From Nitrospira sp. CG24A (GTDB taxonomy: Bacteria > Nitrospirota > Nitrospiria > Nitrospirales > Nitrospiraceae): a stretch of 53,615 nucleotides of DNA. Within the stretch, counting starts at the first letter, position 1. Every line of letters begins with the position of its first letter. The position numbers were made by a program, and so were the translations under genes. The DNA is taken from contig NEWT02000029.1 in NCBI GenBank assembly GCA_002869925.2, forward strand, positions 21,153-74,767, written 5' to 3'. Below, in pieces: positions 1 through 53,615 of this stretch. A model generated the notes under the pieces. It saw only the letters and a list, made by a program, of their open reading frames with translations, was not told the origin of the DNA and did no database searches.

Positions 1-63
1 AAAACCGCGCTCTCCTTCCTGTCGTTCGTGCAGCTCGCGGCCAGCTACTTATGGCTCAAGTAA
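1..63 (+). CDS. C-terminal end of an unknown, probably membrane, protein (partial)
   Basis: Frame 1 is open from the window edge and ends at TAA 61-63, giving about 20 residues rich in Leu, Phe, Ala and aromatics (ending ASYLWLK). This looks like the last part of a membrane helix, but the piece is too short to name a family. The call rests only on the hydrophobic character and the in-frame stop. Confidence 0.4.
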   Translation, partial: KTALSFLSFVQLAASYLWLK

Positions 64-123
64 ATGTCGACAGAACCTAGAAACCGGAGATTGGTTTCTT
101 AGGAGTAGCAGCGGCGTATCATC

Positions 124-254
124 GCGGGATGCTCAAAAAGGCTGTCCAGCAAGGCCGCAGGCGAGTCGAAACCGGAGGCGTACCCTCAGGGGGTACGTTG
201 AGGATTTCGATGAGCTGAGAACGCCGCTGGCAGACTTTTTCAGCATTCCGCTAG
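124..254. repeat. MITE-like hairpin repeat, copy A
   Basis: About 130 bp with imperfect terminal inverted repeats: the left end reads GGATGCTCAAAAAGGC and the right end, reverse complemented, GGAATGCTGAAAAAGTC. The interior holds further self-complementary stretches, including GTACCCTCAGGGGGTAC. A second copy lies at 49784-49910 and a variant at 16021-16173; all share GGCCGCAG-type or CTAG-end motifs. There is no ORF of its own. The right end (CTAG, 251-254) overlaps the stop codon of the minus-strand oxidoreductase gene. It is probably a non-autonomous element moved by a transposase encoded elsewhere. Confidence 0.7.
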
Positions 255-1228
255 CGGAGAGAAGAGACGCTGACGCTTGCTCCTCCACGTTCTGCCGAGC
301 GATAGCAGGCATCAATCACCTCGACGGCACGCCACCCGTCGCGCCCTGTAATAGGCGGCGGGGTCTTCGTTTCGATGGCATGGACGAAAGCGCGGAGTGT
401 TGCAAGAATCGTCTGCTGCGGTTGAACCGCCCATTCAACAGGAGCGTTATCACCGATCACTCCGGTGACCCGGTGATGACACCAATCAGCGGCCATTTGC
501 CCCTGAGATCCCACCCACTCCGCTCTCGCAACCCTCCCCGCCCCAACACGTGCAATGTCCATCACACAGTGCAGACCGCTCACGGTATGAGCCTGCACGA
601 TCGCCATCATCTCTGGCGCCATGGTTGGTAGCCGGTCCAACTCGCAACGAACCGAAACCACCTCCTCGCCGATAAGAAACGGCACGAGATCCAAGAGGTG
701 AACCCCAAACTCCAATAGTGCACCGCGCTGCCCTGGTACCGATGACCGAACCTCGGCGCCGGTTTTCGTTTCAATCCGGCTGGTGAAAGTCGCGTACCGA
801 AGTGGGCCGATTTCCGGTAATCGCGCTTTCAACAGAAGAATGGTCGAGTCGAAGCGTAAGGTTTGTGCGGTCATCAACAACTGGCCTGCCTCTTCTGCCG
901 CCATGACCATCGCCCGTGCTTCGTGGCCCGACGCCGCCAACGGCTTTTCAATGAGGATCGGCTTCTTCGCCTTCATAGCCTCAAAACAGATCTCAGGACA
1001 CAGTGACGGAGGGGTCACCACGACAACGGCCTCCACCCTCGAATCGGCGATCAACGCGCGATAGTCTCCATAGACAGGGATCTCAGTCGTCGAAAGTGAC
1101 GGTAATTCCTCCTCGGCCCGCTTCCGGCACACAGCGGCAAGACTCACCCCGGGGAGATCGTGCAGAAGATGGTGGATATACCGGCGACCATGACGGCCGG
1201 CGCCAATGAGACCGATTTGAAGCGACAT
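251..1228 (-). CDS. Gfo/Idh/MocA family NAD(P)-dependent oxidoreductase
   Basis: This 325-residue protein starts with a Rossmann dinucleotide-binding fold (IGLIGAGRHGRRYI, residues 5-18). It carries the family EKP motif (IEKPLAAS), where the Lys takes part in catalysis, and then the alpha/beta C-terminal domain of the family (GVHLLDLVPFL). Members oxidise or reduce sugars, inositols or related cyclic substrates; the substrate here cannot be read from sequence. The TAG stop lies inside the CTAG end of a MITE-like repeat, so the repeat sits directly at the 3' end without truncating the protein. It is divergently placed from the hydrolase gene at 1415 and no pathway partner is adjacent. Confidence 0.85.
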   Translation of the reverse strand: MSLQIGLIGAGRHGRRYIHHLLHDLPGVSLAAVCRKRAEEELPSLSTTEIPVYGDYRALIADSRVEAVVVVTPPSLCPEICFEAMKAKKPILIEKPLAASGHEARAMVMAAEEAGQLLMTAQTLRFDSTILLLKARLPEIGPLRYATFTSRIETKTGAEVRSSVPGQRGALLEFGVHLLDLVPFLIGEEVVSVRCELDRLPTMAPEMMAIVQAHTVSGLHCVMDIARVGAGRVARAEWVGSQGQMAADWCHHRVTGVIGDNAPVEWAVQPQQTILATLRAFVHAIETKTPPPITGRDGWRAVEVIDACYRSAERGGASVSVSSLR

Positions 1229-1414
1229 AGTCGTCTTGCGTCCGTGAGGGTGATGAAACTGTAGTCATCATTGAACGCTGCGTCAACTATAACTCGACCG
1301 CTCAAACCAGATTGACAGCCTAACGAGATGGTCCCTATAGTACGCCCGCGTCGGATGAATCCTGTTTGAGTCGAGCGCACCCGGTTAGGCCTTGATGGAA
1401 AAAAGATTGCTGCA

Positions 1415-2212
1415 ATGACATCAACCACCGCTCCTTTTACCTTGAATCAAATCGGCACTGGCACAGCCCGCTTTCCGAGTGGCATCGCCATTCCCACACT
1501 CACGGATGCCGCCGTCGACCCCTACATCCAGACACGCATCTCGAAACACGTGCAGGTGGAATGTGTTCAGTTTTGGCCCCAGCCAAGCGGGCGCTACCCC
1601 GGTCTCGTCCTCTTGCATGAAGAATGGGGGCTGACGGCGCAAATCAAGGATCTCGGCGCCAGGCTGGCGTGCGAAGGCTATGGCGTCATCATCCCGAACT
1701 TGTACGGACGACTGGGTGGCATGGTGACAGCCAACGCAGAGGTTGCGGACGCGCTCATGAATAAGCTGAACGAATCGCTCGTCCTGCAAGACATCAACTC
1801 CTGCTGTGAGTTTTTAAATACCCGCGACCACATTAAACAAAACATCCACGGCGTGGTCGGCTACGGCATGGGTGGATCATACGCACTCCGGTTCGCCTGT
1901 CAACGGAAACGGCTCCGCGCAGCGGTCGTCTATTACGGTCGAGTGATGCAGCCTGATACCGCGATCACCGATCTGTTCTGCCCGGTACTCTATCACCAGG
2001 CCGGCCAGGACCAGTGGGTGCCCAGTCAGGATGTGGACCGGTTGCGTACGACTGCGGCGGCACATCACAAGCGCGTCGAGATCAGGACTTACCCCAATGC
2101 TCCCCATGCCTTTTGTAATGAACAGCGCGTGGAAAACTATCGTGCCGATGCAACAGCCGAGGCGTGGGAGGCAACGGCCGCATTTCTGAAGACCTGCTTC
2201 CAAGGCACTTAG
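1415..2212 (+). CDS. Dienelactone hydrolase family protein lacking the usual nucleophile Cys
   Basis: This 265-residue alpha/beta hydrolase has the dienelactone hydrolase layout: LHEEWGL near residue 70, the nucleophile elbow at GYGMGGSYALR, the acid Asp at AGQDQWVPS and the His at NAPHAF. The family nucleophile is Cys in GYCMGG; here the codon is GGC (Gly), so the normal Cys-Asp-His triad is incomplete. It may therefore have lost classical hydrolase activity or use another mechanism. The ATG at 1415 has no strong ribosome site. The TAG stop (2210-2212) is part of the TTAG that borders the neighbouring insertion sequence, so the end of the protein sits exactly at the insertion point. Confidence 0.8.
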   Translation: MTSTTAPFTLNQIGTGTARFPSGIAIPTLTDAAVDPYIQTRISKHVQVECVQFWPQPSGRYPGLVLLHEEWGLTAQIKDLGARLACEGYGVIIPNLYGRLGGMVTANAEVADALMNKLNESLVLQDINSCCEFLNTRDHIKQNIHGVVGYGMGGSYALRFACQRKRLRAAVVYYGRVMQPDTAITDLFCPVLYHQAGQDQWVPSQDVDRLRTTAAAHHKRVEIRTYPNAPHAFCNEQRVENYRADATAEAWEATAAFLKTCFQGT

Positions 2213-3590
2213 CAGTGTGTTGACAAACTAGCTTGTTGAAACAGGTTCACTGTCACAGCGATTCTCAATCAGATCTCTAGGTGGCGATTGGTCTGTCTGT
2301 TCGGGAGTGTGAGCCGTCCATGTTCTGCTCTCTCCGACTCTCTCCGCCTAGCCCCAGCGCCCGTGTGCGCTCTTAGGCCGGTGCTGGGAGTATCGTCGCC
2401 AGCCGCTTCAGGTTCAGCAGCCATCCCATCAGGTACGCTTCATCTCTGACCTGCAGGAGCCCCCGGCGGCGAAACTGCCGGAACCCATGCCAGCATTTTG
2501 CCTCCCCCCACAGCTCTTCGATCTTCTTCCGCGCGCGCTGCGACAGCCGGTAGCCCCCCGTCTGGCCCATCCGTCTCACCCGTTGATGCACTGCCTCTCG
2601 TCCAGTCGTTTTGGCCGCAATATGTGGTCTGATGCGCCGCCGGAAGAGGGCCGTTAGAAAGGGCTTGGCAAAATAGCCCTTGTCTGCACCGACCGTCTGA
2701 ATCCGCATCGCGTGTGTCGCATGAAACCGATCCAGCAACTCCCGTCCCCCGTCCATCTCTGAGGCGGGCCCTCGAAACGACTCCACATTGATCCCCAAGA
2801 GCAGCCGATGGCGATTCTCCATCAATCCATTAACGGTGTAGCCCACCATGGCCGCCGTCCCATGGCCTTTGTTCGCCAGTTTGGCGTCAGGATCGGTGGT
2901 CGACACATGCGTCTGATTGGAGCGCCGCTCGCCGCGAAACGTGACGGTCGGATTGCCCGGGTCCTGCTCCTGTGCCGCGTCCGTATCCAGCGAGCGAATC
3001 CGCCGCTTGTACTCTTCCGGCTTCAGAAATACTTCCATGGGCACAAAGCTTTTGTGCGAGGCATTGGCCTGTACCAGCGTGCCGTCCAGCGTCGTATGCT
3101 GGGAGACCAGCTTCTGCTTGATGGCCCGCGCGACCGTCTCGTCAAACAACCGTTCAAGGAGCCCGCTCTCCGTAAAGCGCCGTTTCCGGTTCTGCGAGAA
3201 GGTCGAGTGGTCCCACGGCATCTGATCCAGATCCAGCCCCACAAACCAGCGCAGGACCAGGTTGCCCGTCAGCTCGCGCACCAACGCCCGCTCTGAGGTG
3301 ACGCCCAGGAGATAGCCACCCACGAGGGCCAGAAACAGCTGCTCCGGCGGGATCGACGGGCGACCGGTTTCGGCATAGAGCGGCTCGCAGAGCTGCCGAA
3401 TCCGTGCGGTGTCGATCAGCGGGCGGATCTTCCGCATCGGGTGATCAGCGGTCACATACTGCTCCAAGTTGATGTGGTAGAACATCGACGGCTGGGGATC
3501 GGCGGTACCCATCATGACCGTAGCCCTCCTAGTGAAGCCTTCTCTTATCACACTCGCGACGGGAGCAGGAGAGGGTTTGTCAACAGCCTG
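2213..3590 (-). mobile_element. IS5-like insertion sequence with terminal inverted repeats
   Basis: The ends are matching inverted repeats: left CAGTGTGTTGACAAAC (2213-2228), right reverse complement CAGGCTGTTGACAAAC (3575-3590), with two mismatches in 16. The flanks are TTAG on the left and CTAG on the right, both fitting the YTAR target known for the IS5 group, although they are not identical. The length is 1378 bp. A single full-length transposase gene lies inside on the minus strand, so the element looks potentially active. The group assignment (IS5 versus IS1182) is by protein resemblance only. Confidence 0.8.
2373..3515 (-). CDS. DDE transposase of the IS5/IS1182 type
   Basis: This 380-residue protein begins with the InsH-type N-terminal domain (DUF772-like: PPEQLFLALVGGYLLG, then WFVGLDLDQMPWDHSTF). 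The DDE catalytic domain follows: first Asp in TTLDGTLVQANAS, second in TVGADKGYF, and Glu in KKIEELWGEAK. It cuts and joins the ends of its own element. The start is placed at the ATG at 3515, which has AGGAGGG at normal spacing; a longer reading frame to 3551 has no such site. No frameshift or internal stop is visible, which suggests recent or maintained activity. Confidence 0.9.
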   Translation of the reverse strand: MMGTADPQPSMFYHINLEQYVTADHPMRKIRPLIDTARIRQLCEPLYAETGRPSIPPEQLFLALVGGYLLGVTSERALVRELTGNLVLRWFVGLDLDQMPWDHSTFSQNRKRRFTESGLLERLFDETVARAIKQKLVSQHTTLDGTLVQANASHKSFVPMEVFLKPEEYKRRIRSLDTDAAQEQDPGNPTVTFRGERRSNQTHVSTTDPDAKLANKGHGTAAMVGYTVNGLMENRHRLLLGINVESFRGPASEMDGGRELLDRFHATHAMRIQTVGADKGYFAKPFLTALFRRRIRPHIAAKTTGREAVHQRVRRMGQTGGYRLSQRARKKIEELWGEAKCWHGFRQFRRRGLLQVRDEAYLMGWLLNLKRLATILPAPA

Positions 3591-3739
3591 CTAGCTAAGC
3601 TTCCATGTTTTCAGTATCTTCACTTCCGACTCCGCTACGTCGATTGTACTCGAGTCCCGAGCACTACTGGACGTCCAAGAGTGGTCAGGTGACTCTCGAG
3701 AGTGCCGTTGAGCCTCCGCGAGAAAACAAGGAGGTTCCT

Positions 3740-3958
3740 ATGAATCAGTACTCTCTGATTGCGTTGCGCCAGGTGTGGTCGTTCGTAGGTGGTTGGGCAA
3801 GACGGTATTTCCTTGTCATTGTCTGGTTGCTTTCGATCATTCACATCGCGTTGGCTCACGCGCATTCTTGGGACTCGGGTTCAACCGACGAAGCAAAGAG
3901 CACTGCAACCGGTGGTGCTTCGGTGTCTAACAATTGCTCCAGCGGACAGGCGGGCTGA
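3740..3958 (+). CDS. Small single-pass membrane or secreted protein, unknown
   Basis: This 72-residue ORF has a strong ribosome site (AAGGAGG, 3729-3735) just ahead of the ATG at 3740. Residues about 18-38 (containing YFLVIVWLLSIIHIALA) form a hydrophobic segment followed by AHAHS, either a signal peptide or one membrane anchor. The rest is short, polar and Ser/Thr/Gly rich. It lies 50 bp upstream of the TIR protein gene on the same strand and directly beside the IS. I do not recognise a family. Co-transcription with the TIR gene is likely from spacing. Confidence 0.6.
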   Translation: MNQYSLIALRQVWSFVGGWARRYFLVIVWLLSIIHIALAHAHSWDSGSTDEAKSTATGGASVSNNCSSGQAG

Positions 3959-4008
3959 GCTCGCTTGCCGCTGAGATCATGATCCATTCGGCAGCACGGA
4001 CGTAGGCC

Positions 4009-4593
4009 ATGGCGAAGAGAGTCTTCTTCAGCTTCTACTACCAGGATGTGATCGACTTCCGAGCGAATGTGGTTCGTCAACACTGGCGGATGAAACCTGA
4101 TCGCGAGGATGCAGGTTTTTTCGATGCCTCAATCTGGGGCAACGCCAAGCTCTCGGGCAGCATCGGTATCAAGCGGGTAATCAACGCCGGTTTGGAAGGT
4201 ACCAGCGTGACCTGCGTCCTCGTTGGTTCTGAGACCTATAGTAGGCCTTGGGTACGTTACGAGGTCATGAAGAGCTTCCGGCGGGGCAACGCGCTACTTG
4301 CTGTCCATATCAATTCGATCAAAGGGCGTGACCAGCGAACGAAGTCCGCAGGGCCAAACCCGCTTACCTGCCTTGGCGTCACGTTCTCCCAGAGTGGTCT
4401 GACGGCCACCATGTGGGAGAAGCGGAACGGGGAGTGGGTAGAGTACAAAGAAGTCGATGGCAGTGCTTTGTATCAGACAGGTGGAGTAAGCGAAGTGTAT
4501 CGTGGCAAGGGGTTCAACCTCGGACAGTGGTTTCCCGAGTACGACTGGTTCGCCAATGACGGGTACAACAATTTCAGCTCATGGGTCAGCTGA
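4009..4593 (+). CDS. ThsB-like TIR-domain protein (MTH538/DUF1863 type)
   Basis: This 194-residue protein matches the MTH538 TIR-like fold over residues 1-125: KRVFFSFYYQDV at the start, AGFFDASIWG, then EGTSVTCVLVGSETYSRPWV and RYEVMKSFRRGNALLAV. In Thoeris defence, ThsB proteins of this type sense phage and make an NAD-derived signal molecule that activates a separate effector. No SIR2- or SLOG-containing ThsA is visible in the window. The only close partner is the small membrane protein 50 bp upstream. The C-terminal 70 residues (EYKEVDG to NNFSSWVS) are not part of the core fold. The domain call is firm; a defence role is an inference. Confidence 0.75.
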   Translation: MAKRVFFSFYYQDVIDFRANVVRQHWRMKPDREDAGFFDASIWGNAKLSGSIGIKRVINAGLEGTSVTCVLVGSETYSRPWVRYEVMKSFRRGNALLAVHINSIKGRDQRTKSAGPNPLTCLGVTFSQSGLTATMWEKRNGEWVEYKEVDGSALYQTGGVSEVYRGKGFNLGQWFPEYDWFANDGYNNFSSWVS

Positions 4594-4645
4594 ATTCGGT
4601 GCTACTGAACCTGGGGCTGCAGCCGACCGATTCTGCTAATGGCCG

Positions 4646-5221
4646 ATGAATGTGAACGTTGACCAGACTCACAAGGAGGTCCGCATCGTGCAACTCAGGC
4701 AATTCGAGCGCTCACGATTCTTCACTGGCCAGGTGCTCACCGCCGACGATCTTCAGCGAGAGCAGGACTATCACCGTGACAAGGCCCGTCTGCATAATCG
4801 CTTCCTGCATGGTTGGGGAGTCGTCGCCGGCCTGATGGTCTCGATTGATCAAGGCGTGGTAGTTGTCGCACCTGGCCTTGCGCTCGACTGTGCGGGCAAC
4901 GAACTTATCCTACCCACCGAGGAGCGCGTCTCGCTATCCGGCTTGACAGGCCGTCAGTACGTCACTATCCGGTACGTCGAGCTGCCAACCGCGCAGATCT
5001 CATCACCAAGCGGTGAAGTCGAAGTTTCGCGCGTCAAGGAGGCGGTCGTTCTACGGGTATTATCCACCAATCCACAGGCGGGGCACAGTGCACTCCCTTC
5101 CGGCGGGCCAGGCTGTGGGCAAAGTCACGAGCTCTGCCTTGCAAGCATCAGTCAACGAAGTTCCCGTTGGCGAGTTACTCCAGTCAAGGTGAAAAGAAAG
5201 CAAAGTGGTCAGACCCCTTAG
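4646..5221 (+). CDS. Truncated hypothetical protein (LTADDL-EQDYH type)
   Basis: The first ~140 of 191 residues contain a pattern seen in large hypothetical proteins, some in phage-baseplate-like or contractile-injection contexts: RFFTGQVLTADDL, EQDYHRDKARLHNR, then LHGWGVVAGL and LDCAGNELILP. Relatives known to me are several hundred residues long. Here the frame runs into unrelated basic sequence (KVKRKQSGQTP) and stops, so it looks cut off. The end includes AAAGTGGTCAGACCCC, resembling a dispersed repeat tail. ATG 4646 is used; an in-frame GTG nearer the AAGGAGG at 4673-4679 is also possible. Probably a non-functional remnant. Confidence 0.5.
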   Translation: MNVNVDQTHKEVRIVQLRQFERSRFFTGQVLTADDLQREQDYHRDKARLHNRFLHGWGVVAGLMVSIDQGVVVVAPGLALDCAGNELILPTEERVSLSGLTGRQYVTIRYVELPTAQISSPSGEVEVSRVKEAVVLRVLSTNPQAGHSALPSGGPGCGQSHELCLASISQRSSRWRVTPVKVKRKQSGQTP

Positions 5222-5350
5222 TCTCACTCTGCAATAGGTTGACGGACTGAGCGGCGAGCCGTGACCGTCGCAGCAGCGTATCTGCGTTTGCAGTAAAAGG
5301 GTTCATGGATAACCCTGGTTGGGCCGCACCATGACCGCTTCCTTTCATAT

Positions 5351-5379
5351 TTGACGCGAATACGGCAATGCCGTATATT
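5351..5379 (+). promoter_or_regulatory. Promoter with palindromic operator for the first toxin-antitoxin pair
   Basis: A -35 box TTGACG (5351-5356) and -10 box TATATT (5374-5379) are 17 bp apart. Between them and overlapping the -10 is a perfect palindrome with an 8-bp arm, ATACGGCA-A-TGCCGTAT (5360-5376), well placed for repression by the DNA-binding antitoxin. The expected transcription start falls near the ATG at 5386, so the mRNA may be leaderless. Confidence 0.65.
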
Positions 5380-5385
5380 GTGCGC

Positions 5386-5700
5386 ATGTTCACGGTTATC
5401 GAAACCCCTACGTTCGTCCGCCTCGCGAGCAACTGCTGGAATGATGAAGATCGAACAAACTTCATTGCCTTCATCGCAGCAAATCCAGATGCCGGGGATG
5501 TTGTACCCGGGTCAGGAGGCTTACGGAAAGTTCGTTGGGGGACTGCTGGCCGTGGCAAGCGTGGTGGGGTGCGCGTGATTTATTTCAATCGCCTCGCCAA
5601 TGGGGAAATCTGGTTACTACTGGTCTACGGAAAGTCCACGCGTGAAAACATCCCGGCGCATGTGCTTCGTCAGATCAAAGAGGAGATCAAAAATGCGTAA
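5386..5700 (+). CDS. RelE/HigB-like toxin (mRNA interferase family)
   Basis: This 104-residue RelE-superfamily toxin has the family core GGLRKVRWGTAGRGKRGGVRVIYF and the C-terminal strand EIWLLLVYGKS. Such toxins cut mRNA at the ribosome or block translation and are neutralised by the partner antitoxin. The upstream ATG at 5368 lies inside the operator palindrome and before the expected transcription start, so 5386 is preferred. The stop overlaps the antitoxin start by 8 bp, giving translational coupling in the toxin-first order typical of HigBA. Confidence 0.8.
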   Translation: MFTVIETPTFVRLASNCWNDEDRTNFIAFIAANPDAGDVVPGSGGLRKVRWGTAGRGKRGGVRVIYFNRLANGEIWLLLVYGKSTRENIPAHVLRQIKEEIKNA

Positions 5701-6001
5701 AGCCAAACAGAAACCCACCGGTCGTCAGCCCAAAGTGGATATTGGCGCCGAGCTACTCTCATCGGTGCGTGAAATGAAGGCCGGTATCCGTGCTCGCGTC
5801 CATCGTCCAGAAATTTCAGAAGTCGCCCATGCTCGTTTGGTGTCCGGGCTTTCTCAAACCGCCTTTGCAGCGCTGCTTGGAGTTTCTGTGCGCACCCTCC
5901 AAGACTGGGAGCAAGGCCGTCGCGAACCATCCGGGGCGGCAAAAACCCTTTTCAAGGTCGCCGAGCGCCATCCTGAAGTTCTGCAAGAACTCGTTGCGTG
6001 A
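5693..6001 (+). CDS. HigA-like antitoxin with helix-turn-helix domain
   Basis: This 102-residue protein carries a Xre-type helix-turn-helix at about residues 48-90 (ARLVSGLSQTAFAALLGVSV, then RTLQDWEQGRREPSGAA). It should bind and inhibit the toxin encoded just upstream and repress the operon through the palindrome at 5360-5376. The ATG at 5693 follows AGGAG and overlaps the toxin stop; a longer frame from 5600 has no ribosome site and would overlap the toxin heavily. The N-terminal basic stretch (MRKAKQKPTGRQPK) is the probable toxin-binding or flexible tail. Confidence 0.8.
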   Translation: MRKAKQKPTGRQPKVDIGAELLSSVREMKAGIRARVHRPEISEVAHARLVSGLSQTAFAALLGVSVRTLQDWEQGRREPSGAAKTLFKVAERHPEVLQELVA

Positions 6002-6291
6002 AGTGGTACGGCCCAGCTCAGTATTCAATCTAACAGGATGCTGAAAAGAGGGGATGGAGGCTGATGAACTTCTGTGCTCGCGCAACGCGCGGTCGCGGAC
6101 TTACCTCGTTGGACGCGCGCAGTGGAAGATCAATCAGCCCCCATCCCTGAGAGATAACGAGCGAGCTTGGAGGGAGCATTTATTTCGTTCGATGCGCGCA
6201 ATTGAGGATAGGCCAGGCTACCCTTGAAAAAGAAGCGCCGGTTGTTCGCTTGTCCCTGATCCATCACCCGACTCACACAGGAGATCGTGTC
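6002..6291. other. Intergenic region with repeat remnants
   Basis: No gene is supported here. At 6034-6050 the sequence CAGGATGCTGAAAAGAG, preceded by CTAA, matches one terminus of the MITE-like repeat family. The following 150 bp contain GC-rich self-complementary stretches (CTCGCGCAACGCGCGG and similar) but no second end that I can align. Confidence 0.4.
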
Positions 6292-6687
6292 ATGAATTCA
6301 AGTATCAAGTGGGTTTGCAATATGGCTATCGCGATAGTGTTGGCGATCACGGCAGCCGGGATCCCGGTGCATGCATCAGAGGTCGAACCAATCTCCGAAG
6401 GCGCGCGTGTCTTAGTGGGGCACTGGCGCAAAACCACAATCGTTTTCGAGAGCCCGAAAGACGAGCATTTGGTCTTAAAGGCCGACGGTACCGCGGAGAA
6501 CTGGGTCGTGACGGCTTCCAGTCGCTCGGGTACGACGACCGGTACGTGGAGAGTCGAAGGCAAAATCCTCACCCTGCTGCTAAGGGAAAAGGGGGAAGTA
6601 TCTCGCCCGTTTACCATCCACGAAGGGCAGCTCGTTTTTCCGAATATCCAAAACCAGCGCCGTTTCTGGGAAAACGTAGCCAGGTAG
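6292..6687 (+). CDS. Small exported protein, lipocalin-like size, unknown function
   Basis: This 131-residue protein has a signal peptide: MNSSIKWVCN, a hydrophobic core (MAIAIVLAITAAGIPV), then the cleavage-like site HASEV. The mature part (about 105 residues) is rich in beta-strand patterns: GHWRKTTIVFES, LKADGTAENWVV and TGTWRVEGKILTLLL. This resembles small secreted DUF-type beta-barrel proteins in which a GTW motif reports on a test value. ATG 6292 has AGGAG 11 bp upstream; the frame upstream to 6202 lacks one. No family is recognised with certainty and no operon partner is present. Confidence 0.65.
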   Translation: MNSSIKWVCNMAIAIVLAITAAGIPVHASEVEPISEGARVLVGHWRKTTIVFESPKDEHLVLKADGTAENWVVTASSRSGTTTGTWRVEGKILTLLLREKGEVSRPFTIHEGQLVFPNIQNQRRFWENVAR

Positions 6688-6822
6688 GGTGGGAAAATTC
6701 TCTTTGTTAGCCACCGCGACTGGCTAACAATCGCATCAACTCGGACTGCCAAACCTTCCGTTTTGCTCCAGGTTTGGACAGCCTGTTATGCTGCCGTTCG
6801 GCATCGGTATGTGCGTCATCTG

Positions 6823-6852
6823 GCGGACTGGATGTACGGAGTTTGACTCTCC
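6823..6852 (+). repeat. Direct repeat flanking the cassette-like region, left copy
   Basis: Thirty bp beginning GCGGACTGGATG and ending AGTTTGACTCTCC recur at 7878-7907 with about five mismatches. The pair brackets the second toxin-antitoxin module and both attC-like sites. This may mark a duplication made when the segment was inserted. Confidence 0.5.
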
Positions 6853-6966
6853 AGCGCAAAGAAATAAAAGGGGTCGGGAGTCATTGTTTGGCCTGGGAAA
6901 GATTTGTGGGGTCAGACACCGTTCTTTTCAGCAACAGGCTGGCCTGGGTGTCATAACGGGGTTGCC

Positions 6967-7013
6967 GCCCAACAAGTCGCTTCAGCCGACACTGATCAGG
7001 GGGATTGTTAGGC
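6967..7013 (+). other. attC-like site (putative integron cassette boundary)
   Basis: GCCCAAC at 6967-6973 fits the R'' consensus RYYYAAC. GTTAGGC at 7007-7013 fits the R' consensus GTTRRRY. The segment between them is short (33 bp), below the usual attC length, so the site may be trimmed. The last six bases, TTAGGC, are the exact complement of the GCCTAA that begins the second candidate site (7606-7611). That is expected if the cassette between them was inserted by integron recombination. No integrase gene is in the window. Confidence 0.4.
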
Positions 7014-7033
7014 CTCAATGACGGCAATCGCGG

Positions 7034-7067
7034 TTGACATACCATATAAGGTATATCCATAATATGG
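7034..7067 (+). promoter_or_regulatory. Promoter with operator palindromes for the second toxin-antitoxin pair
   Basis: A -35 box TTGACA (7034-7039) and -10 box CATAAT (7058-7063) are separated by 18 bp. The spacer contains ATACC-ATATAA-GGTAT (7039-7054). A second inverted repeat CCATA-A-TATGG (7057-7067) covers the -10. The transcription start would fall near the GTG at 7069, again suggesting a leaderless message. Confidence 0.6.
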
Positions 7068-7068
7068 T

Positions 7069-7350
7069 GTGTGGCACATTGAGGAACACCGTCGAGTAGA
7101 CAAACAAGTCACTTTCATTCCCAATGATATCCTCAAACGATATGAAAAATGGAAAGACATCGCATCACTATCTGGCCCACCGGGGCTTCGTTTGATTCGA
7201 GGTTTTCGTGACGAAGCCCTCTCGGGCGAATGGCGGGGATATCGATCTTCCCGGCTGGGACTTCAATGGCGCGTCATCTACCGCGTGGCTATTGAAAAAC
7301 TGACGTTTCAAGTTGCATCAATCACCGCGCATGATTATCGGAGGCCGTAA
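7069..7350 (+). CDS. HigB/RelE-type toxin
   Basis: This 93-residue toxin has the typical HigB core: GPPGLRLIRGFRDEAL, then GEWRGYRSSRLGLQWRVIYRV. It is expected to act as a ribosome-dependent mRNA interferase. GTG 7069 is the only sensible start, since TAA lies just upstream in frame, and it gives the MWHIE-type N-terminus usual for relatives. No ribosome site can precede it because the promoter -10 box is only 6 bp away, which is consistent with leaderless translation. The antitoxin gene begins immediately after the stop codon. Confidence 0.85.
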   Translation: MWHIEEHRRVDKQVTFIPNDILKRYEKWKDIASLSGPPGLRLIRGFRDEALSGEWRGYRSSRLGLQWRVIYRVAIEKLTFQVASITAHDYRRP

Positions 7351-7611
7351 ATGAAAGACTATCGTTCTGCTAAAAAACGCATCACTGTCTCAGTGGGCGA
7401 GTCGGTGCGTATTCTTCGCGAGCTTCAGGAATTGAGCCAAAGCCAGCTTGCTCGCCTTACCGGGATCCCTCAAGCCACCATTTCGGCTATTGAGAACGAC
7501 CGAGTCCGTTTGGGTGTCGAGCGTGCAAAGGTTCTTGCTAGCGCGCTCAAGTGCCATCCGGGAGTGCTCGTATTTCCTGGTTGGGAACTTCCTGGCAAGG
7601 CCGCGGCCTAA
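7351..7611 (+). CDS. Xre-family antitoxin (HigA-type)
   Basis: This 86-residue protein contains a helix-turn-helix at about residues 24-75: LRELQELSQSQLARLTGIPQ, then ATISAIENDRVRLGVERA. It should neutralise the toxin encoded directly upstream and repress the shared promoter. The stop codon TAA (7609-7611) is embedded in GCCTAAC, the presumed R'' box of an attC-like site, a placement characteristic of genes carried in integron cassettes. The ATG at 7351 follows the toxin stop with no gap. Confidence 0.85.
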   Translation: MKDYRSAKKRITVSVGESVRILRELQELSQSQLARLTGIPQATISAIENDRVRLGVERAKVLASALKCHPGVLVFPGWELPGKAAA

Positions 7612-7857
7612 CACGTCGTTCGTACGGACATGCTACGTTCGCTGCACAACTCTGCGTTGAGGCGCCGCTTCGCGTCGGCTCAACGGCCTCGCGGATGGTC
7701 ATCCGCCGATTGGGGGATCGAACTCCCTGCCGTGGAACCATCGGCCATTATCGATTTCATAGACGTATAAACGCCAATGCTGTCTGACAGCGCGTTGTTG
7801 ACCGACGCCTGCTCTTCGCCGCTCCGCGCGGCCCGCGCGTGAACGCGAGCGTTAGCC
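7606..7857 (+). other. attC-like region after the second toxin-antitoxin pair
   Basis: It begins with GCCTAAC (7606-7612), fitting R'', and ends with GTTAGCC (7851-7857), which misses the R' consensus at one base. Inside is an inverted repeat, TTGAG (from 7657) with CGCCGCTTCGCG-like stem to TCAAC. At 252 bp it is too long for one usual attC, so it may contain two sites or an attC plus gene-free cassette DNA. No coding region is visible in 7612-7966. Confidence 0.3.
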
Positions 7858-7877
7858 ATCGAAATCTGCGCCGTCTT

Positions 7878-7907
7878 GCGGACTGGATGCGTAGAGTTTG
7901 ACTCCCC
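7878..7907 (+). repeat. Direct repeat flanking the cassette-like region, right copy
   Basis: GCGGACTGGATGCGTAGAG followed by TTTGACTCCCC matches the copy at 6823-6852 in about 25 of 30 positions. It lies 60 bp upstream of the Mrp-type ATPase gene. Confidence 0.5.
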
Positions 7908-7966
7908 TGAAATCCCTGTGTTACGGTCAACCGCTGTGTATTCGCACAGTTAGAGAGGGTTCCGTT

Positions 7967-8887
7967 ATGGCGGTTGAAAAAGATCTGAAGGCCATTCTTC
8001 GCAATTTGAAGTATTCAGACGACGCCAAAGTACTCGAACAAATTTCAGAACACACCAGACAAGTCCATGCTCGCATGGCCGGCATTAAGCATAAGCTGGT
8101 TGTCATGAGCGGCAAGGGCGGCGTGGGCAAGAGCATGACCACGGTCAATTTGGCATTGGCCTTTGCGCGCCAAGGAGCGAAGGTTGGACTATTGGACGTG
8201 GATCTGAACGGACCCTGTGTGCCCCGCATGTTGGGATTGCACGGCCAGTCGTTGACGATGACGCCTGAGGGAGCGATTCCCCCGGTCGGGCCGCTCGGAG
8301 TGAAAGTCGCATCGATGGATTTCTTCCTGGACGATGCGTCGCCGGTACGTTGGAAGGGGCCGATGGACGTGAGTCCTGTATGGCTGGGACTCATGGAAAT
8401 GAATGTCATTCGAGAATTCTTAGCCGATGTCCTGTGGGGTGAGCTCGACTATCTGCTGGTTGATCTCCCTCCGGGGGCCGCGGCGGACAAGCCGCCGGTC
8501 ATCGCCGGGTTTATTCCGGACCTGGCGGGAGCGATTGTCGTCACGACACCATCAGAAGTGGCCTCGGATGTGGTGCAGAAGTCGGTGACCTATGCCCGCG
8601 ATATGGGGATCAAGGTTCTGGGCATGGTTGAAAATATGAGCGAGTATCGCTGCCCTTCTTGTGGAGAAGTGAACGAGTTGTTCGAAGGCAACACCGAGGC
8701 GATGTGTGAGGTGCTGGATTTGCCGTTGCTCGGACGCATTCCCTTCGACCGGAAGCTGGCTCGTACCTTTGACAAGGGCCAGCCGTTGCTTGACGACACG
8801 TATCCGACGATTCAACGGTATCAAGACGTTGCCGGACGCATTAAAACGTTACTCGATTACAAGAAAGTGTTGGCTGACAAACTGTGA
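7967..8887 (+). CDS. Mrp/NBP35-family P-loop ATPase (Fe-S cluster carrier type)
   Basis: This 306-residue protein has the deviant Walker A motif GKGGVGKS at residues 49-56, DVDLNGPC as the A' region, Walker B LLVDLPPG at 163-170, and CPSC (C229, C232) used by Mrp/ApbC proteins to hold a bridging Fe-S cluster at the dimer interface. Such proteins deliver Fe-S clusters to target enzymes in the cytoplasm. The segment after Walker B reads AAADKP instead of the common TGD. ATG 7967 has AGAGAGGG upstream; the frame to 7898 has no ribosome site. It is followed 31 bp later by a PCP_red-repeat protein, a possible client. Confidence 0.85.
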   Translation: MAVEKDLKAILRNLKYSDDAKVLEQISEHTRQVHARMAGIKHKLVVMSGKGGVGKSMTTVNLALAFARQGAKVGLLDVDLNGPCVPRMLGLHGQSLTMTPEGAIPPVGPLGVKVASMDFFLDDASPVRWKGPMDVSPVWLGLMEMNVIREFLADVLWGELDYLLVDLPPGAAADKPPVIAGFIPDLAGAIVVTTPSEVASDVVQKSVTYARDMGIKVLGMVENMSEYRCPSCGEVNELFEGNTEAMCEVLDLPLLGRIPFDRKLARTFDKGQPLLDDTYPTIQRYQDVAGRIKTLLDYKKVLADKL

Positions 8888-8918
8888 ACGGTGAAACGAC
8901 TCACTGAAGAGGAGAACC

Positions 8919-9674
8919 ATGAAATTCGTATGCTTGAACTGTGAAACCTACATGAACTTTGAGAAGGTGGAGAAGCCTGGAGAAGATTCGCTCGGCGTGT
9001 TCTTCGGTTGTCCGTCTTGCAATGCCAAGTTTTCCATGGTGACGAATGCAGGCGAAACCCAAATGGTCAATTCTCTCGGGGTGAAGCTGGGTGGGCGTAC
9101 GGTTGAGGCTGAGCCGTTCGAGATGACAAGGGGTACGCTCAAGGATGAGGTCGCTGCACCTCCTGGTCAGATGGCGGCCCATTTGAACGAAAAAATTCAA
9201 GGCGGTCAGCCGGCAACTCCGGCCTCGGCCACCGCGTCCACTCCGCCTGGAGAGAAATCCGGCGGCGGCTGTCCTTTTTCTGCGATGGTCGCTGAAATGG
9301 GGCTGACCTCCGGTGGTAAGCCCGGCGAAGCTGGAGCAGTGACCTCAGATTTCACCTGGTCGGCCGATGCGAAGGAAAAACTCGACCGGCTTCCCTCGTT
9401 CGTCAAGCCGATGGTGCAGAGCAGTGTGGAGGCTTTTGCTCGCAAGCAGGGATACAAGACGATCACATTACAAGTGATGGATGATTCCAAGGGCGATTCG
9501 AGCAATGGGATCGCCTGGACGCCGGAAGCTGAAAAGCGGCTTGAAAATATCCCGGACTTTATCCGTCCCATGGCTCGAAAAGAAGTTGAACGTGTGGCGA
9601 AGGAACGTGGACTGGCGACCATTACGGCTCAAGTGATGGACGAGACAAAAGATAAGTTTATGAAGTTCATGTAA
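8919..9674 (+). CDS. Zinc-ribbon protein with two PCP_red-like repeats
   Basis: This 251-residue protein has an N-terminal treble of paired cysteines (C5, C8, C31, C34) forming a probable zinc ribbon, a linker rich in Ala/Gly/Pro, and two copies of a ~50-residue unit starting at W147 and W200. Each unit has the form W-x3-A-x2-L-x3-P-x-F-[VI]-[KR], followed by an amphipathic helix and an ITxQVMD-like strand. This is the PCP_red domain otherwise known at the C-terminus of light-independent protochlorophyllide reductase subunit B. Nothing else for chlorophyll synthesis is in the window. GGAGAA precedes the ATG. A related protein with four units is encoded at 23934. Confidence 0.75.
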   Translation: MKFVCLNCETYMNFEKVEKPGEDSLGVFFGCPSCNAKFSMVTNAGETQMVNSLGVKLGGRTVEAEPFEMTRGTLKDEVAAPPGQMAAHLNEKIQGGQPATPASATASTPPGEKSGGGCPFSAMVAEMGLTSGGKPGEAGAVTSDFTWSADAKEKLDRLPSFVKPMVQSSVEAFARKQGYKTITLQVMDDSKGDSSNGIAWTPEAEKRLENIPDFIRPMARKEVERVAKERGLATITAQVMDETKDKFMKFM

Positions 9675-9711
9675 ACCCGATATAGGCGACACGATATATA
9701 TGATGGCGCTG

Positions 9712-9743
9712 AGGCCCGTCCGGTCACCCGGACGGGCCTTTCT
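9712..9743 (+). terminator. Rho-independent terminator after the PCP_red protein gene
   Basis: A perfect 12-bp stem (AGGCCCGTCCGG at 9712-9723 with its complement at 9728-9739), a 4-nt loop and then TTTCT. It closes the Mrp/PCP_red operon and lies within the longer reading of the next ORF, which argues for a start of that gene downstream at 9769. Confidence 0.85.
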
Positions 9744-9768
9744 CATAGGCAACAGTTTTGATGGCTGC

Positions 9769-10536
9769 ATGTTGCAGAGGTCTCACCCAAGCCGCTGGAT
9801 AGGATTTGTTATCCTGGCTTTCTTGCTCCTGTCAGTCTTGCCTCTGTGGGCGCAGCATGATGGGCATGGTCAGTTGTCGTTTCAGGAGCAGGGCAGCAAC
9901 GATCATGAGCATCATGCGGCTAGGGGTGATCGAGCGGGATGGGAAGGGTCTGTAGCCGGTGTCGCCTACTCTGAGTTCAATCATCACCTGACCGGCATGT
10001 TGGTGCTCATCATCGGGCTGAGTGAACTGCGTCATGCGTTGGCGATGTCATTCTGGGCTTGGACCAGGTTTCTTTTGCCGGGAGCCTTGCTCACGTCAGG
10101 GTTTTTTCTCCTTATCTGGAGCGATCATAACGCGTGGCCGATCGGCGCCCTCAGTTTCGTTGAGACCTTTTTCGGCAGTGACCCGGAAATCTTTCAGCAT
10201 AAGAGTTATGGGCTCTTGTCGTTGACGGTCGGCGCTATCGAACTGCTCCGCAGGCTTGGACAGATCCGTCATGCGGCCTGGGTCGCGCCGTTGCCGCTCT
10301 TTGCCATCATCGGAGGATTGATGTTGTTCGGCCATTCCCACGGCATCCATCTCTCAGCCGCGAGGATCGCGATGGACCATGCGATGATGGGCACCATGGC
10401 GGTGACGGCTGGTTCATCCAAGCTCCTGTCCGATTGGTTCCGTTCCTTGTCGTCCGCAGGGTCCTCCAAGTGGGAGTTGCCCTGGGCCGTCCTGATTCTG
10501 CTCATTGGGATACAGCTGCTGATCTATTCAGAGTAA
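9769..10536 (+). CDS. Polytopic membrane protein with His-rich external segment
   Basis: This 255-residue protein has a signal-like N-terminus (WIGFVILAFLLLSVLPLWAQ). A histidine-rich segment follows (HDGHGQ, NDHEHHAARG), then about six membrane segments, including GMLVLIIGLSELRHALAM, LLPGALLTSGFFLLIWS and PLFAIIGGLMLFGHSHGIHL. The many His residues near membrane edges suggest metal binding, as in copper or nickel handling proteins, but no named family is recognised. The start is placed at 9769, after the terminator, because an upstream ATG at 9700 would put the hairpin inside the gene. It appears to be a single-gene unit. Confidence 0.6.
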   Translation: MLQRSHPSRWIGFVILAFLLLSVLPLWAQHDGHGQLSFQEQGSNDHEHHAARGDRAGWEGSVAGVAYSEFNHHLTGMLVLIIGLSELRHALAMSFWAWTRFLLPGALLTSGFFLLIWSDHNAWPIGALSFVETFFGSDPEIFQHKSYGLLSLTVGAIELLRRLGQIRHAAWVAPLPLFAIIGGLMLFGHSHGIHLSAARIAMDHAMMGTMAVTAGSSKLLSDWFRSLSSAGSSKWELPWAVLILLIGIQLLIYSE

Positions 10537-10667
10537 CGGTGCCTGCCGTGCGCGTCTCAGCATAATTGACACCTTTCTAAACCCTGTGCTACGAGTACCA
10601 CGTCTCATTGATTCACATCGCGTATTTGCGCAGTCGGTCTTACTAAAGATGACTGCATGGAGTAAGC

Positions 10668-11420
10668 ATGGGTGGACATAGCCATTGGGCGACGGTTAAG
10701 CGGCATAAAGGGGCCATGGATGTTAAACGCGGGAAGATCTTCACGAGGATTATCCGCGAGGTAACGATTGCCGCTCGTACGGGCTCAGACCCGGACGGTA
10801 ACCCTCGGCTCCGGCTGGCTATCTTGAAGGCCAAAGAGGCCAACATGCCGGGCGATACGTTGAAAAAAGCCATTCAGCGCGGCACGGGAGAGTTGCCGGG
10901 CGTCGTCTATGAAGAGTTTTCGTTGGAAGCATACGGGCCCGGCGGGACAGGCATCTTGATGGACATCACGAGCGATAATCGGAATCGCACCGTGGCTGAG
11001 CTGCGAAATCTTCTTACGAAAAACCATGGCAATATGGCGGAGGCCGGCGCGGTTTCATGGCAGTTTCATAAGAAAGGACTGTTGACGATTGAGCAAGGCA
11101 AAGTTGACGAAGATACGCTGCTATCCCTTGCGCTCGATGCAGGAGCGGAGGACGTGAAGGTGGGCGAGAAAAGCTTTGAGATCATCACGGACCCGCACCA
11201 CTTTGAAGCGGTGAAGAAGGCGCTTGCCGATGCAAAAATCGATACCGCACTTGCAGAAGTCACCGCGGTACCGCAGAATACGATCAAGTTGGAAGAAAAA
11301 GCCGCGGAGCAAATGCTCAAGCTGATGGAAGTCTTGGACGAGCATGACGATGTGCAGAAGGTGCATGCGAATTTCGATATTTCTGACGAGGTGATGGAGA
11401 AAGTGGCCGCTGCGGGATAA
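10668..11420 (+). CDS. yebC: YebC/PmpR family protein
   Basis: This 250-residue member of the TACO1/YebC family has the hallmark start GGHSHWATVKRHKGAMD, then GKIFTRIIREVTIAARTG, PDGNPRLR and the LxxAIxxAKxxNMP-like segment ILKAKEANMPGDTLKKAIQRG. Family members bind DNA or ribosomes; recent work assigns some of them a role in relieving ribosome stalls, others act as transcriptional regulators. The gene sits upstream of ruvA and ruvB, a common neighbourhood. ATG 10668 has GGAG at good spacing. Length is normal. Confidence 0.95.
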   Translation: MGGHSHWATVKRHKGAMDVKRGKIFTRIIREVTIAARTGSDPDGNPRLRLAILKAKEANMPGDTLKKAIQRGTGELPGVVYEEFSLEAYGPGGTGILMDITSDNRNRTVAELRNLLTKNHGNMAEAGAVSWQFHKKGLLTIEQGKVDEDTLLSLALDAGAEDVKVGEKSFEIITDPHHFEAVKKALADAKIDTALAEVTAVPQNTIKLEEKAAEQMLKLMEVLDEHDDVQKVHANFDISDEVMEKVAAAG

Positions 11421-11517
11421 ACCGCTGGGCGGCAAGTTGCAGGATGAACGGAGCACTCAAGATCTTCCTTCCTTGTTCAGTGTTGCGCCATCGCCATTCC
11501 TCATTGTCCCGTAGCGT

Positions 11518-12126
11518 ATGATCGCCTCATTGACAGGCCGATTGGCCTTCAAGGCGCCGACCCATCTGATCCTCGATGTACACGGGGTCGGATACGAAGC
11601 GTATATTCCTCTCAGCACCTACTACGGATTGCCCAATCTCAGCGACAATATCTCGTTGAGCGTTCACACCCATGTCCGCGAAGATGCGATTCAGCTCTTC
11701 GGTTTTCTGACGTCGCAGGAAAAAGATGCATTTGTTCTACTGACCAGCGTGTCCGGCGTCGGACCCAAGCTGGCGCTCAGTGTCTTGTCGGCGCTTCCGG
11801 TACCCGACCTGGTCGCAGCCATTCAGTCGGGAGATGTTGAGAAGCTGACGACGGTTCCAGGGATCGGTCACAAGTCCGCCAGCCGTCTTGTTCTGGAGCT
11901 TAAGGATAAAGTTGAGAAGCTCCAACCTGGTCTCGCGCCGGTAAGCGATTTACCGAGGGAGGGACAAGATGCCGTCTTCGATGATGCGCTGTCGGCGCTC
12001 GTGAATTTAGGCTATCGTCCGCAAGATGCCAAAGAGGCATTGAAACACGTGAAGAAATCTCATGCTGAGTCCATCGTGCTCAAAGACATGATTCGTGAGT
12101 CCTTGAAGGAACTTGCAAGGGGGTAA
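11518..12126 (+). CDS. ruvA: Holliday junction branch migration protein RuvA
   Basis: This 202-residue protein has an N-terminal OB fold (IASLTGRLAFKAPTHLILDV), a central tandem helix-hairpin-helix region (TSVSGVGPKLALSVLSALP and TVPGIGHKSASRLVLELKDK) and a C-terminal RuvB-interacting helix bundle (ALVNLGYRPQDAKEALK). RuvA binds four-way junctions and loads RuvB. Upstream, only 97 bp separate it from yebC, so the ruvC gene often found there is missing from this locus. The stop is followed after 2 bp by the next ORF. Confidence 0.95.
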   Translation: MIASLTGRLAFKAPTHLILDVHGVGYEAYIPLSTYYGLPNLSDNISLSVHTHVREDAIQLFGFLTSQEKDAFVLLTSVSGVGPKLALSVLSALPVPDLVAAIQSGDVEKLTTVPGIGHKSASRLVLELKDKVEKLQPGLAPVSDLPREGQDAVFDDALSALVNLGYRPQDAKEALKHVKKSHAESIVLKDMIRESLKELARG

Positions 12127-12128
12127 GG

Positions 12129-12617
12129 ATGATGATGAGATTGATTCAGCGAATAGTCCGGACTCAATTTTCCCTTGGGCTTGCCATGCTCCTGCTGGGG
12201 CTGGGGGCCATGCCCGTGCAAGCCGAAGAGCCGAGTGAGCCGAAAAGTATTCGCAAGACCTGCGGCACATGTCCCGAAGGGTATGCGACCACAGGCGTGA
12301 CCGAGTCCAAAGAGATTTGCACGGACGGCGATCCCACCCTCGTTCAATGTGTCCCGCTGGGTGCGAATTTGTTGGCCGTGTGCGGGTCTTGCCCTGAAGG
12401 CTATCGTGAGGTCGGCAGCTCGTCGGTGCCGGGTCGGTGTGGAAGTAAGGATGGGGGGCGGCTCACACAATGTCAGCTAGAGAAGATGGAGTCGAACCTT
12501 CCTGACCCCACGCAAGGCTTCAAGGCCTGCCCGCCTGATTGCGGGAGTACCGCAACGCCAGGACAGGGCGCCTTGCCGCCTCCACCGAAGTATGTCCCAG
12601 CGCCGGAGAAGAAATAA
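12129..12617 (+). CDS. Small secreted cysteine-rich protein between ruvA and ruvB
   Basis: This 162-residue protein has a signal peptide ([21 protein letters not shown]). The mature part carries two copies of a Cys motif ([14 protein letters not shown] and [14 protein letters not shown]) and about ten Cys in total, ending in a Pro-rich tail ([13 protein letters not shown]). Paired cysteines in an exported protein suggest disulfides. I do not recognise a family and nothing links it to DNA repair, though it sits 2 bp after ruvA and 26 bp before ruvB and must be co-transcribed. Three consecutive ATG codons open it; the first is used. Confidence 0.75.
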
Positions 12618-12643
12618 GCCTAAGGGGAAGAGGTTTCATCACG

Positions 12644-13651
12644 ATGGCTGAGCGAGTGGTGAGTGCGCAGATCACGGACGAAGAGCGAAGCATTGAAACG
12701 GTGCTACGCCCGCAGACCTTGGAGGAATACGTCGGCCAGGAGCGAATGAAAGAATCCCTGCGGATCTGTATCGAAGCGGCGAAGCAGCGGAACGAAGCGC
12801 TCGATCACACGATTTTTTATGGCCCTCCCGGGTTGGGGAAGACCACTATCGCTCATATCATTGCTCGTGAGATGGGGGCGGCGCTCCGCTCGACCTCCGG
12901 CCTCGTGTTGGCCCATGCGGGTGACCTGGCCGCCATCCTGACAAACCTCCAAGAGCACGATGTCCTGTTTATCGATGAGATTCATCGGCTCCCGGCCTCG
13001 GTCGAAGAGGCGCTCTATCCAGCGATGGAGGACTATCAGCTCGATCTCGTAATCGGTCAGGGGCCTGCGGCCAGAACGGTGAAGCTGGATCTCCCGCAGT
13101 TTACGCTCGTCGGGGCTACAACCAGGGCCGGCGCCCTGACCTCCCCCCTCCGGGACCGATTCGGCCTCGTCCACCGCTTGGAGTTCTACTCTCCCGTGGA
13201 GCTGCAGACCATTGTGACACGTTCAGCAGGCGTGCTTGGAATCCCCATCGACTCCGAGGGAGCGAGGGAGATTGCCGGCCGTGCTCGAGGAACCCCGCGC
13301 ATCGTTAATCGACTGATCAAGCGGGTGCGCGACTATGCTCAGGTGAAGGCGGCGGGACAAGTCACCCAGACCGTCGCCCGGGATGCGCTTGCATGGTTGG
13401 GGATCGATACGGCGGGATTTGATGAAATGGATCGTCAGATTCTTCTAACCATCATCGACAAGTTCGCAGGAGGACCAGTCGGGGTGGAGTCTTTGGCGGC
13501 TGCAGTGCAGGAGGACCGTGGCACCCTCGAAGATGTCCATGAACCCTATTTGATTCAAGCCGGCTTCCTCGAACGAACCGGCCGTGGTCGCCAAGCCACG
13601 AAGCTGGCCTTCGATCATTTCAAACGGCCAAGCTCTCTCCTGTTTTCATGA
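12644..13651 (+). CDS. ruvB: Holliday junction branch migration helicase RuvB
   Basis: This 335-residue AAA+ ATPase has Walker [10 protein letters not shown] (residues 60-68), Walker B with DEIHRL (from 111), sensor 1 GATTRAG and arginine finger region [14 protein letters not shown], followed by the winged-helix DNA-binding end ([19 protein letters not shown]). With RuvA it drives branch migration of recombination junctions. The segment that usually reads GPALEKPGD is [11 protein letters not shown] here, a local variation. ATG 12644 is chosen because it gives the standard N-terminus; the frame continues upstream into the previous gene. Confidence 0.95.
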
Positions 13652-13737
13652 TGCATCCGGGGCTGTACAATCCTTTCGGGTAATACATTTACACGGAGTG
13701 GAGTACTACACAAGCTCGTGAAACGTTGAGGGTCTTC

Positions 13738-13767
13738 TTGCTTTGCCGGGAAGAATTCTTGTATCAT
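13738..13767 (+). promoter_or_regulatory. Candidate promoter for the aromatic amino-acid supraoperon
   Basis: TTGCTT (13738-13743) and TATCAT (13762-13767) are spaced by 18 bp, about 75 bp upstream of the pheA GTG. It is the best sigma-70-like pair in the 190-bp gap after ruvB. No attenuator leader peptide or T-box is evident. Confidence 0.4.
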
Positions 13768-13841
13768 CGATAACTTAGCTCGTACCATTCCAGCCGACGG
13801 ACGGATACCCGCCTTCTTGGGCTGCGAAGAGGGGGTTCGCT

Positions 13842-14918
13842 GTGTCCGGAGACTTTTCCGAGTATCGGGAAAAGATCGATCGTATCGATGACGAGATTTT
13901 ACGGCTGCTGAATGAGCGGTCTAAAAGCGTCATTGAGATCGGGAAGATCAAGAAATTGCGGGATGCGGACGCCAACCTCCATACCCAGGCTCGGGAGGCA
14001 GCGATCATCGCACGCCTGACCCAGCAGAACGCCGGACCGTTTCCATCAGAGGCCATTCGGCCGGTCTATCGAGAAATTATGTCCGCCTCCCTCTCTCTAG
14101 AGGGCCCTCAGAAGGTGGCCTACCTCGGCCCCAGAGCGACATTTACCCATATGGCCTCCATGCAGAAATTCGGGTCGGCCCCCCAGTACGTCCCCGTCAA
14201 TAGCATCAAGGACGTCTTCAGTGAAGTTGAACGGGGGCGAGCCAATTTCGGCGTGGTCCCGATCGAGAATACAACAGAGGGAGTGGTCAACCACACGCTC
14301 GATATGTTCATCGATTCCTCCCTGCTTATTTATGGAGAAGTGCTCCAGGAGGTCTCCCATCACTTGATGTCGAAGTCCGGCGTGATGGAGGAGGTGAAAC
14401 ACATCCACTCTCATCCCCATGCCATTGCACAATGCCGGAATTGGTTGGAGGCGAACTTTCCTCATGTGCCAGTATCGGAGGTCGCGAGCACCGCACGCGC
14501 GGCAGAACAGTGTGTGGAGCATCCCTCTGTCGCCGCCATTGCCTCGGAGTTAGCCGCCCAGATGTACGGCTTAAAGGTCATCGAGGCTCGCATTGAAGAC
14601 AATATCAACAACGTGACTCGCTTCCTCATCTTGTCTCAGAAGCCGCCGGAGCGTACGGGGAAAGATAAGACGTCGCTCATGCTCTCGGTGAAAGACAAAG
14701 TCGGCGCCTTGTATGATCTTCTCAGGCCGTTTGCCTCTCATGGCCTGAGCATGACCAAGATTGAATCGCGTCCTTCCAGGCGGAAGGCCTGGGAATATAT
14801 TTTCTTCGTCGATATCGAAGGGCATATTGAGGAAGAGCGGGTGAAGACGACTATCGAAGAAATCACTGGACGCTGTCTTTTTATGAAAGTCCTGGGTTCC
14901 TATCCGGCCCACAGTTGA
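13842..14918 (+). CDS. pheA: Bifunctional chorismate mutase / prephenate dehydratase
   Basis: This 358-residue P-protein has an AroQ-type chorismate mutase at residues 1-85 (KIDRIDDEILRLLNERSK), prephenate dehydratase at about 90-270 (VAYLGPRATFTH, VPIENTTEG, then NNVTRFLIL with the catalytic Thr), and a C-terminal ACT domain (KVGALYDLLRPFASHGLSMT, IESRPSRR) that senses phenylalanine. It turns chorismate into phenylpyruvate. The start is GTG 13842. It heads the long co-directional cluster and is followed 4 bp later by hisC. Confidence 0.95.
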   Translation: MSGDFSEYREKIDRIDDEILRLLNERSKSVIEIGKIKKLRDADANLHTQAREAAIIARLTQQNAGPFPSEAIRPVYREIMSASLSLEGPQKVAYLGPRATFTHMASMQKFGSAPQYVPVNSIKDVFSEVERGRANFGVVPIENTTEGVVNHTLDMFIDSSLLIYGEVLQEVSHHLMSKSGVMEEVKHIHSHPHAIAQCRNWLEANFPHVPVSEVASTARAAEQCVEHPSVAAIASELAAQMYGLKVIEARIEDNINNVTRFLILSQKPPERTGKDKTSLMLSVKDKVGALYDLLRPFASHGLSMTKIESRPSRRKAWEYIFFVDIEGHIEEERVKTTIEEITGRCLFMKVLGSYPAHS

Positions 14919-14922
14919 TGTC

Positions 14923-16005
14923 ATGCCGCTGAACGTTCATCCAGACATTGTTTCGCTCAGACCCTATGTTCCCGGGAAGCCGATTGAAGAGCTTCAACGG
15001 GAATTGGGTCTTGCTCGTATCATTAAGCTGGCCTCGAACGAAAATCCGTTGGGCTCCTCCCCGAAGGCGCTCGCTGCGTTGAGCGAGGGAACCTCGACCC
15101 TGCATCGTTATCCTGATGGCGGGGCATTTCGCTTGCGGGAAGCCCTGGCAGATCGTTGGAAGGTGACTCCGGATCAGGTCATACTGGGGAACGGATCGGA
15201 TGAAATTCTGGGCCTGCTTGCCCGGACGTTTTTAGCTCCAGGCGATGAGGCGATTATGGCTGATCAGACGTTCGTCATCTACAAGATGGAGGTCACGGCA
15301 GCCCATGGAAGGCCCGTGATCGTTCCGTTGAAGCAGTGGCGGCACGATCTTCAAGCCATGGCGGATGCTATCACCGACCGAACAAAGCTTCTGTTCCTTT
15401 GTAACCCCAATAATCCAACCGGAACGATGGTGTCGACCTCTGAGGTCGAACGGTTGCTCTCGCGTATGCCGGCGCATGTTGTTGTGGTGTGTGATGAAGC
15501 CTATTTCGAGTACGTGAGGAGCCGGCAGTTTCCGGACTCCATGGCGTATGTGAAGCAAGGGCGGAATGTCATTGTGTTGCGGACATTTTCGAAAATCTAT
15601 GGTCTTGCAGGATTGCGAATCGGATACGGCATCACGACGGCAGAGATCACCAATTTTTTGAACCGAGTTCGCCCTCCCTTCAACGCAAACAGCCTGGCGC
15701 AGCGGGCCGCCCTCGCCGCGCTTGGAGACGACGACCATGTGGCACAGAGCCGGTCGGTGAATGAGGCAGGGATGGGCCAGATGGTTAGGGGATTGACCGC
15801 GCTCGGGTTTTCACCGATTCCGAGTGAAGCCAATTTTGTGTATGTCGATATCGGTCGAGACGGACGACAGGTATTTGAGGCCCTGTTAAAGGAGGGCGTC
15901 ATCGTTCGTCACATTGAAGGGCGTATGGTCCGGGTGACCATCGGCCTGGAAGAAGAAAACAGGGAATTCTTGGCTGCGCTCAAGCGGGTCATCCATGCGC
16001 ATTGA
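14923..16005 (+). CDS. hisC: Histidinol-phosphate / aromatic aminotransferase
   Basis: This 360-residue PLP-dependent class I/II aminotransferase has KLASNENPLGSSPKA near the start, GNGSDEI, NPNNPTGTMV, DEAYFEY, and the PLP-lysine motif FSKIYGLAGLRIGYG. Proteins of the HisC-beta group act on histidinol phosphate and also on phenylpyruvate or arogenate precursors. Its place between pheA and aroF-tyrA argues that making phenylalanine and tyrosine is at least part of its job, as for hisHb in the Pseudomonas supraoperon. The start is 4 bp after the pheA stop. Confidence 0.9.
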   Translation: MPLNVHPDIVSLRPYVPGKPIEELQRELGLARIIKLASNENPLGSSPKALAALSEGTSTLHRYPDGGAFRLREALADRWKVTPDQVILGNGSDEILGLLARTFLAPGDEAIMADQTFVIYKMEVTAAHGRPVIVPLKQWRHDLQAMADAITDRTKLLFLCNPNNPTGTMVSTSEVERLLSRMPAHVVVVCDEAYFEYVRSRQFPDSMAYVKQGRNVIVLRTFSKIYGLAGLRIGYGITTAEITNFLNRVRPPFNANSLAQRAALAALGDDDHVAQSRSVNEAGMGQMVRGLTALGFSPIPSEANFVYVDIGRDGRQVFEALLKEGVIVRHIEGRMVRVTIGLEEENREFLAALKRVIHAH

Positions 16006-16020
16006 GTGTCTAGTAACCAC

Positions 16021-16173
16021 GCAGGGTGCTCAAAAAGGCCGTTCTCGTCGTTCGTGAAAGGTGAAACGTAAAACGTGAAATGTTCCGGAGGGAGAGCGCT
16101 CGGCAATCCTGCATTTCACCTTTCACGTCTAACGTTTCACGATTCCTGTGAGCGACTTTTTTCATTCTGCTAG
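16021..16173. repeat. MITE-like repeat, copy C, with nested GTGAAACGT-type repeat
   Basis: The ends match the other copies: left GCAGGGTGCTCAAAAAGG, right CTTTTTTCATTCTGCTAG. The interior is replaced by two inverted blocks of GTGAAA/CGT units (around 16052-16081 and 16112-16142). The block therefore looks like one intergenic repeat nested inside another. It separates hisC from aroF within the cluster. Confidence 0.6.
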
Positions 16174-16183
16174 TGAGGGCAAT

Positions 16184-17197
16184 ATGATTATCGTATTAAA
16201 ACCAGAGGCAAGCGAAGGGGAAGTCGATCACATTATCGATCGGCTTCGTGAATTGGGATTGAAATCGCAACTCTCGACCGGGCAGGAACGGACGATTATC
16301 GGCGTCATAGGTGACGATCGGGTGTTGCATAACCAGCCGCTCACGGCGTTGCCGGGCGTTGAAAGCGTATTGCCCATTCTTGCGCCGTGGAAGCTCGTCA
16401 GCCGGGAATTTAAGCGGGAAGGCACGGTCATCCATGTGGGTAACCTGAGCATTGGCGGCAACAAGCTGGTGATCATGGCGGGGCCCTGCGCGGTAGAGCG
16501 GCTCGAAATCACGGTCGGCATTGCCCATGAGGTCAAGGCGGCCGGCGCGAGTATTTTGCGCGGAGGCGCCTACAAGCCACGTACCTCGCCCTATTCCTTT
16601 CAGGGGTTGGGGCGCGAAGGGTTGGACTATCTGGTTGAGGCGAAGAAGCAAACCGGGTTGCCGGTGGTCAGCGAGATTCTGGATACCCGCGACATCGAAC
16701 TGTTTCTCGAAAAGGCCGACATCATCCAGATCGGCGCTCGCAACATGCAGAATTTTGAACTGCTCAAGGAAGTCGGGGCGTACGACAAGCCGGTGCTGTT
16801 GAAGCGGGGACTTTCGGCGACAATCAAGGAATTTCTCTTGTCGGCGGAATACATCATGTCTCGCGGGAATCAGAACGTCATGTTGTGCGAACGGGGGATC
16901 AGGACCTTCGAGACGCAATATCGTAATACGCTCGATCTTGCCGCAGTTCCGACATTAAAGGAGCTGTCGCATTTGCCCGTCATCGTCGATCCCAGCCATG
17001 CGACCGGCAAATGGAATCTGGTGGCGCCGATGTCGAAAGCGGCGGTGGCTGCGGGAGCGGATGGTCTTCTGATCGAAGTCCACTCGAATCCGGAATGTGC
17101 GTTGTGCGACGGTGAAGAATCCATTAAGCCCAGCCAATTCAAGGAATTGATGCAGGATATGCGAAAGATCGCGGTGGCGGTTGGCCGGGATGTGTAA
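16184..17197 (+). CDS. aroF: 3-deoxy-7-phosphoheptulonate synthase (DAHP synthase, type I-beta)
   Basis: This 337-residue protein has an N-terminal ferredoxin-like regulatory domain (residues 1-70) and then the TIM barrel: [57 protein letters not shown], and the metal-site HATG in [10 protein letters not shown]. It joins phosphoenolpyruvate and erythrose 4-phosphate, the first step to chorismate. ATG 16184 gives the standard start MIIVLKP; the frame extends to 16148 inside the repeat element. The N-terminal domain usually gives feedback control in this family. Confidence 0.95.
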
Positions 17198-17251
17198 TTA
17201 GAGGGATTGTGTTTGAAGGGGCTCAGGATCGAGGCGCCGCCTCAATCCCGT

Positions 17252-18151
17252 ATGAACATGGCGCGACTTTTTACCCAGGTCACGATTATCGGAGTCGGAT
17301 TGATCGGCGGATCGCTCGGTATGATTCTTCGCCGAAAGGGGTTGGCCACACAGGTCATCGGGGTTGGGCGGCGTGTCGAAAACTTGAAAACTGCAGTCGA
17401 GCTGGGCGCGATCGATCGTTACGTGATTGATCCTAAAGATGGAGTGAGGGATGCCGACTTGGTCGTGTTAGCTACGCCAGTCGACACCTATGACAGGCAT
17501 TTGACGGAATGGGCATCCTGTTTGAAAAAAGGCGCGATTGTGACTGATGTCGGAAGCGTGAAGGGTGTGCTCGTGGAACAGGCTGAACGAGCCATGCCCG
17601 ACGGTGTCCACTTTGTCGGGGCTCATCCCATCGCCGGTAAAGAAAAGACGGGGGTGGCGGCGGGGTCGGATCAGCTCTTTGCCGGCGCGCGTTGTATCCT
17701 GACGCCGACGAAGGCCACGAATCCGCAGGCGTTTGAGCAGGTCCGAACGATGTGGCAGGAAACCGGCTCGGTTGTGCTGACGATGGATGCCCATCTGCAT
17801 GACAAGATTCTTGGGGCGGTCAGTCATTTACCTCATGTGGCGGCCTTTGCCCTGATCAATGCCCTGGCCGAGATTCGCGATCAGCACATCCCGTCTCTTG
17901 ACCTGGCAAGCCATTCGGGCGGTGGGTTGCGGGATACGACCAGGATTGCAGCGAGTTCTCCGGAAATGTGGCGCGATATTTTCCTCTGGAACCGTGACAA
18001 TGTGGTGACGTTTATTGAGGCCTATGAGCGATCCCTGGGACAATTGAAGAAGCTGATTCAAGAGGGTGATGCTTCCGGCATCGAGAAGGAACTCGAACGG
18101 GCCAAGCAGGAACGAGAGAAGCTTCCTACGCGACAGACTGTCTCGGCGTAA
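17252..18151 (+). CDS. tyrA: Prephenate (arogenate) dehydrogenase
   Basis: This 299-residue NAD(P)-dependent enzyme has the Rossmann motif IIGVGLIGGSLGM, DVGSVKG, GAHPIAGKEKTG with the catalytic His, and the C-terminal helical domain ending at GGGLRDTTRIAASSPEMW. It oxidatively decarboxylates prephenate or arogenate to make tyrosine. The start codon is uncertain: ATG 17252 or 17258 fit homologue length, while the frame continues upstream to a TTG at 17207. There is no fused chorismate mutase or aroA domain, unlike the TyrA-AroF fusion of Pseudomonas. Confidence 0.93.
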   Translation: MNMARLFTQVTIIGVGLIGGSLGMILRRKGLATQVIGVGRRVENLKTAVELGAIDRYVIDPKDGVRDADLVVLATPVDTYDRHLTEWASCLKKGAIVTDVGSVKGVLVEQAERAMPDGVHFVGAHPIAGKEKTGVAAGSDQLFAGARCILTPTKATNPQAFEQVRTMWQETGSVVLTMDAHLHDKILGAVSHLPHVAAFALINALAEIRDQHIPSLDLASHSGGGLRDTTRIAASSPEMWRDIFLWNRDNVVTFIEAYERSLGQLKKLIQEGDASGIEKELERAKQEREKLPTRQTVSA

Positions 18152-18158
18152 GACACCT

Positions 18159-19481
18159 ATGGCATCGCTGACCATCATACCTGGTAGGCCGTTACAGGGA
18201 ACGATTTCCGTTCCTGGCGATAAGTCGATCACCCATCGCGCTATCATTCTAACAGCCTTGGCGAACGGGATCAGTACGGTTGCGCGCTATTGCCGGGGCG
18301 AAGATTGCCTCAATACAATGCGGGCTCTCCAGGGTCTCGGTATCCGTATCGATGAGTCGGACGAAGAACTCTGTGTGCACGGCAAGGGACTCTGGGGGCT
18401 GACCGAGCCGAGTGGGCCGATTGATTGCGGGAATTCTGGAACAGGCATTCGCCTCCTGACGGGTCTGCTGGCTGGACAAGACTTTTTTACAGTGCTGAGC
18501 GGTGACGAATCGATCCGTCGCCGCCCCATGGGACGGATTGTGAAGCCGTTGCGGGAAATGGGCGCCGTCATTGCCGGACGCAAGGGTGGCGAACTTGCGC
18601 CCTTAGCCGTGACGGGCAGTCGACTTCGCGCGATCACCTATGCCTCGCCGGTGGCGAGTGCGCAAATCAAGTCGGCGTTATTGCTCGCGGCCTTGTTTGC
18701 CGAAGGAACAACTCGTATCACTGAGCCGCGCCTCTCGCGGGATCATACGGAGCGGTTGTTGAAATTTTTCGGTATTGCGCTTCAACGGGAAGGGACTACT
18801 TTGCTGATCGATGGACGACCGTCGGTTGGATGGAACGCGGCGCCTCGATTAGTCGTCCCGGGAGATCTTTCTGCTGCGGCATTTTTCATCGTGGGAGCCA
18901 CCATTGTTCCTGGTTCGGATGTGACGATTCAACATGTGGGGATCAATCCTACCAGGGTCGGCTTGTTGGACGTGATGACGAGAATGGGTGCAGACATCCA
19001 ATTGCTCAATAGGCGCGAAGAGGCAGGAGAGCCGGTTGCGGATATTCGAGTGAGGTCGGCTAGGCTGCATGGAGTGGAGATCGGGCCTGATTTGATTCCG
19101 CAGACGATCGATGAATTTCCCATTTTGTGTGTCGCGGCCGCAGTTGCAGAGGGTGACACGATCATTTCCGGAGCCCAAGAATTGAGAGTCAAAGAGAGCG
19201 ATCGGATTGCCACGGTGTCGGCGGAATTACGTGCGATGGGGGCGCAGGTGACGGAAAGGCCGGACGGGATGATTGTGCGAGGTCTTGGCACAGCGGAAGA
19301 TAATGGTCGGTTGCAAGCTGTATGTGGCCACAGCCATGGAGATCACCGGGTGGCGATGTCGTTGGCCATTGCAGGCTTGACCGCTTCGGCTCCAACCTCG
19401 ATTGACGAGGCGGCCTGTATCGAGACATCATTCCCGGACTTTCATCACACGCTCTTGGAATTATTAGGCGAGTGCCGGTGA
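18159..19481 (+). CDS. aroA: 3-phosphoshikimate 1-carboxyvinyltransferase (EPSP synthase)
   Basis: This 440-residue protein opens with the family motif VPGDKSITHRAIIL and continues with CGNSGTGIRLLTGLL, SGDESIRRRPMGR, KSALLLAALFAEG, DEFPILCVAAAVAEG and KESDRIA. It adds the enolpyruvyl group to shikimate 3-phosphate. The Gly in LLAG and the Arg-Pro-Met segment suggest a glyphosate-sensitive or intermediate class, but this cannot be settled by eye. ATG 18159 lies 7 bp after the tyrA stop. The gene end overlaps the longest version of cmk. Confidence 0.95.
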   Translation: MASLTIIPGRPLQGTISVPGDKSITHRAIILTALANGISTVARYCRGEDCLNTMRALQGLGIRIDESDEELCVHGKGLWGLTEPSGPIDCGNSGTGIRLLTGLLAGQDFFTVLSGDESIRRRPMGRIVKPLREMGAVIAGRKGGELAPLAVTGSRLRAITYASPVASAQIKSALLLAALFAEGTTRITEPRLSRDHTERLLKFFGIALQREGTTLLIDGRPSVGWNAAPRLVVPGDLSAAAFFIVGATIVPGSDVTIQHVGINPTRVGLLDVMTRMGADIQLLNRREEAGEPVADIRVRSARLHGVEIGPDLIPQTIDEFPILCVAAAVAEGDTIISGAQELRVKESDRIATVSAELRAMGAQVTERPDGMIVRGLGTAEDNGRLQAVCGHSHGDHRVAMSLAIAGLTASAPTSIDEAACIETSFPDFHHTLLELLGECR

Positions 19482-19486
19482 CGGTT

Positions 19487-20200
19487 ATGACTATGGGGCA
19501 TGACGTGGGACCTATTGCGGAGAAACAGCGGGCCAGAGGACTGATCGTTGCAATCGATGGTCCGGCTGGTGTCGGGAAGAGCACCGTGGCCAAGTTGTTG
19601 GCTTCTCGATTGGGTTATCTGTACCTTGACACAGGCGCCCTCTATCGCGCGACGGCATGGGCCGTCATTGAGTCCGGCCTGGATACAGCTGATGCCAAGG
19701 GAGTCGAGGCCTTGTTGCCTACGTTGTCGCTTCACATGCAGTTTCATCAGGGAGTCGCTACAGTATTCGTCAATGGCAGGGATGTGAGCGGCGACCTTCG
19801 AACGCCTGAGGTGTCGGCGGCGGCATCGGTCGTCTCGGCTATTTCAGCGGTCCGGGCCTGGCTGTTGCCTATTCAGCGACAAATCGGACAGGGTGGAGCA
19901 GTGGTAGCTGAGGGGCGTGATATGGGAACAAAGGTGTTTGCTTCGGCTGACGTGAAATTTTTTCTCGAAGCGGATCCGACGGTCAGAGCCCAGCGCCGGC
20001 ACCGGGAACTCGTTGCGGCGGGACATTCCGGAGGACTTGAAAAGACGAGCGCCGATTTGACAAGGCGTGATACCAGGGACCGTTCACGTTCGATCGCGCC
20101 GTTGGTTCCGGCTGAAGACGCCCGGTTCATTGATACTTCAACGTTGTCCATCGCGGAAGTGGTGGACCAGATGATGGCTGTGGTTGCGGCCAAACTGTGA
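19487..20200 (+). CDS. cmk: Cytidylate kinase
   Basis: This 237-residue nucleoside monophosphate kinase has P-loop DGPAGVGKSTVAK, YLDTGALYRATA for CMP binding, EGRDMGTKVF, FLEADPTVRAQRR and DTRDRSRSIAPL. It phosphorylates CMP and dCMP. The start may be ATG 19487 or 19493, or GTG 19472, which would overlap aroA by 10 bp. Cmk between aroA and rpsA is a classical arrangement. The stop overlaps the GTG of plsC in GTGA. Confidence 0.95.
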   Translation: MTMGHDVGPIAEKQRARGLIVAIDGPAGVGKSTVAKLLASRLGYLYLDTGALYRATAWAVIESGLDTADAKGVEALLPTLSLHMQFHQGVATVFVNGRDVSGDLRTPEVSAAASVVSAISAVRAWLLPIQRQIGQGGAVVAEGRDMGTKVFASADVKFFLEADPTVRAQRRHRELVAAGHSGGLEKTSADLTRRDTRDRSRSIAPLVPAEDARFIDTSTLSIAEVVDQMMAVVAAKL

Positions 20201-20853
20201 GTTCGGTTTTTTACGGGATCTTGTGGGTTCTCTGCCGGACCATCGGCTGGCTGTGTTTTCGATTTCGAGTGGTTGGCGCAGTTCCCCGGACCGGCGGGTT
20301 TCTCGTCGCGGCGAACCATGCCAGTTATTTGGATATTCCCCTCCTGGGCTGTGGGATGCGGAGGCGGGCTTGGTTTCTGGGGCGTAGCGATCTCTTTCCG
20401 GTTCCAGGGCTGAAGGCGATCTGTCAATGGTTGGGATGGATTCCCCTGAGGATCGGCCGGTTGGACCGTGATGCATTCGGTAAGGCGGTGGCTCTGATCA
20501 AGCAAGGGAAGGTCGTGGTGATTTTCCCTGAGGGCGGTCGCACCCAGGATGGTCGGTTGCAATTCCCCAAGCCGGGAATCGGTATGATCGTGGCGCAAAC
20601 CGGATGTGCTGTGGTTCCGGCCTATCTCAAGGGGACGTTCGATGTGTTACCGCCTGGAATTATGTGGCCACGTTTTCGTCCCGTGAACGTGTTCTATGGA
20701 GAGGCGCTTGCGTTTCCCCGACATGAAGAGGGCGGAGATGCGAAGCAGTATTATCAGGAAGTCAGTCGCACCGTAATGGATCGTATTGCGTTGTTAGGTG
20801 GTGTAGAATCTCCGATCAAGCAGTCCCGTGCCGACATTCGCAAGGCTGAGTGA
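20197..20853 (+). CDS. plsC: 1-acyl-sn-glycerol-3-phosphate acyltransferase
   Basis: This 218-residue membrane-associated protein of the PlsC family has the acyltransferase block I NHASYLDIPLL (H-x4-D), block II near RSDLFPVPGLKAICQWLG, and block III FPEGGRTQDG. It transfers an acyl chain to lysophosphatidic acid in phospholipid synthesis. GTG 20197 overlaps the cmk stop by 4 bp, implying translational coupling. The hydrophobic N-terminus (FYGILWVLCRTIGWLCFRF) should bind the membrane. Confidence 0.92.
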   Translation: MSSVFYGILWVLCRTIGWLCFRFRVVGAVPRTGGFLVAANHASYLDIPLLGCGMRRRAWFLGRSDLFPVPGLKAICQWLGWIPLRIGRLDRDAFGKAVALIKQGKVVVIFPEGGRTQDGRLQFPKPGIGMIVAQTGCAVVPAYLKGTFDVLPPGIMWPRFRPVNVFYGEALAFPRHEEGGDAKQYYQEVSRTVMDRIALLGGVESPIKQSRADIRKAE

Positions 20854-20909
20854 ATGCCGGTGTATAACCATCAGCACCCGACTTCAGTCGGAAGAGTAGG
20901 ATTCCCATC

Positions 20910-22625
20910 ATGAGTACGGTTTTGCCATCGAGTGACCAGCAGTTAGACCGGGCGGCCCTCGCAGCCTTGTACGAGGAAACATTTAAAAACCTCGAAGAAG
21001 GCACGATTACGGAGGGCCGCGTCGTGGCCGTGACCAAAGACAAGGTGGTTGTCGATATCGGCTACAAGTCCGAAGGGATGATCCCGAACGATCAGTTCTC
21101 CACAGAGGAACGTCAAAACCTCAAGGTGGGCGATCGGCTTCAAGTCTATATCGAGGAGTGTGAAGACGCCGACGGCAATCTGGTTCTTTCCAAAGAAAAA
21201 GCCGACAAGATGAAGATCTGGGAGGAGCTGGAAAAGCTCTTCAACGACGGCAAAAGTATCGACGGTAAGATCGTCGCGCGGATCAAGGGCGGCATGATGG
21301 TCGATATCGGTGTGAAGGCGTTTCTTCCTGGCTCGCAGATCGACCTGCATCCAGTGCGGGATCTTGACGGGTTGATTGGGCGTACGTTTCCTCTCAAGAT
21401 TATCAAGATCAATCATCGGCGTGGCAACGTTGTGGTGTCCAGGCGCGTGCTTTTGGAAGAAACACGGGATTCAAAACGGAAGACGACCCTCTCCACGTTG
21501 AAAGAAGGGCAATTGATCCAAGGTGTGGTGAAGAATATCACCGATTACGGGGCGTTCATCGACCTCGGCGGCATCGACGGGCTGCTCCACATTACAGACA
21601 TGTCGTGGGGCCGTGTCGGCCATCCGTCGGAGATGTTCAACATCGGCGACAAGGTGGAAGTGAGTGTCCTCAAGTACGATCGAGAGACCGGGCGCATTTC
21701 ACTCGGCTTGAAGCAAAAAAGTGCTGATCCCTGGACCGGGGTGGCCAGTAAGTACGCGGTCGGGACTCGAGTCCGAGGCCGTGTCGTGAGCCTGACCGAC
21801 TATGGGGCGTTTATCGAGCTGGAGCCTGGGGTCGAAGGGCTCGTGCATGTCTCTGTGATGTCATGGACGCACGAGGTGCGCCATCCATCACGCGTGGTGT
21901 CCATCGGAGATCAGGTGGAAGCGGCGGTGTTGAATGTAGATCCGGCGAGCAGAAAGATTTCCCTCGGCATGAAGCAGACTGCGCCGAACCCCTGGGATAT
22001 GGTGGAAGGGAAGTATGCCATCGGGACGCACATTGAAGGAAAGGTGAAGAGCCTCACCGACTTCGGCGCATTCGTCGGACTCGAAGAGGGCATCGATGGA
22101 TTGATCCATATTTCCGATATGTCGTGGACGAAGCATATCAAGCATCCCTCTGAACTCTTCAAGAAGGGGCAGAAGGTCGAAGCGGTGGTCTTACGGATCG
22201 ACAAGGAAAAGGAACGACTCTCGCTCGGCTATAAGCAGCTCAAGGGCGATCCGTGGGATGACGAAATTCCAAGCCGTTATGCGGTCGGAGATGTGGCGGT
22301 CGGGAAGGTCAGCAAGGTTGCCGACTTCGGCATTTTTGTCGAATTGGACGGGGGCGTCGAAGGGTTGATTCACATCAGCGAGGCCGGTCTCGACTCGCAG
22401 GCCAAGCTCGAAGAGAAATTCAAGCTGCAAGATGAAGTGACGGCCAAGATCATCAAGGTCGATCGTGAGGAGCGAAAGATTGCGCTCAGTTTGCGCGACC
22501 ACCAGATGGATTCCGATCGCCGAACAGTCGATGAATACCATGCGGCTCAAGGCGCGTTGGACCAAAGCTTGGGCCGTGCGGCGAAGCAGAATCGGAAGCG
22601 AGAGCAAGCCGAGGACGAGAAGTAG
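20910..22625 (+). CDS. rpsA: 30S ribosomal protein S1
   Basis: This 571-residue protein is built of six S1 RNA-binding (OB-fold) domains at about 28-96, 113-180, 198-270, 285-357, 372-444 and 459-532. Typical signatures repeat: GVVKNITDYGAFIDLGGIDG, LLHITDMSWGRVGHPSE, RISLGLKQ. S1 helps the ribosome bind mRNA and unfold structured starts. All six domains are present, matching the proteobacterial form. ATG 20910 with GGAAGAGTAGG upstream. It follows plsC by 56 bp in the same cluster. Confidence 0.96.
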   Translation: MSTVLPSSDQQLDRAALAALYEETFKNLEEGTITEGRVVAVTKDKVVVDIGYKSEGMIPNDQFSTEERQNLKVGDRLQVYIEECEDADGNLVLSKEKADKMKIWEELEKLFNDGKSIDGKIVARIKGGMMVDIGVKAFLPGSQIDLHPVRDLDGLIGRTFPLKIIKINHRRGNVVVSRRVLLEETRDSKRKTTLSTLKEGQLIQGVVKNITDYGAFIDLGGIDGLLHITDMSWGRVGHPSEMFNIGDKVEVSVLKYDRETGRISLGLKQKSADPWTGVASKYAVGTRVRGRVVSLTDYGAFIELEPGVEGLVHVSVMSWTHEVRHPSRVVSIGDQVEAAVLNVDPASRKISLGMKQTAPNPWDMVEGKYAIGTHIEGKVKSLTDFGAFVGLEEGIDGLIHISDMSWTKHIKHPSELFKKGQKVEAVVLRIDKEKERLSLGYKQLKGDPWDDEIPSRYAVGDVAVGKVSKVADFGIFVELDGGVEGLIHISEAGLDSQAKLEEKFKLQDEVTAKIIKVDREERKIALSLRDHQMDSDRRTVDEYHAAQGALDQSLGRAAKQNRKREQAEDEK

Positions 22626-22688
22626 GTCAGCCCGCAGTGTCGACCGCGGGCCTTCGCACCCTTGGTGCGATGAGTGTCGCATCGAACT

Positions 22689-23585
22689 ATGAGTGACGAA
22701 ACATCAGGAAGGCCAGCCAAGCGTGGAATAGTGCGCCGAGCGCTCTGGGCGCTCGGCATCGGGCTGGGTCTGCTCTTTCTGGTGAACCTGTTTTTCCCAG
22801 ACCTCGACTTCTCGATGGAGGACCGGGTTGGATTGATACGTATTGAAGGGGTTATTGTGGATGCACAATCTACAATCAGTGAGTTGAAGCGTTTCGCCGA
22901 CAACCCTTCCGTGAAAGCGGTTGTCTTGCGGATCGACAGTCCCGGCGGCGGGGTGGTCCCGTCGCAAGAAATTCATGATGCCGTCCAGCGGTTTCGAAAC
23001 AAGAGCAAGAAGACCGTGATCACGTCAATGGGTACGGTGGCGGCATCAGGAGGATACTATATCGCAGTGGCCACGGATCGAATTATGGCCAATTCAGGGA
23101 CGTTGACGGGGAGTATCGGGGTCATCATGGAAATGGCAAACGTCGAAGGGCTACTGAAGAAGATCGGAGTCGAAGGTGTTGTGATCAAAAGTGGGCGATT
23201 TAAAGATGTCGGATCGCCTCTCCGGAAGATGAGCGATGAAGAGCAGGCATTGCTCCAATCTGTTATGGACGATGTCCACAAGCAGTTTATCGAGGCGGTG
23301 GCGGAAGGGCGAGGGCTTGACGTGGCGGCCGTACAGGCCTTGGCAGACGGTCGAATTTTCACGGGCCGTCAGGCCAAAGCGTCAAAGCTTGTGGACGAAC
23401 TTGGCGATCTCAACGCGGCCATCCAGCTTGCAGCGGATGTGGCCGGTATCGAGGGCGAGCCGAAAGTCATTGAACCACGCCGACGATTTTCATTTAGAGA
23501 ATTGATCGAGTCCCGAATATCGGGGCTTTTCCCCAAATTGGATTTTTACTCCGGGGTCGGGCTCAAGTATCTCATGGCGTTCTAG
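22689..23585 (+). CDS. sppA: Signal peptide peptidase SppA (short form)
   Basis: This 298-residue protein has an N-terminal membrane anchor (ALGIGLGLLFLVNLFFP) and one S49 peptidase domain. LRIDSPGGGVVPSQEI is followed by the catalytic Ser in GTVAASGGYYIAVATD and the catalytic Lys in VVIKSGRFKDVGSP. It degrades cleaved signal peptides in the inner membrane. The short form acts as an oligomer. ATG 22689 is chosen over GTG 22674. The stop TAG sits in CTAG followed by CAGGG, resembling a target or remnant of the repeat family. Confidence 0.92.
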   Translation: MSDETSGRPAKRGIVRRALWALGIGLGLLFLVNLFFPDLDFSMEDRVGLIRIEGVIVDAQSTISELKRFADNPSVKAVVLRIDSPGGGVVPSQEIHDAVQRFRNKSKKTVITSMGTVAASGGYYIAVATDRIMANSGTLTGSIGVIMEMANVEGLLKKIGVEGVVIKSGRFKDVGSPLRKMSDEEQALLQSVMDDVHKQFIEAVAEGRGLDVAAVQALADGRIFTGRQAKASKLVDELGDLNAAIQLAADVAGIEGEPKVIEPRRRFSFRELIESRISGLFPKLDFYSGVGLKYLMAF

Positions 23586-23638
23586 CAGGGTCGGATTGGC
23601 GTAGAGGTCGATTCATCATCATACAGGGGGAGTCCACT

Positions 23639-23917
23639 ATGACGAAGGCCCAAATTATTGAGCGCGTATCAGAACAGATCACGACCTTGACGAAACGGCA
23701 GGCGGAAGTCGTCGTCAATACGATTTTCGATTGCGTGAGAGATTCGTTGAAAAACGGCGATAAGACGGAGATTCGAGGGTTCGGCAGCTTTCGGCTGCGG
23801 GCTCGTCGGATGAAAGAAGGACGGAACCCCAAGACCGGCGCAACGGTGGCGGTTCCTGCCAAGAAAGTCCCGTTTTTTAAAGCGGGAAAAGAATTGAAGG
23901 AACTTCTGAACCAGTGA
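23639..23917 (+). CDS. HU/IHF-family DNA-binding protein
   Basis: This 92-residue protein has the histone-like fold: helical dimer part (AQIIERVSEQITTLTKRQAE) and DNA-binding arms (GFGSFRLRARRMKEGRNPKTG, VPAKKVPFFKAGKELK). The GxGxF and NPxTG signatures, with the PAKKVPFFKAGKELK end, resemble IHF-alpha more than HU, but the exact type is not certain. It bends DNA in nucleoid organisation. ATG 23639 follows AGGGGGAG. Placement behind rpsA and sppA matches ihfB linkage in other bacteria. Confidence 0.9.
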   Translation: MTKAQIIERVSEQITTLTKRQAEVVVNTIFDCVRDSLKNGDKTEIRGFGSFRLRARRMKEGRNPKTGATVAVPAKKVPFFKAGKELKELLNQ

Positions 23918-23933
23918 CAACAGGATATTCATC

Positions 23934-24935
23934 ATGAATGCGCCAGACTCGCATGATGCGATAGGGATCGATGTCCGTTGGACGGACGAGGCCTCAGAAC
24001 GTTTAAAGCGAGCCCCACTGTTCTTGCGCGGCATGGTTCGGCGAATCGCCGAAAAAAAAGCTCGTGAGCTTGGCTGTGCGGAGATTACCGCGGAGATTCT
24101 TGATCAGTTCAAAAACCAAATGATGGGCGGTATGGGAGGCGAGTCCGGCATGGCGGCTGCCGCGGAGGATATGGCTCAAGGGCGTCTTCCCTGGACTGCC
24201 GCTGCGAAGGACCGATTGGATACCGTTCCGGAATTCATGCGCCACATGATCAAGCAAATTGCCGAAGAGATCGCTAGAGAGCGGGGCCATCTTGAGGTGA
24301 ATGTCGAACTGTTTGAAAAGGTGGAAGCGCTGGGCGATTTTCGTGAGGCGTCAGGCCCTCCGTTGGAGTGGAGTGAAGGGGCGTTGTCCCAGCTGCAAGA
24401 GAAATTGAAACAGTCGCCGCCCATCGCGGTTGAATTTGTCACTGACATGCTGAGGCGGGACACCGAAGATTTAGCGCGCGAGAGAGGTGTGACTCGGATC
24501 GATGAGTCGACACTGATCCAATTGTGGGATGCGCCGCAAGAAAGAGTGGCGTGGACCGATGAAGCCTGGAAGCGTCTGCAAACGTCCCCGGATTTTGTAC
24601 GGAGCGGAATTCGTAAGGCCGCTGAGCGCAGGGCGCGGAAGCTCGGGCTCGCCGAGGTTGACTCGGAACATCTGACGACCTTCCGGAATCAGGCGATGAT
24701 GAAAGCCGTCAAACGGATTCGTTCATTCGGGTATGACAAGTTGACGTTTGAGGCGTTCGATACTGCGATGGAGAAGACCAAGCGGTTGCAGGGAAATGAG
24801 CAGGCGGAAAAGCGCCTTCAGGAAATTCGCGGGCATTTTGCTGACCCGGACCTCAAGAAACCGGAAGGCGGGACATTGGGCGCCGACTTGATGGACCGCT
24901 TTCGCCGCTATTTGAAGGGAGAGGGGACACTCTAA
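23934..24935 (+). CDS. Protein with four PCP_red-like repeats
   Basis: This 333-residue protein is almost entirely repeats of the unit seen at the C-terminus of protochlorophyllide reductase subunit B, with leading Trp at residues 16, 87, 146 and 207. The units read W-[TS]-x2-A-x3-L, then PxF[LMV]R and a long helix with AR.[LR]G. The third copy has an insert (LKQSPPIAV). A related protein with two units plus a zinc ribbon is at 8919. No chlorophyll genes accompany it. It follows the IHF-type gene by 16 bp. The role is unknown; the unit may hold an Fe-S or nucleic-acid contact in another context. Confidence 0.75.
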   Translation: MNAPDSHDAIGIDVRWTDEASERLKRAPLFLRGMVRRIAEKKARELGCAEITAEILDQFKNQMMGGMGGESGMAAAAEDMAQGRLPWTAAAKDRLDTVPEFMRHMIKQIAEEIARERGHLEVNVELFEKVEALGDFREASGPPLEWSEGALSQLQEKLKQSPPIAVEFVTDMLRRDTEDLARERGVTRIDESTLIQLWDAPQERVAWTDEAWKRLQTSPDFVRSGIRKAAERRARKLGLAEVDSEHLTTFRNQAMMKAVKRIRSFGYDKLTFEAFDTAMEKTKRLQGNEQAEKRLQEIRGHFADPDLKKPEGGTLGADLMDRFRRYLKGEGTL

Positions 24936-24940
24936 CTGGC

Positions 24941-24996
24941 AGGATGCTGAAGCAGTCCCCCAGCTTCGTTCTCGCTTTGTTCAGCGCCTCATGGGT
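24941..24996. repeat. Degenerate terminus of the MITE-like repeat
   Basis: CAGGATGCTGAAGCAGTC, preceded by CTAACTGG right after the gene stop, matches the terminal sequence of the repeat family in reverse orientation. The following bases (AGCTTCGTTCTCGC) also resemble the family. The other end cannot be found. Confidence 0.4.
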
Positions 24997-25127
24997 ATTC
25001 CGCAGCCACCTGATTGCTGATCCGCCCTCTAGTGTCCCTCTGCGATCTCGCACAATAGCACAAATGTTTTTCGCAGCGCTCTCGCTGCTTGTGAACCGAT
25101 CGGGCTGGATCATCACAATGCGGTAGG

Positions 25128-25160
25128 GCAGGGGCCGCGTGAGGACGGCCCCTGCTGTTT
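25128..25160. terminator. Bidirectional hairpin terminator
   Basis: A 10-bp perfect stem, GCAGGGGCCG (25128-25137) with CGGCCCCTGC (25146-25155), is followed by TGTTTAAT. It separates the plus-strand supraoperon from the minus-strand gene that ends at 25159. Confidence 0.6.
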
Positions 25161-25479
25161 AATGGGTTGCCACTTCTTGCGGCCAAAATTTATGTCGAAT
25201 CTGCGGAAGGGGCTCGCTATCGAAATTGGGGATATCGTAGAGGCAGCGATCGATTGTTGCTACTTCGTCTTCGGTCAGGTCCAAGGCGACCCTCTTTTTC
25301 CAAAACTGATCGAGAGTAAAATAATCTCCTGACTGCGGCTTCTCAGCCAAGAGCCCCTTCATTTTATCGAAGCCTGCGGTGTCCACCCCAGGGACGCGGC
25401 CCTTATTGCGGTCATGACACCAGTGAAGTATCTCAGCGATTCCGTACATCGACACATCAATCTTCATCATCTTGCTCAT
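25159..25479 (-). CDS. Conserved-looking hypothetical protein
   Basis: This 106-residue soluble protein is led by a strong ribosome site (AAGGAGGA before the ATG at 25479). It contains YGIAEILHWCHDRNKGRV, SGDYFTLDQFWKKRV, ALDLTEDEVATIDRCLY and an acidic helix-rich middle, with no signal or membrane segment. Charged and hydrophobic residues alternate as in a folded domain. I do not recognise a family. It is a lone gene, convergent with the supraoperon. Confidence 0.65.
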   Translation of the reverse strand: MSKMMKIDVSMYGIAEILHWCHDRNKGRVPGVDTAGFDKMKGLLAEKPQSGDYFTLDQFWKKRVALDLTEDEVATIDRCLYDIPNFDSEPLPQIRHKFWPQEVATH

Positions 25480-25671
25480 GGAGTCCTCCTTACCAAGTGG
25501 GCCATTCTACCTTAACCGCTGCCCTATTTTCAAAGCCGTTGATGAGTGGGATTGAGTGGGGGAACGGCATAGGGGTGGCGCAGATCACGCCATAGGAATG
25601 ATTGCCATGTGAAAGCGGCAGTCTGTATACTGGCCACGCTCATTGCGGAGAGAGAGCCTGGGTGAGGGGGC

Positions 25672-26922
25672 GTGCATAGACAGATCAATCACCACGTTGC
25701 CTGCCCCTCGCATGAGGAAGACCGCGTGATCAGAGTCGTTGACGGCCATAAGAGGTCTCGTACCTGGGGTTTTGTGGCCATGGCGATAAGTGCTTCCCTA
25801 TTTATATCAAGCGGTTGCAACAAGCAAGATCCCTACGCCCCACCGGATCTCTTCTACTACTTCGCGAGTTACAAAGTAGGGAAGAACCCGACGACGGTCA
25901 CCCCTACCGATGTCAATCAAGACGGATTTACGGATTTGGTTACCACGAACATCGGCAGTAATACGCTGTCGATTCTCTTGGGGAACGGTGACGGCACCTT
26001 TCGAGACCAGGTTCAGTTAAACGTCTGTAAAGAGCCGCGCTCGCTTGCTCTTGGGATGTTTAACCGCGACGCGTATCCCGATGTGGTCTTGGCCTGTTCA
26101 GGCGGCGACGAAGTATCCGTACTATTCGGTCGAGCTGACGGAAAATTTGAAGAAGGACCGCGCTATCCCGTGCATCGCACACCCATCGCTATTGCCAGCG
26201 AAGATTTGAACGGTGATCAGGCGCCCGACCTTGTGGTTGCCTTGCGGAACGACAAGATTAAAGTCTTTCTGGGGACCGGCACCGGCGAGTTCACCCATGG
26301 GGCGCAGTATGAATATGGAGATACGCCCACGTCAGTGGCGATGGCCGACTTGAGCGGCGACGGGAAGATCGATTTGGCCGTGACCAATGGGGGGCCGATG
26401 TCGAATGCGGTTTCTATCTGGAAAGGGAATGGCGACGGGACATTTCGCCTTCCCACCGACTATCGGACGGGAAAGCGACCGCTCGGGGTGAGTTTCGCCG
26501 ACTTCAATCGTGACCGGATACTCGACCTCCTTGTGATCAACGGTCAGCAAGATAGCTTTACAACGTTCCTTGGAGTAGGAAACGGGACGTTCCTGCCGGG
26601 GAAAGATTCTGGCGCAGACGCAGGACCGAATTTCGGGTACGCTCGCGATTTCAATGGTGACAGCCGCATCGACGTGGCTATCGTCAATCTTCAGTCGAGC
26701 GATCTCTCCATTCTCTTTGGTCGGGGCGATGGAACCTTTGAATATCCGCCGAGAAACTATCGGACGAAACCGGGTCCCTTTGCCCTCGCGACATTTCGCG
26801 TGACCACGAAGGAGGAAGAAGAGCCTGGATTGGTGACAGCGGATAACGGCAATGGAAGTGTCTCCGTTTTTCTTCATCGAGGATTGAAGGCGGTGTCCAC
26901 TCCGGTCGCGCCTTCCCCGTAA
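25672..26922 (+). CDS. Lipoprotein with VCBS/FG-GAP repeats
   Basis: The frame encodes 416 residues. A lipoprotein signal ends at LFISSGC, with the Cys as the lipid site. The mature part has about six repeats with calcium-binding-like loops: DVNQDGFTDLV, DLNGDQAPDLVV, DLSGDGKIDLAV, DFNRDRILDLLV, DFNGDSRIDVAI, alternating with LLGNGDGTF-like blades. This predicts an integrin-alpha-like beta-propeller on the cell surface or outer membrane. The start may be GTG 25672 (GAGGGGG upstream) or GTG 25726, which gives a more usual signal length. Confidence 0.8.
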   Translation: MHRQINHHVACPSHEEDRVIRVVDGHKRSRTWGFVAMAISASLFISSGCNKQDPYAPPDLFYYFASYKVGKNPTTVTPTDVNQDGFTDLVTTNIGSNTLSILLGNGDGTFRDQVQLNVCKEPRSLALGMFNRDAYPDVVLACSGGDEVSVLFGRADGKFEEGPRYPVHRTPIAIASEDLNGDQAPDLVVALRNDKIKVFLGTGTGEFTHGAQYEYGDTPTSVAMADLSGDGKIDLAVTNGGPMSNAVSIWKGNGDGTFRLPTDYRTGKRPLGVSFADFNRDRILDLLVINGQQDSFTTFLGVGNGTFLPGKDSGADAGPNFGYARDFNGDSRIDVAIVNLQSSDLSILFGRGDGTFEYPPRNYRTKPGPFALATFRVTTKEEEEPGLVTADNGNGSVSVFLHRGLKAVSTPVAPSP

Positions 26923-26961
26923 GGGAGGTGGATGTCCAGGGTGAGTGAAAAGTCAGTCTTC

Positions 26962-27001
26962 TTGACAGCCCACCGACCCTCGGCTAGAGTGACCGAGGGT
27001 C
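26962..27001 (+). promoter_or_regulatory. Promoter with overlapping inverted repeat
   Basis: TTGACA (26962-26967) and TAGAGT (26985-26990) are 17 bp apart. A perfect 9-bp inverted repeat, GACCCTCGG at 26975-26983 and CCGAGGGTC at 26993-27001, straddles the -10 box. It could be an operator for a dimeric repressor or a 5' hairpin in the transcript of the next gene. Confidence 0.55.
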
Positions 27002-27041
27002 ATCCCCTCGCGGCCTGTTGGAGTTCTGGTTCGAGGATACG

Positions 27042-27242
27042 GTGAGATCCTTTCGATGGTGGTTTGTCATTGGTGCGTTGCTCACTCTTTCCGTGCTGAT
27101 GGTACAGGGCGGGGTGCGAGAGCTGCTCGACGGATCTGTGCCGGGCAGCGGGACCGGCGCATACCTCTCGTTTGTGACCACGATTTTCGGTGGAGGATTG
27201 CTGGCGGGTTGCGTGGCGCTGGTGATGAAACGACTCCAATAG
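27042..27242 (+). CDS. Small two-helix membrane protein
   Basis: The 66-residue product has two hydrophobic helices (WWFVIGALLTLSVLMVQGG and FVTTIFGGGLLAGCVALVMK) joined by a polar loop. The start is taken as GTG 27042 because GAGGA stands just upstream; a TTG at 27018 would add MEFWFEDT. No family recognised. It is the first gene after the promoter at 26962 and precedes a zinc-ribbon ORF and the carboxypeptidase gene. Confidence 0.55.
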   Translation: MRSFRWWFVIGALLTLSVLMVQGGVRELLDGSVPGSGTGAYLSFVTTIFGGGLLAGCVALVMKRLQ

Positions 27243-27269
27243 ATCCTGAATGTAAAGATAGATGCGTTG

Positions 27270-27458
27270 ATGCATTGTTTGAGATGTCAGGGGTTCATGA
27301 TGGTCGAACGCCACTATACGCTGGTGAATCGAAGACTCTATGCCCGCTGTCTGAATTGCGGGTTTTGGATCGATCTTGCCGACCTGCTTCGTTTTTTTCA
27401 CAAAGTGATCGACAGCGGGTTTCGTGGTGGAAAAGTGCGGGAATCGTTCACGCTATGA
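27270..27458 (+). CDS. Small zinc-ribbon protein
   Basis: This 62-residue ORF has two CxxC pairs (HCLRCQG and ARCLNCGFW) separated by about 20 residues, a zinc-ribbon spacing, and a hydrophobic C-terminal part (LADLLRFFHKVID). Such small proteins are common in Nitrospira-like genomes, without known function. It sits 27 bp after the membrane protein gene and 18 bp before dacF, apparently in one transcript. Confidence 0.6.
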   Translation: MHCLRCQGFMMVERHYTLVNRRLYARCLNCGFWIDLADLLRFFHKVIDSGFRGGKVRESFTL

Positions 27459-27476
27459 GTTAGGAGCGCCGACTTC

Positions 27477-28400
27477 ATGAAGGCAAGAGACTGCGGGAGA
27501 TCTCATCTGAAGCCATTTCTAGCCTGCGCCGTTGGGGTGTTTATCGGTGTTCTCCTGATCGGTGCCGAGGCCTTTACCCCGTCCGTCGCTCTTGCGAAGA
27601 ACACCCGGGTCCACTCTGTTCCTGTTCGCACTGCGATTGTTCCGCACCGATTCCCTCCGTGGCGAGTCGCTCCAGCCCATGGCATTCTTCTCAAAGAACT
27701 CAAGAGCGGGCATGTGCTGTACGAACATGATGCGGGGAAGCGGATGTCCCCTGCCAGTCTCACAAAAATCATGTCGGCTCTCGTCATTCTGGAGCGAGGT
27801 CGGTTGGATGATTTTGTCACGATTAGCCCCAATGCCGCACGGGCGCACAAGACGCACTTGCGCGTGAAGGCCGGGCAGGTCTTTCGGTTGGAAGACCTGT
27901 TGAAGGCCATGCTCATCGTCTCTGCCAACGATGCCTGTCTCGCAGCGGTGGAGCATGTGGGAGGCGACGAAGCGCAGTTTGTGGCGCTCATGAATACCAA
28001 GGCTGCGGCACTCGGCTTGTCCGATACGCATTTCAGCAATGGCTGCGGATTCGATGGCCCGGACCATTACTCGACCGCCGAAGACCTTGCGGCGTTGAGT
28101 GTCATAGCCCTCGATCAACCGATCTTCCGGCAGTTGGTGCGTGAGGAGCGTGCAATCATCACCCCGGTCAACGGACACCGTGCCTATGTGTTGCACAATA
28201 CAAACAGGTTGCTAGGGCGTATTCCCGGTGTCGAAGGAATCAAGACCGGATTTACTTCCAAAGCGGGTCGGTGCCTTATTGCCAAAGTCTCACAGAACGG
28301 AAGCGATCTTCTCCTTGTCATTTTAAATTCCAAGCGTCGCTGGAATACCGCAACGAATCTCATCGCCTACGGGTTGCAGGCAGCAGAAACTCCTCACTGA
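27477..28400 (+). CDS. D-alanyl-D-alanine carboxypeptidase (S11 family)
   Basis: This 307-residue exported protein has a signal peptide in residues 1-40 and the three penicillin-binding motifs: SLTK (S94-K97), SAN (149-151) and KTG (255-257). It trims the terminal D-Ala from peptidoglycan stem peptides, likely DacA/DacF type. No C-terminal domain or membrane anchor follows the catalytic domain, so it is the short form. ATG 27477 follows AGGAG. It ends the small operon starting near 27042. Confidence 0.9.
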   Translation: MKARDCGRSHLKPFLACAVGVFIGVLLIGAEAFTPSVALAKNTRVHSVPVRTAIVPHRFPPWRVAPAHGILLKELKSGHVLYEHDAGKRMSPASLTKIMSALVILERGRLDDFVTISPNAARAHKTHLRVKAGQVFRLEDLLKAMLIVSANDACLAAVEHVGGDEAQFVALMNTKAAALGLSDTHFSNGCGFDGPDHYSTAEDLAALSVIALDQPIFRQLVREERAIITPVNGHRAYVLHNTNRLLGRIPGVEGIKTGFTSKAGRCLIAKVSQNGSDLLLVILNSKRRWNTATNLIAYGLQAAETPH

Positions 28401-28565
28401 GTCCCTCTATTGGATCGATCGTCAGGCAGCGAGGCCAAGGGCGGCATCGCTGTATCAGGACGGTATCATTCGATTCTTCCGCGGATCTACGGTGAAAAAT
28501 TACAACATGACTGGATGTCTTGAGGCCGGTAAGTATGTGGTGAGGTGAGCCGTCAGGCCTTCTTG

Positions 28566-29099
28566 CTAGCGAGATGGGGAAAACTCCACATTGACATCTT
28601 TCCCAAGATAATTAATGACGAATCCCTGCCTATCGTAGGCAAGTATGGCGCCCATCACGTTTTCGTCCCCATAGTCTTCCGGCCCCAATAGTTTTCGCAC
28701 GTCATCGGGGCTTTCGCTGTTCAGCACGTTGCGAAAGATGCCTCGAGTCTTATAGGAAAATCGATTATTGATAAAGATCAGGTCGATCTTGCCGTCCTGG
28801 ATACGCACGCCGGCCATAGGGCCAGTCGGCTTGCGTTGATCGATCAAGAAAATGAACAAGGCTTCTTGCTCTACTTTTACTCCGGGGATTTTTTCATTCA
28901 CGAGCGAATCCAAGGCTTTGGATTCGGAGTCTCCCAATTTAACCCCAAACAGCGAAATCTCGGCGCTCTTCAAGGCCTTGGGGTCCATCACGTCATTCTT
29001 GCTCAACTCGTAGGGCTCGCCGTAGCCAGGAGGCGCCCATGCGCCGATTCCGGCCATCACTATACAGGCTAGCGAGACCACTCGAAGTACATACTTCAT
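28566..29099 (-). CDS. Exported hypothetical protein
   Basis: This 177-residue protein has a signal peptide (VLRVVSLACIVMAGIGAWAPP, then YGEPYE). The mature part has segments such as LFGVKLGDSESKALDSLV and NVLNSESPDDVRKLLGPEDYGDENV, a pattern like periplasmic proteins that compare two copies of a structural unit (LGDSxxxAL / DVRKLLG). ATG 29099 has AGGAAGAG upstream. A longer frame to 29186 has no ribosome site. Convergent to the carboxypeptidase gene. No family named. Confidence 0.65.
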   Translation of the reverse strand: MKYVLRVVSLACIVMAGIGAWAPPGYGEPYELSKNDVMDPKALKSAEISLFGVKLGDSESKALDSLVNEKIPGVKVEQEALFIFLIDQRKPTGPMAGVRIQDGKIDLIFINNRFSYKTRGIFRNVLNSESPDDVRKLLGPEDYGDENVMGAILAYDRQGFVINYLGKDVNVEFSPSR

Positions 29100-29337
29100 C
29101 GACTCTTCCTTCCTCATACGGTCAAAACGATGTAGGGTGCGTGAAATGTAATGATGAAAATGGTAGGACCAATGCAGTATGTGCATATTTTATCGAATGG
29201 TTTGAGAACTTGCAAGAACGGCTGCTAGGAGCGGGAAGGGCTCATGGATCGATGGATAAGGGTCGTGTCAAAGCGCTCTCGCGGGTCATGAAGGGTAAGG
29301 CGGGACCGGTCCGTGATCGCTCAGTTCTGGAAGTAAG

Positions 29338-29670
29338 TTAGATGGCGTGATGGGTGGTGATGAGGAGGGCTCCGAGCTGTCGGAGCCGTTGAAAGTAGAA
29401 TCCGCAGTCTTCGTCAAGCTCGCCGGTTAGGTTATCCAGGTCTGCCACACAATCTTCAAGGATCCTGATCCGTTGGGTATCAAGCCCCTCGGGGCTGTCG
29501 AGGAAATACACGACGCATCCACTGATCACGGTATCCAGTGTCATCAGCGGTCCCTCAACCTGGCTTTCCACTCGAGGCCACCGTTCTTCCTTGTGAGTTG
29601 TCCAGAGAGACAGCACAGCATCCCGATCCATCCTGCAAATCTCCGGTCGTTGAGCCCAGTGTCGATCCAT
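29338..29670 (-). CDS. Hypothetical protein
   Basis: This 110-residue soluble protein contains VISGCVVYFLDSPEGLDTQR, IRILEDCVADLDNLTGELDE and GFYFQRLRQLGALLIT, predicted mostly helical. The composition is that of a real protein: no low-complexity tracts and an ATG with AGG upstream. I do not recognise a family. A shorter start at 29631 is possible. It is monocistronic between the exported protein gene and gdhA. Confidence 0.5.
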   Translation of the reverse strand: MDRHWAQRPEICRMDRDAVLSLWTTHKEERWPRVESQVEGPLMTLDTVISGCVVYFLDSPEGLDTQRIRILEDCVADLDNLTGELDEDCGFYFQRLRQLGALLITTHHAI

Positions 29671-29765
29671 TTAACCTAGCGCATGGAGTGGCAGGAGCGC
29701 AAGCGTGCCGAGAGTGAACCCGACATGCGCGGACCCTCAGGCCCCGGACGTATGATGGGATGCAT

Positions 29766-31022
29766 TCATGGATAGAGCCCCCGGTGAAGATGTGCCTGAG
29801 CGACTTTGTCGATCCCGCTCATCAGGGCGGCCATACGCATAGAAGTTTTTTTGGTCAGAGAAAATTGTAATGTCCGATGGAAAGCGGTGATCATGATGTC
29901 TTGCAATCGTTCTTGAATGTCAGTGGCTTTCCAGAAAAACCGTTGCAGATCCTGCACCCACTCGAAGTAGGACACGATGACGCCCCCGGAGTTAGCGAGG
30001 ATGTCTGGAATAATAAAGATGCCACGGTCCTGCAAGATGCGATCGGCCTCCAAGGTCGTCGGGCCATTCGCTCCCTCGGCGAGAATCCGGCAGCGCAGTT
30101 TCGCCGCATTGCGTTCGGTGATCTGCTCGGAGAGCGCGGCGGGGACCAGCACGCTGCAATCGAGCTGAAGTAATTCGTCGTTAGAGAGCCAGTCTCCCAG
30201 CTTGGTCTCACGTAGGGATTGGCCGGCGGTCTTGTAGCGTGCAAGAAGCTCTGGAATATCCAGCCCGCTCGAATTATAGAGACCCCCGCTCACATCGCTC
30301 ACGGCGATGACACGTGCGCCACACTCTTGCATGATGCGGGCGGTATGAGCCCCGACATTGCCGAATCCTTGTATCGCCACAGTGGTATTCCGAATATCGA
30401 GCTTAAGATGACGAAGCGCTTCCATGGTGACGCAGACCACACCGCGGCCGGTGGCTTCTTCGCGACCGAGGCTTCCTCCAATCGAAAGGGGCTTGCCTGT
30501 GACGACGCCCGGTACTGAATATCCTACCTGCTGGCTGTAGGTGTCCATGATCCAGGCCATCACCTGGCTGTCTGTACCGACGTCCGGGGCCGGGACGTCT
30601 TTGTCTGGTCCGATCAGCGGGAAAATCTCTGCGGCATAACGCCTGGTCAATCGCTGTAATTCCGATTGCGAAAACTGTTTGGGGGCGATCGCGATGCCAC
30701 CCTTAGCCCCACCGTAGGGGAGATCGGCTAACGCGCACTTCCATGTCATCCACATGGCGAGCGCCGCAACCTCCCCAAGATTCACATCCGGATGATAGCG
30801 AATGCCGCCCTTGGTGGGGCCACGGGAGGAATCGTGCTGTACGCGGTAGCCGGTATAGACCTCGACCCGGCCATCGTCCATCCTGACAGGCAGGCTGACA
30901 ATCAGCGATCGCTGAGGAAGCTTTAGTCGTTCGCGTAAATTGTGATCAAGCTCCATCGCCTCGGCGGCTTGATCAAACTGTGCCACTGCTAGCCGGAACG
31001 TTGGTGTGTCGAGTTCGTGCAT
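29766..31022 (-). CDS. gdhA: Glutamate dehydrogenase (Glu/Leu/Phe/Val family)
   Basis: This 418-residue dehydrogenase has KGGIRYHPDVNLGEVAALAM, the catalytic-Lys segment CALADLPYGGAKGGI, VPAPDVGTDSQVMAWIMD, GRGVVCVTMEAL and the dinucleotide fold AIQGFGNVGAHTARIM. It interconverts glutamate and 2-oxoglutarate with ammonia, linking nitrogen assimilation to central carbon. ATG 31022 has AAGGATCACGCT ahead; the frame runs on to 31235 without a start site. The lipB stop is 16 bp upstream, so the two are probably co-transcribed. Confidence 0.93.
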   Translation of the reverse strand: MHELDTPTFRLAVAQFDQAAEAMELDHNLRERLKLPQRSLIVSLPVRMDDGRVEVYTGYRVQHDSSRGPTKGGIRYHPDVNLGEVAALAMWMTWKCALADLPYGGAKGGIAIAPKQFSQSELQRLTRRYAAEIFPLIGPDKDVPAPDVGTDSQVMAWIMDTYSQQVGYSVPGVVTGKPLSIGGSLGREEATGRGVVCVTMEALRHLKLDIRNTTVAIQGFGNVGAHTARIMQECGARVIAVSDVSGGLYNSSGLDIPELLARYKTAGQSLRETKLGDWLSNDELLQLDCSVLVPAALSEQITERNAAKLRCRILAEGANGPTTLEADRILQDRGIFIIPDILANSGGVIVSYFEWVQDLQRFFWKATDIQERLQDIMITAFHRTLQFSLTKKTSMRMAALMSGIDKVAQAHLHRGLYP

Positions 31023-31038
31023 AGCGTGATCCTTTTTG

Positions 31039-31845
31039 TCAGGTGTGAAGCGGGGATGTCGATGTGAGAAGGTCCTCACGGTTCCCCTGCATGATGATGT
31101 CGGGCGAGAACGTCGTCCATTGAATATCGAATATTCGAGAGAATTCCTCTGCCACGTGTTCTCCAACCGCAGCGGTCGCTGTGGGGGACTGCCGGATCTC
31201 GGCCATAGATGTGATACGGCATTGTGCGAAGCCACAGGGCATGATCAGAGAAAAAGGGAGGAGGTCAAGATCGACATTGAGCGAAAATCCGTGAATCGTG
31301 ACTCCGTGATCGATTCGCACTCCAATCGAGGCAATCTTCGCGTCAGTATGATTCCAGCGTACCCAGATGCCGGGGCGTTTCTCAACGCGATAGCCTTCAA
31401 TGCCCCATCGCAAGAGTGTGTGGATCAAGACTTCTTCCAACTTCCAGACATATTGTTTAGGCCCTGAGCAATAATGCGACAGCTTGAGTATGGGGTAGCC
31501 GACGATCTGCCCCGGCCCATGGTAGGTGATCGATCCGCCCCGATCGACGAACTGGAGGCTCGCGCCTGTACGACAGAGAACCTCTTCCCCGCAGTTCCAA
31601 TGTGCTGGTTGGGTGGTGCGGCCGAGGGTGTAGACTGGCAGGTGCTCAAGGAGCAGCAAGACGTCCCCTTGTCTCTCCGCAATCCGATCTTGCTGTAGTT
31701 GCTTCTGGAGTGTCCACGCTTTGGCATAGGGGATCGGTTGGGAAGACCGGACAAGCGTACCAGTCCGCTCGGTAGGTATCCGGAAAGGCCCACTTCTCTG
31801 CCAGCGGGCATCATGGCCTAGGTGTAACTCATCAACGTGACTCAC
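31039..31845 (-). CDS. lipB: Lipoyl(octanoyl) transferase
   Basis: This 268-residue protein has the LipB core: LLLLEHLPVYTLGR, DRGGSITYHGPGQIVGYPIL, the segment AKIASIGVRI with the catalytic Lys, THGFSLNV, and MPCGF with the acyl-carrying Cys. It moves octanoate from acyl carrier protein to lipoyl domains. GTG 31845 is preferred because it overlaps the previous stop in GTGA and has AGGGA upstream; ATG 31863 is possible. The C-terminal 40 residues are longer than in many relatives. Confidence 0.9.
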   Translation of the reverse strand: MSHVDELHLGHDARWQRSGPFRIPTERTGTLVRSSQPIPYAKAWTLQKQLQQDRIAERQGDVLLLLEHLPVYTLGRTTQPAHWNCGEEVLCRTGASLQFVDRGGSITYHGPGQIVGYPILKLSHYCSGPKQYVWKLEEVLIHTLLRWGIEGYRVEKRPGIWVRWNHTDAKIASIGVRIDHGVTIHGFSLNVDLDLLPFSLIMPCGFAQCRITSMAEIRQSPTATAAVGEHVAEEFSRIFDIQWTTFSPDIIMQGNREDLLTSTSPLHT

Positions 31846-32162
31846 AGGATCCCTGCCTTCCATAGCGCGGGATTCTGATTCGAGACTGTGGTCATCGTGA
31901 TGGCGTAATTCCGGAAGTCTTCGATAGCAAACATTAATCGTGCTGGGACATGCGTGTGAGTGGCAGGCAATCCACGGGTAGGAATTGTGATCGCCGGGGG
32001 TGCCAGCAGCCATTGTTCCTTAGATGGGGTAAATCCAAACGGTGACTCAGTTGTGGCGATCAGACCTCCGGGCGCTAAGGTGCGAATAAGAGGGAGAAGG
32101 AACGGAATGGCGAACAAGCGAATGCGACGAAATCTTGGTTGTGTTGGGCGCACGCGTATCAT
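31842..32162 (-). CDS. Small protein translationally coupled to lipB
   Basis: This 106-residue ORF has GAGG five bases before its ATG at 32162. Its stop TGA overlaps the lipB GTG in the GTGA arrangement, which supports its being real. The sequence is basic at the N-terminus (MIRVRPTQPRFRRIRL), then hydrophobic (FAIPFLLPLIRTLAPGG) and Pro-rich. I do not recognise a family. The overlap says it is translated with lipB, but its role is unknown. Confidence 0.5.
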   Translation of the reverse strand: MIRVRPTQPRFRRIRLFAIPFLLPLIRTLAPGGLIATTESPFGFTPSKEQWLLAPPAITIPTRGLPATHTHVPARLMFAIEDFRNYAITMTTVSNQNPALWKAGIL

Positions 32163-32231
32163 GAGGCCTCATCGATTCCAGTCGGCCTCATTGTCGCATA
32201 AGTGCTGTCAGGGTGAAAGTCGAAGAACAGA

Positions 32232-32262
32232 AAAGGGGCGAGACCAGGCCTCGCCCCTTTCT
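32232..32262. terminator. Terminator of the sigma factor gene
   Basis: An 11-bp perfect stem, AAAGGGGCGAG (32232-32242) and CTCGCCCCTTT (32250-32260), ends in a T run when read on the minus strand (CCCCTTTTCTG). It lies 19 bp downstream of the sigma factor stop, and the plus-strand side also ends in TTTCT, so it may work both ways. Confidence 0.8.
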
Positions 32263-32280
32263 GCTTGATGAGCGTGCGGT

Positions 32281-33537
32281 TTACTGGATGGCCGCAAACA
32301 TTTCCTTCACCGCAGGGGTCTTCAGCTTCTTGAGTGCTTTCGCCTCGATCTGGCGGATTCGCTCCCTTGTGACAGAAAGACTCTGTCCCACTTGCTCCAG
32401 TGTGCAGGCCTGATCCTGGCCGATACCGAACCGCAGCCGGATGACGGTCTGCTCACGGGGCGTGAGCGTGCTGAGAATGCGTTCAAGCTGGTGAGACATT
32501 TCAGTCCGGTGCACATGGGCATCGGGCGGGACGGCTTGAAGGTCTGGGAGTAGTTCCCCAAACTCCGAGCTTCCATCACCTATCGGTTTCTCCAGGGCAA
32601 CCGGATCCTGAAATGCTTGTGTGGTTTCGAGAAGTCGCTCGGGTCTCATCCGCAGTGCCTGGGCCACTTCCTCGAGCCGAGCCGGGCGGCCCAGCTGTTG
32701 CCCGAGTCGTCTGGTCACGCGGATAATCCGATGCGACGCTTCAGTCTGGTGAACCGGGATGCGAATGGTCCGTGATTGGTCAGCTAAGGCTCGTGTGATG
32801 CCTTGGCGAATCCACCACGTTGCATAGGTGCTGAATTTGAACCCTTTGCGGTATTGATAGCGCTCGGCCGCTTTCATCAACCCGATATTGCCCTCTTGCA
32901 CGAGATCCAACAATGTCAGGCCCCGGCCCGTATAATGTTTTGCGACATCCACCACCAGCCGTAGGTTGCAGCGCACCAGTTCGTCCTTTGCCCGTTCGAG
33001 CACAATCCGAGCGGAGCGAAGGGTTGCCAGCTCTTCCTTAAGTTGTTTGGCGATAGCGACTGGAAGCTTGTGTGGCCCCGTTCCCTGTTCGAGTATTCCG
33101 ATAAGGCTCTGCTGAGCCTTATCGATTGCGGTGGCTGAGAGTCCGCTCAAACCTCTGACCATCTGGAGTGTGCGTTGCGCATCGAGCACCGAGTCGGAAC
33201 GCTTGAGACGGAGAAGGACTTGCATGGACTGGCGCAACGTTTTCCGAATGGTGTTGGTCCCGCCGTCGATTTTCTTTGCCAGTTCGACTTCTTCTTCTCT
33301 GGTCAAGAGGGCGCGTTCGCCGAAGGAGCGAAAGTAGAGTGACTCCAACATGAATGGGCCGCCGCTGACGGCGGTGCGAGTCACGGTTTTCGTCGGGCCC
33401 TCAGGTTGTTCTTCTTCCGATGTCTCTCGCCCGATCACGTCTAAGAGGTCGCTTGCCTCGGGATCGTCTGCATCGACATCCTTTACAGTCTCGACACATT
33501 CTTCTGACTCAGGGGATGAGAATGGATTCTCTTTCAT
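32281..33537 (-). CDS. RNA polymerase sigma factor, sigma-70 (RpoD/RpoS-like)
   Basis: This 418-residue protein shows region 1.2 (LYFRSFGERALLTREEEVELAK), region 2 (NLRLVVDVAKHYTGRGLTLL, DLVQEGNIGLMKAAERYQYR, FSTYATWWIRQGITRAL), region 3 and region 4 (TPREQTVIRLRFGIGQDQAC, SVTRERIRQIEAKALKKLK). The long acidic start (ESEECVETVKDVDADDPEAS) is not full region 1.1. It is a group 1 or 2 sigma factor; whether it is the main one cannot be told. ATG 33537 follows GAGGAGG. The region upstream to trmI is a 605-bp gap. Confidence 0.9.
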   Translation of the reverse strand: MKENPFSSPESEECVETVKDVDADDPEASDLLDVIGRETSEEEQPEGPTKTVTRTAVSGGPFMLESLYFRSFGERALLTREEEVELAKKIDGGTNTIRKTLRQSMQVLLRLKRSDSVLDAQRTLQMVRGLSGLSATAIDKAQQSLIGILEQGTGPHKLPVAIAKQLKEELATLRSARIVLERAKDELVRCNLRLVVDVAKHYTGRGLTLLDLVQEGNIGLMKAAERYQYRKGFKFSTYATWWIRQGITRALADQSRTIRIPVHQTEASHRIIRVTRRLGQQLGRPARLEEVAQALRMRPERLLETTQAFQDPVALEKPIGDGSSEFGELLPDLQAVPPDAHVHRTEMSHQLERILSTLTPREQTVIRLRFGIGQDQACTLEQVGQSLSVTRERIRQIEAKALKKLKTPAVKEMFAAIQ

Positions 33538-34142
33538 GTTCTCGGCCCTCCTCTGATTAGCTGATGGTATGCGTCGCATTATCGTCGGCCGCACAGCTTC
33601 CCGCTCTTCCGTCCTAGTCTATGAGAGACATCGATCCGTCAAACGATTCAATTTCGGCGCGTCCTGCTCGGCATTCTGTTCTCTCTCTACGCAGCAAATC
33701 TTATGCTGGATTGTTCATAAGAACGAAGGACCGCAATCGCGAGGAAAACACAGCACTATTAGAACGACCTAATGAGGAAATCTGAGACAGGGGTGAGGCA
33801 ACCTTGCTACAGGTGTGTACGTATGGCTATAGGGCAAGAGGCCTAATCGCCACAGCGACTTCTGGTGGGTTTCTTTGGGATAAGGGTGCTCTGTCGATAG
33901 GAGGCAGGATGCTGAGACGGAATGTTTCGTGGTCACGATTGCGATGTGCGTCCGGAGATCTCCGTGTAGGGGTAGTGCGTGAGTATTGTAGATTCGTGCT
34001 GAACAGGCGTGGCTCAGGGGAGGACTGTCACCAAAATGAACCCACTTGTCTCCCTGAGAAGCGGTATGGCAGAGGTTGAGCAATTCGTCACCTGGTTGTT
34101 GTGTTATTGAAAACCTGGCGTGGCGCTTCTAGAATAGGTCGG
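33538..34142. other. 605-bp intergenic region between divergent genes
   Basis: It separates the sigma factor gene from trmI and should contain both promoters. Two overlapping ORFs of about 90-100 codons exist (plus 33804-34079, minus 33769-34083) but show protein-like composition on neither strand and lack ribosome sites. I see no gene or clear repeat. Confidence 0.4.
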
Positions 34143-35012
34143 ATGTCATACTTTCAATCAGGCGAGCGTATCCATTTGGTGGACAAGAAGGGGCGGCAAT
34201 ATGCCTTGACCTTGAAGGCGGGAGATCTTTACCAACTGAGCGGTCATAAAATTGCCCACGATGATCTCATCGGAAAGCCTGATGGGTCGTTGGCCATGCT
34301 TTCCGGCAACAAAACAATGTTGGCGTTGAGGCCTACATTCGGTGACTATGTGCTGAAGATGCCGCGTGGCGCGCAGGTGTTATATCCTAAGGATCTTGCT
34401 CTCATTCCGATGTGGGCGGATGTCTATCCTGGCGCGCGCGTGTTCGAGGCAGGAACCGGCTCCGGGGCGTTGACGATGGCCCTGTTGCGTGCCGTGGGCC
34501 CCCGTGGTTTGGTGGTGACCTATGAGGCCCGTGAGGACTTTGCCAGGACGGCGATGACGAATATTGAACGGTATATGGGCCCGGTACCGAATCTCATTCC
34601 ACTCCGTCGGAATGCGTACGAGGGGATTAGCTTGCTTGACGATGGTCTGCCATTCGATCGTCTTGTCCTCGATCTTCCTGAGCCGTGGCAGGTCGTACCG
34701 CATGCTGCACAGGTTCTCCGTTCCGGCGGCATGTATTTGAGCTTTGTTCCCACCGTCCCTCAAGTAGTCCAGACCGTTGAGGCCCTTCACCGAGCGACCG
34801 TCTTCGGCATGGTCGAAACGTTCGAAACATTGCTGAGGACCTGGTCCATTCAGGGGCGCAGTGTACGGCCGGATCACAGAATGGTCGCCCATTCTGGCTT
34901 CATTACGGTGGCGAGGAAAATCGAGTCTGGTTTATGGCCCACAATTCAAGCGGGCGAGTCTCTAGGTGAGGTTGCTGATATTCACGACGAAGGAGAGGAT
35001 CGCGGACGATGA
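34143..35012 (+). CDS. trmI: tRNA (adenine-58-N1)-methyltransferase TrmI
   Basis: This 289-residue protein has an N-terminal beta-barrel domain (ERIHLVDKKGRQYALTL), then a Rossmann methyltransferase: SAM site VFEAGTGSGALTMALLRAVG, GLVVTYEAREDFARTAM, LVLDLPEPWQVV. It methylates A58 in the T loop of tRNA. ATG 34143 fits homologues (MSYFQSGERI); the frame upstream to 34101 lacks support. Its stop overlaps the start of the following SDR gene by 4 bp (ATGA). Confidence 0.9.
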   Translation: MSYFQSGERIHLVDKKGRQYALTLKAGDLYQLSGHKIAHDDLIGKPDGSLAMLSGNKTMLALRPTFGDYVLKMPRGAQVLYPKDLALIPMWADVYPGARVFEAGTGSGALTMALLRAVGPRGLVVTYEAREDFARTAMTNIERYMGPVPNLIPLRRNAYEGISLLDDGLPFDRLVLDLPEPWQVVPHAAQVLRSGGMYLSFVPTVPQVVQTVEALHRATVFGMVETFETLLRTWSIQGRSVRPDHRMVAHSGFITVARKIESGLWPTIQAGESLGEVADIHDEGEDRGR

Positions 35013-35764
35013 ATCGATTGCAGGGAAAGGTCGCGGTCGTGACGGGGGGCAACGCGGGCATTGGTGAAGCGATCGCAAAAGCCTTTGCACGTGAAGGGGC
35101 TTCGGTGGTGATGACGGGAAGACGGCAAGGAGAGTTGGACCGGGTTGTGAACGATATTGTGAAGGCGCAAGGCAAAGCGTTTGCGGTTGCCGGGTCCGTC
35201 ACGGACGAATCCCATGTCCAGGAGGCGGTGCGTCGGACTGTGGAGCAGTTCGGACAGCTCGACATCCTCGTCAATAATGCCGGAGTAGGAGACTTTGGAA
35301 AGCGCCTGCACGAGATCGACGATGCGACGTGGGCGCAGGTCCTGGACGTCAACCTGACCGGAGTGTTCCGCATGACACGAGCGGTGTTGCCGCAGATGCT
35401 CAAGCAAGGGAATGGAGCGATCGTCAATATCTCCTCCATCGCCAGCTTAGTCGGCCTTCCCGCATTGCCGGCCTATGCTGCTTCCAAGGGAGCACTCGAT
35501 GCCGTAACCAGAGCCCTTGCTGTTGATTACGCCAAGGATGGCATCCGCTGCAACGTGGTGAACCCCGGGCTCATCGATACGCCAATGGCCGCTCCACTGA
35601 TGGGCAACCCCGAACTGCTGAATCCCATTCTCTCGCACTATCCCCTTCGTCGGCCTGGAAAACCGGAAGAGGTCGCCAATATGGTTCTCTATCTGGCCTC
35701 CGACGAAGCAGCATGGGTTACCGGAGGAACCTTCCGTATCGATGGAGGCATGACGATTTCTTGA
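35009..35764 (+). CDS. Short-chain dehydrogenase/reductase (FabG-like)
   Basis: This 251-residue SDR has the NAD(P) motif TGGNAGIGEAIAKAF, LVNNAGVGDFG, the catalytic Ser in NISSIASLVG and YAASKGALDAV (Tyr-x3-Lys), and the C-terminal GGTFRIDGGMTIS. The exact substrate is unknown; it may be a 3-oxoacyl or sugar reductase. Coupled to trmI by an ATGA overlap and followed by aroE 93 bp on. Residue TGRRQGELD after the first strand suggests NADP preference. Confidence 0.88.
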   Translation: MNRLQGKVAVVTGGNAGIGEAIAKAFAREGASVVMTGRRQGELDRVVNDIVKAQGKAFAVAGSVTDESHVQEAVRRTVEQFGQLDILVNNAGVGDFGKRLHEIDDATWAQVLDVNLTGVFRMTRAVLPQMLKQGNGAIVNISSIASLVGLPALPAYAASKGALDAVTRALAVDYAKDGIRCNVVNPGLIDTPMAAPLMGNPELLNPILSHYPLRRPGKPEEVANMVLYLASDEAAWVTGGTFRIDGGMTIS

Positions 35765-35857
35765 GAAAGCGCTTGAGGCAGAGAGAGATGTCTCATTCAT
35801 GGTGATTGGGCGCCTGGCAGTTGACCAAAAAAAGAGAAACCCTGACGATTCTAACCC

Positions 35858-36712
35858 ATGGACATCAACGCACATACTCAGTTCTGCGGTGTCATCGGCA
35901 ATCCCGTCGAGCATTCACTGTCGCCCGCCATTCACAATGCTGCCTTTCAGAAGCTTGGGTTGAACTTCGTCTATCTGGCCTTCCGTGTGGAGGCGATCGG
36001 TGATGCAATTAAGGGTCTTCGCGCTCTTGGGAATTTTTGCGGCGCCAGTGTAACCATTCCCCATAAAGTGGCAGCCGTTCCATTTCTTGATTCTGTCGAG
36101 CCGACTGCACGTCATATCGGCGCGATCAACACGATTGTGGCTGCGGGCGGGACCCTCACAGGGTATAACACCGATGCGATCGGCGCCTTGCGCGCGCTTC
36201 GCGAGAGTGGTGTGGCGTTGAAAGGGAATCAAGTCGTCATGCTGGGGTCTGGAGGCGCTGCTCGGGCGATTGCGTTCGCACTTGGGACAGAGGCTGGGGT
36301 TGGTCGCTTGACCATACTCGGAATCGATAGCCAAGAACGTGCAGCATTGACCCGAGATCTCCAATCGAAGACAGGGATGGCCGTGCAGGAATCGCATCTC
36401 GATGAAGGGACGTTACGGCAGATCCTTCCAGATGCTCATGTGCTGATCCATTGCACACCGATGGGCATGTCGCCCAAAGTCAACGAGACTGCTGTGCCGG
36501 CGGCGTTGCTTCATGCAGGACTGACGGTGATGGACATCGTCTACAACCCTCGGGACACCCAGTTGTTAAAAGATGCGAAAGCGAAAGGCTGTCGCACAAT
36601 TCCAGGGCTCGAAATGTTTCTTCATCAAGCTGCGGCGCAGTTTGAGCTTTGGACTAATTGCGCTGCTCCAGCTGATGTTATGCGGGCCGTCCTGGAGTCG
36701 CGCTTTTCATGA
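35858..36712 (+). CDS. aroE: Shikimate dehydrogenase
   Basis: This 284-residue enzyme has the shikimate site GNPVEHSLSPAIHN, the Lys in TIPHKVAAVPFLD, NTDAIGALRAL and the NADP site MLGSGGAARAIAFAL, ending in PGLEMFLHQAAAQFELWT. It reduces 3-dehydroshikimate to shikimate with NADPH. Together with aroK next to it and the cluster at 13842 it covers much of the aromatic pathway. The stop overlaps the aroK ATG (ATGA). Confidence 0.95.
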   Translation: MDINAHTQFCGVIGNPVEHSLSPAIHNAAFQKLGLNFVYLAFRVEAIGDAIKGLRALGNFCGASVTIPHKVAAVPFLDSVEPTARHIGAINTIVAAGGTLTGYNTDAIGALRALRESGVALKGNQVVMLGSGGAARAIAFALGTEAGVGRLTILGIDSQERAALTRDLQSKTGMAVQESHLDEGTLRQILPDAHVLIHCTPMGMSPKVNETAVPAALLHAGLTVMDIVYNPRDTQLLKDAKAKGCRTIPGLEMFLHQAAAQFELWTNCAAPADVMRAVLESRFS

Positions 36713-37209
36713 ATATCGTGTTGATCGGCTATCGGGGTGCCGGTAAGAGCGCAGTGGGTAGACGACTTGCGGCACGATTGGGCCGAAAGCTTGTCTCGAC
36801 CGATGCCGAGATCGTCAAGCGCGCTCACCATTCGATTCCGGAGATCGTTGCCCAAAAGGGATGGGAGTATTTTCGCGATTTGGAGTCTGACATCTGTAGG
36901 GAGCTCGCCGACCATGACCAGCTTGTGATCGATACCGGCGGTGGGGCCATACTTCGAACACACAATGTCGAGGCGTTGAAGAAGAATGGCACCGTGTTTT
37001 GGTTGGAGGCTTCAGTCGAGACGATCACGAAACGAATCGGCCGGGATACTCAGCGTCCCTCGCTGACAGGGACCAAGTCGTTCGTCGATGAAATCCAAGA
37101 CGTGTTGCAGGAGCGAACGCCAAAATATCAAGCGGCCGCCGATCATGTGATCGCGACCGACGATCGATCAATCGATCAGCTGGTTGAGGCGGTAGTGACT
37201 CTGCTATGA
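36709..37209 (+). CDS. aroK: Shikimate kinase
   Basis: This 166-residue kinase has the P-loop GYRGAGKSAVGRRLA, the shikimate-binding STDAEIVKRA, DLESDICRELAD, and DTGGGAILRTHN. It phosphorylates shikimate before the EPSP synthase step. Coupled to aroE by a 4-bp overlap. Length is usual for the family. The tRNA-Arg gene begins 95 bp downstream. Confidence 0.95.
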   Translation: MNIVLIGYRGAGKSAVGRRLAARLGRKLVSTDAEIVKRAHHSIPEIVAQKGWEYFRDLESDICRELADHDQLVIDTGGGAILRTHNVEALKKNGTVFWLEASVETITKRIGRDTQRPSLTGTKSFVDEIQDVLQERTPKYQAAADHVIATDDRSIDQLVEAVVTLL

Positions 37210-37304
37210 GCCGGCTCGATTTTGTCTCTGATCGCAAGGAGTCAGGCGGTACCGTGATCCCGTCCTTGACAAGCCCTTTGTCGAAGTGCTTGAAATAGCT
37301 GAAT

Positions 37305-37381
37305 GCGCCCGTAGCTCAATTGGATAGAGCATCGGACTTCGGATCCGAGGGTTGGGGGTTCAAGTCCCTCCGGGCGCACCA
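37305..37381 (+). tRNA. tRNA-Arg (anticodon TCG)
   Basis: A full cloverleaf folds: acceptor GCGCCCG with CGGGCGC, D arm GCTC/GAGC, anticodon stem TCGGA/TCCGA with loop CTTCGGA and anticodon TCG at 37339-37341, T arm with TTCAAGT loop, and encoded CCA (37379-37381). It should read CGA and, with wobble, other CGN codons. A decayed copy of its 3' half lies at 41278-41328, so this gene is the probable attachment site of an integrated element. Confidence 0.97.
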
Positions 37382-37478
37382 TCCATCAAAAACCTACGAG
37401 AGCATCGCCCCCCCAGCGTGAATGTAGGGACGTGTAGAAGTGTGGCTGGTATTCGATCACAGCCAGGGAAATCTAAGA

Positions 37479-37685
37479 ATGATCTGGACAACAAAGAAGC
37501 CGACGAAGCCGGGGTGGTATTGGTATCGCGGTGAGTGTAATGGGCAGACCGTGAAAGTCATACATTTCATCGATGACGATGGAGATGGGCCCTACCTCGC
37601 AACGTCAGACGATGTGACACTTCATGATTTAACCGGCGAATGGGCTGGACCGGTTGAGCCGCCATTGCAGACCCAGAGTCGTTAG
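37479..37685 (+). CDS. Small acidic protein of phage-like type
   Basis: This 68-residue protein reads MIWTTKKPTKPGWYWYRGEC, then VIHFIDDDGDGPYLATS and LTGEWAGPVEPP. The form W-x4-P-x2-PGWYWYR is seen in small hypothetical proteins of phages and islands. No signal or membrane segment. ATG 37479 is used; the frame upstream to 37440 has no ribosome site. It is the first gene after the tRNA. Confidence 0.6.
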   Translation: MIWTTKKPTKPGWYWYRGECNGQTVKVIHFIDDDGDGPYLATSDDVTLHDLTGEWAGPVEPPLQTQSR

Positions 37686-38150
37686 AGGGTAGTTTGCATA
37701 TCTCGCGAACTGCTGGAATCGTCGTCCAAGAGAGCAGGGACCAATGGGACGTTCGCCCTCATGTCTGGCTCACATCCCACGTTTTCAGGATCCAGATATT
37801 TGGCAGGAGATGATTCGCGGGTTAATCGATTGCTGAACGTGTAGAAGTCGTGACTTGATCCGACCTTTCCTGTATCCGCTCGGTCAGACTACGAACTTGT
37901 TGATCCTTTCTCTTGAATCAGATTTGATTCACCTCATGAATTTCTTTTGATACACCCGTCTACGATCAGGAGTTGTGTCTCAGCCGTGCGCAAGGCATAC
38001 CACACTGATAGTAAAGAGATTAAGGTCATCGCGATACCCCCGACTTATGCTGGCATCTGGCTTGCTTTCTTTCGATGCCATCGATTGCAATCGCAGAGTT
38101 CTAAGACTAAGTTGACGGTAGGCGTAAAAGCGCACTGGTACGACAGAACG
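37686..38150. other. 465-bp region without a supported gene
   Basis: It separates the small acidic protein gene from the lipoprotein gene. The lipoprotein frame is open from 37947, but the part before 38151 lacks a signal peptide or ribosome site. I see no repeats or RNA structure worth naming. Confidence 0.4.
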
Positions 38151-38723
38151 ATGGCTCGTGAATCACGAGCGCAAGTGCAATTTTGCATTCTCGTCCTTGC
38201 GCTTGCATTGGTAGTAGCCACGTATGGTTGTGGACGAGATGAGCCGAAACCTGGAGGGCAAGCTATGCCAAGCAAAGAGAGCAATCAACCGGCCACGACA
38301 CGCGCTGCGCGCCTCATCTTTGAGTATGAGGGTGAGCGGGTGCGTTTGGTCAGCCAGCAGGTAGTAGAGATGGTTGTCACCGGTTTCGATATCGCTCGGG
38401 CGCATCATGCCGGCGTCTACGTAGATGCCCGTGACGCTGAAGATAGAACCTTGTCGCGGGTGCCGGCACGCGACGCCTTCGCCACCAGCACGGAGGTGTT
38501 CCCAGAACGGGCAGGTGAAGCGATTGTGCGTGTCGATACGGCGAGGCCGAAGGGCGCTTTCACGGTGGTTATTCCCGTGCCACAAGAAACCAATAAAGTG
38601 GCAGTAGTGCGTGTGGTGCCGGCACAACTGGATGCGAAGTTGCCGGCCGGTGGTACCACTAGCCGTGTAGCTGGCGCCGCCGAAGCCACCGATCTTGCGA
38701 CCTTCCCGCTCACACTCAACTAG
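38151..38723 (+). CDS. Lipoprotein of unknown function
   Basis: This 190-residue protein has a lipoprotein signal: charged start, hydrophobic core (FCILVLALALVVATYG) and lipobox ATYGC with Cys at residue 27. The mature part has beta-rich stretches (ARLIFEYEGERVRLVSQQVVE, GVYVDARDAEDRTLSRV) that look like an immunoglobulin-type or similar beta-sandwich. I do not recognise a family. It precedes the M64 peptidase gene by 19 bp and is presumably expressed with it, perhaps as a surface partner. Confidence 0.65.
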   Translation: MARESRAQVQFCILVLALALVVATYGCGRDEPKPGGQAMPSKESNQPATTRAARLIFEYEGERVRLVSQQVVEMVVTGFDIARAHHAGVYVDARDAEDRTLSRVPARDAFATSTEVFPERAGEAIVRVDTARPKGAFTVVIPVPQETNKVAVVRVVPAQLDAKLPAGGTTSRVAGAAEATDLATFPLTLN

Positions 38724-38742
38724 TGAGAATAGGAGCCGAACT

Positions 38743-40650
38743 ATGTCAACTGCAGATGGTGCCGTCATCGGTACGACCCAGATCGCTGGCTCAGCTCCGC
38801 GCAACCGCGCGTTCAACGTTGTCCTTCTCGCCGAGGGCTTTACTGCAGCCCAACAGAATGATTTTAACAATGCCTGCATGACCTTCGTTAACACTTTCCG
38901 AACTACGCCTCCATTCGACGAGTTGAGTGCTGCGATCAATGTATTTCGCGTGAACGTCCGCTCGACCGATACAGGGGCCGACGATCCAGTCGCAGCAGGC
39001 GGAACCGGAGCGACGGTGCGCACGTACTTCGACGCCTCGTTCGGCGGCAACAACATTCGCCGCTTGCTCATTTGCAATACGACGACGGCATTGCAGGTAG
39101 CGGCGGCGCAGGTACCCGAGTTCATAGTCGTTCTGCTAGTTGTCAACTCGACCATCTACGGCGGCAGTGGCGGATCGGTCGGCACGTATTCGCTCGCCGG
39201 CGGCGCGACCGAGATTGCAATTCACGAAATGGGCCATACGGCATTTGGGCTTGCCGACGAATATCCATACTATGCCGGTGGTAACGAAACCGGCCACGAT
39301 CACCACCCTGCTGGCGAGCCCGGCGAGCCGAACGTCACCACCAACTCGAATCGCAACACGCTCAAATGGCGTTGGGCAGTGGCCAGCACGACGGCAATCC
39401 CGACGATGGCTAATCCCAACTGCTCACAGGTAGATGGTCGGCCGAATCCCGTGCCAACTGGTACGGTTGGTCTGTTCGAGGGAGCGCACTATTATCACTG
39501 TGGCGCGTATCGGCCGGAATATGACTGTAAGATGCGGGCGCTCAGTGTGCCGTTCTGTCGCATCTGCCGACAGGTGATCTGGAACCGTATCGGGCCATTG
39601 GCAACGCTTTCGGCCCGCGCACGCACGCCAATCTCTGTCATCGCTCGCTTCCCCGAGCATCTGGATGTGTTCGCAGTGGCCAGCGACGGCCGCACGGTAA
39701 GCAATTGGTGGGATCAGTCAAGCGGTTGGGCCGGATGGTTCAACTTGATGGGTGGCATCGCCTCTCCAGGTGGTCCCGGCTCGCCCGTTACCGCAGTCCA
39801 CCGTTACGCAGGACACATCGACCTGTTCACCGTTGGCACAGATAACAGGGTGTGGAGCGCGTGGTGGGACGCGGCGACCGGCTGGCATTCCTGGTTTCAA
39901 ATCGGCGACCTGGTGTGTCGCCAGGGATCGGTCATTAATGTCGTCTCTCGCTACAGCGACCACATTGATTTGTTCACGACGGCCTCGGACGGACGAGTCA
40001 TGTCCACGTGGTGGGATGTGCGCAGCGGCTGGGCCCCGTGGTTCCACGTTCAAGGCGGCGTTGCTGCTTCCGGCGCTCCAGTCACCGTCGTTGCGCGGTA
40101 TCCGTTCCATCTCGATCTATTTACAGTGGGGACCGATAACCGCGTGTGGAGTTGTTGGTGGGACGAACGTAGCGGCTGGCATGGCTGGTTCCAGATTGGC
40201 AACCTGCAATGTCGTCCAGATTCGACAGTCACGGTGGTCAGCCGTTTCCCCGATCAACTCGATCTTTTCACCACCGCTGCCGATGGCCGTATCATGTCTA
40301 TCTGGTGGAACTCGCGCAAGGGATGGGCCAACTGGTTCCACGTCTCTGGCGGCGTGGCCTCGCCAGGCTCTCCTGTCACTGCCATCGCTCGTTATTCGGG
40401 CCACCTCGACTTATTCGTCATCGGCACCGACAATCGAATCTATAGCACCTGGTGGCACGAGAACCAGAGCTGGGCCGGCTGGTTCAACGTCTCAGGCGGT
40501 GTTGGCATGCCTGGCGGACAAGTGGCAGCGATCTCTCGCGCAACGGAACATCTTGACTTGTTCACCGTCGGTTCGGATGGTCTTGTCTATAGCACTTGGT
40601 GGGATGGCGCCACAGGTTGGGCTGGTTGGTTCGCACTGGGCGTGACCTAA
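38743..40650 (+). CDS. M64-type metallopeptidase fused to a seven-repeat PLL-like lectin propeller
   Basis: This 635-residue protein has residues 1-290 of the M64 peptidase type (IgA peptidase): AFNVVLLAEGFTA, then the zinc motif HEMGHTAFGLADEY at 161-174 (H161, E162, H165). Residues 297-635 contain seven units of about 50 residues, each with an LDLFTVGTDNRVWSxWWD core and GW.GWF. This resembles the PLL/DUF346 beta-propeller lectins, predicting carbohydrate binding. No signal peptide is seen at ATG 38743, so export is unclear; the start could be upstream at 38695, which also lacks one. Confidence 0.8.
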   Translation: MSTADGAVIGTTQIAGSAPRNRAFNVVLLAEGFTAAQQNDFNNACMTFVNTFRTTPPFDELSAAINVFRVNVRSTDTGADDPVAAGGTGATVRTYFDASFGGNNIRRLLICNTTTALQVAAAQVPEFIVVLLVVNSTIYGGSGGSVGTYSLAGGATEIAIHEMGHTAFGLADEYPYYAGGNETGHDHHPAGEPGEPNVTTNSNRNTLKWRWAVASTTAIPTMANPNCSQVDGRPNPVPTGTVGLFEGAHYYHCGAYRPEYDCKMRALSVPFCRICRQVIWNRIGPLATLSARARTPISVIARFPEHLDVFAVASDGRTVSNWWDQSSGWAGWFNLMGGIASPGGPGSPVTAVHRYAGHIDLFTVGTDNRVWSAWWDAATGWHSWFQIGDLVCRQGSVINVVSRYSDHIDLFTTASDGRVMSTWWDVRSGWAPWFHVQGGVAASGAPVTVVARYPFHLDLFTVGTDNRVWSCWWDERSGWHGWFQIGNLQCRPDSTVTVVSRFPDQLDLFTTAADGRIMSIWWNSRKGWANWFHVSGGVASPGSPVTAIARYSGHLDLFVIGTDNRIYSTWWHENQSWAGWFNVSGGVGMPGGQVAAISRATEHLDLFTVGSDGLVYSTWWDGATGWAGWFALGVT

Positions 40651-41112
40651 ATGAATCTGTAGCGATATACTTCAGGAAAAAGAAGGAAAAATCGTACGAC
40701 CCTGCGCATTGAGGGTTGGGTGGAGTAGAGTGTTCTTGTCCTTCTGATGCATTCATGGTGTTTCTCGCCGCAATCAGAAGGGCTTCTCCTGTATAGAGTT
40801 GTGGCTGCCAGGGTCGTGCGGACAATCGGAGGCAGATGCGAGCAAGTACCGTAAACGTGCCTGTCAAACGGAGCGCCCAACACCTACGCTCGTCGGATTG
40901 GCCTCCGTCCTATTAATGAAAAGTCGTATCGTGTCCGCAACTCCATCTTCCCAATCCCGCAGCTTAAACTTGAGGCTGCAGCCTTGGAGTGTTGCTGTGG
41001 TGCGTCGTTCCCTTCGCCACCCGCTGCCTCATCTTAATAATTCTCCCCAATCGCTCCAGTAGGTTCTGCATGGAGACATGGGGTCGTTATGAGGTGGCCC
41101 CGTTTCCGCCCA

Positions 41113-41150
41113 CAGGCTGCTCAAAAGTCTGTGCGGCAAGGCCGCAGCGA
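41113..41150 (+). repeat. Partial MITE-like repeat (left half)
   Basis: AGGCTGCTCAAAAGTCTGTG followed by CGGCAAGGCCGCAGCGAA matches the left half of copies A and B (GGATGCTCAAAAAGGC... CAAGGCCGCAGC). The right end is missing. It lies within the candidate tRNA-bounded element. Confidence 0.5.
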
Positions 41151-41277
41151 ACTATCACTTTTTAATGGGTGACTGGGATGCCCAAGCGCGCGTCATCGCA
41201 ATTCCCCATTTCCCTTTCAAGGGTGGCATGGTCGATCCTCGATTGTGCGCGTCGAACGCAGAGTGATTCGTTTTTGG

Positions 41278-41328
41278 ATCGGATTTCGGATTCGAGGGTT
41301 AGGAACTCAAGTCCCTCCGGGTGCACCA
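41278..41328 (+). pseudogene. Decayed 3' fragment of tRNA-Arg (possible attR)
   Basis: Fifty-one bp beginning ATCGGATTTCGGATTC, with CTCAAGTCCCTCCGGG later, match 37331-37381 in 44 positions, including the CCA-like end. The acceptor 5' side, the D arm and half of the anticodon arm are missing, so it cannot encode a tRNA. Confidence 0.8.
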
Positions 41329-41578
41329 CTTCATCCTGTAACGCTCAAGATGAAATCATTGAAGTCGCGGCAACTTACGACTGACATTCCTGACCGTTTC
41401 GCGCGGTCTTCTCACGCCAAAACAGCATAAATTTCGCGATCTTGCGAAATACGTTTCCACCAAGAGGCAGTAAAAATGGGGTGTTTAAAATGGTGCTATG
41501 CTATAGGCTAGACCGCGGGTTTGATTCTGTGGATGGCTGAGCAAGTAACAGTACAGTCACCAAGAGGAGGGGCGCATC

Positions 41579-41719
41579 ATGAATCATGCAGGCCTCCATG
41601 ATGTTCGGGCTGGTTTTTTTCTGATGGTGGGGTTGGCCATGTTGGCCTTCATTTGTGCTGTCGCCGCGTTAAGTACCGTGATGCGTCCGGGTCGGTGGGC
41701 CGATCGAAAGCTGGTCTAA
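41579..41719 (+). CDS. Very small membrane protein (46 residues)
   Basis: ATG 41579 follows a strong AGAGGAGG. The product has one hydrophobic helix (FFLMVGLAMLAFICAVAAL) between a polar N-terminus (MNHAGLHDVRAG) and a basic C-terminus (MRPGRWADRKLV), a usual layout for a small inner-membrane protein. It is shorter than the usual cutoff of gene calling. It precedes the Pal-type gene by 218 bp. Function unknown. Confidence 0.6.
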   Translation: MNHAGLHDVRAGFFLMVGLAMLAFICAVAALSTVMRPGRWADRKLV

Positions 41720-41937
41720 CTCTAGACTACTCTCCCGCTTGTCCACGCTTTTGCAGTCAGTGACCGATATGTACTGCCCCGTCTCTCCCCTCACCGTGTC
41801 CCCCTCAAGACCCAACTACAACAGACTGAGAATCCAAGTGAAATAGCTACGAGGCCGGTGACCTCTCACTTTTTCATTCTGGTGCTATATTTCATATGCA
41901 TAGGCCCAGTCTTATTCTAAAAAATGGGAGAATTACC

Positions 41938-42552
41938 ATGACCGGAAGTCCAGCGAAAGCGGGGATTGTAGTAGCAATGGGGTTTGTCTTGTTGGTGAGT
42001 CAGGGTTGTAGCATGAAATGGCTGCAGTCCGATGGAGAAACGGGAGCAGGGGCTGGACAAAACGGTGGCTCAGGTGGAGGGCTCAAAGGTTTTTCTAAGA
42101 ATCCTTCAGAAGAGCGTCTGGGGAAGGGCGGCGACATCGCCTCGCTTTCCTCTTCCGGGATGAGTGCCCGTCAGCGTGCGGAGCTCACCAAGGAGGAAAA
42201 GGCGGCCATCGAGGCTGGCCTACGGGATGTATTCTTTGGGTATGATCAGTGGGTGCTTTCAGACTCTGGAATGGAAGCGTTGAACCTCGACGCACAGTGG
42301 CTGAAGGATCACCCTGGAGCCGTGATGAAGGTTGAAGGTCACTGTGATGAGCGAGGTACGGCCGACTACAACATTGTATTGGGGGAGAAGCGAGCCAAGA
42401 CTGCGCGCGGTTATCTGATCGAGTCAGGTGTAGCCCCCAAACAGGTAGCGATTGTGTCGTACGGCAAGGCGCGCCCGTTCTGTTCGGACCCTGCTGAATC
42501 CTGTTATCAGCAGAACCGTCGCGGGCATGTGTTGTTGAGTGTGAAAAAGTAA
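41938..42552 (+). CDS. pal: Pal-type OmpA-domain lipoprotein
   Basis: This 204-residue protein has a lipoprotein signal with Cys at residue 24 (VLLVSQGCSM), a Gly/Ser-rich linker and an OmpA-like peptidoglycan-binding domain: VFFGYDQWVLSDSG, VEGHCDERGTADYNIVLGEKRAKTA, QVAIVSYGKARP, QQNRRGHVLL. It ties the outer membrane to peptidoglycan in the Tol-Pal system. No tol genes are next to it. ATG 41938 has GGGAG ahead; the frame upstream to 41896 is less likely. Confidence 0.88.
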   Translation: MTGSPAKAGIVVAMGFVLLVSQGCSMKWLQSDGETGAGAGQNGGSGGGLKGFSKNPSEERLGKGGDIASLSSSGMSARQRAELTKEEKAAIEAGLRDVFFGYDQWVLSDSGMEALNLDAQWLKDHPGAVMKVEGHCDERGTADYNIVLGEKRAKTARGYLIESGVAPKQVAIVSYGKARPFCSDPAESCYQQNRRGHVLLSVKK

Positions 42553-42575
42553 TTGAGAGATTCACCGATTCTAAG

Positions 42576-42610
42576 GAACCCCGGCGTCTCTTCAAACGAG
42601 CCCGGGGTTC
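42576..42610 (+). terminator. Hairpin after pal (weak terminator)
   Basis: GAACCCCGG (42576-42584) pairs with CCGGGGTTC (42602-42610). It is followed by ATTGTG rather than a T run, so termination may be partial. It lies between the pal stop and the PilZ gene. Confidence 0.45.
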
Positions 42611-42635
42611 ATTGTGTGACGGGGGCGAAAGAAGC

Positions 42636-43031
42636 ATGGCTCTTGTGAAGCATAAAAGAGGTTCAAGGAAGGAGCCTCCTCAGTCTCAAACCATCAAAGA
42701 AAAGCCTCATGCGGAGAAGCGCGAGCAACCGCGTTTCACATCCCAGTTCAGAAGCACCATCTCGGGTGGGCAGGGAGAAGGCCAAGGTCGGACATTGGAC
42801 CTCTCTGCCGGCGGCTGTATGATCGAAACGGATTTGCCGGTTGTCGTGGGGGCTTCGTTTGAATGCCGCATCTATGTTCCTGGGCTTGATTGGCCTTTGC
42901 GGATCGATGAAGCCCAGGTGCGATGGGTCAAGGGCAATTCATTTGGGATCCAGTTCGTGAAGCTTCATCCTGATGAGGAGGCCAAACTTAAGCAGGTCAT
43001 TGCCGCTCTCGACGAAGAAAAAAACGCTTAG
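42636..43031 (+). CDS. PilZ-domain protein (c-di-GMP binding)
   Basis: This 131-residue protein has the two PilZ signatures: RxxxR within EKREQPRF near residue 36 and D-x-S-x2-GG in RTLDLSAGGCMIET, followed by SFGIQFVKL. Such domains bind cyclic di-GMP and adjust motility, secretion or biofilm outputs. No partner domain is present, so it would act as an adaptor. ATG 42636 has AAAGAAG upstream. The Lys-rich N-terminus (HKRGSRKEPP) precedes the domain. Confidence 0.85.
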   Translation: MALVKHKRGSRKEPPQSQTIKEKPHAEKREQPRFTSQFRSTISGGQGEGQGRTLDLSAGGCMIETDLPVVVGASFECRIYVPGLDWPLRIDEAQVRWVKGNSFGIQFVKLHPDEEAKLKQVIAALDEEKNA

Positions 43032-43233
43032 CTTCTCTCCTCCCTCATTTTTTCTTCAGACTTAGCCCGTGTAGTCGTCCTGCCTATATCCTAGGTGAAG
43101 GATATCCTGTGTTCGTCCATAGAACTGTTCCCGGCTTGATAGCGGCTATGGTATATAAGGCCGTGGTAAGAGCCATGAGAAAGTCGAATCTTTCTCAATT
43201 CTTCCTGAGCCCAAGTAATCAGAGGTCTACATT

Positions 43234-43797
43234 ATGCCACACCCCGTATCTCCACAGCAGGCCGGACTCAGCATTGCAACCGTAGCCGGCGGTTGTTTTT
43301 GGTGCCTTGAGGCCGTCTATGATCAAATGAAGGGTGTGATAGCGGTCGAATCCGGCTATATAGGTGGTCAGGTCGATCATCCGACGTATGAAGCTGTCTG
43401 TAGCGGCAGGACTGGTCACGCAGAAGCGGTACGGATCACGTTTGACCCCACCGTCGTCAGCTATCGCGAGTTGCTAGAAGTATTATTTGTCATCCACGAC
43501 CCTACGACCCTCAATCGGCAGGGACATGATGCCGGGACGCAATACCGGTCGGCAATTTTTTATCATGCACCAGAGCAGAAGCAGATTGCGGAGGAGGTAA
43601 TCGCAGCCGTGACGGATGCGAGGCTCTATGCCAATCCGATCGTGACGGAGATCACTCCTGCCGGGATCTGGTACGAAGCCGAGTCTTATCATCAGGAATA
43701 CTTTGCGAGAAATCCTTTTCAAGGCTATTGCACAGCCGTCGTTGGACCGAAAGTGGTCAAATTCCGCAACCAATTCGCGTCGAAGCTGAAGGCATAA
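43234..43797 (+). CDS. msrA: Peptide methionine sulfoxide reductase MsrA
   Basis: This 187-residue enzyme has the active-site motif GGCFWCLEAVYDQMKG, then SGYIGGQVDHPTYEAVCSGRTGHAE, and AGIWYEAESYHQEYF. It reduces methionine-S-sulfoxide in proteins with thioredoxin. The catalytic Cys of GCFWC is present. There is no C-terminal resolving Cys pair. ATG 43234 follows AGAGG. A lone gene, convergent to the methionine-salvage operon. Confidence 0.95.
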   Translation: MPHPVSPQQAGLSIATVAGGCFWCLEAVYDQMKGVIAVESGYIGGQVDHPTYEAVCSGRTGHAEAVRITFDPTVVSYRELLEVLFVIHDPTTLNRQGHDAGTQYRSAIFYHAPEQKQIAEEVIAAVTDARLYANPIVTEITPAGIWYEAESYHQEYFARNPFQGYCTAVVGPKVVKFRNQFASKLKA

Positions 43798-43848
43798 CTT
43801 CGCCTTCTGGTTTTTGATACGTCCAGAACAATTCGTCAATGAGGAGGT

Positions 43849-44538
43849 CTATCCTTCGGTGAGAAGGTGTGCGAGATCGGGATGTATGGAGTGGCGGGTG
43901 CTCGCATCGGTTCCAGGCCGCACGATATGGGTGGTTCGAAATCCTGCCAATGCAGCAGCATCCAGTTCGAGTTCCGTGTCCGAGAGAAAAAGGATGTGAT
44001 TGGCCGGCAGGCCGATCTGTTCGCTGATCGTATGGTAGCTGGATGCCAGCTTCTTCTCACCGACACGGGTATCGAAGAAGTGCTCAAACAACGATGTGAC
44101 GTCTCCGACATTGGTGTGCGCGAAGAGGAGCCGCTGCGCCTGTTCCGAACCTGAGGAGTAAATTCCCAGGCGGATGCCGCGCGCGCGCCATTGCGTTAAT
44201 GCCGGCAGGACATCGCCACACAGTTCCGGCGTAAACCTTCGCTGTCGATAGCCCTCATCCCAGATCATTCCTTGCAACGCCTTGAGGCCGGCCTGTTTTC
44301 GGTCCTGATCGATCCAGCCCATCAGCATGATGGGCAGCTCCTCGTACGTAGGGCGCGTGCCTGTTTCGTGTTCGATGGTATCCTGACATACTGCGGTCCA
44401 TTGGAGCACGTCAGGGTCGAGCCGTCGCTCATGGAGGAAGGGCGCGAGACGGTGTTTTGCGAATGGGAAGAGGATTGTGCGGACAAAGGCTATCGGAAGG
44501 ACGGTGCCTTCGATGTCCATGAGAATGTATCGAGTCAT
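43849..44538 (-). CDS. mtnC: Enolase-phosphatase (acireductone synthase)
   Basis: This 229-residue HAD-family enzyme starts with LMDIEGTVLPIAFV and continues with IYSSGSEQAQRLLF and the motif around DTELELDAAALAGFRT. It makes the acireductone intermediate of the methionine salvage pathway. It is last in the mtnB-mtnD-mtnC operon on the minus strand, 5 bp after mtnD. The Asp of MDIEGT is the expected nucleophile. Confidence 0.92.
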   Translation of the reverse strand: MTRYILMDIEGTVLPIAFVRTILFPFAKHRLAPFLHERRLDPDVLQWTAVCQDTIEHETGTRPTYEELPIMLMGWIDQDRKQAGLKALQGMIWDEGYRQRRFTPELCGDVLPALTQWRARGIRLGIYSSGSEQAQRLLFAHTNVGDVTSLFEHFFDTRVGEKKLASSYHTISEQIGLPANHILFLSDTELELDAAALAGFRTTHIVRPGTDASTRHSIHPDLAHLLTEG

Positions 44539-44543
44539 GATAG

Positions 44544-45071
44544 CTACCAGTGATACCGTTGATCGATTCCGGAGTTCGTGTAGTGCGGTACCCAGCCGGC
44601 CTGATCGGTGAAGATACGAATCGCACGCACCTTTGGTGGGTCACCTAAGTCGAACCAGTGTTTTGTATTGGCCGGGACAGAAATGAGATCGCCCTTCTCG
44701 CACAACAAGGCGAAGACTTCATCCTCGTGCCCTTCTTTGTGGAACCAAAAATAACCTTGGCCTTCAACAAAGACGCGCACTTCGTCTTCGCTATGAGTGT
44801 GTTCTCGGATGAATTTCTCACGAATCCCTTCCAGGTTCGTCGTGTCTTCATCCACACTGGTCACATCCGCTGTCTGATACTGACCCTTTTCCATGAGGGG
44901 CTTGAGCAGGTGGTTGTAGGCGGCGAGAACCTGCTCATTCGAGGCCCCGGAAGATAAATCTCTCTCCACAGACCATCGTTCATAGAGGATGCCTCGCACC
45001 TCGAGAAATTGTCGGATTCCCGATGGATCGCGCAGGGTCACGTTTTTATCGGGTATTTGCAGAGCAGCCAT
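44544..45071 (-). CDS. mtnD: Acireductone dioxygenase
   Basis: This 175-residue cupin protein has the metal motif HTHSEDEVRVFVEGQG, then the second His in NTKHWFDLG, and KGDLISVPANT. It oxidises the acireductone to the ketoacid precursor of methionine when iron is bound. The start is ATG 45071, overlapping the end of mtnB by 26 bp. The overlap indicates strong coupling. Confidence 0.93.
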   Translation of the reverse strand: MAALQIPDKNVTLRDPSGIRQFLEVRGILYERWSVERDLSSGASNEQVLAAYNHLLKPLMEKGQYQTADVTSVDEDTTNLEGIREKFIREHTHSEDEVRVFVEGQGYFWFHKEGHEDEVFALLCEKGDLISVPANTKHWFDLGDPPKVRAIRIFTDQAGWVPHYTNSGIDQRYHW

Positions 45072-45699
45072 GCCGTGTCACCTCTCGCTGGCATTGAAGA
45101 AGATATTCTAGGACTTCGAGATGTCGTTTGGCTTCTGGTAGGTCCTTGCCCCAGACATAGAGGCCATGTCCTGCCAGCAAGAATCCGTAGCAGGCACGCT
45201 CCGTCGAAAGGAATTGTTCCACACGCGCCGACAGCGCATGCATATCCTGTGAGTTCGGAAAGACTGGCAGGGAGATTTCTGCTTCGTGGGTATCGATGCC
45301 ACTCAGCCCTTTCAGCAATTCCCATCCAGCGAGCCGTACCTGTCCTTCATCGCGAGCGAGCTGCGACAGCAACGCGGCCGGGAGCGAGTGCGTATGTAGC
45401 ACGGCTCCGGCGCCCATCGTGCGATAGAGGAGCAAATGGAGCGGCGTTTCGGCTGAAGGTTTCAGTCCGTCAGCATCAATGGGCCTGCCATGTTGATCGA
45501 TGGCGAGAATGTGCGTAACCTCGATTGTACCTTTGTCCACGCCCGAACTCGTAATCGCACAATAGGCGGGGGCAGCATCGTCCGGTAACCGCACACTATA
45601 GTTTGTGCTCGTGGCGGGAGCCCAGCCCATGCCAGACGACCATCTGGCTGTCTGAACTAATTGCTCAGCGACCCTATTGAAGTCAGGATAGTGTGTCAC
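45046..45699 (-). CDS. mtnB: Methylthioribulose-1-phosphate dehydratase
   Basis: This 217-residue class II aldolase-fold enzyme has TSTNYSVRL, ITSSGVDKG, the metal His pair in LHTHSLPAALLS and the third His in LLAGHGLYVWG. It dehydrates methylthioribulose 1-phosphate in methionine salvage. The start is GTG 45699 or a TTG at 45708; neither has a clear ribosome site. No mtnA, mtnK or mtnP gene lies nearby, so the earlier steps are encoded elsewhere. Confidence 0.92.
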   Translation of the reverse strand: MTHYPDFNRVAEQLVQTARWSSGMGWAPATSTNYSVRLPDDAAPAYCAITSSGVDKGTIEVTHILAIDQHGRPIDADGLKPSAETPLHLLLYRTMGAGAVLHTHSLPAALLSQLARDEGQVRLAGWELLKGLSGIDTHEAEISLPVFPNSQDMHALSARVEQFLSTERACYGFLLAGHGLYVWGKDLPEAKRHLEVLEYLLQCQREVTRHGCSANTR

Positions 45700-45854
45700 G
45701 GGTGACAACCGCAGGCATCAGTTGGACGTGTTGTAAACGAATTAGAGCGTTCAACGCAATGGCGATCCCGCCAAGGTTGCAGGAGGATGGAGCCTATATC
45801 CTGGCGTCCGTCAGACGCCGCTGATCTCATGCCAATTCTGGAGGGTTGCGAGGC

Positions 45855-46727
45855 TCATGAGCGTGAGGCTGGGTCTTGATCTAACCAGACGTCTTCCTCT
45901 CCCTCTGCCTGATCGGATGCGCAGAGGCCCGCGAAGTCGAACAGCCGTTGGTCCAGGAGAAATGGAGGCGCCACATTCGACAGCGCGGCGAACATACTGT
46001 CTGTACAGCCAGGCGACCGTTGTTCCCATTCGCGCAGGAACTCCTTCATCTGTTTTCGTTTGAGATCCTCTTGAGAGCCACAGAGATCGCAGGGAATAAT
46101 GGGAAATGCGCGCAGTGCCGCATAGTGGGCGAGGTCGCTCTCTTGCACCGCGGCCAACGGGCGAATGACGATATGCCTGCCATCTTTCGAGCGTAGTTTT
46201 GGCGGCATGGTTTTAAGCTTGCCGGTATAGAATAAGTTAAGGAACAAGGTTTCAATAATGTCATCGCGGTGGTGACCGAGTGCGATTTTGGTCGCGCCCA
46301 ATTCCGTGGCGACGCGGTAGAGATGGCCGCGACGGAGTCGGGAGCAGAGCGAACAGGTGGTCTGTCCTTCGGGAATGAGTCGCTTGACGATTGAATAGGT
46401 GTCCCGTTCCTCGATATGGAAAGGAACACCCATCTTTGTGAGATAGTCTGGCAACACATGGGCAGGAAATCCTGGCTGCTTTTGGTCCAAGTTCACCGCG
46501 ATCAGGTCGAAATGAATTGGAGCACGCTGTTGCAAGGCTAGTAGCAAGTCGAGCAGGGCATAACTGTCTTTCCCGCCTGACAGGCACACCATAATCTTGT
46601 CGCCGTCGTGAATGAGGCCATAGTCGCCGATGGTTTTCCCAACGAGGCGAAGCAGTCTGGTTTGCAATTGCTCCGTAGGCTCATCGAGTTTCAGGTATGG
46701 ACGCGAGGGGCTTGCTGAATGTGACAT
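45855..46727 (-). CDS. ttcA: tRNA 2-thiocytidine synthetase TtcA
   Basis: This 290-residue protein of the PP-loop ATPase family has [21 protein letters not shown], and the cysteines in [12 protein letters not shown] and PCDLCGSQ that hold the Fe-S cluster. It puts sulfur into C32 of certain tRNAs. The start at ATG 46727 is favoured; ATG 46754 and the frame up to 46817 overlap the divergent phosphatase gene. The C-terminal acidic tail ([14 protein letters not shown]) is a little longer than usual. Confidence 0.9.
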
Positions 46728-46783
46728 CGGGCGGCATTCTACGCGGTCAGTCATGCGGCTGTCGATCTCCAGGTGGGGGTAAT

Positions 46784-47278
46784 ATGGGTCAAGATGAGAA
46801 CGGCTCGGATGGCACATGTCAGTCCGTTCTATTCGTGTGTACGGGAAACATCTTTCGCAGCGTGACGGCGGAGTATGCGCTCAAGGCGAGACTCAGCGAC
46901 GGCATGCGTTGCATCGTCGGCTCGGCCGGGATCGACGCAAGGCCTCAGTCTGTACATGCCTGGGTTCGCACTACATTACGCGAGAAGGGTGCTGATGCGA
47001 GCCACCATACCCAACGGCAACTTACCAAGGAGCTGGTCGAGTCCGCCGACCTCGTTGTGGCAATGGGGCGAGACCACCAAGTCTTCATCCAGGAACAATT
47101 TGGACGCGCCGTTCCCCTGTTCAATCAGATGTGTCTCGGCCGCGACCAGCCGATTTTGGATCTGCACGAAGTGATGCCGGATTGGGAGCGCGATCCCGAG
47201 CGAGCCCGCGCCTATGTGTGCTCGGTGATCGATGTCATCTGGGCTACGGCGCCAGCCATTCTTTCTCACCTCCGTTAG
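46784..47278 (+). CDS. Low-molecular-weight protein tyrosine phosphatase family
   Basis: This 164-residue protein has the phosphate-binding loop VCTGNIFRS (C-x5-R-S) near the N-terminus and the general-acid region [11 protein letters not shown]. It is either a protein tyrosine phosphatase acting on exopolysaccharide kinases or a related arsenate reductase; no thioredoxin-linked Cys pair of ArsC is evident. ATG 46784 follows AGGTGGGGG. Divergent from ttcA. The next gene starts about 200 bp downstream. Confidence 0.85.
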
Positions 47279-47480
47279 CTCGGTTTTACAGTGCCGATAG
47301 CCTTTGCGGGTTCATTCTTGAACTCGATGGGACATTTTTCTGCACTTATGAGGCGCCAATCAACGGAATGGACTCCCAATCGAGGCCACGTTGAACCATC
47401 TGCTATATTTTCCACAGCACCTCTTGCGGGATCACGACGCGAATATGGTATCGCTGCAACGACCAACGGAACAGGAAGCG

Positions 47481-48515
47481 ATGGCGTCAGACAGTCATGG
47501 TCACGAGCCGGAATGGGCTTCATGGTCCAATGAGAAGCTCCTGAGCCTTCCCATGAGTCAGCTCGGAGTGACACTTGACGGTGCGTTCCTGTCTGGACAG
47601 ATCCAGCAACTCTATGCCGAGCTCGAAGCCAGACGGCTCCTCTTCCGTCCTCACTTCTGGCTATCGAACGAATGGTTTACTCCGGATGGTGTACCGGGGA
47701 TTGCCGTGCCGTTTTATCTGGCCCATCCACGGCTCGCAAAACTTGAAATGGACCAGATGCTCGATGTCGAAGGGGGGACACCGGAATGGTGCATGCGCAT
47801 TTTGCGGCATGAGGCCGGCCACGCCGTGGAAAATGCCTATCGCCTCCGTCGTCTCCGCCGCCGGCAACAAGTGTTTGGCCGCTCGTCCGACCCCTATCCG
47901 AAATATTACAGCCCGAGGCCCTATAGCCGAAGCTTTGTGCGGCATCTCGATGTGTGGTATGCGCAAAGCCATCCGGATGAAGACTTTGCAGAGACCTTCG
48001 CGGTCTGGCTGACACCGGGCGCGACATGGGCTGACCGATATAAGGGATGGCCGGTGCTGAAGAAATTGCAGTATGTCAACGAGCTGATGGAAGGGCTGGC
48101 AGCTGTTCCGCCCAAGGTGGTCACGAGAGAGGAGATCGATCCACTGCACGGACTGAAGAAGACTCTGCGCGAGCACTACGAGCGAAAGCGGAGGCACTAC
48201 GGGGTTGAACGGCCGTCATTGTACGATCCGGATTTGAAGCGACTGTTTTCCGACTCACCTGCCTATGGCGGCAACATGAGCGCCGCCATGTTTTTGAACC
48301 GCTTCCGGAAAGAGGTGCGCCGTAAAGTTGCCGCCTGGACCGGGGAATATCAATATACGATTGATCAGGTCCTGGAGGACATGATTCAGCGCTGCCGCCA
48401 ACTCCATCTGCGACTGCCGCTTGCGGAAGAACAGGCGAAATTGGATTTCACGATTTTGTTGACGGTTCACACGATGAATTACCTGCGCAGTGGACGGCAT
48501 AAGGTGGCGGTATGA
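47481..48515 (+). CDS. Putative zinc-binding metallopeptidase
   Basis: This 344-residue protein contains RHEAGHAVENAYRLRR with the zinc motif HEAGH and a likely further ligand in DEDFAETFAVWLTPG. The pattern matches the putative zinc-peptidase family PF15887, but without the N-terminal zinc ribbon present in some members. No signal peptide is visible. The start is placed at ATG 47481 (AGGAAG upstream), with ATG 47445 and TTG 47391 in the same frame. The last codon overlaps the next gene by ATGA, so both products are made together. Confidence 0.75.
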   Translation: MASDSHGHEPEWASWSNEKLLSLPMSQLGVTLDGAFLSGQIQQLYAELEARRLLFRPHFWLSNEWFTPDGVPGIAVPFYLAHPRLAKLEMDQMLDVEGGTPEWCMRILRHEAGHAVENAYRLRRLRRRQQVFGRSSDPYPKYYSPRPYSRSFVRHLDVWYAQSHPDEDFAETFAVWLTPGATWADRYKGWPVLKKLQYVNELMEGLAAVPPKVVTREEIDPLHGLKKTLREHYERKRRHYGVERPSLYDPDLKRLFSDSPAYGGNMSAAMFLNRFRKEVRRKVAAWTGEYQYTIDQVLEDMIQRCRQLHLRLPLAEEQAKLDFTILLTVHTMNYLRSGRHKVAV

Positions 48516-49534
48516 AACGTCTCCGAATTCTCGTCTTGATGCACGAAGATCTGGTTCCTCCTGACCCGCTCAATGGGCAGGATGTCGTAGGAGCCGAATG
48601 GAAGACGGAATACGATGTCGTCTCCACGCTCCGCAAGTTGGGGCATGATGTGAAGCCGCTGGGGGTCAAGAGTGATCTCGGGGTGCTTCGTTCGGCAGTC
48701 GAAGACTGGAAGCCGCACATCGCCTTCAATCTGCTCGAAGAGTTCGATGGAGTGGCCGTCTACGACCAGAACGTCGTGTCATATCTCGAATTGCTTCACG
48801 TGCCCTATACGGGCTGTAACCCGAGAGGGTTGATGCTGGCACGTGACAAAGCTCTCTCAAAGAAGCTGTTTTCGTTCCATCGCATTCCGTTCCCGGATTT
48901 CATGGTGGTGCCTCAGGGGCGGACAGCCAAGCGGCCCAAGGGGCTGTCATTTCCCTTAATTGTGAAATCGGTGACCGAAGAGGCGTCGCATGGGATTTCT
49001 CAGGCGTCCATTGTCCAGGATGATGTCAAACTGAAGGAGCGAGTCGAATTCATCCACGCGAACATAGGGACTGGCGCGCTGATCGAACGGTATATCGAAG
49101 GGCGAGAATTTTATGTCGGAGTCATGGGTAATGGACACGTCCATGTCTTGCCCGTGTGGGAGTTGATTATGGATAAGCTTCCAGATGATGCCCGGCGGAT
49201 TGCGACAGAACGGGTCAAATGGAGCCGCGCTTATCAAGACAAGTATGGGATTCGTTCAGAGGAGGCCGAGAATCTTCCTGAGGGGAAAGCCGAGGAGATT
49301 CAACATCTCGCGAAGCGTGTGTATCGGGCGCTCGGTTTGAGCGGCTATGCTCGCATTGACGTGAGAATGGACGCAGCGGGAAGCGTGTACGTGCTGGAGG
49401 CCAATCCAAATCCGCAAATTTCGCACGACGAAGACTTTTCTGACTCAGCGGAAAAGGACGGCTATCCCTATAAAGATCTGCTGCAAGAACTGCTCAATAT
49501 CGGACTTCGTTGGCAGCCGGCCAAAGCAGCCTAG
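48512..49534 (+). CDS. ATP-grasp ligase (D-Ala-D-Ala ligase-like)
   Basis: This 340-residue protein opens with RILVLMHEDLVPPDP and has the ATP-grasp core: FPLIVKSVTEEASHGIS, EGREFYVGVMG, GYARIDVRMDAAG, EANPNPQISHDEDFSDSA. The fold makes an amide bond from a carboxylate and an amino donor using ATP. Relatives include D-Ala-D-Ala ligase, but the usual Ddl motifs for the substrate are only partly present, so the substrate is open. It is coupled by ATGA to a metallopeptidase, which suggests a peptide-making unit. A terminator follows at 49604. Confidence 0.8.
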   Translation: MKRLRILVLMHEDLVPPDPLNGQDVVGAEWKTEYDVVSTLRKLGHDVKPLGVKSDLGVLRSAVEDWKPHIAFNLLEEFDGVAVYDQNVVSYLELLHVPYTGCNPRGLMLARDKALSKKLFSFHRIPFPDFMVVPQGRTAKRPKGLSFPLIVKSVTEEASHGISQASIVQDDVKLKERVEFIHANIGTGALIERYIEGREFYVGVMGNGHVHVLPVWELIMDKLPDDARRIATERVKWSRAYQDKYGIRSEEAENLPEGKAEEIQHLAKRVYRALGLSGYARIDVRMDAAGSVYVLEANPNPQISHDEDFSDSAEKDGYPYKDLLQELLNIGLRWQPAKAA

Positions 49535-49906
49535 CTGTCTCACCTCACTCGCCCAATACCTCACCCCTGATATTCCCACAGCCAGTGTGACGGTTCCCTC
49601 TTCGCAGAAGCTTTGCCAAGGCTTCTGCGCTTTTTGTGTGGATTGGTGCGAGCGTTTGGTTAGGAGGTATGAATTACGAAAGAAGCAAGAAGTCTATGAT
49701 CTACATTAATAGGCTGTGGAAAAACTCGGGTTGTCCCAAAATGCCGATGAAATGTCACGGAATGGCGCTGACTTCACAATCGGGCAGGATACTCAAAAAG
49801 GTCGTCCTGCAAGGCCGCAGCGAGCGAAGAGGCGAGGCGTATGCTTCGGTACGTTGAGCCTCTGAGCGATGTGAGAACGATGCTGGCGGACTTTTTCAGC
49901 ATCCTG
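49535..49906. other. 372-bp gap with terminator and MITE-like repeat
   Basis: No gene is supported. It holds the terminator at 49604 and most of MITE-like copy B from 49784. Confidence 0.5.
49604..49635 (+). terminator. Rho-independent terminator after the ATP-grasp gene
   Basis: Stem GCAGAAGC (49604-49611) with GCTTCTGC (49621-49628), a 9-nt loop and a T run (GCTTTTT). It closes the metallopeptidase/ATP-grasp operon. Confidence 0.75.
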
Positions 49907-49910
49907 CTAG
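49784..49910. repeat. MITE-like hairpin repeat, copy B
   Basis: The 127-bp copy has left end GCAGGATACTCAAAAAGG and right end CTTTTTCAGCATCCTGCTAG. Inside, AGGCGAGGCGTA near 49828 pairs with TACGTTGAGCCTCT, so the whole repeat can form one long imperfect hairpin. Its right CTAG (49907-49910) contains the stop codon of the minus-strand barrel protein gene. It matches copy A at 124-254. Confidence 0.75.
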
Positions 49911-50476
49911 GGCTTGAAGCGAAAACCAAACAGCAAGGCCACGCTTGTTTGGTCATTTTCCCGTAACGAAGGAGAGAGATTGATGTCGTGGAGATTGACG
50001 ATCAACGTCGAAGACAAGGCGATATTGGAGGAGGCCTGGTATTCGAGCGAGACACCGAGGGGGATATACCAGCTCGTGTCGTTGCGGTCGATGCGCCCGG
50101 GGCCAGTGCCACGGTCTAGGTCTGCGTGGAGTAGCCCGATTCCTGAGAAGGGCACCACGTTGATGCCGTTGTTGAGGCGAAAGTGGTAGCGACCGACCCC
50201 GGCGAAGGAGATCTGGAAGAGGTCCCCCATCGGACTGATCTGCATCATCGGTCCAATGGAAAAATTTCGATCGATGTAGTAGTCGGCGTTGAATCCCAGG
50301 GTGAACACTGTGCCATTGACCGTCCCGGCTGTAAGGCCCAAGTCGCTTCCGAACCCCCAACGTTGTTCACCTGACTGAGCATGTGACTCACCCGCAAAGG
50401 CGCTCACAGCCAAAATAGATAATAGGCTGGCGGCACAGGCCCACCGCGACAATGTTCTGACGATCGGTCGAATCAT
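49907..50476 (-). CDS. Outer-membrane beta-barrel protein
   Basis: This 189-residue protein has a signal peptide (CAASLLSILAVSAFAGESHAQ) and alternating strands: WGFGSDLGLTAGTVNG, TVFTLGFNADYYIDRNFSIG, GVGRYHFRLNNGINVVPFSG. It ends in the aromatic C-terminal FGFRFKP, a typical outer-membrane insertion signal. The fold should be an eight-stranded OmpW/OmpX-like barrel. The stop TAG is inside the CTAG of MITE-like copy B. ATG 50476 is chosen; the frame upstream to 50590 lacks a signal peptide. Confidence 0.8.
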   Translation of the reverse strand: MIRPIVRTLSRWACAASLLSILAVSAFAGESHAQSGEQRWGFGSDLGLTAGTVNGTVFTLGFNADYYIDRNFSIGPMMQISPMGDLFQISFAGVGRYHFRLNNGINVVPFSGIGLLHADLDRGTGPGRIDRNDTSWYIPLGVSLEYQASSNIALSSTLIVNLHDINLSPSLRENDQTSVALLFGFRFKP

Positions 50477-50579
50477 CGCGGCGGACTCTAGCACAGCAGG
50501 TAGGCTTGGACAAGTTGCTTGAGCCCACTGGCAACAGTAGAGTACGCTCTGCCACCGTGGATGAAGGTGGGGGTGATAC

Positions 50580-51074
50580 ATGGCAGCCAACTCGATGACA
50601 CCAAGGCAAGCGGCGGTCGCCCTAGTCGCAGCAATGCCGACCGGTCTGTCTGTTCAGCAGCTGGAAGAATATGGAATTGAGGCGACGGCAGAGCAGGCTC
50701 AGGCGATTGCACGAGAAGTGCTCTCGCTCAATCTGTTTTGGATCTTCGCGGCCATCGAGGCACACATCCCTCAGAAGTATCAGTCCGCGCTATCTGAATT
50801 CATCTTGGAGACAGTCAAGGCCGGATGGGGGACGACCATTCCCATCGGGTCAGCGTCCTGGACCGCCTATCTCAACGATTGGCAGGAACGTCGTACTCGG
50901 TATAGCCGCTTGGTTGAAGAAGGGATGAGCCCGCTTGGGGTGAGTGCAGAAGCCTCGACGCTGATGGAGGACAATCGATTGGTCACAGAAGCAGAGCGGC
51001 GTAACCTCCTGACCCTGCTGATCGATTTCGTGCCGGTCGACACCTACGGGCAGCTGCTGGAAAATGTCGGATAA
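50580..51074 (+). CDS. Hypothetical protein, mostly helical
   Basis: This 164-residue soluble protein contains AVALVAAMPTGLSVQQLEEY, then helices such as FILETVKAGWGTTIPIGSAS and EAERRNLLTLLIDFVPVD. ATG 50580 has GGTGGGGGTG upstream. The composition is that of a real protein. I do not recognise a family. It is divergent from the barrel protein gene and convergent with gpmA. Confidence 0.6.
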   Translation: MAANSMTPRQAAVALVAAMPTGLSVQQLEEYGIEATAEQAQAIAREVLSLNLFWIFAAIEAHIPQKYQSALSEFILETVKAGWGTTIPIGSASWTAYLNDWQERRTRYSRLVEEGMSPLGVSAEASTLMEDNRLVTEAERRNLLTLLIDFVPVDTYGQLLENVG

Positions 51075-51095
51075 TCTTCCGGCTTCCTTGCTCTC

Positions 51096-51701
51096 TCAGA
51101 GGTAGCGGTGATCGAGGACCTTCCCTGTGTTGTCCAGCTCATAGAGCAGGGGCGCGCCAGTTGGGATATTCAGCTCCAGCACTTGTTCTCGCGAGAGCTG
51201 TTCCAATTCCATGATTAGCGCCCGTAAGCTGTTTCCATGCGCCGCGACGAGAATCGTGTCCCCTTTCAAGAGATGGGGCTTAATGGTCTGCTCATAGTAG
51301 GGCAATACTCGCTCCGCCGTGTCTTTCAGGCTTTCTCCCCCCGGTGGACGCACGTCGTAGCTTCGCCGCCAAATCTTCACCTGTGCATCGCCATATTTTT
51401 TCGCGGTCTCGTCCTTGTTCAATCCTTGAAGCTCGCCGTACATCCGTTCGTTGAGCGCCTTGTCCTTCTCAACTGGGATGCCAGTTTGGCCAATAGCTTC
51501 AAGTGCAAGTCGCATCGTCTCATTCGCGCGGGCCAACACGGAGGTAAAGGCCCGGTCGAACGTGAAGCTGCGCAACTTCTCGCCCGCGTCCTTCGCTTCC
51601 TGAATGCCGCGTGGAGACAGGGGCACATCCACCCAGCCTGTGAAACGATTCTCCAAGTTCCATTGCGATTCGCCGTGACGCAGCAAGATCAATCGAGCCA
51701 T
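51096..51701 (-). CDS. gpmA: 2,3-bisphosphoglycerate-dependent phosphoglycerate mutase
   Basis: This 201-residue histidine phosphatase-fold enzyme has [49 protein letters not shown] and [15 protein letters not shown]. The active-site His and Arg of RHGES and the second His of AHGNS are present. It interconverts 3- and 2-phosphoglycerate in glycolysis. At 201 residues it is the short form of GpmA (usual E. coli length about 250). ATG 51701 follows GAGAGGA. Confidence 0.92.
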
Positions 51702-51922
51702 TGTGCGTTCCTCTCAAGTCAGCAGGGAGATAATGGTCAAGGCCCGAAGCATACTCGAACAGACGCCCAAGTCAAGCGGTATGGTTCGTCAGATCCCGGC
51801 GGCGTCCTGTCTTCCGTGGTACGCCATGCGAGCCTTCGACCGATAGAACGCCCGCAGAAGCCAATGAAAACGGAGCATGCTCCCATGTTCTTCTCACAAC
51901 GTGGAGGCATTCAGACATCGAG

Positions 51923-52837
51923 TTAGCCGTACAGCACATGCCGAAGACGGTCGAGCGCCTGCTCACGTTTGGCAGGCGCCATGCGCCGGACATTCTGCAA
52001 TTTCCACTGAACCGCCGACAACTCGGCGGCACCCGTCAGATTCAAGAGTCCCCAATCCGGTTCACCGCGCTTGAAGCTCAACAGGAATTGGCGTTGCGGC
52101 TCTTTCAGCTTGGTCCGAATGAGAGAAATCATGGTTTCGCGCGTCTGCTCCAGCTCGTTCACCGTGACCGGCGTCAGTGCCATACCACGGAATTGTTCCT
52201 CAAAGATGGTTGCGAGCGGCTGCCTGTTAGGTGCCAGCATGTCAGCAAGGGATCGGTCGCTGCTGAGCAGGTAGACGACAAAAACTTCTAGCAGTCCATC
52301 GTTGATGCCCTCGTGTTTCAGCAACAGTTGCACATCGAACAGATCGCGTGGATGCTGTCGATCGAGCGCTGCACAGAGCTTGCCCGCATAGAGATCATCC
52401 AGATGGACGACCGGCACTTCGATATAGCCGAACTGTGCCTCCACCGCCGGGCTGACGCCTCGCATGGCCGGCTCGCGCACACATCCACGCAACACAGGAG
52501 AGACCTCAATCTTCACTCGCGCGCGGCCACGCCATGCGACAAGTTTAATGATCTGTCCCTCGGCACTCATGCGTTCTACGCGAATACCTTTCGATTGTCT
52601 TTCGATGGAAGAGGCGATTCGTTCTAGTGCTGCGCCGACTTCCGCCAGGCTGGTTGCCCGATCATGGACCGGCAGATAGGTCAGGTCGATGTCCACCGAC
52701 AAGCGCGGCAAATCGCGCACGAACAGATTGATAGCCGTCCCGCCCTTGAGAGCGAAGCAGCGCTCCTTCGCCACGAGCGGCAACAGATCCAGCAAGAGCA
52801 CGACTTGTGGACGATACGGATTATCTTCGGGTAGCAC
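51923..52837 (-). CDS. AbiEii-type toxin (nucleotidyltransferase)
   Basis: This 304-residue protein has the family motifs ALKGGTAINLFVRDLPRLSVD with DIDLTYLP (the Asp-x-Asp metal site) and later VVHLDDLYAGKLCAAL and RDLFDVQLL. In type IV AbiE systems this toxin is a nucleotidyltransferase acting on tRNA or similar, giving phage resistance. The start is taken as GTG 52837 with GGAG upstream; a start at 52873 would add MCASRSPSRSHS. It overlaps the antitoxin gene, so both are co-translated. Confidence 0.85.
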   Translation of the reverse strand: MLPEDNPYRPQVVLLLDLLPLVAKERCFALKGGTAINLFVRDLPRLSVDIDLTYLPVHDRATSLAEVGAALERIASSIERQSKGIRVERMSAEGQIIKLVAWRGRARVKIEVSPVLRGCVREPAMRGVSPAVEAQFGYIEVPVVHLDDLYAGKLCAALDRQHPRDLFDVQLLLKHEGINDGLLEVFVVYLLSSDRSLADMLAPNRQPLATIFEEQFRGMALTPVTVNELEQTRETMISLIRTKLKEPQRQFLLSFKRGEPDWGLLNLTGAAELSAVQWKLQNVRRMAPAKREQALDRLRHVLYG

Positions 52838-53615
52838 TGAATGGCTCCGGGACGGTGATCGAGAAGCGCACATCCAGCCGTCCGCCGCGCGTCACCTGCC
52901 GTTTGCCCTGTCCAAGCGTGACACGGTTGATCTTCACTTTGCGACTCCAGGGCGCATCTTGGCGCGTCGTTAGAAAGAGAAACAGCCGTTTCACTTTGAT
53001 GCTGGTACATCCTTCCAGCAATTGCTGCACCAGCGTGGGCCTAAGGGCTGACAAGCCCTCAAACAACTCCGCCGCATGCGTGAAGCTGGGAGGCGTGTCA
53101 CCCACCAGGCTCAGCACTTCAAGAATCGCCCGCTCCGGCGAAGACGCAGTCACCGTCCAGTCACGCACACGCGTCGGCAGATGTGCCAATCCCTCGCCTG
53201 CAATGGCCGGCACGAACAACTGTTGACGATGAAAGACAAACTGTTCCGAAAGTGAAATAGCCGAAACCCAAGCCGGAAGACGTGTCAGCGCTCTCCCATG
53301 GTTCCAGAGATGGATGCGCGACTCGCCTCCCAGCGGCAGATAGTGGGCCAGACCATGAAGGTTCAGCGCCGAGAGTCCACCCACATGGATAGGCTGTTGC
53401 GCCAGTCGCTGGAGGGCTAGCACGACTCCCTGCCAGTCGACCGGCGAGGCAGCATGGCGCGCATAGGTGCCATGAGCCAACGCCGTGAGCCAGCCGCTCG
53501 CCACATACTTGTGCACCAGTTGCGGGGAGATTCCTCGCTCCGACAGCCAAGCGCTCGGGGCAACCACCCCTTCCGGCAGATCCTTGAGTAGATGATTCAA
53601 TAGCCGGTTCGGGAC
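52821..53615 (-). CDS. AbiEi-type antitoxin (partial, start beyond window)
   Basis: The frame is open to the window edge, with NRLLNHLLKDLPEGVVAPSA being its first legible part. The N-terminal winged-helix is seen in LSERGISPQLVHKYVASGWL. The AbiEi C-terminal part follows, with WTVTASSPERAILEVLSLV. Relatives begin a few residues before the RLL motif, so only the start is missing. AbiEi represses the operon and opposes the AbiEii toxin, whose gene overlaps its 3' end. Confidence 0.85.
   Translation of the reverse strand, partial: VPNRLLNHLLKDLPEGVVAPSAWLSERGISPQLVHKYVASGWLTALAHGTYARHAASPVDWQGVVLALQRLAQQPIHVGGLSALNLHGLAHYLPLGGESRIHLWNHGRALTRLPAWVSAISLSEQFVFHRQQLFVPAIAGEGLAHLPTRVRDWTVTASSPERAILEVLSLVGDTPPSFTHAAELFEGLSALRPTLVQQLLEGCTSIKVKRLFLFLTTRQDAPWSRKVKINRVTLGQGKRQVTRGGRLDVRFSITVPEPFSATRR

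Follow-up and report, generated by a model that had tools for sequence, protein, structure and literature searches.

A probable integrase-less genomic-island remnant at the 3' end of tRNA-Arg(TCG) in Nitrospira sp. CG24A, at a site used recurrently by integrating elements

In the genome of Nitrospira sp. CG24A, a block of 3.9 kb lies between an intact tRNA-Arg gene and a decayed copy of the 3' end of the same gene, and the locus raises the question of whether a mobile element that targeted the tRNA brought in this DNA, and whether it did so in a single event. The window that was analysed, a stretch of 53,615 nucleotides (contig NEWT02000029.1, positions 21,153 to 74,767), shows the gene order aroE (35858-36712), aroK, tRNA-Arg, block, tRNA fragment, pal, a PilZ gene, msrA, mtn genes and ttcA. 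The conserved neighbours of the site are aroK, encoding shikimate kinase (36709-37209), on the left and pal, of the OmpA family (41896-42552), on the right, both on the forward strand. The target, tRNA-Arg(TCG), recognised with ARAGORN and Rfam RF00005, occupies 37305-37381 of the forward strand and is the sole tRNA that ARAGORN finds in the window.

On alignment, the 3' part of this tRNA from base 27 onward (37331-37381, ending in CCA; the attL side) was found to recur on the same strand at 41278-41328 (the attR side), without gaps and with 44 of 51 positions identical. The first-pass annotation, which had reported a 51-bp tRNA 3' repeat with 44 identities 3.9 kb downstream, was correct to the base, and its description of a decay mostly by transitions holds for all seven differences; with the tRNA taken as the starting state, six of the seven are C>T or G>A. 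When the whole genome (3.36 Mb) was searched with BLAST, the distal copy was retrieved with an E-value of 6.9e-11, and the only stronger matches were tRNA-Arg(TCG) itself and tRNA-Arg(ACG). No tRNA was called by ARAGORN at the distal copy.

Genomes lacking the insert show which of the two copies stands on the original flank. For 12 such genomes of the genus, the 220 bases following the tRNA were aligned to the sequence after the distal copy (41329-41515) and to the sequence after the intact tRNA (37382-37568). The former matched G014 with a score of 122, in an alignment that begins immediately behind the CCA (200 shuffles reached 25 at best), and scored 70 in G004, 69 in G006, 56 in G045, 52 in G041 and 30-51 in the other insert-free genomes, against a best of 200 shuffles of 23-28 across the 12 genomes. 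The latter scored 14-18 in all 12, which is the shuffle level. BLAST and multiple alignment agree that the tRNA of the empty sites joins the flank found after the distal copy, and an empty site is present in at least 10 relatives, including the closed genome G087 of the sister genus, where tRNA-Arg is followed by pal. Because the flanks at empty sites match 41329-41515 and not 37382-37568, the fragment is the original tRNA 3' end on its original flank, and 37382-41328 was therefore inserted. Relative to the empty site, the comparison shows this segment to be an insertion at the 3' end of the tRNA, at the exact CCA junction. Within the flank, the stretch GGTGCTATGCTATA at 41489-41505, before pal, is kept in almost every aligned genome of the genus and resembles a promoter core.

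The same site is occupied by tyrosine-recombinase elements with 45-55-nt repeats of the tRNA 3' end in four relatives (G005, G022, G042 and G086), one of them a closed genome. In G005, a PF00589 integrase extends from the tRNA onward, its end overlapping the tRNA, genes for an HTH protein and a replication protein (REP_ORF2-G2P) follow, and 8.6 kb on 45 nt of the tRNA 3' end recur without a mismatch. An integrase of the G005 type is similarly found at the tRNA in G022, where another contig carries a 45-nt fragment followed by pal, and in G042 a P4-like integrase (Arm-DNA-bind_3 with PF00589) adjoins a 55-nt fragment and then pal. The closed genome G086, from the sister genus, shows tRNA-Arg, a PF00589 integrase, RelB, a repeat with 45/45 identity lying 7.1 kb away from the tRNA and then pal, and with the empty G087 it forms a filled and empty pair of closed genomes. 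The near relative G047 has at the site a 4.2-kb block of other genes with a 47-nt fragment, and no integrase was found in that block. As read from these gene arrangements, the aroK/tRNA-Arg(TCG)/pal site is an integration hotspot across the family and is live in relatives.

The integrase-bearing elements of G005, G022, G042 and G086 resemble the window in the tRNA used, the neighbouring genes and the kind of 3' repeat; however, they keep PF00589 integrases and some of them Rep or HTH genes, their repeats are perfect or near-perfect, and they have no cargo in common with the window. A search for common cargo between the window and the other occupied sites yielded nothing beyond a 66-bp dispersed repeat with G047. 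A short dispersed repeat at 41000-41069 of the window has an inverted copy inside the G047 block (L106, 4637-4702). Another dispersed repeat, at 41113-41258 and 20 bp from the fragment, belongs to a family abundant in the genus. A search of its own genome returned 29 matches, and of the 31 other genus members searched, 30 have many; certain copies resemble halves of a longer palindromic unit. Other tRNA genes are also associated with integrases. A G005-type integrase occurs at tRNA-Arg(ACG) in G024, and in Nitrospira sp. RBC069 (G177) a P4-like integrase accompanies tRNA-Arg(ACG), with a 57-nt piece of the tRNA following 10.5 kb further on (L174, 1039-11618), so that a second tRNA-Arg gene serves as a site there.

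The block itself contains no detectable integrase or integrase remnant, and when the integrases and the Rep and HTH proteins encoded by the elements of the relatives were used as queries, the sole match in the block was the antisense of the tRNA itself. It is classed as a remnant rather than an intact island because of this, and its excision or transfer is not expected. The first-pass annotation had considered the enclosed genes to be accessory and the integrase to be lost, which the ORF and integrase searches bear out; it had also suggested a comparison of GC content and codon use with the surroundings, and here the outcome was negative. The GC content of the block is 0.565 as against 0.557 for the rest of the window, the codon distance of the M64 gene described below (0.302) falls inside the core range of 0.224-0.417, and the only block ORF off that range is the short left ORF (0.514). 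Composition was thus rejected as a mark of foreign origin.

We read the block as what remains of a genomic island inserted at the 3' end of tRNA-Arg(TCG), with a probability of about 0.92; events of this kind are well known, and the site is newly mapped. The tyrosine-recombinase insertion proposed from the repeat at the outset is supported by the empty sites and by the PF00589 integrases with their repeats at the site in relatives, and the lack of any integrase trace and a GC content and codon use that do not look foreign count against the island reading. Under it, a tyrosine recombinase would have crossed over in the anticodon arm of the tRNA, the 3' half of the tRNA now in use would come from the attP of the element, and the half that it replaced would have been displaced to 41278-41328. 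The integrase would have been lost afterwards while transitions accumulated in the fragment, and what was left of the insert may have been reshaped by deletion, by the dispersed repeat and possibly by the M64 cassette, if this arrived at a later time. The repeat starts at tRNA base 30-33 in the type shared by G005, G086 and G022, at base 23 in G042 and at base 27 in the window; the additional matching bases of the window fragment upstream of base 30-33, and its start, taken as nearer to that of G042, suggest that the lost integrase was probably of the P4-like G042 type, judged from this one short stretch.

The Islander paper (PMC4383910) describes the signature of a tRNA with a displaced 3' fragment, and crossovers centred on the anticodon. 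The block and the Islander islands are alike in an intact tRNA, a terminal 3' fragment downstream in the same orientation, an insert length between 2 and 200 kb (here 3.9 kb), an anticodon-arm crossover and an uninterrupted empty site at the predicted junction in relatives, and the site is likewise used by integrase-bearing elements. Unlike those islands, the block has no tyrosine integrase gene inside it, so that the Islander filter would reject it, and its fragment is 14% decayed.

The decay also gives a rough indication of age. The fragment differs from the tRNA by 0.152 substitutions per site after correction (7 of 51 positions changed), compared with 0 of 45 in two integrase-bearing elements, and this fits the earlier suggestion of an old event, with the wide error that seven changes imply. 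Fourfold-site distances from the window are 0.199 to G044, 0.169 to G047 and 0.278 to G007, each covering two lineages together, which for G044 is about 0.10 per lineage. On comparing the fragment decay with these distances, the insertion probably dates back at least to the split from G044, G047 and G007, with the same wide error.

Much of the block is made up of a two-gene cassette. A segment at 37914-40661 on the forward strand is 82.6% identical, with sharp boundaries, to a segment of Nitrospira sp. RBC069 that lies at an unrelated, tRNA-free locus. Its second gene (38743-40650, forward strand) encodes an M64 family metallopeptidase (HEMGHTAFGLADEY) fused to a beta-propeller lectin of the PLL/CV39L type. 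The protein passes the gathering score of PF09471 (136.4 as against 26 bits) and contains the HExxH zinc motif as HEMGH; residues 22-280 have matches among solved M64 peptidases, residues 297-632 among PLL/PHL lectins. For the lectin part, the score lies above the cut-off of the beta-propeller lectin family NF052348 (203.3 vs 200 bits) and below that of the CV39L-family lectin NF052350 (240.5 vs 350 bits). The gene upstream, on the same strand, encodes a 190-aa protein (38151-38723) that may start at the ATG at 38151 or at 38265; its lipoprotein-like N-terminus is uncertain, since several relatives begin near the later ATG.

On detailed examination of the structural model of the 190-aa protein (mean pLDDT 78.9), it was found that VIA-align superposes it on three Bacteroides M64 structures with Z-scores of 9.0-9.2 and an rmsd of 3.3-3.6 over 112-113 residues, at chain residues 27-148, with the next unrelated family at Z 6.0. 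Foldseek alone gave a weak match (E 0.13), and among the 12 members of the 190-aa family no M64-related Pfam match was obtained at E <= 1. Searches of NCBIfam with the first two block proteins and of Pfam with the 190-aa family produced weak or irrelevant matches only, and in PHROGs two of the three block proteins had no match and the third a chance-level one (E 0.05). The Bacteroides peptidases (PDB 4df9, 3p1v and 9qdi) share the M64 catalytic domain with the window protein, and their N-terminal beta domain has the same predicted fold as the product of the upstream gene; however, they carry both domains in one chain and have no lectin, whereas in the window a gene of its own probably encodes the N-terminal domain, and the peptidase carries a PLL-type propeller at its C-terminus. 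By homology and predicted fold, the products of the cassette are thus probably a peptidase that bears a sugar-binding propeller and, encoded apart from it, an N-terminal domain.

The M64 gene is absent from all 31 other genomes of the genus, and matches to it occur in 10 of 235 genomes of the order, five of them full-length. The same gene pair is found in Arthrobacter, Cellulomonas, Variovorax and an acidobacterium, with M64 identities of 65-78%. Between the window and RBC069 the M64 proteins are 91% identical as against 77% for ttcA, and the two pair in the M64 tree (support 100/99), where the Nitrospira sequences form a weakly supported group (83/89) inside a mainly Actinomycetota clade. These sequence comparisons suggest that the gene pair was likely transferred horizontally. 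That it is a two-component peptidase-lectin system, moved as a unit among Actinomycetota, Pseudomonadota, Acidobacteriota and Nitrospirota and here delivered or captured by a tRNA-Arg(TCG) island, we put forward tentatively, as a proposal with rather less than an even chance.

Whether the whole block came in at once depends on its left end. The part at 37382-37737 is common to G044 and G007 at the same place: 320-350 bases adjoining the tRNA are shared by the three genomes, with 95% identity to G044 up to 37697 and 87% to G007. It carries an accessory ORF of 81 aa (37440-37685, forward strand), to which no family could be assigned. A single donor context for this ORF was rejected, its relatives in other species lying at varied places, such as a lepA-bioA region (G012 and G041) and near a decayed integrase (G042). 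In G047 (L183, 3690-4307) an integrase overlaps tRNA-Thr, and a relative of the 81-aa ORF lies about 2 kb off on the other side of that tRNA.

In G044 and G007 the site holds no M64 genes and no detectable fragment, G007 having a 100-N gap there. As the left ORF stands alone in these genomes and the M64 cassette of other family members occurs elsewhere without a tRNA, the whole block need not stem from one event, and the cassette may have been added later. An old element could have left the ORF and the fragment, the cassette arriving afterwards by recombination or an unrelated insertion; with its sharp bounds against the tRNA-free segment of RBC069 and its restriction to this one member of the genus, such a two-step history comes close to an even chance. 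However, the same distribution would follow if G044 and G007 had lost cassette and fragment by deletion, neither repeats at the boundaries nor a transposase point to a second insertion, and in G044 the DNA that separates the left ORF from the flank has no match to either side of the cassette. A two-step history refines the island-remnant explanation and does not exclude it. The first-pass annotation had named two patterns as speaking against tRNA insertion, namely the block's genes at this place without the fragment and the fragment without these genes; both occur, the left gene without the fragment in G044 and the fragment with other cargo in several genomes. The tRNA-insertion reading is still supported, since one hotspot repeatedly used and decayed accounts for both patterns, and the block need therefore not be a single insertion.

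An import of block, fragment and flank together, by homologous recombination from a lineage whose island was already decayed, appears unlikely. The window and G044 are about 94-95% identical left of 37697 and right of 41559, and only about 57-68% identical over 41329-41515 (L105, reverse complement of 2346-2526), as such an exchange could produce; however, the flank in G044 is just as distant from all the other genomes, so that G044 may be the one that changed, and no donor was found. Either recombination or local decay may account for this low identity. The least tenable alternative, that the distal copy is the pseudogene of a tandem tRNA-Arg duplicate with genes arriving independently in between, agrees with its resemblance to a degenerate tRNA 3' half but is highly improbable, given that the 5' half is absent, that relatives with empty sites carry one tRNA with the flank directly after it, and that the fragments in other genomes, too, have their start within or close to the anticodon arm and occur together with integrases.

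Literature searches found no paper on the aroK - tRNA-Arg(TCG) - pal hotspot, and as far as they show, site-specific elements in nitrite-oxidising bacteria are little described. A recurrent integration hotspot is newly mapped in these organisms. A worn island that has lost its integrase can be proved when filled sites are compared with empty ones, and the cargo of the present remnant suggests a split peptidase-lectin module that is spreading between phyla.

What the first reader, a model, noticed from the sequence alone, without database searches (positions are those of the whole stretch)
38743..40650. Metallopeptidase joined to a seven-blade lectin-like propeller, without a visible signal peptide
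An M64 HExxH peptidase followed by seven PLL/DUF346-like units suggests a sugar-targeted protease. Even-numbered repeats 2 and 4 share FQIG endings and others share FHV/FNVSGG, so the propeller may have grown by duplication of repeat pairs. A preceding lipoprotein may be its partner. How it leaves the cell is not evident.
Basis: partly seen in the sequence, partly recalled or inferred. Interest (0 to 1): 0.7.

Follow-up and report, generated by a model that had tools for sequence, protein, structure and literature searches.

The report
Two-part lectin-tagged metalloprotease, N-domain detached
A Nitrospira genome carries an acquired pair of genes for a zinc protease fused to a seven-blade sugar-binding ring; the small gene beside it appears to be the protease's own missing front domain made as a separate protein, an arrangement shared by very different bacteria and apparently undescribed.

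Summary
Gene 38743-40650 (635 aa) is an M64 metallopeptidase (Pfam 1.5e-39) fused to a closed seven-blade PLL-type lectin propeller (predicted model; PLL lectins Z 37-39). Catalytic and structural zinc ligands are invariant in 25 relatives. No signal peptide is visible in any relative.

The preceding gene is a partner, but probably not a lipoprotein. Its likely start is ATG 38265. Its predicted structure best matches the N-terminal domains of all three solved two-domain M64 peptidases (Z 9.0 against 6.4 for the next unrelated hit). It sits directly upstream in 30 of 32 relatives and is fused in one. This is a split M64 peptidase, gate/folding domain in trans, spread across Nitrospirota, Actinomycetota, Pseudomonadota, Acidobacteriota and others, with swapped C-terminal binding modules.

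In the window it lies in a 3.9-kb stretch bounded by tRNA-Arg and a copy of its 3' end, and is absent from 31 of 32 genus genomes.

Best mechanism (inferred): the N-domain helps fold and restrains the protease; the lectin directs it to glycosylated targets outside the cell. Export is unsolved. One Arthrobacter has two cassettes flanking a complete extracellular contractile injection system, and carriers are enriched for such systems: a lead, not proof.

The parts
38265..38723 (+). Partner gene, 152 aa: detached M64 N-terminal beta-sandwich domain (predicted soluble)
   Evidence: AF2 model pLDDT 85.8; VIA-align Z 9.0/9.0/8.9 to N-domains of 9qdi, 3p1v, 4df9, next unrelated hit 6.4; conserved upstream in 30 of 32 relatives, fused in L027
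38253..38257 (+). GGAGG Shine-Dalgarno of the partner gene, 7 nt before ATG 38265
   Evidence: sequence; same in L003, AGGAGG in L013/L042/L043
38151..38264 (+). Lipoprotein-like in-frame extension, probably untranslated
   Evidence: substitutions 6/12/8 by codon position against L003; not conserved in L042/L043, in-frame stop in L043
38731..38735 (+). AGGAG Shine-Dalgarno of the peptidase gene, 7 nt before ATG 38743
   Evidence: sequence
38743..40650 (+). M64 metallopeptidase - PLL-type lectin propeller fusion, 635 aa, no signal peptide
38743..39600 (+). M64 catalytic domain (residues 1-286)
   Evidence: Pfam Peptidase_M64 1.5e-39; Foldseek 9qdi 4.8e-14
39223..39258 (+). Catalytic zinc motif H161-E162-x-x-H165-x-x-x-G169-x-x-D172; E173 follows (structural zinc ligand in IgAse)
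   Evidence: H161, E162, H165, D172 and E173 invariant in 25/25; roles from PMC12237041
39526..39567 (+). Met-turn C262-K-M264 and C272/C275: structural zinc site
   Evidence: C262, C272, C275 invariant in 25/25; matches IgAse C606, C616, C619
39619..40644 (+). Seven-blade PLL-type lectin propeller (residues 293-634)
   Evidence: VIA-align Z 37-39 to PLL, PLL2-5 and PHL; NCBIfam NF052348 above cut-off
37305..37381 (+). tRNA-Arg (TCG), left edge of the insertion hot spot
   Evidence: ARAGORN; also in G008, G009, G017
41278..41328 (+). 51-nt copy (86%) of the 3' end of tRNA-Arg, right-edge (attachment-site-like) repeat

Best explanation
This is a horizontally acquired two-gene cassette for a split M64 metallopeptidase. 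Gene 1 (38265-38723) makes the M64 N-terminal beta-sandwich as a separate soluble protein. Gene 2 (38743-40650) makes the catalytic domain fused to a seven-blade PLL-type lectin. The two are translated one after the other and assemble into what other M64 enzymes make as one chain. The N-domain acts in trans as folding partner and as gate over the active site, restraining a protease that is made without a signal peptide. Once outside the cell (by cell lysis or a non-classical route), the lectin holds the enzyme on glycosylated or O-methylated surfaces, where it cuts proteins. Shown here: domain make-up, zinc ligands, conserved gene pair, N-domain fold of the partner, lack of a signal, horizontal spread, island setting. 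Inferred: physical assembly, gating, sugar target, site of action. Unknown: how it leaves the cell.
For: The partner model matches the N-domains of all three solved two-domain M64 peptidases better than anything else (Z 9.0/9.0/8.9, next 6.4). Profile alignment with Bacteroidota M64 N-domains is colinear over 95 columns (E 0.024). The partner gene lies immediately upstream in 30 of 32 loci, and L027 carries both in one chain. Partner and catalytic-domain distances correlate (Spearman 0.83 over 25 loci). In BF3526 the N-domain flanks the active site, its E97 contacts substrate, the catalytic domain alone failed to express, and chymotrypsin fragments cut IgA unspecifically, so its authors call the N-domain a barrier (PMC12402451). 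C-terminal modules are swapped (PLL propeller, hemopexin, tectonin), as in enzymes aimed at outside targets. PLL lectins also lack signal peptides, yet PLL2 and PLL3 were found extracellularly (PMC12203525).
Against: No complex could be modelled or measured. IgAse, another M64, is active without its (unrelated) N-domain (PMC12237041). The partner has no Pfam hit, and the profile match is weak by probability. L026 has no recognisable partner. Export is unexplained. The catalytic model is poor at 175-199 and 220-257.
Confidence: 0.55

Rival explanations
1. It is an effector of an extracellular contractile injection system (eCIS): carried by or released with the particle, which would explain the missing signal peptide.
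For: In Arthrobacter sp. H20 a complete eCIS locus lies between two copies of the cassette module on one 74-kb scaffold. eCIS cap marker Pvc16_N: 4/4 Nitrospiraceae carriers against 39/143 other genomes (p 0.0066), 3/8 Micrococcaceae carriers against 11/189 (p 0.013). The window's own genome has eCIS genes on another contig.
Against: Physical linkage in one genome only. 13 of 26 carriers tested have no Pvc16_N, including some with large assemblies. The Fisher tests ignore phylogeny. No eCIS_core domain was found in the peptidase. Its N-terminus lacks the aromatic residues in the first eight positions reported for many eCIS cargos (PMC11297309). A lectin is not needed on an injected cargo.
Confidence: 0.15
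2. It is a cytosolic protease of an internal conflict or cell-death system, the partner being its inhibitor.
For: No signal peptide in any relative. The fused form L027 is followed by trypsin-nuclease and EAD1-trypsin genes; L043 is followed by an S8 peptidase and a caspase-SIR2-CHAT protein. S8 subtilases lie beside the cassette in two Nitrospira and in the Arthrobacter L006/L009/L010 group.
Against: These neighbours are not conserved across the family. No PADLOC hit for either protein. Lectin, hemopexin and tectonin modules point outward.
Confidence: 0.13
3. The partner is a lipoprotein that anchors the peptidase at the outer membrane.
For: In-frame hydrophobic stretch with Cys at 38151-38264 and in RBC069; a lipoprotein-like start in Acidobacteria L014.
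Against: No coding signature in that stretch, no canonical lipobox, absent in L042/L043 (in-frame stop in L043) and in every other relative except L014. The peptidase itself has no signal.
Confidence: 0.05
4. The upstream gene is an unrelated beta-sandwich protein that merely travels with a self-sufficient lectin-protease.
For: Beta-sandwiches are common; Foldseek E-values for the partner are weak (best M64 E 0.4).
Against: Top structural hits are exactly the M64 N-domains, at matching boundaries; the pair is linked across many phyla and fused in L027.
Confidence: 0.08

Closest known systems
Two-domain secreted M64 peptidases of Bacteroidota (BF3526, PDB 9qdi/4df9; BACOVA_00663, PDB 3p1v)
   Same: Catalytic fold, HExxHxxxGxxD, structural zinc ligands, N-terminal beta-sandwich before the catalytic domain
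   Different: Here the N-domain is a separate gene, neither protein has a signal peptide, and a lectin propeller is added at the C-terminus
IgAse / ThomasA of Thomasclavelia ramosa (M64 type enzyme)
   Same: Zinc motif, Met-turn, Glu/Cys3 structural zinc site
   Different: IgAse is secreted and sortase-anchored with a different N-domain and C-terminal zinc/beta modules; IgA is not a plausible target for Nitrospira
PLL family lectins of Photorhabdus (PLL, PLL2-5, PHL) and CV39L/BP39L
   Same: Seven-blade propeller with Trp-rich blades; no signal peptide
   Different: Those are stand-alone lectins; here the propeller is fused to a peptidase and falls below the CV39L and BP39L equivalog cut-offs

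Membership tests
Peptidase family M64 | HExxHxxxGxxD catalytic zinc motif | tested here: met
   H161, E162, H165, D172 invariant in 25/25
Peptidase family M64 | Met-turn and Glu + 3 Cys structural zinc site | tested here: met
   E173, C262 (C-K-M), C272, C275 invariant, as IgAse E551, C606, C616, C619
Peptidase family M64 | Profile and fold match | tested here: met
   Pfam 136 bits against 26; Foldseek to 9qdi/4df9 about 5e-14
Peptidase family M64 | Proteolytic activity | not testable with these tools
   needs an assay
PLL-type seven-blade beta-propeller lectins | Closed seven-blade fold of the PLL kind | tested here: met
   Z 37-39, 317-322 residues aligned, rmsd 2.3-2.5
PLL-type seven-blade beta-propeller lectins | NCBIfam beta_propeller_lectin domain cut-off | tested here: met
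   203.3 against 200 bits
CV39L or BP39L lectin equivalogs | NCBIfam equivalog cut-offs | tested here: not met
   240.5 against 350; 121.9 against 400
PLL-type seven-blade beta-propeller lectins | Sugar binding | not testable with these tools
   Trp motif kept in all blades, ligand unknown
M64 N-terminal domain (partner protein) | Fold | tested here: met
   Z 9.0/9.0/8.9 to residues 23-148 / 27-148 of 9qdi, 3p1v, 4df9, against 6.4 for the next
M64 N-terminal domain (partner protein) | Sequence profile match | tested here: inconclusive
   No Pfam hit; colinear hhalign, 95 columns, E 0.024 but low probability
Lipoprotein (partner protein) | Translated signal peptide with conserved lipobox | tested here: not met
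   No canonical lipobox in the window or RBC069; non-coding substitution pattern; absent in L042/L043. L014 may differ
eCIS cargo | Linkage to an eCIS locus | tested here: inconclusive
   Flanks the locus in Arthrobacter H20; not linked in the other loci read
eCIS cargo | eCIS_core (DUF4157) domain, common among predicted eCIS toxins | tested here: not met
   Pfam scan of the peptidase shows none; not all eCIS toxins carry it

The most novel reading that the evidence does not exclude
A protease family in which the restraining N-domain was cut off into a separate gate/chaperone subunit, giving signal-less, lectin-addressed proteases that travel between phyla with swappable C-terminal binding modules and in some hosts leave the cell with an extracellular contractile injection system.
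Probability: 0.13. Interest if true: 0.78.

Novelty: new variant of a known kind. Interest (0 to 1): 0.52.

Why it matters
It gives a function and origin to a gene family without any Pfam hit. It shows that the M64 N-domain, called a barrier in BF3526 in 2025, exists in nature as a separate subunit, so gating in trans can be tested by simple co-expression. It also sharpens an open question shared with PLL lectins: how lectin proteins without a signal peptide reach the outside.

Tried and rejected
Lipoprotein reading of the partner: rejected on codon-position pattern, ribosome-binding sites and the L042/L043 upstream sequence. Partner by sequence in the PDB and in Pfam: nothing useful. Known anti-phage system: no PADLOC hit for either protein. 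Phage origin: one remote viral contig and two remote faecal phage records match the peptidase part only. One conserved neighbourhood beyond the pair: none; only local groups share neighbours. Strict odd/even blade pattern: not significant. A structure of the two proteins together could not be run.

Full report
CHECK. Gene 38743-40650 encodes 635 aa. Pfam finds Peptidase_M64 (1.5e-39). NCBIfam finds a beta-propeller lectin domain above its cut-off. The best PDB matches are Bacteroidota M64 peptidases for the first half and Photorhabdus PLL lectins for the second. The AlphaFold2 model (pLDDT 81.5, 26 sequences) has 4-stranded blades from residue ~293 on; the structural aligner gives Z 37-39 to PLL, PLL2-5 and PHL over 317-322 residues, and Foldseek matches the catalytic part to 9qdi and 4df9. 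H161, E162, H165, D172 (HExxHxxxGxxD), and E173, C262 (C-K-M Met-turn), C272, C275 are invariant in 25 relatives; these are the catalytic and structural zinc ligands described for IgAse (PMC12237041). Against the 91%-identical copy in another Nitrospira, changes by codon position are 41/22/210.

THE PARTNER. The gene before it is conserved next to M64 genes of this clade: it lies directly upstream in 30 of 32 loci examined (L010's copy is truncated), is fused to the catalytic domain in L027 and is not recognisable in L026. Its model (residues from ATG 38265; pLDDT 85.8; nine strands) matches the N-terminal domains of 9qdi, 3p1v and 4df9 at Z 9.0, 9.0 and 8.9 over 112-114 residues, with chain residues 23-148 / 27-148, which is the published N-domain (21-145 in BF3526); the next unrelated hit is 6.4. 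Foldseek alone ranks 4df9 seventh with a weak E-value, so the claim rests on the second aligner, gene order, the fusion and a colinear but weak profile alignment. E77 is invariant and lies in the stretch between strands where BF3526 has the substrate-contacting E97; the residue match is not proven, and hhalign did not place it there.

START OF THE PARTNER. Read from ATG 38151 it looks like a lipoprotein. Substitutions against L003 in 38151-38264 are 6/12/8 by codon position, while 38265-38723 has 13/14/57. GGAGG precedes ATG 38265 by 7 nt. In the Nitrospira copies L042 and L043 the upstream frame has no hydrophobic stretch, and in L043 a stop lies 5 codons before the equivalent start. Most homologues also begin within about 15-25 residues of the RLIFEYEG motif. 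The partner is thus probably soluble.

SPREAD AND SETTING. Full-length copies of 68-91% identity occur in Nitrospira, Micrococcaceae, Cellulomonas, Dermatophilaceae and Variovorax; more distant ones in Streptomyces, Acidobacteria, Planctomycetes, Burkholderiales, Eremiobacterota and an archaeon. In the tree the two-gene clade is separated from secreted single-chain M64s (98/90; the Sodalis row is a very long branch and unsure), and Nitrospira, Actinobacteria, Variovorax and an Acidobacterium mix in one 16-row clade (95/90). Only 1 of 32 genus genomes, the window's own, has the gene. In the window it lies between aroK and pal, in a stretch bounded by tRNA-Arg (37305-37381) and a 51-nt copy of its 3' end (41278-41328). 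Close relatives have 1.1-1.4 kb between aroK and pal instead of 4.7 kb; G017 has a different 5-kb content at the same tRNA. L003, the nearest copy, shares only 37914-40661, so the cassette sits elsewhere there. C-terminal modules vary: PLL propeller, hemopexin (L016), tectonin (L015), an unnamed WWLWWPGYPG module (L018-L020), IPT-like repeats (L026, by inspection).

MECHANISM. For BF3526 the N-domain flanks the active site and contacts substrate, the catalytic domain did not express alone, and chymotrypsin fragments became unspecific, so its authors call the N-domain a barrier (PMC12402451). A separate N-domain encoded just upstream is best read as a folding partner and gate in trans. The lectin and its replacements argue for targets outside the cell. 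PLL lectins lack signal peptides too, yet two were found extracellularly (PMC12203525). Gating, assembly and site of action are inferred.

eCIS LEAD. In Arthrobacter sp. H20 a complete eCIS locus (Pvc16_N, sheath, gp19 tubes, CIS_tube, baseplate, CIS_TMP, eCIS_core, AAA) lies between two copies of a module BTAD - unknown - S8 peptidase - partner - M64-PLL - Sua5. Carriers are enriched for Pvc16_N within Nitrospiraceae (4/4 against 39/143, p 0.0066) and Micrococcaceae (3/8 against 11/189, p 0.013); these tests ignore phylogeny and rest on few carriers. Many carriers lack the marker, linkage was seen once, and cargo features are not evident. The window's genome has eCIS genes on another contig.

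VERDICT. Each module is known; the split N-domain as a conserved separate gene, in signal-less lectin-addressed M64s, is a new variant of a known kind. In the papers read it is not described; that is not an exhaustive literature search.

Noticed in passing
window 37305-37381 and 41278-41328; L035: tRNA-Arg(TCG) site with a 3'-end repeat looks like an integration hot spot: a different 5-kb content sits there in genome G017. No integrase was seen inside the window's 3.9-kb stretch.
   Followed up: partly
G319:C18 (L006, L057, L058, L010): Arthrobacter sp. H20: a complete eCIS locus between two copies of a BTAD / S8 / M64-lectin / Sua5 module; the second M64 copy lacks part of blade 4 and has a truncated partner.
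   Followed up: yes
L043 9479-14914; L042 9645-12700 (reverse complement): Downstream of the cassette in two complete Nitrospira genomes: S8 subtilase and alpha/beta hydrolase; in L043 also a SIR2-caspase-CHAT protein.
   Followed up: partly
L027 1390-7151: Partner domain fused to M64, followed by trypsin-nuclease and EAD1-trypsin genes that resemble bacterial conflict systems.
   Followed up: partly
L018, L019, L020: Operon of WWLWWPGYPG-module protein, an ~85-aa unknown, partner, and M64 with the same module at its C-terminus; L018 also has two large unknown genes (626 and 631 aa, no Pfam hit) upstream.
   Followed up: no
window protein residues C227 and C253: Invariant Cys pair in 25 of 25 members of the two-gene clade, apparently absent in Bacteroidota M64s; lies in the poorly predicted loop 220-257. 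Possible disulfide or extra metal site.
   Followed up: no
L051 (Sodalis glossinidius pSG1): Single-chain M64 without an evident signal peptide and with a fused N-terminal region, on a conjugative plasmid; possible intermediate form, on a very long tree branch.
   Followed up: no
G000:C2:128-6448 (L056): eCIS genes (Pvc16_N cap, gp19 tube, sheath, a WHD-domain protein of the ATPase type) in the window's own genome, near the contig end.
   Followed up: partly
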